Assembly (NCBI GenBank): GCA_012521465.1
Contig: JAAYMI010000040.1
Location: 1 to 33,543 of the forward strand
Direction: 5' to 3'
Length of the DNA: 33,543 nt
Source of the DNA: Bacillota bacterium
GTDB taxonomy: Bacteria; Bacillota; Limnochordia; Darwinibacteriales; Darwinibacteriaceae
Below the pieces are notes generated by a model, which saw only the letters and a list, made by a program, of their open reading frames with translations, was not told the origin of the DNA and did not search any database. Position 1 is the stretch's first letter; each line of letters opens with the position of its first letter. Made by a program: the position numbers and the translations under genes. Of this stretch, positions 1 through 33,543 are shown piece after piece.

Positions 1-110
1 CACCCTTCTGGCAGTGCCTTGACTGGACACAAGATCAGATCACCTTGGCCTTCCGGTAGGAGAACTGCGATCTCCCCATCCTCAATGCGGTCCAACACAA
101 CCGAAAGCAA
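1..110 (-). CDS. DUF3006 domain protein, 5' part only (runs off the window)
   Basis: On the minus strand a frame opens at a TTG codon (108-110) and stays open to the window edge, giving 36 residues. They include LDRIEDGEIAVLLPE and end in a PVKALPEG-like stretch. This is the pattern of the small DUF3006 family, whose members are short (about 70-90 residues), of unknown function, and often encoded beside ComEC-like metallo-beta-lactamase-fold proteins, as here. A GGGGAG sequence overlapping the end of the upstream gene lies 7 bases before the TTG, so the two genes look translationally coupled. The C-terminus is outside the window. The family call rests on a short stretch but a characteristic one. 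Confidence 0.75.
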   Translation of the reverse strand, partial: MLSVVLDRIEDGEIAVLLPEGQGDLILCPVKALPEG

Positions 111-114
111 TGTA

Positions 115-1158
115 TCACTCCCCAACGAAAGCTATCCCTTGGGTCTTGATTCGCTCCAAAGTAGCGCGCCCGATGCCCCTCACCCGCAGTAGGTCATCAA
201 GGGAACTGAAGGGGCGCAGACGCAAAATCTCCCCAGCGAGTTTCTTCCCGATCTGCGCTATCTTGATCAGCTGTTCATAGGGCGCCCGATTGATCTCAAT
301 CTGCCCAAAAGCGCCCCCATAGAGCTCCGGTTCCCGCTCGGTGGTAATCCAGTAGTTGGAGCCGTCCGATTCCACCGTGATTGTACCATAGGCGTCCGTG
401 CCGTATAAAGTAATGCCCTGTCGAAGAATGCGTTCGACAACTTCGATGTGTGGATGCCCATACGGGCTGCAGATCGCAGCTGAGTAGATGGCAGCGTCCG
501 GATTGACAGCGTCTAAAAAGGCGCCATCGGTGGATGTCCGGGAGCCGTGGTGCCCCAACTGCAGGATTTGAGCCTGAAGATTGTGCCCCCTCGCCAGAAT
601 CTGCCGTTCGGTAACAGCTTCAATATCACCTGTGAGCAGCACGGCAAAATCTCCGAATGCAGCCCGCACAGCCAGGCATGACTCGTGAACATCATCAGTC
701 AGTTCAGCGGGATTGAGGATCTCCAGGGTCAGACTGCCCATCTGGATCACCTCCCCAGCGTGAGGTTCATAGTAGCCAGCATCTGACGCCAAGATGGCAT
801 CGAGCGCATCCTCAAACACAGGCGTGGGGTGCTCATAACCGCTCATCCATACTTCCTTTACGGGAATCGCCGCCAATACATCTTTCAGCTGCCCCATGTG
901 ATCGGCGTGAGGATGTGTTATGATAACCACATCAATCTGCTCCACGCCGGCCCGTTGGAGCAGAGGAACTACATCATAGCGGTCCACGTCTCCAGCGTCC
1001 ACTAATACAGTAAAGTCAGGTCCCTGCAAAAGCACAGCCTCGGCTTGGCCCACATAGAAGAAATGGGCCGTCATGTGCTGCTCTGACGCAGCACTCCCAG
1101 AAACGCAGATGGCCAGTATAATCCCAAAAAGCACCGCCAGCACTTTCCCCCGGCCCAT
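115..1158 (-). CDS. Secreted ComEC-like metallo-beta-lactamase-fold hydrolase with ComEA-like helix-hairpin-helix tail
   Basis: A 347-residue protein. Residues 1-25 look like a signal peptide (basic start, hydrophobic core, AxA-like end). Residues about 30-275 form a metallo-beta-lactamase fold of the ComEC/Rec2 type: the metal motif HPHADH is at 82-87, followed by LLTGD and LGHHGS. From about residue 283 there is a ComEA-like tandem helix-hairpin-helix (IEINRAPYEQLIKIAQIGKK, later VRGIGRATLERI), which in known proteins binds DNA backbone. Unlike full ComEC it has no membrane channel. Family knowledge suggests an extracellular nuclease or phosphodiesterase acting on DNA; that is inference. 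The start is supported by GGAGG five bases upstream. It lies 34 bases behind the penicillin-binding protein gene and overlaps the ribosome binding site of the DUF3006 gene, so the three are probably co-transcribed. Confidence 0.88.
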   Translation of the reverse strand: MGRGKVLAVLFGIILAICVSGSAASEQHMTAHFFYVGQAEAVLLQGPDFTVLVDAGDVDRYDVVPLLQRAGVEQIDVVIITHPHADHMGQLKDVLAAIPVKEVWMSGYEHPTPVFEDALDAILASDAGYYEPHAGEVIQMGSLTLEILNPAELTDDVHESCLAVRAAFGDFAVLLTGDIEAVTERQILARGHNLQAQILQLGHHGSRTSTDGAFLDAVNPDAAIYSAAICSPYGHPHIEVVERILRQGITLYGTDAYGTITVESDGSNYWITTEREPELYGGAFGQIEINRAPYEQLIKIAQIGKKLAGEILRLRPFSSLDDLLRVRGIGRATLERIKTQGIAFVGE

Positions 1159-1192
1159 AGGTTCCTCCCCCTTTCCCTCGCACGCGAGAAGC

Positions 1193-3166
1193 CTACAGCT
1201 GGCTTATCCTAGTGAACAGCTCTCTGGCCAACGGAGCTGCAGTTCTTCCACCAACCCCACCATTCTCGACCAAAACGGCAAAGGCCAAGTCCCGTCCGGC
1301 AAGATCAAACACCAGGCCGCCAAACCAGGCATGGGTCGGCCCGGAGGTCTCCGCGGTCCCCGTCTTACCAATGATATTTAGGCCTTCCACTTGCGCAGCG
1401 GTGCCAGTCCCTTCCTGCACTACCCGCGCCATGATGGTGCGCATTTCGGCGGCTGTGTCAGGGGTAAGGACCTCAAACATACGGGGCTCTACTCCTTCAC
1501 CGCGAGGCTTGAGCACAATCTCCGGCACGAGACCATCGCCAGCAAAGGCCGTAAACAGCTGCGCTACATGCAGAGGTGTTAAGAGCACTCTATCCTGACC
1601 AATGGCACTCCAGGCAAGGGCAACCCGACTGCGGGCTGGATCACCAATCTGCCCCGCTCTCACACTCACGCCAAGATCCCAACCAGTGTCCAGCTCCCAG
1701 CGGGAGAAGTATTCCTGCAGGAGCTGCGCCCCAAGATCCAGCCCAACCTGGGCCATGGTGGTGTTGATGGAATGAATCACGGCATCTGGAAAGACGTGCA
1801 GCCCAAAGGTCTGTCCCTCAAAGTTACGCACAATGTTGCCTTCCACCCGCAGTTCACCTCTGTCGTTGAACTGGCTGGCTATTGTGTGCACCCCTTGATC
1901 CAGCGCTGCCGCAGCCGTGAGCACCTTGAAGATGGAACCGGGTGGGTACAAACCCTGGAAAGCCCTGTTAAACAGCGGCTGGGCAGGATCACTGCTTAGA
2001 GCTGACCAGCGCTGGGAACTGATCCCCATAGCAAATTCCGTAGGGTCATAGCTGGGCGATGAAGCAGCGGCCAAGATCTCGCCGGTGTTGGCATCAAGCA
2101 CTACGATGGCACCAGCGTAATCTCCCAGCACTGCTGCGGCTGTTTCCTGAAACGCGGCATCTATGGTGAGGTAGATGTCTTCACCGTGCCTAAGGGGCCT
2201 CTCCGCCAGCAGCACCTCTTCACCATCAGCGGGCAGGATAAAGAACTTCAGCCCCGGACGGCCTCGGAGTTGATCATCAAAGGCCACTTCCAGGCCTGCC
2301 CTACCCACAATCTCACCAGCGGTGTATTCCCGTTCCGGGAAACTGCTGATCATGTTTGCTGTCACTTCGCCGATGTACCCCGTGAGGTGTCCGGCAGCCG
2401 GTCCTAGGGGGTATGCCCGGGACTCTTCCCGACGAAAGAAGATGCCTGGAACTGGTCGGAGAATGGGGTCGAGACGGGCGTATTCTTCCTCGGAGACAGT
2501 AATAATGGGAACGAACCAATGCCCCTGCACACCTGGCGCCTCGTACTGCCGCCGCACATATTCAGGGTCCAAACCGAGCTGTTCCTCCAAAACCTGATGG
2601 AGCAGGTCCGGTTCGGAAATACGGTTGGGCTGCACCCCAATCTTCACCACGGTTCCGTATCCCGCGAGCGGACGGCCGTTCCGGTCAAAGATGCTGCCTC
2701 GAGTCGGCTGCTGCCGCTCCCTGCGGTAATTGGCCGCCAGTCCGTATTCTGGGAAAGGCAGGTCATTCGCCCAATCTACCTTCCAGGCAAACAGCCCGCT
2801 GCGTCGCAGCTTTAAGTTCGACTCCACCTCAAGCGGTTCAAAGAGGCGCGAGGTGTAGCGCAGCCGGTAGCTGTATTCCGCGACACGCCAGGACTGGGAA
2901 ATCGGTTTCAACTCCACCCGTTCAATCTCTTCCAGCTCGTATGCCTCAGCAAAGCGGTTGAACCCCTCTTCGAGCTCGCTCCCAGCAGGGTGGGGCTCGT
3001 CCGCTGAAAAGTGCTGCTCAATCCCGGCAAATTCACGGTTGACTATCCTTTTGAGGTAGTCTTCAGCCGCGGACATGGGGCTTGGCGCAGCGTAGTACAC
3101 GATGGCAAATGCTCCTCCTACCACCAGTACCAAAGCCACAGCTGCTATTACTGCTGTACGCATCAT
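1193..3166 (-). CDS. Class B penicillin-binding protein with MecA-type N-terminal domain (transpeptidase)
   Basis: A peptidoglycan D,D-transpeptidase of about 657 residues, anchored by one N-terminal membrane helix (residues about 4-26) with its catalytic part outside the membrane. Order: NTF2-like MecA_N domain (about 30-140), dimerisation domain starting near RGSIFDRNGRPLAGYG, then the transpeptidase domain. The catalytic triads are present: S411-IF-K414 in PPGSIFK, S466-I-N468, and K601-TG in IIGKTGTAE. This architecture is that of Gram-positive PBP3/PBP2a-like enzymes; low beta-lactam affinity is known for some members but cannot be read here. The frame could be extended upstream to 3316, but AAGGAGAGG sits just before the ATG at 3164-3166 and the transmembrane segment begins right there, so the shorter start is preferred. 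That leaves 134 bases to trkH. Confidence 0.93.
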   Translation of the reverse strand: MMRTAVIAAVALVLVVGGAFAIVYYAAPSPMSAAEDYLKRIVNREFAGIEQHFSADEPHPAGSELEEGFNRFAEAYELEEIERVELKPISQSWRVAEYSYRLRYTSRLFEPLEVESNLKLRRSGLFAWKVDWANDLPFPEYGLAANYRRERQQPTRGSIFDRNGRPLAGYGTVVKIGVQPNRISEPDLLHQVLEEQLGLDPEYVRRQYEAPGVQGHWFVPIITVSEEEYARLDPILRPVPGIFFRREESRAYPLGPAAGHLTGYIGEVTANMISSFPEREYTAGEIVGRAGLEVAFDDQLRGRPGLKFFILPADGEEVLLAERPLRHGEDIYLTIDAAFQETAAAVLGDYAGAIVVLDANTGEILAAASSPSYDPTEFAMGISSQRWSALSSDPAQPLFNRAFQGLYPPGSIFKVLTAAAALDQGVHTIASQFNDRGELRVEGNIVRNFEGQTFGLHVFPDAVIHSINTTMAQVGLDLGAQLLQEYFSRWELDTGWDLGVSVRAGQIGDPARSRVALAWSAIGQDRVLLTPLHVAQLFTAFAGDGLVPEIVLKPRGEGVEPRMFEVLTPDTAAEMRTIMARVVQEGTGTAAQVEGLNIIGKTGTAETSGPTHAWFGGLVFDLAGRDLAFAVLVENGGVGGRTAAPLARELFTRISQL

Positions 3167-3300
3167 AAACCTCTCCTTCGGTTTTCCCATAGGATTGATC
3201 TTGTTCCTAGTTTTCCCAATTTCGGGAAAATCTCTCAGCTTTCTCAGAACAGAATGGATCTCTACTACATTCATTCTGCATACGTACAGCAAACCTGACG

Positions 3301-4746
3301 CTATGCCTGCCGCCAAAATCCTGGAGTGAAGATTACCAGTACAGTAAACATCTCGAGGCGCCCCACCAACATGAGCACCGTTAAGAGAAGTTTCACAGGC
3401 CCGCTGAAGAAACTGAAGCTATTTCCTGGACCCACGAGCCCAAAGCCCACACCCACGTTTCCTAAAGTAGCTGCTGCGGCACTCGCGGAAGTAAACAAGT
3501 CAGTGCCTGCTAGAGCTACCAGTAACGTGCCAGCTACAAACAGCCCAAGATACAAGAAGACAAAACTTGCGATGCTCGCGACTGTTTCCTGAGGTACTAC
3601 CCGTCCATTGATGGTTACAGGAACAAGGGCCTGCGAATGGAGCATGCGCCGCACTTCTCGGCCGACTAACTTCGCCGCAACCATCAAACGAATAACCTTA
3701 ATTCCCCCAGCTGTCGAACCGGCGCTTCCACCTACGAATAACAGCATAAACAGCACGGCCTTGCTGAATTCAGGCCACTGGCTGTAGTCGGCGGTGGAAT
3801 ACCCTGTCGTAGTAATGATTGAGCTGACTTGAAAAAGGGCGTGCTTGGCAGCGTCGCCCCACCCATATTGCAGTGAACGAACTAGGTTCATAGTAACCAG
3901 GGCGGCACTCAGCACAGTAATTCCGAGGTAAACCTTAAGTTCCGAATTGCTCCCTAGGGAACTCCAGCGCCTGCGCCAGAGCTCATAATATAGGGAGAAG
4001 TTCACTCCGGCCAAAATCATTAACACAGCTAGCGCCCAAGGCACCGCGCTTCCGCCGACACTGCCCATGGGAGTGCTGTAAGGGGTGAAGCCGCCTGTGC
4101 CAACCGCACCAAAGCCGAGGAGAACGGCGTCAAAAAGAGGAACACCTGCGCAAACGAGGGCCAATACCGCCAGAACAGTGAGCCCTAAATAGACGGTGTA
4201 CAGGAGCTGTGCTGTGTTGGCCAGGCGCGGCACAAGCTTGTCCGCGCTCGGACCGGGAGCTTCTGCCTTATAGATCTGCATGCCCCCCACCCCGATTGCC
4301 GGAAGGAGAGCCAGCGTAAATACTAGGATGCCCATTCCACCCAACCAATGAGAGAAGGACCGCCAAAAGAGAATACCCCTCGGCAGCGCTTCCGGATCGT
4401 TAATGATCGTCGCTCCGGTTGTGGTCAGCCCAGAAGTGCATTCAAACAAGGCATCGATAAACGTAGGTACAGCCCGTGCAAAGAAGAACGGCAGCGCACC
4501 AAACACTGCCGCAGCTGCCCAACCCAGTGTCACGATGAGCAGCCCTTCCCGGGCTTTGATCGTATCAGAGCCGGGCTTAATTCGGGTCAATACAAGGCCA
4601 GCCGCCGCCGTAATCACTATTGACCAAGCAAAAGCTGATGCGGCAGTCTCGCCATACACCACAGAAACGAGCAGCGGTACTGCGAGAATAAGGGCCTCAA
4701 TCAGCAGAAGGGTTCCCAGAATCCTTCCTACCATGCCAAAGTTCAC
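3301..4746 (-). CDS. trkH: TrkH-type potassium uptake channel subunit
   Basis: A 481-residue polytopic membrane protein of the TrkH/KtrB superfamily. The four pore-loop selectivity segments can be picked out in order: TSGLTTTGAT, GAVGTGGFTP, SSIITTTGYS and TLGNVGVGFG, each placing a glycine in the K+ filter. It forms the membrane channel that works with the NAD/ATP-binding TrkA subunit encoded just upstream. It starts with GTG (4744-4746) preceded by GGGAGG at 8 bases; the next in-frame ATG is 12 bases further and too far from that site. The first 50 bases overlap the end of trkA in a different frame, which implies translational coupling and a fixed subunit ratio. Length and motif content are normal for the family. 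Confidence 0.94.
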   Translation of the reverse strand: MNFGMVGRILGTLLLIEALILAVPLLVSVVYGETAASAFAWSIVITAAAGLVLTRIKPGSDTIKAREGLLIVTLGWAAAAVFGALPFFFARAVPTFIDALFECTSGLTTTGATIINDPEALPRGILFWRSFSHWLGGMGILVFTLALLPAIGVGGMQIYKAEAPGPSADKLVPRLANTAQLLYTVYLGLTVLAVLALVCAGVPLFDAVLLGFGAVGTGGFTPYSTPMGSVGGSAVPWALAVLMILAGVNFSLYYELWRRRWSSLGSNSELKVYLGITVLSAALVTMNLVRSLQYGWGDAAKHALFQVSSIITTTGYSTADYSQWPEFSKAVLFMLLFVGGSAGSTAGGIKVIRLMVAAKLVGREVRRMLHSQALVPVTINGRVVPQETVASIASFVFLYLGLFVAGTLLVALAGTDLFTSASAAAATLGNVGVGFGLVGPGNSFSFFSGPVKLLLTVLMLVGRLEMFTVLVIFTPGFWRQA

Positions 4747-6103
4747 GCAGAAAACCTCCCCTCGGCCGGTAGAACAGTCTCTCCAGTTGATTGACTAAAG
4801 CTGCGAGGCAGAAAACAACTACCCGGTCCCCGGGCCGGATCACAGAATCGCCTCGCGGGATAGTGACTTGGCTCCCCCGCACTATGGCTCCAACGATCAT
4901 ACCTTGGGGCAGGTTGAGGTCAGCGAGAGTCACCCCCACCACCTGGGATGCTTCTGTGACAATGATCTCCACTACTTCTGCTTGTCCGCCGAACAGCAGT
5001 GAGAGAGATGCGATCTGACCACCTTGAATAAACCTAATGATGGCTGCAGCAGAAATGAGCACTGGATTCACCGCACGATCGATTCCCAGCTGCTCGATAA
5101 GGGAAATGAAGTTGGAACGGCTCACCTTGGCCACTACGCGGCCGATCCCGCGCTGCTTACCCAAGAGGGCAAGAAGAAGGTTCTCCTCATCGAGCCCTGT
5201 GAGAGTCACGAGCGCATCCATTTGGGAGAGGTTTTCCTCTTCAAGGAGATCATGGTCGCTGCCGTCACCGTGAATTACCAGCACATTTCGAAGATTCTCG
5301 GCCAGGTAGGCACACCTTGCCTCGTCCTGTTCAATGATTTTTACAGCCGCACCCAGCTCCTGAAGGTGGCGGGCAAGGTAGAAGCCAGCATTTCCGCCGC
5401 CCAGGATCATCACATTGCGCGGCAGCAGCCTTTGGGGCCAAGGTTCCCCATCCCCAGCAAAAGCTTTGAGATCTGGTGTTTTGCCGATGAGATAGAGCAC
5501 ATCTTTACCCGCCAGCTGGGTGCTGCCGTGGGGAATGATAATTTCTCCATCTCGGGAGACAGCGACCACTAATAGACCGTGGAAAACATCGAGTTCGCAC
5601 AGCATCCGCCCAGCCAATTCGGGTCTAAGGGACACGGAGTATTCCACGAGTCCGACTCTACCTTGGGCAAACTGCTCAACATGGATCGCACCTCCCTGTA
5701 CGAGGTACCGGCCGATCTCTTTCGCCACTTCTTGATCGGGATTGATGATAAAATCGATGCCAAAACGGCGGCTGAAGAAGTCGATCTGCTTGGCATACGC
5801 CGGATCGCGCACCCGTGCTGCAGCCCGGGCACAGCCGAGTTCTTTAGCCATCTGGCAGATAAGGATGTTAGTTTCATCACTATCCGTCACTGCGAGGACA
5901 ATACTCGTGCGTTCCATGTTAAACTGTTCTAAGATCTGCAGCTGAGCAGCATTCCCCTTGGCAGTCAAGACGTCTAGATTATTGTTCACCCGCTGTAAAG
6001 CCTGGTCATCGGTATCGACAACGGTGATGTCATGACCGTTGCGGGATAGAGCTTCAGCTACTTTATATCCAAGTTTACCAGCGCCTGCAATGAAAATGCG
6101 CAT
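4697..6103 (-). CDS. trkA: TrkA, cytoplasmic NAD-binding regulatory subunit of K+ uptake (tandem RCK)
   Basis: A 468-residue cytoplasmic protein made of two RCK units. The first Rossmann fold starts at residue 3 (IFIAGAGKLGYKVAEAL, motif G7-A-G9-K-L-G12) and the second near residue 230 (MILGGGNAGFYLARHL). Each is followed by a TrkA_C domain; the last contains VVGVTLADLNLPQG. Tandem RCK proteins gate TrkH channels in response to NAD(H) or nucleotides. The frame is open upstream to 6199, but the family begins directly at the Rossmann strand and AAGGGG lies 7 bases before the ATG at 6101-6103, so that start is used. It is the first gene of the trkA-trkH pair and is divergent from the phosphate-transporter-family gene across a 169-base intergenic region. 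Confidence 0.94.
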   Translation of the reverse strand: MRIFIAGAGKLGYKVAEALSRNGHDITVVDTDDQALQRVNNNLDVLTAKGNAAQLQILEQFNMERTSIVLAVTDSDETNILICQMAKELGCARAAARVRDPAYAKQIDFFSRRFGIDFIINPDQEVAKEIGRYLVQGGAIHVEQFAQGRVGLVEYSVSLRPELAGRMLCELDVFHGLLVVAVSRDGEIIIPHGSTQLAGKDVLYLIGKTPDLKAFAGDGEPWPQRLLPRNVMILGGGNAGFYLARHLQELGAAVKIIEQDEARCAYLAENLRNVLVIHGDGSDHDLLEEENLSQMDALVTLTGLDEENLLLALLGKQRGIGRVVAKVSRSNFISLIEQLGIDRAVNPVLISAAAIIRFIQGGQIASLSLLFGGQAEVVEIIVTEASQVVGVTLADLNLPQGMIVGAIVRGSQVTIPRGDSVIRPGDRVVVFCLAALVNQLERLFYRPRGGFLRELWHGRKDSGNPSAD

Positions 6104-6192
6104 CAAATCACCCCTTGTAACGCTGTCCGGGCGTTTACAACCAGAATACCACCTTGGCTTGGCCGAGTTCCACGCTTCACGGCGGATTCTCT

Positions 6193-6221
6193 TTGACAAC
6201 GTCGAACAAAAATGTTACCAT
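6193..6221 (+). promoter_or_regulatory. Candidate housekeeping promoter for the Na/Pi cotransporter-family gene
   Basis: TTGACA at 6193-6198, a 17-base spacer and TACCAT at 6216-6221. The -35 is perfect and the -10 is a 4/6 match. It points at the gene starting at 6273 and leaves a leader of about 45 bases. No equally good promoter is visible for trkA on the other strand. Confidence 0.55.
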
Positions 6222-6272
6222 AACGTAAACTGTAATGACAGATGGTGCGTTGGGCTAAAGGAGGACATTGGT

Positions 6273-7955
6273 GTGTTCCAGTACATTTTTGGAGTCGCGG
6301 GCGGATTAGCGATCTTCCTCTACGGAATGAGCCTTTCCAGCACCGGGCTGCAGAAGGTGTCCGGTTCTGCTCTAAAATCTATCATTCATAAACTGACAAC
6401 AAATCCCGTATTCGGCATGTTGGTCGGAGTCTTGGCAACCTTTCTAATCCAAAGCAGTACCGCCACCACGATCATTTTGGTGAGCCTAGTGGGGGCCAAT
6501 CTCATGACCCTTGCCCAGAGTATTGGTGTTATTCTCGGTGCCGATGTGGGTACAACTCTAACCGTACAGCTGATCGCATTTAAGATCACAAGCTACGCTC
6601 TGCTCTTTATCGCCCTGGGTTTTGCGTTGAGTTTTATCGCTAAGCGGCCGCGCATGAAATACCTCGGGCAGATCATTATGGGTTTTGGTTTTGTTTTCTA
6701 CGGTATTCATATCATGACTGCAACCGTGGAGCCGCTCCGGGAATATGAAGCTGTTCGGGAAATGCTCATCGCCTTCGGGCGCAATCCCTTCCTGGGTTTA
6801 GTTGTGGCCGCGCTCTTTACCGTGATCACCAACTCCAGTGCTGCCACCATCGGACTAGTGTTCTCCTTGGCACTCCAGGGCTTGGTTCCCCTTGAGGCAG
6901 CCATTCCGTTAATTCTAGGGGCCAATGTTGGCACCTGCAGCACCGCGCTCTTGGCAACCATCGGTGCTCCCACCGATGCCAAGCGGGTCGGAGTAGCCCA
7001 CGTGTTGTTCAAGCTGCTCGGCGTGATCCTGATCATTCCGTTTATCGGTCCCTTCGCCGAATTGGTGAGACTTACCTCGACCGATGCTGCCCGCCAAATC
7101 GCCAACGCACACACCTTGTTTAATGTGGGCATTGCTGTGGTATTCCTCCCCTTTGCCCGGCCCTTTGCGCAGCTCATAGAGCTTATCGTGCCGGAGCGTG
7201 CTGCGGGGATACCAGATGTGGAAGAGCCCCTCTATCTTGAGCGCCATTCCCTCAGCACTCCTGTCTTAGCGCTGGAACAGGTGCGGGCAGAAATCGTGCG
7301 GATCGCCAGGATTATCAATCAGATGACGGTGAACCTCAGCGAAATCTTGGTGGCGTACGACGAAGACCTGGCAACCCGCATCTGGCAGCTAGAGACCGGC
7401 GTTGATGCCCTCTACAGGCACGTGGTAGGCTTTTTAGCTGATATCGCCCAAAGCAACCTTACGGAAGAACAGTCCCACGAAAATGTGGTTTGGATCCAAG
7501 TCACCAACGATCTGGAACACATTGGCGACAGCATCATCCGCATGCTGCAGTCAGTTACCAAGAAACTTGAGCACCAGGTTGTGTTCTCCAATGAAGGACA
7601 GCACGAGCTGGAAGAGCTTTTCAGCCGTGTAGTTCATCTGAGCAAAGGACTGATTACAGCTTTTGAGTCTCCCAGCGAAGAAAACCTGGCAGCCCTGAGG
7701 GATGATGCCAACGATATTATCGCTATGGAACAGCAGATGCGAGTTTCCCATATTCGACGGCTCCACGCCCAGATCGCCGTATCCCGCGATACCAGTCCCA
7801 TCCATCTCGACCTCACAAACGCCATGCGCCGCATCGCCGACCACACACTGCTGATTGTGAAGAACATGTCGGGAGTCTCGGAAAAGCCGCCTGTGGAAGA
7901 AAGCTTGAATGCCATGCAAGAGACGGTAAACGCTACCGCTGGGCTGAGTGGGTAG
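6273..7955 (+). CDS. Na/Pi cotransporter family protein (NptA-like) with PhoU-like C-terminal domain
   Basis: A 560-residue inner-membrane protein. The N-terminal half holds the two inverted Na_Pi_cotrans repeats with their hallmark segments: FLIQSSTATTIILVSLVGAN (Q60SSTA) and VITNSSAATIGLVFSLALQG (N188SSAA), each followed by a LGANVGT-like turn. The C-terminal part (from about 350) is a charged helical PhoU-like domain. Family members move phosphate with Na+; in bacteria some instead affect other solutes, and the PhoU-like part probably regulates flux. The open frame reaches back to 6039, but AAAGGAGG ends 8 bases before the GTG at 6273, and the first transmembrane segment starts immediately after (MFQYIFGVAGGLAIFLYG). 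It is convergent with the next gene with only six bases between stops, and no terminator is visible there. Confidence 0.92.
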   Translation: MFQYIFGVAGGLAIFLYGMSLSSTGLQKVSGSALKSIIHKLTTNPVFGMLVGVLATFLIQSSTATTIILVSLVGANLMTLAQSIGVILGADVGTTLTVQLIAFKITSYALLFIALGFALSFIAKRPRMKYLGQIIMGFGFVFYGIHIMTATVEPLREYEAVREMLIAFGRNPFLGLVVAALFTVITNSSAATIGLVFSLALQGLVPLEAAIPLILGANVGTCSTALLATIGAPTDAKRVGVAHVLFKLLGVILIIPFIGPFAELVRLTSTDAARQIANAHTLFNVGIAVVFLPFARPFAQLIELIVPERAAGIPDVEEPLYLERHSLSTPVLALEQVRAEIVRIARIINQMTVNLSEILVAYDEDLATRIWQLETGVDALYRHVVGFLADIAQSNLTEEQSHENVVWIQVTNDLEHIGDSIIRMLQSVTKKLEHQVVFSNEGQHELEELFSRVVHLSKGLITAFESPSEENLAALRDDANDIIAMEQQMRVSHIRRLHAQIAVSRDTSPIHLDLTNAMRRIADHTLLIVKNMSGVSEKPPVEESLNAMQETVNATAGLSG

Positions 7956-7961
7956 CTTTGC

Positions 7962-8846
7962 TCACGTGTACTCCACCCTGCTGCACGAATCGCGCACGAT
8001 TAAGCTGACAGGCAGGATCTGTTCTCGGGAGGCACCACCCCCTGCAATGCCGTGCACGATGGTGTCAGCTGCCAATCTCCCCAAAAGCACCGTGTCCTGC
8101 CGCACAGTGGTGAGAGCGGGAGTTACGTGCCTACTGACCTCAATATCATCATACCCCACGATGGACATTTCATTGGGACAGGCGAGGCCCGCCTGCCTCA
8201 GGGCACTTAGGGCACCAACCGCGATAGCGTCACTCTGGCACACGACCGCGGTGGGCCTCTCCTTGCTCCTCAGGATGGTCTGCATGGCATAGTAACCAGA
8301 TTCCCGAGTAAAGTCATCACCGGCAACCCATTCTTTGCGGAAAGGCAGGCCGTAATCAGCTAGGCGCGTTCGAAAAGCTTCTGTACGACGGCGACAGGCA
8401 TAAGTGTTAGGCAAACCCTCAATCAGTCCTATTGCGCGATGGCCCAAAGCATAGAGATAATCCACAGCCTGGTGAATCCCCTGGCGGTGATCCCACGCGA
8501 GAAAATACCCATGGTCTTCTGGGTAACTACTACTGTCTTCGTCCAGAAATAGACAGGGCAGCTTTGACTCTGCCAGATTCCTGATCTCGGCGGAAGCCAG
8601 ATCCACTCCCATCAGTATGGCTCCATCTACTCCCCTGCGTGCACAGTGTTCTAGATAGTTTAGAGGATTTCTCAGCCAGGCCTCGGGGAACAAGACAAAA
8701 TCGCCGCCCAGTTCCGCCAGCCTTTTGCCTAACCCAAGTAAGATCTCGTGGGGAAAGGCATGATGCAGACCCCACATGGGATTGTAGTGCATGAAGATGC
8801 CCACCAGATAGGATGGCTTCCCGGAGAGACGTGCAGTTTGTTCCAC
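7962..8846 (-). CDS. LacI/GalR-type sugar-binding protein lacking the DNA-binding head
   Basis: A 294-residue protein that matches the effector-binding core of LacI/GalR regulators: an early YLVGIFM strand, HRAIGLIEGLPN, SDAIAVGALSALRQAG, and the family signature SIVGYDDIEVSRHVTPALTT followed by a TVRQD segment. The usual 60-residue N-terminal helix-turn-helix and hinge are absent. GGAGGG at 7-8 bases before the GTG (8844-8846) fixes the start. Even the upstream in-frame extension to 8957 (a low-complexity, Gly/Ser/Glu-rich stretch) has no helix-turn-helix. There is no signal peptide, so it is unlikely to be a periplasmic binding protein. It is divergent from a GH3 glycosidase, suggesting a xyloside- or glucoside-responsive role, perhaps through partnering with a full-length regulator. 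That role is inference. Confidence 0.85.
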   Translation of the reverse strand: MEQTARLSGKPSYLVGIFMHYNPMWGLHHAFPHEILLGLGKRLAELGGDFVLFPEAWLRNPLNYLEHCARRGVDGAILMGVDLASAEIRNLAESKLPCLFLDEDSSSYPEDHGYFLAWDHRQGIHQAVDYLYALGHRAIGLIEGLPNTYACRRRTEAFRTRLADYGLPFRKEWVAGDDFTRESGYYAMQTILRSKERPTAVVCQSDAIAVGALSALRQAGLACPNEMSIVGYDDIEVSRHVTPALTTVRQDTVLLGRLAADTIVHGIAGGGASREQILPVSLIVRDSCSRVEYT

Positions 8847-8981
8847 TCTTCTCCCTCCAGTACTATGGTCTGCGTTAACTGATTCCTTAACCCATTCTAA
8901 AGGACAGCACGTATTTCCTTCCGAGTTCCTTCCTGATTTCCCTTCATCAGCCAACACTGCGTCGCACGTGTTAGGAACATG

Positions 8982-8990
8982 TGATATACT
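8982..8990 (+). promoter_or_regulatory. Candidate extended -10 promoter for the GH3 gene
   Basis: TGATATACT gives TG-n-TATACT, an extended -10 element, about 37 bases before the GTG start. No convincing -35 lies 16-18 bases upstream, as is common for extended -10 promoters. An imperfect inverted repeat GTTAA (8874-8878) / TTAAC (8887-8891) lies in the same divergent region; no clear LacI-type operator is seen. Confidence 0.45.
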
Positions 8991-9026
8991 TCAAATGACA
9001 GCAAGAATTCTCAAGGAGTGAGTCCT

Positions 9027-11192
9027 GTGCATACAGTGTTTCGCCAAACTGATCGTCCTATGGAAGAACGCATAGCCGATTTACTCGAGAGATTGACGTT
9101 AGAAGAGAAAATCTCTCAGATGGTTTACCACTCTTCTGCCATTGCGAGACTGGGAATACCAGAATACAATTGGTGGAACGAATGCCTCCATGGCGTGGGC
9201 CGTGCCGGTGTGGCCACGGTCTTTCCCCAAGCAATCGGAATGGCTGCATCCTTCAATGCTCCTCTACTTAAGCAAACGGCAGAGATCATCGCCAACGAAG
9301 CCCGGGCGAAACACCACGAGATGGCCCGCCAGGGCGACCGTTCTATCTACAAAGGACTCACCTTTTGGACACCCAACATCAATATCTTTCGCGATCCGCG
9401 CTGGGGACGGGGACAAGAGACCTACGGCGAAGACCCTTATTTGACTGCCTCTCTGGGAAAGGCCTTTGTGGAAGGACTCCAAGGGGATCATCCCAAGTAC
9501 CTAAAAGCGGCAGCCTGCGCTAAGCACTATGCCGTGCACAGCGGACCGGAAAGCCTGCGCCACAGTTTTGACGCCCAAGTCAGCCGCAAAGACCTATTTG
9601 AAACCTACCTGCCTGCTTTCCGGGCGTTGGTTGTGGAGGCTGAGGTAGAGGCGGTGATGGGCGCGTATAACCGCACCAACGGCGAACCGTGCTGCGCTAG
9701 TCCCACCCTCCTGCAGAAGATCCTCCGGGAACAGTGGGGCTTCACGGGCCATGTGGTCTCGGACTGCGGCGCAATCTCCGACTTCCACCTCCATCACAAA
9801 ATCACGGCCACCCCAGAAGAGTCAGCAGCGCTAGCGGTTAATAACGGCTGCGACCTCAACTGCGGCCACGTCTTCTTTGCCCTCAAAGAGGCGGTCGAGC
9901 AGGGGCTTATCTCAGAAGAGACCATCGACCGTTCTCTCGCCCGGCTCCTGAGGACCCGGTTTAGGCTCGGCATGTTCGATCCACCAGAAGCAGTGCCGTA
10001 TTCCCAAATCCCGTACGAAATTGTGGCCTGCCCAGAACACCGGGCCCACGCCCGCCAGATGGCGCGTGAGTCTATGGTCTTGTTAAAAAACGAAAACAAC
10101 CTCCTGCCACTCCCTGATGGTCTAAAATCCATTGCAGTTATCGGTCCCAATGCCGCTTCCCACAAGGTGCTGGTGGGCAATTATTACGGGACCTCAACGC
10201 AGCTTGTCACTGCTCTCGATGGCATCCGCAATCGCCTCACACCACAGACAAAGGTATGGTATGCGGAGGGCTGCCACCTATTCAAGACTGAACACTCTTA
10301 TTGGGGAGATTCACCAGCCGCTGGCTTTGCCGAAGCCATTGCTGCCGCACAGCGTTCTGATGCAGTCATTATGTGCCTAGGCATCTCCCCTGATCTGGAA
10401 GGGGAAGAGGGTGCAGCAGCCAATTCCGATGGCGGTGGTGATCGGGTCAATCTCGGCCTTCCAGGAGTGCAGGAAGAGCTGCTCCAAGCAGTCCACGCCA
10501 CAGGCAAACCCATTGTCTTGGTTCTCTTCAGCGGCAGCCCCCTAACTGTAAACTGGGCCCATGATCATATTCCCGCCATTATCCAGGCCTGGTACCCAGG
10601 AGAAGAAGGAGGAAGCGCGCTCGCGGATATCATCTTCGGCGATTACAACCCCGCAGGCCGACTGCCTGTAACATTCGTGAAGTCCATTGACGACCTGCCC
10701 GAATTTACGGATTACTCTATGGAGGGGCGGACTTACCGCTACATGCAGACAGAGCCGCTCTATCCATTCGGCTACGGCCTCAGCTACACCCAGTTCGAGT
10801 ATACTGGCCTGCACGTCCCTGCATCCGCTCCAGTGGGAAGTGAAATTGAAGTGACGGTGGACGTAACCAATGTAGGCCAGCGTGCTGGTGATGAAGTGGT
10901 GCAGCTGTATGTGCGGGCCCTCGATGCCAGTGTAAAGACACCCATCCACTCCCTGCAGGGCTTTTCACGCATTCACCTGCAGCCAGGCGAAACGGCCCAA
11001 GTGAAGTTTGTCCTTACCCCTAGGCAGCTGGCAGTATTTTATGAGGATGGAAGCTGTGCTGTTGAACCAGGACGCTACCTGGTTTTCGTCGGCGGAAATG
11101 GACCTGACAAGCGGAGTATTGCCTTGACTGGAAATTCACCGCTCCAGGCGGAACTGCGTCTAGAAGGGCAGGCGATCGGGCTTCCATTCTGA
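9027..11192 (+). CDS. Glycoside hydrolase family 3 beta-xylosidase/beta-glucosidase
   Basis: A 721-residue GH3 enzyme. The N-terminal barrel contains NWWNECLHGVGRAG and VFPQAIGMAASFN, which resemble the beta-xylosidase/arabinofuranosidase subgroup, then the K-H pair in AKHYAVHSGPE and the nucleophile aspartate about residue 246 in VVSDCGAISD. The second domain carries GISPDLEGEEG, with the candidate acid/base glutamate. A fibronectin type III-like domain closes the protein (from YPFGYGLSYT onward). No signal peptide is present, so it should act in the cytoplasm on imported short xylo- or gluco-oligosaccharides, releasing monosaccharides from non-reducing ends. A GTG at 9018 overlaps the AAGGAG ribosome binding site (9013-9018); the next GTG at 9027, 8 bases after it, is the better start. 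Xylosidase over glucosidase is a subgroup-based preference, not proven. Confidence 0.92.
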   Translation: MHTVFRQTDRPMEERIADLLERLTLEEKISQMVYHSSAIARLGIPEYNWWNECLHGVGRAGVATVFPQAIGMAASFNAPLLKQTAEIIANEARAKHHEMARQGDRSIYKGLTFWTPNINIFRDPRWGRGQETYGEDPYLTASLGKAFVEGLQGDHPKYLKAAACAKHYAVHSGPESLRHSFDAQVSRKDLFETYLPAFRALVVEAEVEAVMGAYNRTNGEPCCASPTLLQKILREQWGFTGHVVSDCGAISDFHLHHKITATPEESAALAVNNGCDLNCGHVFFALKEAVEQGLISEETIDRSLARLLRTRFRLGMFDPPEAVPYSQIPYEIVACPEHRAHARQMARESMVLLKNENNLLPLPDGLKSIAVIGPNAASHKVLVGNYYGTSTQLVTALDGIRNRLTPQTKVWYAEGCHLFKTEHSYWGDSPAAGFAEAIAAAQRSDAVIMCLGISPDLEGEEGAAANSDGGGDRVNLGLPGVQEELLQAVHATGKPIVLVLFSGSPLTVNWAHDHIPAIIQAWYPGEEGGSALADIIFGDYNPAGRLPVTFVKSIDDLPEFTDYSMEGRTYRYMQTEPLYPFGYGLSYTQFEYTGLHVPASAPVGSEIEVTVDVTNVGQRAGDEVVQLYVRALDASVKTPIHSLQGFSRIHLQPGETAQVKFVLTPRQLAVFYEDGSCAVEPGRYLVFVGGNGPDKRSIALTGNSPLQAELRLEGQAIGLPF

Positions 11193-11193
11193 T

Positions 11194-11223
11194 TTGACCT
11201 GCCGCGCAATTAATGTATATAAT
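11194..11223 (+). promoter_or_regulatory. Promoter of nifJ
   Basis: TTGACC (11194-11199), an 18-base spacer and a perfect TATAAT (11218-11223), immediately after the GH3 stop codon. It gives nifJ its own transcript with a leader of about 205 bases. Confidence 0.7.
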
Positions 11224-11225
11224 GA

Positions 11226-14960
<3,735 letters not shown>

Positions 14961-14972
14961 GAGCGCATGACG

Positions 14973-14997
14973 AAAGCCCCCTGTGTGGGGGCTTTTT
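14973..14997 (+). terminator. Intrinsic terminator of nifJ
   Basis: AAAGCCCCC (14973-14981), loop TGTGT, GGGGGCTTT (14987-14995), ending in a run of five T (14993-14997), 12 bases after the nifJ stop. The mirrored A/T flanks may also let it serve the convergent SleB-type gene, whose stop is 3 bases away. Confidence 0.9.
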
Positions 14998-14999
14998 CG

Positions 15000-15428
15000 T
15001 TATGAAGCAAAAACATGGTCACCGATCTGCATCTTGATGGGCCTGGTCCATACCCAACTACTTTGGGGGACCTTGCGCGGATTCCAAAAGAACAAGGCTC
15101 CATCGGTGGGATCGTGCCCTGAAAGAGCCTCGAGCACTGCCTCATAAGCAGTATTGTTGGGCAGCATATTGATGGTGCCATTGGCCACCACTTCGAACTG
15201 GCGCGGCTGGTAGACTACTCCCCACACGGTGTTGGGGAAGTCAGGATGCCTGAGTCGATTGAGTGCCACCGCTGCCACTGCCACCTGACCCAAATATGGT
15301 TCGCCGCGAGCCTCGGCATGGACTAAGCGGGCCAGCAGCTTGATCTCGTCCAGCTGCTGGTCCGTGTACTCATCTTCAGGAAGCACGAATCCGCCTTCCA
15401 CCGACGGAAGCACTGGCGTGGACTTCAT
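15000..15428 (-). CDS. SleB-type cell wall hydrolase, minimal single-domain form
   Basis: A 142-residue protein consisting almost entirely of a Hydrolase_2 (SleB) domain: LLARLVHAEARGEPYLGQVA holds the glutamate expected to be catalytic in the AEARGE motif, and VALNRLRHPDFPNTVWGVVY and PRQFEVVANG are typical. SleB/CwlJ proteins cut spore-cortex or vegetative peptidoglycan as lytic transglycosylases. Usual SleB has a signal peptide and a peptidoglycan-binding domain; neither is here, which resembles the smaller CwlJ-like arrangement. The ATG (15426-15428) is preceded by GGAAGGGGGGAAGAGA. The 106 bases between it and the dehydratase-like gene contain only a short CCCC-TGC-GGGG hairpin without a T run on either side. 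The gene supports a spore-forming host. Confidence 0.87.
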   Translation of the reverse strand: MKSTPVLPSVEGGFVLPEDEYTDQQLDEIKLLARLVHAEARGEPYLGQVAVAAVALNRLRHPDFPNTVWGVVYQPRQFEVVANGTINMLPNNTAYEAVLEALSGHDPTDGALFFWNPRKVPQSSWVWTRPIKMQIGDHVFAS

Positions 15429-15534
15429 TCTCTTCCCCCCTTCCGTCCCACACCTCCATATCTCGTGTTAAGATATGCAGGCTGCATCCGGTAGGGAATG
15501 GCCCCTGCGGGGGACTTAAGCATGCGCTGCGGCT

Positions 15535-16758
15535 CTACTGAACCTCTGGATCTGCCCAGCGATCGTTTGGCAGCAGCGGATACCAATCAGGACGCCGGGA
15601 ATCCCTGTCGTAGCAGTAGGCTCCCTGTCTTCTGAACTGCTCCGCGTACTCCTGCAGGCGGTCACGGTCAAGCTTGACCCCAAGGCCCGGCTCGTCGGGC
15701 ACAGCGATCTGACCATCCTTGTACTCCATCTTGCCGCCGGCAATCACATCGTCCAAGAGCTGATGGTAGTGGGCATCAATGGCGAAGGTCAGATTGGGCA
15801 GAGCAGCCGCAAGATGCAGCATCGTGCTGAGCTGAATGCCCAGTTCGCCGGAAGAGTGGACCGAGATGCCAAGCTGGAAGGTATCACATATGGCCGCTGC
15901 TTTCACGCACGCTCTGATGCCGCCCCAAAAACAGGTGTCGAGTAAGATTACGTCTGCGGCTGGATTGAGGACGTTCTGCGCCAGCTGCTCGAAGGTGACC
16001 ACCACCGTATTCGTTGCGAGGGGAATGGTAGTCTTTTCCCGCACCCTGCGCATACCGTTTAGGCCCCAGGTTGGATCCTCCAGGTAATCATTGCGGATAG
16101 ATTCGATCTGCTTAGCGAACCAGATGCTGTCCTCGACGCTCCAACAGGCATTAGGATCAATGCGGAAGTGATCCTGCGGAAATTCTGCAGCTAAGGCTTT
16201 GTAGGCGTCCAGTTCATATTCAGGCGGGAAAACTCCTGCCTTCAGCTTATGGGTCCTGAACCCGCAGCGTTCTTTCAAAGCCCGGGTATGCCTCACCAGC
16301 TGCTCAATAGTGCGCACTTCCTCGATGCCCAGCTCCTGGTTTTCGTAGCGGAAGAACAGGTAGCTGGCGAACGATATCTTGTCGCGCAGCTTCCCTCCGA
16401 TGAGGTTGTACACCGGCTGATTGAGCTTTTGGCCAATGATATCCAGGCAGGCAAACTCGATTGCCGCCATGTACTGCAGGCGGTTGTTGTAGAGGCTGGC
16501 CGTGGGGTTGCAGATCTTGTAGCGCAGGGCCTCTAGCTGAAAGGGATCGTGACCAATGAGGTAATCCTTCAAACGCTTAAACTGCAGCTCCGCACCTTCT
16601 CCGCCACCTCCCACCTCCCCTAAGCCCACAATTCCTTCGTCCGTAACCACTTCCACGATGGTCCGCACAAAGCGACCCCAATGCTCACCGTTGCTGTGCC
16701 GCAGTGGTGCTTCCAGGGGAACACTGACGGTGGTTGGAATTATGTCCACAATCTTCAT
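15535..16758 (-). CDS. Enolase-superfamily sugar-acid dehydratase, glucarate dehydratase-like
   Basis: A 407-residue member of the mandelate racemase/muconate lactonizing group, closest in motif order to glucarate dehydratases. An N-terminal capping domain is followed by a barrel with the base motif [11 protein letters not shown] (K171-L-K173), metal-binding D201 (RIDPNACWS), E227 (YLEDPTWG) and N250 (LATNT), and the catalytic histidine about 301 ([10 protein letters not shown]). Such enzymes abstract a proton alpha to a carboxylate and eliminate water from an acid sugar to give a keto-deoxy product. The substrate cannot be assigned: the GlucD-typical SHSN region reads VHSSGE. The ATG at 16758 is six bases after AAGGTGGG; the ATG at 16764 touches that site and is too close. 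It lies 12 bases behind the GntR gene in one operon. Confidence 0.88.
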
Positions 16759-16770
16759 GATCATCCCACC

Positions 16771-17451
16771 TTATGGCTGTGCGAAGTAATCCGGGAACTC
16801 CTGCAATAGCCGCTTTCTTTCCACAATCACCATGCGGAGGTGTTCCTGCATGGTCTGGGCGGCAGTATCGGGTTTGTTCTCTTTCACGGCATCAAGAATT
16901 GCTCTGTGCTGAGCGATAATCCTGTCCCAATCATGGTGGTGCGACAAACGCAGCACTCTCAGCCTAAAGAAATCGTTGTTCAGCTGGCTGATCATCTGCC
17001 ATGTGCGTTCCCGCCCACAAATGCGGAACAATGCAGCATGGAACCGATCGTCAAGGGAAAGCATCTGCAGATAACTCTGGTTATCGTGGCAGATCTCCTG
17101 CTGCGCCAAATTAGATTCCAGATTGATAATGTCATCTCGGGTCAAGTGCCCGCATGCATCCTGCACAACAGCCATTTCCAGGACTTCCCTAGCAAAGCGG
17201 CCTTCATCCACATTGGCTAGGTTGATTAAAGAGACATATGTGCCGCGCTGGGGATAAACCTCCACCAGGCCGTCTTGAAAAAGGCGCACAAACACCTCCC
17301 GCACCGGGGTGCGGCTGACGTGGAACCGTTCGGAGACCTCTTGTTCCGACATCTTAGTGCCTGGTTTGAGGATGAGGTGGAGAATATCGTGCCGCAGGGA
17401 ACGGTACACCATCTCCCGGGCAGAACTCCTACTTGCATACGCTGCTTCCAC
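16771..17451 (-). CDS. GntR-family (FadR/FCD subfamily) transcriptional regulator
   Basis: A 226-residue regulator. A winged helix-turn-helix (about 10-75) contains LKPGTKMSEQEVSERFHVSR, then TPVREVFVRLFQDGLV and the wing PQRGTYVS. A helical FCD effector domain (about 85-215) carries the acidic/histidine metal-site residues in DDRFHAALF, QHRAILDAV and MQEHLRMV. FCD regulators respond to organic or sugar acids, fitting the sugar-acid dehydratase-like gene transcribed 12 bases behind it. GTG start (17449-17451) with AAGGAG 9 bases upstream. A strong promoter and a perfect palindrome precede it, so autorepression relieved by the dehydratase substrate is a reasonable inference. Confidence 0.92.
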   Translation of the reverse strand: MEAAYASRSSAREMVYRSLRHDILHLILKPGTKMSEQEVSERFHVSRTPVREVFVRLFQDGLVEVYPQRGTYVSLINLANVDEGRFAREVLEMAVVQDACGHLTRDDIINLESNLAQQEICHDNQSYLQMLSLDDRFHAALFRICGRERTWQMISQLNNDFFRLRVLRLSHHHDWDRIIAQHRAILDAVKENKPDTAAQTMQEHLRMVIVERKRLLQEFPDYFAQP

Positions 17452-17470
17452 TAAACTCGACTCCTTCTAG

Positions 17471-17484
17471 ACTACCATGGTAGT
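17471..17484. promoter_or_regulatory. Perfect palindromic operator, probable site of the GntR regulator
   Basis: ACTACCATGGTAGT is a perfect 14-base palindrome that begins about 8 bases below the -10 element of the gntR promoter, covering the expected transcript start and early leader. An overlapping AGTATACT palindrome (17482-17489) abuts it. Position and symmetry suit steric repression; assignment to the adjacent GntR protein is inferred. Confidence 0.65.
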
Positions 17485-17492
17485 ATACTGTA

Positions 17493-17521
17493 ATCATAAC
17501 CAGCATTTAACTTTATGTCAA
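17493..17521 (-). promoter_or_regulatory. Promoter of the gntR-dehydratase operon
   Basis: Read on the minus strand: TTGACA (17516-17521), exactly 17 bases, then TATGAT (17493-17498). This is one of the best housekeeping promoter matches in the window, 41 bases upstream of the gntR start. Confidence 0.8.
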
Positions 17522-17548
17522 CCCTATTGCCTAAGCGCTAATGAAAAT

Positions 17549-17594
17549 CCTGCCGCAGGCGCCAGAGTTGTAAGGCCGCCGGTCCGGCGGCAGG
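17549..17594 (+). promoter_or_regulatory. Mutually exclusive GC-rich hairpins upstream of deoD
   Basis: GCCGCCG (17575-17581), loop GTC, CGGCGGC (17585-17591) forms a 7-bp hairpin. CCTGCCGC (17549-17556) can instead pair with GCGGCAGG (17587-17594), consuming the 3' arm. No T run follows, so it is not a plain terminator. It sits 60 bases before the deoD start. Whether it is transcribed with deoD is not established, since no clear promoter was seen. Confidence 0.35.
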
Positions 17595-17653
17595 AAGAGT
17601 TCTAGGAGTGTCAAAGATATAAGAGTGACAAACCAGACAAAGGAGGATCGGTT

Positions 17654-18364
17654 ATGCCTACAACGCATAATGCTGCCCAAGTAGGAGATATCGCCAAGAC
17701 CGTGCTGATGGCAGGAGACCCTCTTCGGGTGAAGTTCATTGCTGAGACTTACCTTGAAAACGTCAAGTGCTATAACGAAGTGCGCGGCATGCTGGGCTTT
17801 ACAGGCGAGTATAAGGGAGTTCCCGTGTCAGTTCAAAGCCACGGTATGGGGATACCCTCAATCGGAATTTACACTTACGAGCTTTTTAACATGTACGGTG
17901 TCGAAAACATCATCCGGGTAGGGTCCTGTGGAGCGATCGATCCTAGTGTACAGCTCATGGACTTGGTCTTTGCCCAAGGAGCCTGTACCGATTCGAACTA
18001 TGCTTCTCAATATCGCCTGCCTGGGACCTTCGCCCCGATCGCTAGCTACGACTTGTTGGAAGCCGCTGTTCAGATTGCTCGCAAAAAGGACCTGCGCTAT
18101 TTCGTAGGCAACGTACTGGCCTCCGACTTCTTCTACGCGGATCATCAAGCGACGCTGGATTGGCAGAAGATGGGGGTCTTGGCTGTGGAGATGGAAGCCG
18201 CTGCTCTGTACATGAATGCCGCTCGGGCCAAGAAGAGGGCTTTGTGCATGCTGACCGTATCTGATGAGGTGCACAGCGGCCGCGAAATCTCAGCTCACGA
18301 GCGCCAAGTTGGCTTTACTGCCATGATGGAAGTGGCCTTAGAACTCGCTGCGCAGATCTCCTAG
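17654..18364 (+). CDS. deoD: Purine-nucleoside phosphorylase, DeoD type
   Basis: A 236-residue enzyme of the hexameric nucleoside phosphorylase family, full length. It splits purine (deoxy)ribonucleosides with phosphate to base and (deoxy)ribose-1-phosphate in purine salvage. Landmarks: N-terminal [20 protein letters not shown] with GDPLR (phosphate contact), [36 protein letters not shown], the nucleoside-binding VEMEAAALY, and TVSDEVHSG, whose aspartate is the general acid of DeoD enzymes. An ideal AAAGGAGG lies upstream of the ATG. It is followed 24 bases later by the lysA-like gene on the same strand, an unusual partner; the pairing may just reflect shared transcription. Confidence 0.96.
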
Positions 18365-18388
18365 TTGGAAAGGTGAATCATACCTGTC

Positions 18389-19639
18389 ATGAAAAGGCCC
18401 TTTGTTACTGCCGAGCAGCTTCGGCAGATTGTTGAGCAGTACCCTACACCGTTTCATCTCTACGACGAGGCTGGGATCCGTGCGAATGCTCGGCGGCTTC
18501 ACAAAGCCTTCGCATGGAACCCGCGGTTTAGGGAGTATTTCGCCGTAAAAGCCACTCCCAATCCCCGCATCCTCCAAATCCTGCAGGAGGAAGGTTGCGG
18601 CGTTGATTGCGCCACCTTAACAGAGCTTCTGCTCGCCGAGGCAGTGGGTTTTTCTGGTGAGGAAATCATGTTCTCTGCTAATATGACACCCTTCGAAGAC
18701 TTTTCCTTTGCCCACAAACTCGGCGCCATTCTGAATCTAGATGACATCAGCGACATCGACTACTTCCAGCACCTGCCTCACATTCCTGAACTGGTCTCCT
18801 GCCGCTACAATCCTGGCGGGAAGTTCGCCATCAGCAACGAGATTATGAACACTCCAGCCGAGGCGAAATACGGGTTCACCCGGGAACAGCTCACAACAGG
18901 GTACCGAAGGTTAATGGATTTGGGAGTGCGGAAGTTCGGTCTCCACGCATTTCTGGCCAGCAACACCAGAAACAACGACTATTACCCAGTGCTGGCCCGT
19001 CTCCTCTTCCAGACCGCTGTGGAGCTCCACCAAGAGACCCGGGCAGAGATCAGCTTGATCAATCTTTCGGGAGGTATCGGTATCCCTTACCATCCCGACG
19101 ATCAGCCCGCCGACATTGCAGCGATCGGTGAAGGTGTACGCCAGGCGTATGCCGATATCCTGGTGCCGGCCGGTATGGAGGACGTGGCGGTTGTCACGGA
19201 GCTCGGCCGCTACATGCTCGGCCCGTACGGGTGCCTGGTGGCCACTGCCATTCGCAAGAAGGAGACCTACAAGAACTACATCGGGCTTGATGCCTGCGCA
19301 GCCAATCTAATGCGCCCGGCAATGTACGGTGCCTATCACCACATCACCATCGCGGGCAAGGAAGAGTGGCCCTGCGACCATGTTTACGATGTGGTGGGAG
19401 GGCTGTGCGAGAACAACGACAAGTTCGCCATAGACAGGCCACTTCCCCGAATCGACATCGGGGACATTGTCGTGATCCATGATACCGGTGCCCACGGTTT
19501 CTCCATGGGCTACAACTACAACGGTAAGCTCCGCTCTGCCGAGCTGCTGCTGCGAACTGACGGCACGGTCGAGTTGATCCGCCGGGCTGAAACACCTGCC
19601 GACTATTTTGCCACCCTGAATCTACCCATTCGGAAATGA
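18389..19639 (+). CDS. lysA: PLP-dependent fold-type III decarboxylase, diaminopimelate decarboxylase-like
   Basis: A 416-residue alanine-racemase-fold decarboxylase. The PLP lysine is K54 in YFAVKATPNPRIL. SGGIGIPYHP (about 227-236) is the glycine-rich phosphate loop, ELGRYMLGPYG follows the EPGR consensus with L for P, and the C-terminal partner cysteine is C340 in GGLCENNDKFA; MRPAMYGAYH is typical of LysA. Diaminopimelate decarboxylase makes lysine from meso-diaminopimelate. The specificity helix is less clear and ESGD of classical LysA reads ENND, so a related amino-acid decarboxylase is possible. The only ribosome-binding candidate, AAAGGTGA, is about 12 bases before the ATG, so initiation may be weak or coupled to deoD. 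A hairpin follows the stop. Confidence 0.82.
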   Translation: MKRPFVTAEQLRQIVEQYPTPFHLYDEAGIRANARRLHKAFAWNPRFREYFAVKATPNPRILQILQEEGCGVDCATLTELLLAEAVGFSGEEIMFSANMTPFEDFSFAHKLGAILNLDDISDIDYFQHLPHIPELVSCRYNPGGKFAISNEIMNTPAEAKYGFTREQLTTGYRRLMDLGVRKFGLHAFLASNTRNNDYYPVLARLLFQTAVELHQETRAEISLINLSGGIGIPYHPDDQPADIAAIGEGVRQAYADILVPAGMEDVAVVTELGRYMLGPYGCLVATAIRKKETYKNYIGLDACAANLMRPAMYGAYHHITIAGKEEWPCDHVYDVVGGLCENNDKFAIDRPLPRIDIGDIVVIHDTGAHGFSMGYNYNGKLRSAELLLRTDGTVELIRRAETPADYFATLNLPIRK

Positions 19640-19643
19640 GACG

Positions 19644-19673
19644 GCACCCAACCGGCTTAGGCAGGTTGGGTGC
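19644..19673 (+). terminator. Terminator hairpin after the lysA-like gene
   Basis: GCACCCAACC (19644-19653), 10-base loop, GGTTGGGTGC (19664-19673), a perfect 10-bp stem followed by TTCTGTGTCT. The T run is weak. It lies between convergent genes and may act in both directions. Confidence 0.6.
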
Positions 19674-19681
19674 TTCTGTGT

Positions 19682-20212
19682 CTAGCCTTTGAGGAGCTGG
19701 GCATACTTAGCGCGAAACTTCGCCACTTTGGGAGCAATTACCATCCGGCAGTAGGCCTGCTCCGGGTGATTGGCGAAGTAGTTGCGGTGATAGTCCTCAG
19801 CGGGATAGAAATTTGCCAGCGGGCTGATTTCTGTGACAATGGGAGAATCCCACCGCTTGGCTGCTTTCTCGCGCACGCGCTCAGCAATATCTCTCTGTTC
19901 TTCGCTGTGATAGAAGATCACCGAACGATATTGGGTCCCGACATCTTCACCCTGGCGGTTCGGCGTAGTGGGATCGTGAGTGCTGAAAAACACCTCCACC
20001 AGCTGTTCATAACTGATCACGGCCGGGTCGAACGTGATGCGCACCACCTCCGCGTGGCCGGTGGTATCCGTGCACACTTGCTCGTAGGTAGGATCCGGTA
20101 CATGTCCGCCGGAATAGCCGGGCTCAGCGCTGATTACGCCTTTGAGGCTGCCAAAGACAGCCTCGGAACACCAAAAGCACCCACTACCAAAAGTGGCTTG
20201 TTCTGTCTGCAT
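19682..20212 (-). CDS. msrA: Peptide-methionine (S)-S-oxide reductase MsrA
   Basis: A 176-residue enzyme that repairs methionine-S-sulfoxide in proteins. The catalytic GCFWC motif is near the N-terminus (C12 nucleophile, C15), followed by PGYSGGHVPDPTYEQV, TGHAEVVRITFDP and HDPTTPNRQGEDVGTQYRS, all diagnostic. A GTG at 20221 overlaps the AGGAG site, while the ATG at 20210-20212 lies 8 bases after it, so the ATG is chosen. No MsrB domain is fused. It is a stand-alone gene, convergent with the lysA-like gene and divergent from the methyltransferase gene. Its presence suggests occasional oxygen exposure in an otherwise anaerobic organism. Confidence 0.96.
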   Translation of the reverse strand: MQTEQATFGSGCFWCSEAVFGSLKGVISAEPGYSGGHVPDPTYEQVCTDTTGHAEVVRITFDPAVISYEQLVEVFFSTHDPTTPNRQGEDVGTQYRSVIFYHSEEQRDIAERVREKAAKRWDSPIVTEISPLANFYPAEDYHRNYFANHPEQAYCRMVIAPKVAKFRAKYAQLLKG

Positions 20213-20262
20213 GCAGTTCACTCCTGACTGTTAAGATTTCGGAAAACTAAGAAGGTGAAACG

Positions 20263-21048
20263 TTGGCAAGCATCTATGATTACCCCAAATACTACGACAT
20301 TGCCTTCTCGTACCGCGATACTGGCCGCGAGGCAGCAGTGATGCAGCGCGCCATTGAGCAGTTCTCGCACATCCCGGTAGCGAACGTTTTGGAGATCGCC
20401 TGCGGACACAGCCCGCACCTGGAACATATCCTGTCCTTAGGATACAGCTACCAGGGGCTGGATCTCAGCTCAACCATGCTGGCCTACGCTGCCGAGAAAG
20501 CCGCGGCTCGGGGCCTCAAGGCCAAATTCATTCAAGGGAACCTGGCAGACTTCACCGTACCTGAGCCGGTGGACTTCGCCTACATCATGTTAGGCTCTCT
20601 CTATGTCCAGACGACTGCCCAGCTCATCTCCCATTTTGCATCCGTGCAGCGAGTCTTGAAGCCGGGTGGGCTGTATTTTCTTGACTGGTGCATCGATTTC
20701 TCGCCGCTCACCAACACGAGCGACGCCTGGACTTGCAGGCGCGACGGGGTGGAGGTAAGGGTGCGCTACACTACCCGACTCCTCCATCCTGCTCGCCAGC
20801 ACTACCGAGAAAGCTTGTCCGCGGAAGTGAGAGAGGGCAGGGAGCGCCTCCACCTAGAGCACTCCAATATCCGCCGCGCTATCTATCCCCAAGAGTTCGT
20901 CTTGGTGGCATCACACATGCACCAATTCGAACTGGTGGGCTGGTGGAACGATTGGGACTTCAATCAGCCCCTCGACAGCGTCACCCACGGCATAGTCCGC
21001 CCCATTATAGTGCTGCGCCGTAAACTAGTCCGCCCTAACTCTCTTTGA
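20263..21048 (+). CDS. Class I SAM-dependent methyltransferase, substrate unknown
   Basis: A 261-residue protein with a class I methyltransferase fold in its first two thirds: motif I VLEIACGHSPHLEHIL (about 46-61), the acidic end of strand 2 in YQGLDLSSTMLAYA, FIQGNLADF, and VQRVLKPGGLYFLDW. The remainder contains no recognised extra domain. The acceptor cannot be inferred from sequence. It starts with TTG (20263-20265), five bases after AAGGTG. The 3' end overlaps the convergent S9 peptidase gene by 14 bases, so the two transcripts are complementary there and no terminator is visible. Confidence 0.86.
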   Translation: MASIYDYPKYYDIAFSYRDTGREAAVMQRAIEQFSHIPVANVLEIACGHSPHLEHILSLGYSYQGLDLSSTMLAYAAEKAAARGLKAKFIQGNLADFTVPEPVDFAYIMLGSLYVQTTAQLISHFASVQRVLKPGGLYFLDWCIDFSPLTNTSDAWTCRRDGVEVRVRYTTRLLHPARQHYRESLSAEVREGRERLHLEHSNIRRAIYPQEFVLVASHMHQFELVGWWNDWDFNQPLDSVTHGIVRPIIVLRRKLVRPNSL

Positions 21049-23044
21049 GGTATTTGTCAAACCATTGGGTGATTTCCTGGAGCCGCCTGGTGCGGTGCTT
21101 GGGCCTGCCGCTGCGGCTGAGCTCGTGGTTTTCGCCCCGGAACATGCACAGGCGAGCGTCCACCCCGTGATACTTCAGAGCCGAGAACATCTGCAGTGCT
21201 TCTGGAAGCCAGCAGCGGTAGTCTTCATCGGAATGGATAAACAGCGTGGGCGTATTGGCCCGATCCGCATATTTCAATGGGGAATGCTCCCACAGCTTCT
21301 CAAGGTCGCTCCAGGGAGTGGCTCCAATCTGATCAGGAGCAAAGTAGTATCCGATATCCGTGGTCCAGCCCATGGACACCCAGTTGGAGATACTGCGCTG
21401 GGAAGCCGCCGCCCGAAAGCGATCCGTATGACCGATAATCCAGTTGGTCATAAAGCCACCGTACGAACCACCCGTTACACCCACACGGTTGGCATCAATC
21501 GCCGGGAAGCGGCGCAGCACCTCGTCTGTGAAGGTCATGAGGTCATCGTAGTCGATCGTGCCGTATTTCCCCCGAATATCAGCGAAGGCATTACCCTTCC
21601 CGTCACTCCCCCGCGGATTGCAGAAGAACACGAAGTATCCTTGGTTAGCCCAGAACTGCATTTCATGGAAGAACACAGTGCCGTAGACCGTCTTGGGACC
21701 GCCGTGGATATTGAGAATGGCAGGGTACTTTCCTCCCTCGTCGTAATCCACAGGGCGCATAACCCAACCGTCGATCATCACTCCTGGTGCTGTCTCTACC
21801 ACCAAGTGCTCCAAGGAAGCCAAGGAGCGCTCCTTCGCCAGCCACTCATTAAAATGCGTCACTTGACTCTCTTCACCATGGGTTAGACGATACATCTCCT
21901 GAAGCTTGCCCTCCCGCATGGCAATCAGGAGGATATTGCTGCCATGAACCGTAAATCCATCGACGGAGCCTGGCTGGTTGGTAAGCTGTTCCACCTCCCC
22001 ATCTGCTCCAATGCGGTAGAGGTGGGAGTCGGCTCCTGCAGTGGAGATGAAGTAGAGGTATCCGCTGTGGAACACAAGCGACTCAGAGTTCCCGTAGCGG
22101 CAATCCGAATTCACCGAATTCCACAGACTCTGGTCCCAGTCTGGTGTGAGAAGCTGGCGCCGGCCAGTGGAAAGATCCACCAGATAGAATCGGGGGTTTT
22201 CGTTGAGGCCGTAGCTTTGCATAGCGCTGCCGGTGGCCAATGCGGTACCATCGCCGAGGAAATGCCCATACCTGTACTGGAAGGGTTCTGAATCCGGCAC
22301 TTGCCGGCACTGGCCTTCTACCAAGTCCAAGACGTATAAGGAGCTGGTCTGCGGCCTTTTCCCCTGGAACTCTTGGCCCACACATAAGGCTTTGGTCTTG
22401 TCTTCATTCAAGGTGGCTGCAGCTATATCCAGTGGACCTGGTGTAAGATCCACCAGCTGGCCCGTACTGGGCGTGAACAGGAAGGCGTGCGTCCGCTCGA
22501 GGCTGACAAACCCCTTGCCATTCGCCCAAAAGGGGATCTCTTCCAATATTTCACAGTACCTTTCCGCATGCGCCTGCTCTTCCTGAGCCTGGCGCTCTTC
22601 TCTGCTCAAACTGTAGGCAGGGGGCTTGGCCAGGTTGATGGTGCCTAGGACCAGAAACTTGTCTGGCTCCAGCTCCAATAGCTCTTTCACCTGCAGGGGG
22701 ATGCGAAACGCCTCTTGCGCTTCTCCTCCCCTGGTACTGATCTTGTAATAGATAGTCTCCTTCCTGCCCTTCTCGGCCGCTTCCTTGTCTTTGCGACTGC
22801 GCTTAGCAGCAAACAGCACATGCTCCCCATCGTCCAGCCAAGTAAAGCTCCGCTCCTCACCCAGTCCAGTCAGCTGGTACAGCTTGTTCCCTTCTTGATC
22901 ATAGATCCACAATACGGACGCGTAGTTATTCTCCTCGAGATCGGCCTTGTGCACGGCAAAACAGGCCAGTTCGCCTGTGCGATTGTACTTAATCCCAGAC
23001 AAAAAGCGGTATTCCGTAAAATCCTCTAGTCTAAGTTTCTCCAA
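21035..23044 (-). CDS. S9-family serine peptidase (prolyl oligopeptidase / acylaminoacyl-peptidase type)
   Basis: A 669-residue cytosolic peptidase without signal peptide. Residues about 1-410 form a WD/beta-propeller-like filter domain. The alpha/beta-hydrolase domain follows, with S527 in VGVTGGSYGGFMTNW, an aspartate about 608 in FIHSDEDYRC and H640 in FRGENHELSRSG as the triad. The HELSRSG ending is that of the acylaminoacyl-peptidase/S9C subgroup, which releases N-blocked residues or short peptides. Length is typical. A TTG start (23042-23044) has GGAGG 7 bases upstream. It lies 28 bases behind the YheC/YheD-like gene on the same strand, so the two may be co-transcribed. Confidence 0.93.
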   Translation of the reverse strand: MEKLRLEDFTEYRFLSGIKYNRTGELACFAVHKADLEENNYASVLWIYDQEGNKLYQLTGLGEERSFTWLDDGEHVLFAAKRSRKDKEAAEKGRKETIYYKISTRGGEAQEAFRIPLQVKELLELEPDKFLVLGTINLAKPPAYSLSREERQAQEEQAHAERYCEILEEIPFWANGKGFVSLERTHAFLFTPSTGQLVDLTPGPLDIAAATLNEDKTKALCVGQEFQGKRPQTSSLYVLDLVEGQCRQVPDSEPFQYRYGHFLGDGTALATGSAMQSYGLNENPRFYLVDLSTGRRQLLTPDWDQSLWNSVNSDCRYGNSESLVFHSGYLYFISTAGADSHLYRIGADGEVEQLTNQPGSVDGFTVHGSNILLIAMREGKLQEMYRLTHGEESQVTHFNEWLAKERSLASLEHLVVETAPGVMIDGWVMRPVDYDEGGKYPAILNIHGGPKTVYGTVFFHEMQFWANQGYFVFFCNPRGSDGKGNAFADIRGKYGTIDYDDLMTFTDEVLRRFPAIDANRVGVTGGSYGGFMTNWIIGHTDRFRAAASQRSISNWVSMGWTTDIGYYFAPDQIGATPWSDLEKLWEHSPLKYADRANTPTLFIHSDEDYRCWLPEALQMFSALKYHGVDARLCMFRGENHELSRSGRPKHRTRRLQEITQWFDKYLKES

Positions 23045-23072
23045 CTCCGAGCCTCCTCTAATAGTGCATTAG

Positions 23073-24128
23073 TCATATATTCCCTGCAGTGCTGCCAACT
23101 CCTTTTCCCCTTTCAGGAGCCGACAGGCCGAGCCTGCGCAGATAGGTTAAGGGAGTTAGGTATATCCGTTCCAGCATCTGTTCATCCCCGAATTCGTGGA
23201 ACAGACCTTTATCAGGTTTGCCGTTCACTTCAATGATCCACGGTCTACCCTCTGCGTCCACCATAAAGTCCACGCAGATTTCCCCCAACCTGCCGAGGGG
23301 GCCGTCCAGCTGAACCGCAGCCAATCTGGCCAGCTTGCCCATGCGGGCGAGAATCCTTTTTCCGGCACTCCCGAAGCTGGAGAGCACTCGACTCGGATAG
23401 GAAAGGGACGCGTATTGGTTCGTGATAAAGCTCCCCTCCCGGGCGACGCGGCTCAGTTGTCCAGCCACATTCCACACGCCGCGACCATTTTTCTGAACCA
23501 CAAACCGCACATCAAAAACTCCGCCGCTAAATACTGCCCCTTGCACATATTCTTGGACTACATATTTCTCCCCCATCTGCAGGAGCTCCACAAGCGCCAA
23601 GAATGGCTCTCCCTTGGGAATGGGCAGGGGGATATTTATATTGCTGGTCACCAGAACAAACTCTCCCGCTGGCTCCAGCAGATAGACGTTCCGTCCTGAC
23701 TGGCCCCGTCTCGGCTTGATGACCCATTTCCTGCCATCGGCCAAGTGAGCTGCAAGCTGCTCGGGCACCAGTTCGTGTGCCTCGGGCAGAAAGGGCCTGA
23801 GAGCTGCACTGCCCGTCAGGACTTGGTGCACATCGAGTTTGTCAAACAGAGTGCGGGTGTTGAACACCCGCCCCTCGCCGAGAAATTGTTCAAGTCTCGC
23901 GATCACCTCTGGTTTTTCTGGGTAACAGCGGTTGTAGACGGCGTTGGGCAGCGGATAGGTCCCCTCGGTCCACGTTCCGCGGCTGAGAATCAGTCCGGCT
24001 GCGGTCCGTGCCTGCCAGTTTATGGTGTCCTCCCCAAACAGCAAGACCCGAAAGCCGTACTTGGTCGAGAGTTTCTGGTAATATGGAATCCGCTGCGTTC
24101 TGTTGAGGAGTAAACCCATCAAGATCAT
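23073..24128 (-). CDS. YheC/YheD-like ATP-grasp protein (endospore coat-associated family)
   Basis: A 351-residue protein with an N-terminal region like YheC/YheD (YRVLLFG-like strand, NAVYNRCYP, FNTRTLFDKLDVHQVL) and an ATP-grasp fold: WVIKPRRGQSGRNVYLL (ATP lysine and glycine-rich loop), YVVQEYV, DVRFVVQKNG, and the metal-binding end IIEVNGKPDKGLF. In Bacillus the family is associated with the endospore coat; the reaction is unknown but should be an ATP-dependent ligation. ATG start at 24128 with AGGAG 9-10 bases before. It faces the duplicated small-gene cassette across about 120 bases, which hints that the cassette too may be sporulation-related. Confidence 0.87.
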   Translation of the reverse strand: MILMGLLLNRTQRIPYYQKLSTKYGFRVLLFGEDTINWQARTAAGLILSRGTWTEGTYPLPNAVYNRCYPEKPEVIARLEQFLGEGRVFNTRTLFDKLDVHQVLTGSAALRPFLPEAHELVPEQLAAHLADGRKWVIKPRRGQSGRNVYLLEPAGEFVLVTSNINIPLPIPKGEPFLALVELLQMGEKYVVQEYVQGAVFSGGVFDVRFVVQKNGRGVWNVAGQLSRVAREGSFITNQYASLSYPSRVLSSFGSAGKRILARMGKLARLAAVQLDGPLGRLGEICVDFMVDAEGRPWIIEVNGKPDKGLFHEFGDEQMLERIYLTPLTYLRRLGLSAPERGKGVGSTAGNI

Positions 24129-24203
24129 AGGACACCACTCCTGAGGTGGGTAAAATAGGACAGCGGTAATAAAGCGCCTAACTCCAGCTTACATACCCTA
24201 ATA

Positions 24204-24222
24204 CGAGAGCAGGCGACTCTCG
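24204..24222 (+). promoter_or_regulatory. 5' hairpin of copy A
   Basis: CGAGAG (24204-24209) and CTCTCG (24217-24222) form a 6-bp stem with a 7-base loop, 14 bases ahead of the ribosome binding site. In copy B the closing C-G pair is replaced by T-A, a compensatory change that supports a real RNA structure. Confidence 0.6.
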
Positions 24223-24248
24223 AGTACTCGCTCCAAGGAGGTAGCACC

Positions 24249-24329
24249 TTGAACAACCAGCAGGAAACCTTCATCGTCTTCGTAGCGCTGATTCTCATCG
24301 TGGTACTGGCTGTGATTCTCCTTGCCTAG
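24249..24329 (+). CDS. 26-residue hydrophobic microprotein, copy A
   Basis: A TTG-start gene for a peptide with a short polar head (MNNQQET) and a 19-residue all-hydrophobic tail (FIVFVALILIVVLAVILLA) long enough for one membrane helix. GGAGG lies exactly 7 bases before the TTG, and a strong terminator begins 7 bases after the stop, so the transcript is a very short monocistronic message. Copy B encodes the same peptide with only residues 3 and 4 changed although 8 other codons differ synonymously, strong evidence of translation. The hydrophobic core recalls the tiny YjcZ-like sporulation proteins, but small type I toxins have the same general look. Function is not assigned. Confidence 0.85.
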   Translation: MNNQQETFIVFVALILIVVLAVILLA

Positions 24330-24336
24330 CGAAAGG

Positions 24337-24367
24337 GAGATGGGGTTAAGTCCCCATCTCTTCTTTT
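24337..24367 (+). terminator. Intrinsic terminator after microprotein A
   Basis: GAGATGGGG (24337-24345), loop TTAAGT, CCCCATCTC (24352-24360), followed by TTCTTTTTT. A 9-bp perfect stem with a good T run, separating the 26-residue gene from the 92-residue gene. Confidence 0.9.
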
Positions 24368-24424
24368 TTAGTATATGAGTACCTGGAAAATCGGGAACGA
24401 GTTCCTGATAGCTATTGCCCCTGA

Positions 24425-24438
24425 GACTAATATCATAG
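24425..24438 (+). promoter_or_regulatory. Conserved block upstream of the 92-residue gene, copy A
   Basis: GACTAATATCATAG is identical in both copies (also 25180-25193) although most surrounding non-coding sequence differs, and it sits between the terminator and the ribosome binding site. Since transcription from upstream should stop at the terminator, this is a candidate promoter element. Its CATAG core resembles -10 elements of late sporulation sigma factors, but no matching -35 was found. Confidence 0.4.
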
Positions 24439-24459
24439 GAACAAAGGAGGTGTATCTGA

Positions 24460-24738
24460 ATGGCCGCGGGTAACAATGGCGCTAACCAAACCTTTGACAC
24501 ACTGCTGAGGGTCCTGCCAAGCATTATTGCTGCGTATCCCGCATTCATGGCACTGATCAGCGAACAAGGTACCGGAAAGATCGACCTCACCCAAGTGGTG
24601 ACGGCCCTGCCGCAGATCCTCGATGAAGTACGCAATGCAACGCCCGAGCAGCTTGAGCAGCTGTTGACTCACATCACAGAGACGTTTCCAGGCCTAGAAG
24701 GGGTACTACCACAACAAGGGGGGACGAAAGATGGGTAG
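24460..24738 (+). CDS. 92-residue protein of unrecognised family, copy A
   Basis: I do not recognise the family. The protein is soluble-looking and probably helical: a short Gly/Asn/Gln-rich head (MAAGNNGANQTFD), then leucine-rich amphipathic segments punctuated by prolines (LLRVLPSIIAAYPAFMAL, TALPQILDEVRNATPEQLEQ, FPGLEGVLP). No cysteine, signal peptide or membrane helix. Copy B has the same length and roughly half the residues, with AYPxFM, ALPQIL, the VR-A-PE-LE spacing and PGLE-LP kept; these mark the structural core. An ideal AAAGGAGG is 9 bases before the ATG. Its stop codon is overlapped by the start of the 31-residue peptide gene, so the two are translationally coupled. Confidence 0.88.
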   Translation: MAAGNNGANQTFDTLLRVLPSIIAAYPAFMALISEQGTGKIDLTQVVTALPQILDEVRNATPEQLEQLLTHITETFPGLEGVLPQQGGTKDG

Positions 24739-24826
24739 ACCGGCTCCTTGCTGTCAGCTTGATCCCTTAATGGTGATTTTCATCCTTTTCCTGGTAGCAT
24801 TGGTGATCATCGCCGCCAGAACCTGA
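24731..24826 (+). CDS. 31-residue single-pass membrane microprotein, coupled to the 92-residue gene (copy A only)
   Basis: ATG at 24731-24733 overlaps the TAG of the preceding gene, with AAGGGGGG 7 bases before it (within the preceding coding region). The peptide has a short head with a cysteine pair (MGRPAPCCQLDP) followed by a hydrophobic helix (LMVIFILFLVALVIIAA) and ends RT. Tiny proteins with cysteines and one hydrophobic helix are common among sporulation genes of this phylum; that resemblance is general. It is followed 17 bases later by a terminator. Copy B has no counterpart: only the GGGTAG-CCGGC flank is retained. Confidence 0.72.
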   Translation: MGRPAPCCQLDPLMVIFILFLVALVIIAART

Positions 24827-24843
24827 TAGTCCACGCTGATAAC

Positions 24844-24882
24844 GCCCAGACTAGCTGAACAACAGTCTGGGCCTTTTCCTCT
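24844..24882 (+). terminator. Intrinsic terminator closing copy A
   Basis: GCCCAGACT (24844-24852), 11-base loop, AGTCTGGGC (24864-24872), followed by CTTTTCCTCT. Confidence 0.85.
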
Positions 24883-24958
24883 CGGGGATGCAGTTCCCCA
24901 CTTTGCAAAATAGGATGGCAGAATTACAGCATTCGCCCGGCCTTGACATACCTTGAAG

Positions 24959-24978
24959 TGAGAGCGTGCAGACTCTCA
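24959..24978 (+). promoter_or_regulatory. 5' hairpin of copy B
   Basis: TGAGAG (24959-24964) pairs with CTCTCA (24973-24978), loop of 8. It is equivalent to the copy A hairpin with a compensatory closing pair. An alternative pairing AGCGTG (24963-24968) with CACGCT (24983-24988) would reach to within a few bases of the ribosome binding site. Confidence 0.55.
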
Positions 24979-25004
24979 ACTACACGCTTCAAGGAGGTGG
25001 CGAT

Positions 25005-25085
25005 TTGAACGACGCTCAGGAGACCTTCATCGTTTTTGTAGCTTTAATTCTCATCGTGGTGCTAGCTGTGATTCTCCTTGCTTAG
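25005..25085 (+). CDS. 26-residue hydrophobic microprotein, copy B
   Basis: TTG-start paralogue of the copy A peptide: head MNDAQET, then the identical 19-residue hydrophobic tail. Two replacements (N3D, Q4A) against eight synonymously changed codons show that the protein sequence, not just the DNA, is being kept. AAGGAGG is 7 bases before the TTG, the same spacing as copy A. A terminator with the same stem sequence starts 7 bases after the stop. The function is unknown; membrane insertion is inferred from hydrophobicity. Confidence 0.85.
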   Translation: MNDAQETFIVFVALILIVVLAVILLA

Positions 25086-25092
25086 CGAATTG

Positions 25093-25125
25093 GAGATGGG
25101 GTGCACGCCCCATCTCTTCTTCTTA
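25093..25125 (+). terminator. Intrinsic terminator after microprotein B
   Basis: GAGATGGGG (25093-25101), loop TGCACG, CCCCATCTC (25108-25116), then TTCTTCTTA. The stem is identical to copy A while the loop differs. Confidence 0.88.
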
Positions 25126-25179
25126 GTTTATTCCCAGTTCACGAATAGGGAACACATTCCTGACAGCCAAATCTCAGGG

Positions 25180-25193
25180 GACTAATATCATAG
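25180..25193 (+). promoter_or_regulatory. Conserved block upstream of the 92-residue gene, copy B
   Basis: GACTAATATCATAG, identical to 24425-24438. A second shared segment lies further up (GGGAAC-nnn-TTCCTGA at 24393 and 25148). Both are candidates for promoter or activator elements that restart transcription after the terminator. Confidence 0.4.
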
Positions 25194-25213
25194 AAGCAAA
25201 GGAGGTGTAGACA

Positions 25214-25492
25214 ATGGCTGTTGGCGGTACTGGATCGAATCAGTCCTTTGACGCGCTGCTGAAACTGCTGCCTGGCTTGGTCTCTGCGTATCCATCGTTC
25301 ATGTCACTGTTAGGTGAACATGGCGTGGATAAGGCCAGTCTAAATCAACTGACTGCGGCATTACCACAAATCCTGGAAAAAGTGAGGGAAGCAGAACCAG
25401 AGAAACTGGAAGAGTTGGTTTCCCAGATCTCCCAGGCTGTGCCAGGCTTGGAGGATCTTCTGCCAAAAAGAGAGGGAAAAAGGAGAGGGTAG
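25214..25492 (+). CDS. 92-residue protein of unrecognised family, copy B
   Basis: Paralogue of the copy A protein with identical length and no gaps in the alignment. Conserved segments are NQ-FD-LL, LP--(9)-AYP-FM-L, ALPQIL, VR-A-PE-LE-L and PGLE-LP; the C-terminal tail is more basic (KREGKRRG). The regular proline-leucine spacing suggests a small helical bundle. GGAGG is 8 bases before the ATG. No coupled downstream peptide follows: the stop is 20 bases before the terminator stem. Function unknown. Maintenance of two diverged copies suggests subfunctions or a heteromer. Confidence 0.86.
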   Translation: MAVGGTGSNQSFDALLKLLPGLVSAYPSFMSLLGEHGVDKASLNQLTAALPQILEKVREAEPEKLEELVSQISQAVPGLEDLLPKREGKRRG

Positions 25493-25512
25493 GCCGGCCC
25501 TGCAACCTATTA

Positions 25513-25549
25513 GGCCCAGACTAGCAAGGAGGCTAGCCTGGGCCGTTTT
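25513..25549 (+). terminator. Intrinsic terminator closing copy B
   Basis: GGCCCAGACTAGC (25513-25525), 6-base loop, GCTAGCCTGGGCC (25532-25544): a 13-bp stem with one mismatch, followed by GTTTTG. It lies between convergent genes, 12 bases from the stop of the alcohol dehydrogenase gene. Confidence 0.8.
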
Positions 25550-25555
25550 GCAGAG

Positions 25556-26725
25556 CTAAACAGTTAGCTGATAGATCTTCAGGACATCTTCTTTGGTCAG
25601 TTCTACAAACCTCCCCAGAGTGCGAGACCCATTGGCTGTGCATTTGGCAGCCATCTCCTCCAAACGATCGGCAGGAATGCCCGCGTCCGCCAATCGTGTC
25701 GGCAGCCCGATGCGCTTGAAGAATTCTTCCAGACGCCGGATGCCCTCCAAAGCAGTCTTTTCTGGATTATGGTAATCCGGGTCAACACCCCAAACGCGAG
25801 CAGCAAATTGTACAAACCGGGGAAGATCGTGCTGATAGACATACTTCATCCAGGCAGGAAAGACGATGGCCAAGCCCGCACCGTGAGCCAAATCGTAGAT
25901 TCCGCTCAATTCGTGTTCGATCATATGTGACGCCCAGTCCCCAATGCGGCCCGTGCTCAAAAGGTCGTTGTGGGCAATGGTGCCCGCCCACATGATGTTG
26001 GCACGGATATCGTAGTTTTCTGGCTCTTCCAGGGCACGGGGAGCGTACTTGATGATACTGCGCAGCGCCGCTTCGCACAGCTGATCAGTTAGATCCACTT
26101 CCCGCACGTTGGTGAAATACCTTTCCATAATGTGGGCCATCATGTCTGCGGCTCCACACGCCGTTTGATAGGGCGGCAGGGTGTAAGTCAGCTCGGGATT
26201 CATGATGGCAAACCGTGGGCGCAGGATCACATGGTCGCAGGCGCGCTTCAGCCAGCCATCTTCATTGGTGATCACCGTTCCTGTGCTGGCCTCGCTCCCT
26301 GCTGCGGGGATGGTCAGGACGACCCCTACAGGCATGGCATCTTGAGGTTCTGCCTTACCGGTGTAGAAATCCCACACATCGCCGTCATAGCGGGCACCCA
26401 AGGCGATGGCCTTAGCAGAATCAATAACGCTGCCGCCTCCTACCGCCAGAATGAGTTCAATCCCCTGCTCCCGAACGATCTTGATGCCTTCCCTCACCAG
26501 GCTGAGACGGGGGTTCGGCTGCACCCCGCCCAGTTCGATGTAACTTACGCCAGCATGTTTGAGAGACTCTTCAACGCGCGCTTTCAGGCCTGTGCGCACA
26601 ATGTGACCGCCGCCATAGTGAAGCAGGACTTTTTTTGCCAGGGCGGCAGTTTCCACGCCTACCTGCTGCTCAGTGCCCCGCCCGAAGATAATCTTAGTAC
26701 GGTTCGAAAACACAAAATTCTCCAT
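25556..26725 (-). CDS. Iron-containing (group III) alcohol dehydrogenase, butanol dehydrogenase-like
   Basis: A 389-residue NAD(P)H-dependent alcohol dehydrogenase of the BdhA/YugJ type. The nucleotide-binding loop is AVGGGSVIDSAKAIA (about 94-109). The four metal ligands D194, H198 (AADMMAHIMERYF), H267 (DWASHMIEHELSG) and H281 (YDLAHGAGLAI) are all present at the usual positions. It would reduce short-chain aldehydes to alcohols during fermentation, disposing of reductant linked to the acetyl-CoA made by the pyruvate oxidoreductase. The frame is open to 26821, but AAGGAGG is 7 bases before the ATG at 26723-26725 and the family N-terminus (MENFVFSNRTKIIFG) begins there. It is divergent from the HAD gene. 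Confidence 0.94.
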   Translation of the reverse strand: MENFVFSNRTKIIFGRGTEQQVGVETAALAKKVLLHYGGGHIVRTGLKARVEESLKHAGVSYIELGGVQPNPRLSLVREGIKIVREQGIELILAVGGGSVIDSAKAIALGARYDGDVWDFYTGKAEPQDAMPVGVVLTIPAAGSEASTGTVITNEDGWLKRACDHVILRPRFAIMNPELTYTLPPYQTACGAADMMAHIMERYFTNVREVDLTDQLCEAALRSIIKYAPRALEEPENYDIRANIMWAGTIAHNDLLSTGRIGDWASHMIEHELSGIYDLAHGAGLAIVFPAWMKYVYQHDLPRFVQFAARVWGVDPDYHNPEKTALEGIRRLEEFFKRIGLPTRLADAGIPADRLEEMAAKCTANGSRTLGRFVELTKEDVLKIYQLTV

Positions 26726-26792
26726 ACGATACCCTCCTTGACCCGGAGATTTGCATATATACTTCCCGCAAAACCAGAAAACTCCTACCAGG

Positions 26793-26822
26793 TTGACAGG
26801 CCATTTCGCCGTTGGATACAAT
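26793..26822 (+). promoter_or_regulatory. Promoter of the HAD phosphatase gene
   Basis: TTGACA (26793-26798), 18-base spacer, TACAAT (26817-26822), 31 bases before the start codon. Confidence 0.6.
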
Positions 26823-26852
26823 TAAGCGAGAACTGCAGAAGGAGAGAAATGC

Positions 26853-27569
26853 ATGCGCAAACCGTTTATCTGCGATGTTGACGGATGCCTGGTGCCGCCA
26901 CGAGGACACAAATGGGACTTTCGTTCCCTTGCTGTGCTGGCCGACAGAATCGGCGAGAGGGAGTTTACTTTCACCCTCTGCTCGGGACGGCCTGCCACAT
27001 TTATGGAAGCTCTCGCCCGGCAGCTGACCATCACCAGCCCCCTAATCTGTGAAAACGGCTCACTGCTATTTGACCCTTTGACCAAACGGGGTATGCTCCA
27101 TCCCAACATTCCGCCAGAGTTTATGAAAGAGCGTCCCCATATCCGCCGAACAATCGAAGAACTGATCGCTGGCACTGATGCCCTGATTGAGCTCGGCAAA
27201 GACGTGATGTTCAGCGTGAACTCTACAAATCCTGGCCAGTTCGGTGACCTGATGCCTAAGCTCAAGGACGCTCTGCTTGGCGCTCCCGTAGAAATCCAGT
27301 TCTCCGGGCGTTCCATTGAGGTGATTCCCCAAGGGGTCACCAAGGCACAGGGCTTAGCCTTCTGGGCAGAAACAACGGGAGCTGCAGTAACCGATACTGT
27401 ATCCATCGGTGATGCCGACAACGATTTGGAAATTCTCAAGGCCGCTGGCCACGCGGCAGCCCCTGCAAACTGCACCCCGAATGTCCAGTCCATCGCCGAA
27501 TACGTCTCACCATACTCCATGGTGGAAGGCGTACTGGACATTATCACCAATTATCTCGCCCGGTCTTAA
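26853..27569 (+). CDS. HAD-superfamily (Cof-type, IIB) phosphatase
   Basis: A 238-residue HAD hydrolase. Motif I is ICDVDGCLV (nucleophile D8, acid/base D10), motif II is FTLCSGRP, a type IIB cap follows with SPLICENGSLLF, and the C-terminal part has the lysine near IPQGVTKAQGL and motif IV SIGDADNDLEIL. Such enzymes remove phosphate from sugar phosphates or related small molecules; the substrate cannot be told from sequence. ATG at 26853 is 8 bases after AAGGAG; an out-of-frame ATG at 26849 is not used. The 3' end overlaps the convergent LacI regulator gene by 26 bases. Confidence 0.9.
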   Translation: MRKPFICDVDGCLVPPRGHKWDFRSLAVLADRIGEREFTFTLCSGRPATFMEALARQLTITSPLICENGSLLFDPLTKRGMLHPNIPPEFMKERPHIRRTIEELIAGTDALIELGKDVMFSVNSTNPGQFGDLMPKLKDALLGAPVEIQFSGRSIEVIPQGVTKAQGLAFWAETTGAAVTDTVSIGDADNDLEILKAAGHAAAPANCTPNVQSIAEYVSPYSMVEGVLDIITNYLARS

Positions 27570-28587
27570 GCTCGCGAGGACGGGCGGTGGAACACCGTAC
27601 AACGAGTTCCGTCTGTAAGACCTGCTTGTCCCCTTCGGCGGGATCTTCTCGGTCTTCGATCATGGCAATGATCCGCTCTGTTGCCAAAAAGCCCAGGCGC
27701 GCGATGGGCTGGCGGACGGTAGTCAGTTTCGGTTCGCTTTCCTGGGAAAGAGGGATGTCGTCAAACCCCACGATGGACAGATCGTGGGGAATGCTGTATC
27801 CCAAATCCCGTGCTGCGCTCATCGCCCCATGAGCCATGAGGTCACTAGCACAGGCGATCGCAGTGACTTCCGGGTTGTTCTGCAGTACGTGCCGGGCACC
27901 CGCAACACCCGCTGCCTGCGTGAAATCGCCAGGGTACACATCAGCCACCTGGCAGCCTGCTTCAGTCAGCGCCCGCTGGAACCCCTTATAGCGCTGCACA
28001 GCGTTCTCGTAGCGCATGTCGCCTGCGATGTACGCGATTCTCCTGTGGCCGAGATCCAGGAGATGCCGGGCTGCCAGATAGGCTCCATGTTCGTTATCTA
28101 CATCAATTGAGGTTACCTCCGGAAGATAGCAAGTACCGATTAGGGTGAAGGGTATATTGGCAGTCTGCAGACGGGCTACTTCCTCGCTGTCCCGCGCAGT
28201 GCAGACCATTATAACCCCATCAACCCGCCGCTGGTTGATCAGGCCAGTCATTACCCGGCCAAAATCCTCTACCCCCGTCAACAGTGAAAGGACCAGGAAG
28301 TAGTCTTCCCGGGCTATCACTGTGCAGATCCCTTTGAGAAGCTCAGCAAAATAAGGATCGGAAAAAACGTACTCCGCCGTTCGGGGGATGACGAGACCAA
28401 TATTGCGTGTCTGGTTCTTCACCAAGCCCCTGGCCAGCGCGTTGGGTTGATAGCCTAGTTCTTTGGCCGCCTGCAGTACCCGCGCCCTAGTTTCCTCGGA
28501 AACGCGCTGGGAACCGTTCAAGACATAGCTGACCGTTGCTGTGGAAACGTTAGCGCGCCGGGCCACGTCGCTGATCGTGGCACGCAA
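27544..28587 (-). CDS. LacI-family transcriptional repressor of the GH130/transport locus
   Basis: A complete LacI/GalR regulator of about 347 residues. The N-terminal helix-turn-helix ATISDVARRANVSTATVSYV and hinge ALARGLVKNQTRNIGLVIP are intact, followed by the sugar-binding core with SIVGFDDIPLSQESEPKLTT. The start is uncertain: TTG at 28585-28587 (five bases after GGGGTGG, giving the usual MRATISDVA) is preferred over GTG at 28594-28596. It lies 30 bases downstream of the GH130 gene and should be co-transcribed with it. Two TTAA-N-CG-N-TTAA operators, the pattern this family prefers, lie between the GH130 gene and the transporter genes, making it the likely local repressor. Confidence 0.93.
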   Translation of the reverse strand: MRATISDVARRANVSTATVSYVLNGSQRVSEETRARVLQAAKELGYQPNALARGLVKNQTRNIGLVIPRTAEYVFSDPYFAELLKGICTVIAREDYFLVLSLLTGVEDFGRVMTGLINQRRVDGVIMVCTARDSEEVARLQTANIPFTLIGTCYLPEVTSIDVDNEHGAYLAARHLLDLGHRRIAYIAGDMRYENAVQRYKGFQRALTEAGCQVADVYPGDFTQAAGVAGARHVLQNNPEVTAIACASDLMAHGAMSAARDLGYSIPHDLSIVGFDDIPLSQESEPKLTTVRQPIARLGFLATERIIAMIEDREDPAEGDKQVLQTELVVRCSTARPRELKTGRDNW

Positions 28588-28617
28588 TCCAACCACCCCA
28601 TCATTTCAGACTCACGC

Positions 28618-29607
28618 CTACACCAGCGAATTCTCCTTGATGAACTCCACAAGCTCCTGCACATAGCCGAACGCCAAACCAGTGACCGTGTCTGCCCCAC
28701 CATAGTACATGGCCATCCTGCCTGTGGCGCTGTCCACTAACGCAGCGCAGGGGAAAACCACATTCGGTACATCGCCCACGCATTCATAGAGAGTCTGGGG
28801 CGACAAGATATAAGGCCGCGTCCGGGCAATGACCTTCCACGGTTCGTCGAGATCCAAAAGGGCAGCTCCCACACTGTAGACGAACCCGTTACACGACGTG
28901 AGCACTCCGTGGTAGATCATCACCCATCCTTCACTTGTCTCGATGGGAATAGGCCCTGCACCGATCTTCGTGGACTGCCAGCCGTCTGCGGGGCACATCA
29001 CGTGCCGGTGCTTACCCCAATAGACCATGTCTGGGCTTTCGCTGTAGAAAATATCCCCAAAAGGTGTATGACCGTTGTCGCTCGGGCGGCTCAGCATGGC
29101 ATACCGGCCGTTGATCTTACGGGGAAACAGTACCCCGTTGCGGTTAAAGGGCAGATAGGCGTTTTCCAGCTGATAAAACTCTTGGAAGTCATAGGTGTAG
29201 GCCACGCCAATGGTCGGTCCGTGGTACCAGTTGCACCAGGTAACGTAGTACCTGTCCTCAATCCAGCAGACCCGCGGGTCATAGCCGTAAACGAACCGCC
29301 CGATTTCAGGGTCATCACAGTTAAACTGAATCGGTTCGTGCTCGATGGTCCAGTTGATGCCATCCTTGCTCTGTCCAGCGTGAATGCGCATTTCCCTGGC
29401 CTTGTTATCTACTCGAAAAACGCCGCGAAACTCACCTTTGTAGGGAACCACAGCACTGTTGAAGATGCTGTTGGAACAGGGAATCAGGTCCCGAGGGATT
29501 ACCGGATTCTGGTCGTAGCGCCAGATAACGTCTCTGCACCCTTCCGGGCGCTCCTGCCAAGGAATATTGGGCAGCACTTCACCGATGATTTTCAGATCTC
29601 CACTCAA
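28618..29607 (-). CDS. GH130-family glycosidase / beta-mannoside phosphorylase-like protein
   Basis: A 329-residue five-bladed beta-propeller enzyme. [42 protein letters not shown] and [17 protein letters not shown] (D110 being the expected catalytic aspartate) are hallmarks of GH130, which contains beta-1,4- and beta-1,2-mannoside phosphorylases and some hydrolases. VMIYHGV and FPCAALVD are typical of the later blades. No signal peptide, so it is cytoplasmic and acts on imported oligosaccharide. Whether it uses phosphate or water cannot be decided here. A TTG start (29605-29607) is nine bases after GGAGGG; stops upstream leave no other start. It is first in a minus-strand operon with the LacI gene and divergent from the transporter genes. 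Confidence 0.87.
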
Positions 29608-29624
29608 ACCTCATCACCCTCCAC

Positions 29625-29636
29625 TTAATCGCTTAA
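29625..29636. promoter_or_regulatory. LacI-type operator 1 (GH130 side)
   Basis: TTAATCGCTTAA fits TTAA-N-CG-N-TTAA exactly. It lies 18 bases upstream of the GH130 start codon. On the minus strand its 16-base environment matches operator 2 at 14 positions. Confidence 0.75.
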
Positions 29637-29781
29637 GCATGTATTAAATCAGAGATAACATGTCCAGCCGCCTATCCTTGTTTCATTCTGCAAGTTCTCG
29701 ATTTTTCCTTCCGCTTCCAAAATTGGGCAGCACTGTGGGTATTTTGTCTCAAGCAGAAGGAATTTGCCATCGCGAACAGAA

Positions 29782-29812
29782 ATTATAAAACAAAATAATA
29801 CGCGTTTATCAA
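29782..29812 (-). promoter_or_regulatory. Candidate promoter for the GH130-lacI operon
   Basis: On the minus strand: TTGATA (29807-29812), a 19-base spacer and a perfect TATAAT (29782-29787). The spacer is longer than ideal. An imperfect operator-like ATAAACGCGTAT lies within the spacer. It would give a leader of about 165 bases that includes operator 1. Confidence 0.4.
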
Positions 29813-29845
29813 TCTTTGTGCATTATTTGGTCGCAGACTTCTTGC

Positions 29846-29857
29846 TTAAGCGTTTAA
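29846..29857. promoter_or_regulatory. LacI-type operator 2 (transporter side)
   Basis: TTAAGCGTTTAA also fits TTAA-N-CG-N-TTAA exactly, 82 bases before the solute-binding protein start and 221 bases from operator 1, a distance that would allow DNA looping by a tetramer or paired dimers. Confidence 0.75.
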
Positions 29858-29882
29858 ATTTAACACCTGCCTCTGCGGTCCT

Positions 29883-29904
29883 AATCCCAAGACACCTTGG
29901 GATT
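29883..29904 (+). promoter_or_regulatory. Hairpin in the leader of the solute-binding protein gene
   Basis: AATCCCAAG (29883-29891), loop ACAC, CTTGGGATT (29896-29904): a perfect 9-bp stem, 16 bases before the AAAGGAGAGG ribosome binding site. No T run follows, so mRNA stabilisation or translation control is more likely than termination. Confidence 0.5.
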
Positions 29905-29938
29905 TGCAGACATAAAAAACAAAGGAGAGGTGTTGTGA

Positions 29939-31603
29939 ATGAAGGCAAGATGGATTGTGTTGGCTGTCGTTTTGTCGTTGGTCTTTGGCGTCACGGCCCT
30001 CGCAGCCGAACGGCATGAAACGCTGATCGTCGGCGGCGGCACATGGAGTGCAGCTACAAGCTGGAATCCCCTCAATCCCAACAACACGAACGGAACACTC
30101 GGCCTAGTTTACGAAACACTGTTCGGCTACGACCCCCTAACCAACCAGCATAAGCCTTGGTTAGCGGAGGAAGGCCGCTGGATCTCCGATAATGTCTATG
30201 AAGTGAAACTGCGCCCCGGCATCTACTGGTCCGATGGGCAGCCTCTCACCGCGGTGGACGTAGTGTTCACCTATGAACTTGCCCGGGATAACAACCTAAC
30301 CTATACACCGATCTGGCGCACGCTCAAGGAAGTCAAGGCCCTATCTCTCGACACAGTGCAGTTTGTGTTTGAGAATCCCAGCTATCAAGAGTGGCAGATT
30401 GAACTCTACAGCCGGGCGATCATCCCCAAACATATTTGGAAAGATGTACCCGGAGACCAGTTAATGGTCATCGCCAATGACGACCCCGTAGGCAGTGGGC
30501 CGTACAAGAAACTCATGGCTGGTGCTGACCGCAACGTTTGGGTGCGGGATGACAACTGGTGGGGCATCGAAGTATTCGGCCTGCCCAAGCCCAAGGAAAT
30601 CGTAGACATGATCATCTACGAAAACAACGTTGCCCTGGGCATGCTCATGCAGCGGACTCTCGATCTGAGCAACTACTTCATCCCTGGCGTCCCGGCAATT
30701 AAGGATCACTTTGGCTTGACCACCTGGTTCGATGGACCGCCTTACATGCTTCCGGCAAACGTAGCAGTGCTTGTCCTGAACGCCCAGCGTCCACCTCTCG
30801 ATGACGCCCGCTTCCGCAGAGCACTTGCCTTCGCCGTGAATCCGCAAACCATTGTGGAGCGGGTCTTTGAGAACATGGTGCCCCTGTGCGATTCTACTGG
30901 GTTGTTCGGCGGCTGGACCGAATACCGCGATGCTGAGGTCGCGGAAGAATATGGTTTCTGGTATGATCCAGACCTGGCGAAACAGCTGCTGGCTGAAGCT
31001 GGCTACACCGACCAAAATGGTGACGGTTGGATCGACATGCCTGATGGCAGCGCCATCCAGTTTGATATCATTGTACCGTCGGGCTGGACCGACTGGATGG
31101 AATCCATTCGGATCATCGCTGAAGCATTCCGGGCCATCGGCGTGAACGCCAATCCAGCGTTTCCAGACTACTCGGTCTATGAGCAGCGCATGCAAACCGG
31201 CAACTTCGATATGCTGATCAACAACTTCGGTTCCGGAATCTCCGGTTCTCCCTATTCCTACTGGAACTGGGTAGCGAACCATAACATCAATCGGGAGTAC
31301 GTCACGGAAGGCAACTACGGCCGCTATGACAATCCCGAACTGTTTGACCTGATCGCCAAGTTCAATCAGCTGCCGCCTCTGAGCGAAGAATCACTGGCTG
31401 TCGCATCTAAGATTCAGGAGATCTTGCTCGTAGATATGCCTTCTATCCCCTTCTGGCTCAACGGCATGTGGGCACAGATGACCTCCCAGTACTGGACGAA
31501 CTGGCCAACCGAAAACAATCCAATCGGCCGTCCCTGCTCCTGGGGTAATCAGTGGCAGTTCGGTGCTATTGACATGCTGATCAATCTCGAGCCTGCACAA
31601 TAG
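29939..31603 (+). CDS. Family-5 extracellular solute-binding protein of an Opp/Dpp-type ABC transporter, likely oligosaccharide-binding
   Basis: A 554-residue secreted binding protein. Residues 1-23 are a signal peptide (MKARWIVLAVVLSLVFG, cleavage after TALAA likely). There is no cysteine in the first 40 residues, so it is not a lipoprotein. The SBP_bac_5 fold shows in NNTNGTLGLVYETLFGYDPL, VYEVKLRPGIYWSDGQPLTA-VDVVFTYEL, DPVGSGPY, FRRALAFAVNPQTIV and the calcium-like loop TDQNGDGWIDMPDGS. This family is annotated for peptides, but members in carbohydrate loci bind oligosaccharides. The adjoining GH130 and LacI genes and shared operators favour a mannoside-type ligand. ATG at 29939 lies 8 bases after AAAGGAGAGG. 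A stable hairpin separates it from the permease gene. Confidence 0.91.
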   Translation: MKARWIVLAVVLSLVFGVTALAAERHETLIVGGGTWSAATSWNPLNPNNTNGTLGLVYETLFGYDPLTNQHKPWLAEEGRWISDNVYEVKLRPGIYWSDGQPLTAVDVVFTYELARDNNLTYTPIWRTLKEVKALSLDTVQFVFENPSYQEWQIELYSRAIIPKHIWKDVPGDQLMVIANDDPVGSGPYKKLMAGADRNVWVRDDNWWGIEVFGLPKPKEIVDMIIYENNVALGMLMQRTLDLSNYFIPGVPAIKDHFGLTTWFDGPPYMLPANVAVLVLNAQRPPLDDARFRRALAFAVNPQTIVERVFENMVPLCDSTGLFGGWTEYRDAEVAEEYGFWYDPDLAKQLLAEAGYTDQNGDGWIDMPDGSAIQFDIIVPSGWTDWMESIRIIAEAFRAIGVNANPAFPDYSVYEQRMQTGNFDMLINNFGSGISGSPYSYWNWVANHNINREYVTEGNYGRYDNPELFDLIAKFNQLPPLSEESLAVASKIQEILLVDMPSIPFWLNGMWAQMTSQYWTNWPTENNPIGRPCSWGNQWQFGAIDMLINLEPAQ

Positions 31604-31626
31604 TGCAGAACAGACTCGCACACCGT

Positions 31627-31654
31627 TCCCGGCAGAACTGCGGTTCTGCCGGGA
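31627..31654 (+). promoter_or_regulatory. Strong intercistronic hairpin between binding protein and permease genes
   Basis: TCCCGGCAGAAC (31627-31638), loop TGCG, GTTCTGCCGGGA (31643-31654): a perfect 12-bp stem followed by CACATTCTTAAG, without a T run. Such hairpins protect the 3' end of the binding-protein message or partly stop transcription, so that more binding protein than permease is made. Confidence 0.65.
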
Positions 31655-31694
31655 CACATTCTTAAGAGCAGTCTCCCGAAAGGAAGGGGTTATC

Positions 31695-32684
31695 TTGGGT
31701 CGGTATCTTGCCAGGAAGATTATTATCTATCTCATCACGTTTGTCTTTGCGGTCACTCTCAACTGGGCTGTCCCCCGCTTTGCTCCCGGAAATCCTGTCA
31801 GTATGCTTCTCTCACGGTTTACCGTCATGGAAGGAGGCTGGGAGATCCTCGAGAGTTTCTTTGTGAAAACCTTTGGGCTCGACCAATCCCTGCCGCAGCA
31901 GTATGTTGGTTTTTGGAAATCCCTGTTTGCTGGAGAACTGGGGATCAGTATCAGCCAATATCCAAAGCCGGTCTTTGACATCATCCGCGGAGCCATTATC
32001 TATGATTTCATCATCCTCTTGCCAGCGATCGTATTGAGTTGGATTATCGGCAACAAATTGGGGGCCTTTTCCGGCGTAAACAAGAAAGCCGACAACTTCT
32101 TGATGCCGGTTTTCTATTTCCTCACCTCATCCCCGTACTTCTGGTTTGCTCTGGTTGTTTCGTATGTGCTCGGCATTGTCTTGGGCATATTCCCCACCAG
32201 TCATGCCTACAGTGCCACCATGCGACCCGGGTGGAACCTCGCCTTTATCTGGGACTTTATCCTGCACTGGTTCATGCCTTTCCTTACTCTGTTCTTGGTC
32301 CAGCTGGGTGGTTGGGCAATCGGCATGCGCAACATGATTATCTATGAGACCAACACCAACTACGCCAAGTACATGGAGTCACTTGGTGCCAGCGAACGCC
32401 TGGTACGGAGCTACGGTTTTCGCAACGGCATCCTTCCCCAAGTCACGGGCCTTGCGATAAGTCTGGGCACCATCGTCTCTGGAGCCGTCCTCACCCAAAT
32501 GGTGTTTTCTTACCCAGGGCTTGGATACATCATGGTGCAGGCCATCAAGCAAAACGATTACTTCCTAATCCAGGGCTGTTTCCTGTTCTTAATCAGTATG
32601 GTGCTGCTCGCAAATTTCACCATTGACATCATCTACATGTTCATAGACCCGCGGGTACGCCATTCCTATTCAGGGGAGGTGTAG
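31695..32684 (+). CDS. ABC transporter permease, DppB/OppB type
   Basis: A 329-residue membrane permease with about six helices, starting GRYLARKIIIYLITFVFAVT as in DppB proteins. The coupling (EAA) loop is YAKYMESLGASERLVRSYGF, followed by RNGILPQVTGLAISLG and the family segment YPGLGYIMVQAIKQNDYFLIQG; it ends with IDPRVRHS. It forms one half of the transmembrane channel that receives substrate from the binding protein and is driven by ATPases not present in the window. TTG start (31695-31697) after AAGGAAGGGG. The stop is two bases before the GTG of the next permease, so the pair is coupled. Confidence 0.94.
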   Translation: MGRYLARKIIIYLITFVFAVTLNWAVPRFAPGNPVSMLLSRFTVMEGGWEILESFFVKTFGLDQSLPQQYVGFWKSLFAGELGISISQYPKPVFDIIRGAIIYDFIILLPAIVLSWIIGNKLGAFSGVNKKADNFLMPVFYFLTSSPYFWFALVVSYVLGIVLGIFPTSHAYSATMRPGWNLAFIWDFILHWFMPFLTLFLVQLGGWAIGMRNMIIYETNTNYAKYMESLGASERLVRSYGFRNGILPQVTGLAISLGTIVSGAVLTQMVFSYPGLGYIMVQAIKQNDYFLIQGCFLFLISMVLLANFTIDIIYMFIDPRVRHSYSGEV

Positions 32685-32686
32685 TA

Positions 32687-33543
32687 GTGGCAGTCAAGGA
32701 TTTCTGGAAGCGACACGAGAACCTCTACTTCGCTGTTACCAACAAAAAAGTCATTTTTGGCGCCGTGATCTTCCTCAGCATAGTAGTCCTGTCTATCGTT
32801 GGGCCTATGGTTACTCCCTATGACTATGAGGAGTTTGCAGGGATGGGATATCAACCCCCGTCCAAACAGCACTGGTTTGGTACCACTATCATGGGGCGTG
32901 ATGTCTTTACCCAGGTAGTCTACGGACTGCGCTCTACCTTACTGGTGGGTTTTCTCGCAGGTACAATGGCCTCGGCCATAGGTCTAGTTGTGGGGTTTGT
33001 TTCTGGCTTTTTCAGCGGGAGAGCTCCCGACGAAGGTCTAATGGCCCTCACCAACATCTTTATGGTTATCCCCTCCCTAGCCTTGCTGATTATTCTCTCG
33101 GCTTATCTGCCGTACCGCGGCATTGTGACCCAGGCAGTGATTGTTGCGGCAACAGCTTGGCCTTGGACTGCCCGGGCAGTGCGTTCCCAGACTCTTTCTT
33201 TGAAGAGTCAAGAATTTGTCAACCTCTCCCGCATTTCGGCGGCGCCTACCTTCCGCATTATTCGCGAAGATATTGCCGCCAACATGTTTTCCTATGTGTT
33301 TATGGTCTATATCCTGCAGTTTAACGGCACTATCCTGTCCTCTGTCGGTCTGGAGTTCTTGGGTCTAGGACCCACACGGGGGATCTCCCTAGGTCTCGTG
33401 CTGCAGAATGCGGTCAACTGGAACGCCCTGCATCTGGGCATGTGGTGGTGGACCATCATTCCAGGCTTGATCCTAACACTGATGATCGTTTCGCTGTATT
33501 TCATCAACACCGGCTTGGATGAGGTATTCAATCCACGCTTGAG
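32687..33543 (+). CDS. ABC transporter permease, DppC/OppC type, 3' end just outside the window
   Basis: An open frame from GTG (32687-32689) to the window edge, 285 complete codons, nearly a whole DppC-type permease (usually about 280-300). GGGGAGG lies about 8 bases before the GTG, inside the end of the previous gene. Seen in order: a cytoplasmic N-terminal stretch, first membrane helix VIFGAVIFLSIVVLSIVGP, HWFGTTIMGRDVFTQVVYGL (the DppC-typical GTD-x-GRD segment), VYGLRSTLLVGFLAG, VIPSLALLIILSAYL, SVGLEFLGLGP and a final FINTGLDEVFNPRL. The coupling loop FVNLSRISAAPTFRIIREDI departs from the usual EAARALGAS consensus, lacking its glycine. It partners the DppB-type subunit. The ATPase genes presumably follow. 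Confidence 0.92.
   Translation, partial: MAVKDFWKRHENLYFAVTNKKVIFGAVIFLSIVVLSIVGPMVTPYDYEEFAGMGYQPPSKQHWFGTTIMGRDVFTQVVYGLRSTLLVGFLAGTMASAIGLVVGFVSGFFSGRAPDEGLMALTNIFMVIPSLALLIILSAYLPYRGIVTQAVIVAATAWPWTARAVRSQTLSLKSQEFVNLSRISAAPTFRIIREDIAANMFSYVFMVYILQFNGTILSSVGLEFLGLGPTRGISLGLVLQNAVNWNALHLGMWWWTIIPGLILTLMIVSLYFINTGLDEVFNPRL

What the first reader, a model, noticed from the sequence alone, without database searches (positions are those of the whole stretch)
24191..25549. Tandem cassette of microprotein genes with a 92-residue partner of unknown family
The same five-part unit occurs twice: hairpin leader, 26-residue hydrophobic peptide, terminator, conserved promoter-like block, 92-residue helical protein. 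Seen directly: order, spacings, terminators and start-site spacing are all preserved while synonymous sites have drifted. I recognise neither protein family. The cassette faces a spore-coat-family ATP-grasp gene, so a sporulation or spore-envelope role is one inference; another is a membrane peptide plus soluble partner acting as a stress or toxin module. It is the best candidate in the window for an undescribed system.
Basis: partly seen in the sequence, partly recalled or inferred. Interest (0 to 1): 0.8.

Follow-up and report, generated by a model that had tools for sequence, protein, structure and literature searches.

The report
Sporulation-linked membrane microprotein and helical partner
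A tiny, almost unchanging 26-residue membrane protein and a fast-evolving helical partner sit beside a spore-coat-type enzyme in 22 related Bacillota genomes, under an unusual promoter of the spore-forming type, and probably form an undescribed part of the spore envelope.

Summary
Both 26-residue peptides are genuine genes: about 0.5-1 substitution per synonymous site, dN/dS about 0.1 or less. The cassette is not confined to this genome. The peptide occurs in 22 of 73 genomes of the class, in two families of one order, and in none of the roughly 380 other phylum genomes sampled. Beside each peptide lies a YheC/D (PF14398) ATP-grasp gene. All but one copy also has an 'LLPxxxxxYP' helical protein. 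That partner matches no Pfam, NCBIfam, PHROG, PADLOC or PDB entry convincingly.

A second kind of membrane microprotein (31 aa, 24731-24826) overlaps the first 92-aa gene. The peptide promoter lies upstream of the stated range: AAAANRGGA-N31-CATANNNTR, near-identical in 20 of 20 family copies and found only twice in the 2.5-Mb genome, both times here. Its -10 matches mother-cell sigma-E/K promoters.

Best reading: a mother-cell spore-envelope module in which membrane microproteins organise helical proteins. Sporulation is supported circumstantially; recruitment is inference. A toxin-antitoxin reading fits worse. Novelty: new families of a known kind (tiny membrane spore proteins such as YjcZ/SscA), with a frozen peptide beside a drifting partner.

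The parts
24152..24200 (+). Promoter of peptide copy 1: upstream box AAAATAGGA (24152-24160), 31 bp, -10 CATACCCTA (24192-24200)
   Evidence: Box and -10 at identical spacing in 20 of 20 peptide copies of the family; only two whole-genome hits of the pattern, both here
24204..24222 (+). Leader hairpin at the predicted 5' end of the peptide mRNA (CGAGAG-CAGGCGA-CTCTCG)
   Evidence: Stem at the same place in relatives with two-sided changes: AAGAAG/CTTCTT, TGAGAG/CTCTCA, TGAAG/CTTCA; single-sequence shuffle support is weak
24249..24329 (+). 26-aa single-pass membrane microprotein, copy 1 (MNNQQETFIVFVALILIVVLAVILLA)
   Evidence: Strong RBS; dN/dS about 0.1 or less in nearly all comparisons within the family; 22 genomes
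24335..24362 (+). Intrinsic-terminator-like hairpin after peptide copy 1
   Evidence: 11-bp stem and T-tract; equivalent hairpin in relatives
24388..24437 (+). Putative promoter of 92-aa gene copy 1: AAATCGGGA, 32 bp, AATATCATA
   Evidence: Same layout in the nearest relatives and in g11 of the second family; 0.3% in shuffles
24460..24738 (+). 92-aa helical 'LLPxxxxxYP' partner protein, copy 1
   Evidence: Homologous partner next to the peptide in relatives; no known family
24731..24826 (+).
   Evidence: Orthologue MGRPxCCGxDPxTAIFILFLV.. in most other family loci
24907..24955 (+). Promoter of peptide copy 2: AAAATAGGA (24907-24915), 31 bp, -10 CATACCTTG (24947-24955)
24959..24978 (+). Leader hairpin, copy 2 (TGAGAG-CGTGCAGA-CTCTCA)
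25005..25085 (+). 26-aa membrane microprotein, copy 2 (MNDAQETFIVFVALILIVVLAVILLA)
25092..25117 (+). Intrinsic-terminator-like hairpin after peptide copy 2
25143..25192 (+). Putative promoter of 92-aa gene copy 2: GAATAGGGA, 32 bp, AATATCATA
25214..25492 (+). 92-aa helical partner protein, copy 2
   Evidence: low-confidence all-helical model
23073..24128 (-). YheC/D-family ATP-grasp protein (PF14398), divergent from the cassette
   Evidence: PF14398 E 7.4e-48; adjacent to the peptide in all 22 carrier genomes; the only copy in this genome

Best explanation
This is a lineage-specific sporulation (mother-cell) envelope module. Sigma-E/K-type RNA polymerase, helped by an unidentified activator at the AAAANRGGA box, makes a very short mRNA for a 26-residue membrane microprotein. 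The mRNA begins with a hairpin and ends at a terminator, which would favour high, autonomous expression. The microprotein inserts into a membrane, most likely the outer forespore membrane. There it and the 30-31-aa second microprotein act as scaffold sites for the 85-95-aa helical 'LLPxxxxxYP' proteins, which are deposited on the developing spore. The adjacent YheC/D ATP-grasp ligase probably modifies a component of the same layer. Shown here: genes, conservation, synteny, promoter architecture, distribution. Inferred: sporulation timing, location, peptide-partner contact, ligase substrate.
For: (1) The peptide lies beside a YheC/D gene in 22 of 22 carrier genomes; genome-level association with YheC/D p=3e-8, not corrected for phylogeny. 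G033, a genus-mate of carriers, lacks both. In B. subtilis yheC and yheD are sigma-E genes stimulated by SpoIIID (PMC517825). (2) The promoter box-N31-CATANNNTR keeps its spacing to the base in 20 of 20 copies and is nearly absent elsewhere in the genomes. Its -10 matches the published sigma-K (GCATANNNTA) and sigma-E (KCATANANTN) consensus (PMC3416734; PMC3789822). C at -17 (19 of 20) sits where the sigma-K -35 'AC' ends. (3) The same box and spacing precede the MGN/second-microprotein operon in sister genera, and a similar box the 92-aa genes here and in g11. (4) The peptide is 81-96% identical across four genera while the partner falls to 19-36%, as expected if the peptide is the constrained organiser. 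(5) A superoxide dismutase gene lies just upstream of the cluster in g4/g9; in C. difficile SodA is sigma-G controlled and found at the spore surface (PMC3789822). (6) All carriers have SpoIVA. (7) B. subtilis yjcZ, a tiny membrane-peptide gene, is in the sigma-K regulon (PMC517825).
Against: SpoIVA is present in 67 of 73 genomes of the class, so it does not discriminate (p=0.17). No expression or spore proteome data were available. The -35 element is ambiguous between sigma-E and sigma-K, and the promoters have not been mapped. In g4/g9 the partner gene lacks the box promoter. G012 has lost the partner beside the peptide and G016 carries a truncated one, so the peptide does not depend on that partner. 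The partner models are low confidence (pLDDT 62 and 66).
Confidence: 0.5

Rival explanations
1. Type I toxin-antitoxin-like module: the hydrophobic peptide is a membrane toxin held in check by an antisense RNA or by the 92-aa protein.
For: A small hydrophobic single-pass peptide in a short hairpin-flanked mRNA resembles type I toxins. B. subtilis YhzE-family peptides have been proposed as type I toxins but are unconfirmed (PMC6562991). Minus-strand promoter-like sites lie at 24460-24432 and 25214-25187.
Against: The peptide is nearly invariant across genera, whereas B. subtilis type I toxins drift. It has no K/R/H in 24 of 25 copies. It is locus-bound beside YheC/D in every carrier, with no hit in the viral contigs. 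The block holding the minus-strand site is absent in g4/g9 and in one G005 copy. The peptide survives without the adjacent partner in G012.
Confidence: 0.08
2. The 26-codon ORF is a leader peptide: its translation controls read-through of the hairpin into the 92-aa gene (attenuation).
For: Short ORF, then terminator, then structural gene is the classic layout. In G005 copy 2 the partner follows the hairpin with no promoter box, so read-through may feed it there.
Against: Selection acts on the whole amino-acid sequence, with synonymous sites free, and there is no run of regulatory codons. The partner has its own box promoter in g1, G005 copy 1 and g11. The peptide persists where the partner is gone.
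Confidence: 0.07
3. A sporulation gene set as in the best explanation, but forespore- or inner-membrane-directed, or acting on membrane properties independently of the 92-aa protein; the neighbours are co-regulated and not physical partners.
For: The peptide outlives the adjacent partner (G012 lost, G016 truncated) and evolves at a very different rate. Peptide and partner have separate transcription signals in several genomes.
Against: All other copies keep a homologous helical protein next to the microprotein; the -10 resembles the mother-cell consensus and not the forespore one.
Confidence: 0.3

Closest known systems
YjcZ / YhzE (SscA) tiny membrane spore proteins of Bacillus (Pfam PF09680 YjcZ_2)
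   Same: Peptide of about 25-35 residues, short polar start then one membrane helix (from memory); yjcZ is in the sigma-K regulon (PMC517825). That SscA (YhzE) acts in coat assembly is from memory and was not found in the held library.
   Different: No Pfam or NCBIfam match. No hit over the YjcZ_2 cut-off in any of the 73 class genomes although B. subtilis is among the controls that ring. Here the microprotein is tied to a helical partner and an ATP-grasp gene.
YheC/YheD spore-associated ATP-grasp proteins (PF14398)
   Same: The divergent neighbour is a member; B. subtilis yheC and yheD belong to sigma-E/SpoIIID.
   Different: In B. subtilis no linked microprotein/helical-protein pair is known to me (memory). 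Other YheC/D paralogues in these genomes adjoin different small proteins.
SpoVM (26-aa spore coat anchor)
   Same: Same length; a coat-organising microprotein at the forespore membrane is the functional analogy (from memory).
   Different: SpoVM is a basic amphipathic surface helix (memory); this peptide is an almost uncharged membrane-spanning helix.
[quoted passage not shown]
   Same: Small hydrophobic membrane peptide in a short structured mRNA.
   Different: Extreme conservation, no basic residues, fixed chromosomal locus, no conserved antisense promoter.

Membership tests
YjcZ/SscA tiny TM family (PF09680) | Match to the family profile over its cut-off | tested here: not met
   0 of 73 class genomes over the cut-off; one control genome over it and B. 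subtilis among the controls that ring; no Pfam/NCBIfam hit
YjcZ/SscA tiny TM family (PF09680) | Sigma-K-type promoter | tested here: inconclusive
   CATANNNTR -10 in all family copies; the -35 fits sigma-K and, less consistently, sigma-E
YjcZ/SscA tiny TM family (PF09680) | Role in coat assembly or germination | not testable with these tools
   needs a mutant
YheC/D ATP-grasp (neighbour gene) | PF14398 domain over cut-off | tested here: met
   163.5 bits against cut-off 26.8
Type I toxin-antitoxin | Conserved antisense RNA gene | tested here: not met
   The minus-strand promoter-like site lies in a block missing from g4/g9 and one G005 copy
Type I toxin-antitoxin | Toxicity on overexpression | not testable with these tools
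   needs bench work
Attenuator leader peptide | Regulatory codon run and dependence of the downstream gene on read-through | tested here: not met
   No codon run; selection on the amino-acid sequence; own partner promoter in g1, G005 copy 1 and g11. Exception: G005 copy 2 has no box promoter
TAL-effector-like helical repeats (raised by profile hits) | A single significant repeat match or the repeat array | tested here: not met
   Summed E 1e-12 but no single stretch significant; no fold match

The most novel reading that the evidence does not exclude
A previously undescribed spore-envelope assembly system in deep-branching Bacillota: two kinds of conserved membrane microproteins serve as membrane scaffolds for rapidly diverging helical proteins, with a dedicated ATP-grasp ligase, all switched on by a dedicated mother-cell promoter and activator box found almost only at this locus.
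Probability: 0.35. Interest if true: 0.75.

Novelty: new variant of a known kind. Interest (0 to 1): 0.55.

Why it matters
Tiny membrane proteins of spores are easily missed by annotation, and whether YhzE-type peptides are type I toxins is still called unconfirmed in the literature (PMC6562991). Here is an independent, unnamed family in uncultured digester Bacillota in which the peptide is almost frozen while its neighbour drifts, with a promoter nearly private to the locus. That makes the question 'what does a 26-residue membrane peptide organise in a spore?' directly testable, and gives a marker for candidate spore-envelope genes in a lineage with no genetics.

Tried and rejected
Rfam on the window: no match. 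Pfam/NCBIfam/PHROGs/PADLOC on the small proteins: only weak helical hits, such as HEC-01A at 9e-4 over 48 residues and AvrBs3 at 5e-3, rejected as helix composition. PDB sequence search gave many TAL-repeat chains at 1e-12 from summed 'LxxLLPxL' helices with no single significant stretch; rejected, and the fold search found nothing better than E 4. AlphaFold models pLDDT 62 and 66, too weak for a fold claim. A leader pseudoknot suspected by eye in g1 copies was not pursued because it was not apparent in other genera. Single-sequence hairpin shuffle tests are weak; only the two-sided changes support the stem. The other YheC/D paralogues examined do not carry the peptides. SpoIVA co-occurrence is uninformative because nearly all class members have it. 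The forespore sigma-G reading of the -10 does not fit.

Full report
WHAT IS THERE. The two units described exist at the stated place. Unit 1: 26-aa peptide 24249-24329, terminator-like hairpin 24335-24362, 92-aa protein 24460-24738. Unit 2: 25005-25085, 25092-25117, 25214-25492. The 92-aa proteins are 50% identical without a gap. Synonymous change between the two peptide copies is 9.5 differences on 19.7 sites against 3.5 nonsynonymous on 55.3; compared with other members of the family, dN/dS is about 0.1 or less in nearly all pairs (higher for two closely related copies). These are genuine coding genes.

DISTRIBUTION. The window lies in a 2.5-Mb draft genome. The only same-genus relative searched, G001, is Peptococcaceae bacterium 1109, matched through its contig length. 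A profile of the peptide finds it in 22 of 73 genomes of the class, all in two families of one order (one further weak hit in G006 is a 10-residue chance match), and in none of about 380 other genomes drawn from the phylum (two weak hits lie inside long frames). A profile of the 92-aa family finds the same carriers except G027, whose partner was found by eye beside the peptide. A degenerate DNA scan of about 85,000 species genomes returned only genomes of this group (19 stretches), and the same pattern has no hit in 2.9 million viral contigs. Within the first family the peptide is 81-96% identical to window copy 2, whereas the adjacent partner falls from 74% to 19%. In the second family the partner is a longer (144-166 aa) protein with repeated LMxxLPxLxxxLP segments; profile comparison gives 94.8% probability of relationship.

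NEIGHBOURHOOD. Gene maps of 21 related loci show a recurrent arrangement. In g4 and g9: superoxide dismutase (Sod_Fe_N), MGN-type small protein, second microprotein (MGRPxCCGxDPxTAIFILFLV..), about 90-aa helical protein 'DALLKLLPxLxxSYP', divergent YheC/D ATP-grasp gene, 26-aa peptide, about 94-aa helical protein. In g1 and g5, including this window, the order is ATP-grasp (divergent), peptide, 92-aa, second microprotein, peptide, 92-aa. PF14398 is found next to the peptide in every carrier. In G000, G001 and G005 it is the only YheC/D gene. G033, a genus-mate of four carriers, lacks both peptide and YheC/D. The genome-level association of peptide with YheC/D has p=3e-8 without correction for phylogeny; the association with SpoIVA is not informative because 67 of 73 genomes have it. 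In G012 the partner beside the peptide is gone and in G016 it is truncated at 78 residues, but the peptide is intact, so the peptide does not need that particular neighbour.

CONTROL REGIONS. Aligned on the -10, all 20 peptide copies of the first family have an AAAANRRGA-type box starting exactly 40 bases before CATANNNTR, with no indel, and C at -17 in 19 of 20; one or two copies carry a single G in the A-run. In the second family the -10 is AATANNNTR at a similar distance from the start codon. The strict pattern AAAANRGGA-N{31,32}-MATANNNTR has exactly two hits in the whole own genome, both before the two peptide copies. In carrier genomes it has one to three hits, most of them at this locus, including the promoter of the MGN/second-microprotein operon; the reversed control pattern is nearly silent. 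In two family members without the peptide (G002, G006) the same promoter precedes a different small cluster, which in G002 is next to YheC/D. The 92-aa genes of this window, G001, one G005 copy and several g11 genomes have a related box at N31-32 before A[AG]TANNNTR, 25-34 bases ahead of the start codon; the relaxed pattern is seen in 0.3% of shuffles. Published consensus sequences are KCACM/GCATANNNTA for sigma-K and TYATATTT/KCATANANTN for sigma-E of B. subtilis (PMC3416734). In C. difficile the two share the -10 and differ in the -35, 'AC' against 'ATA' (PMC3789822). The -10 here fits both; the -35 is compatible with sigma-K (C at -17) and less consistently with sigma-E. Which factor acts is not settled. 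The leader begins with a stem whose two arms changed together between genera: AAGAAG/CTTCTT, TGAGAG/CTCTCA, CGAGAG/CTCTCG, TGAAG/CTTCA. Each stem alone is not exceptional against shuffles.

HOW IT MOST LIKELY WORKS. The peptide is a single membrane helix with a six- to seven-residue polar start and, in 24 of 25 copies, no basic residue. Shown: the genes, their selection, the synteny and the promoter layout. Inferred from the YheC/D neighbour (sigma-E/SpoIIID genes in B. subtilis, PMC517825), the -10 type and the SpoIVA background: expression in the mother cell during sporulation. Inferred further: the peptides sit in the outer forespore membrane and organise the helical proteins, and the ATP-grasp ligase modifies a component. 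Independent transcription signals and a terminator between peptide and partner would allow an excess of peptide over partner. G005 copy 2, which lacks a box promoter before the partner, must rely on read-through or an unseen promoter. The strongest caution is that peptide and partner may merely be co-regulated.

COMPARISON WITH WHAT IS KNOWN. The closest in kind are the tiny membrane spore proteins YjcZ and YhzE/SscA; yjcZ is in the sigma-K regulon (PMC517825), and YhzE-family peptides have also been listed as unconfirmed type I toxins (PMC6562991). Membership was tested and not met: no YjcZ_2 hit over the cut-off in 73 genomes while B. subtilis is among the controls that ring. The partner has no convincing relative in Pfam, NCBIfam, PHROGs or PADLOC, nor in the PDB by sequence or fold; the two AlphaFold models are all-helical and low confidence. 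It therefore works like a known kind (sporulation microproteins) but belongs to new families with a distinctive layout.

VERDICT. Observation confirmed and extended. The sporulation reading is favoured on circumstantial grounds, the toxin reading disfavoured, and the mechanism open. Novelty: new variant of a known kind.

Noticed in passing
window 24731-24826: 31-aa membrane microprotein with a CC motif, overlapping the 92-aa gene; orthologues lie in an operon with a 90-aa helical protein in sister genera.
   Followed up: yes
L061, L063, L069, L070: A third membrane microprotein family (MYPxxDDxLPFLLLVAMLxLVxLAxIW.., 28 aa) near glycosyltransferase-like genes, about 1-2 kb beyond the peptide in g9 genomes.
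   Followed up: no
L149, L151, L152, L154, L155, L158, L160-L162, L165: Most other YheC/D paralogues adjoin a different small protein of 79-111 aa ('CCxCPxAW..QWQLRQVQxxYIVxRRP..IPCxxIVALVEAPP'), with no Pfam family; another candidate YheC/D-linked small spore protein.
   Followed up: partly
L203 and L205 (reverse strand): In f1 genomes without the peptide the same box-N31-CATANNNTA promoter drives a cluster of 'CDEIFY..VPPGS..TVTVxEC' proteins of about 170-190 aa without a Pfam match.
   Followed up: partly
L204 (reverse strand) 3612-4451: In G007 the same promoter pattern precedes two small ferritin-like-looking proteins of 121 and 144 aa; the 121-aa one has no Pfam match, the other was not scanned.
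   Followed up: no
window 15000-15428 (minus): Cell wall hydrolase PF07486 (SleB/CwlJ-type domain), a possible spore germination hydrolase elsewhere in the window.
   Followed up: partly
L057 7886-8291 (G005 copy 2): A partner copy with only a 67-base spacer, no box promoter and a degraded T-tract after the hairpin, suggesting an operon fed by read-through.
   Followed up: partly
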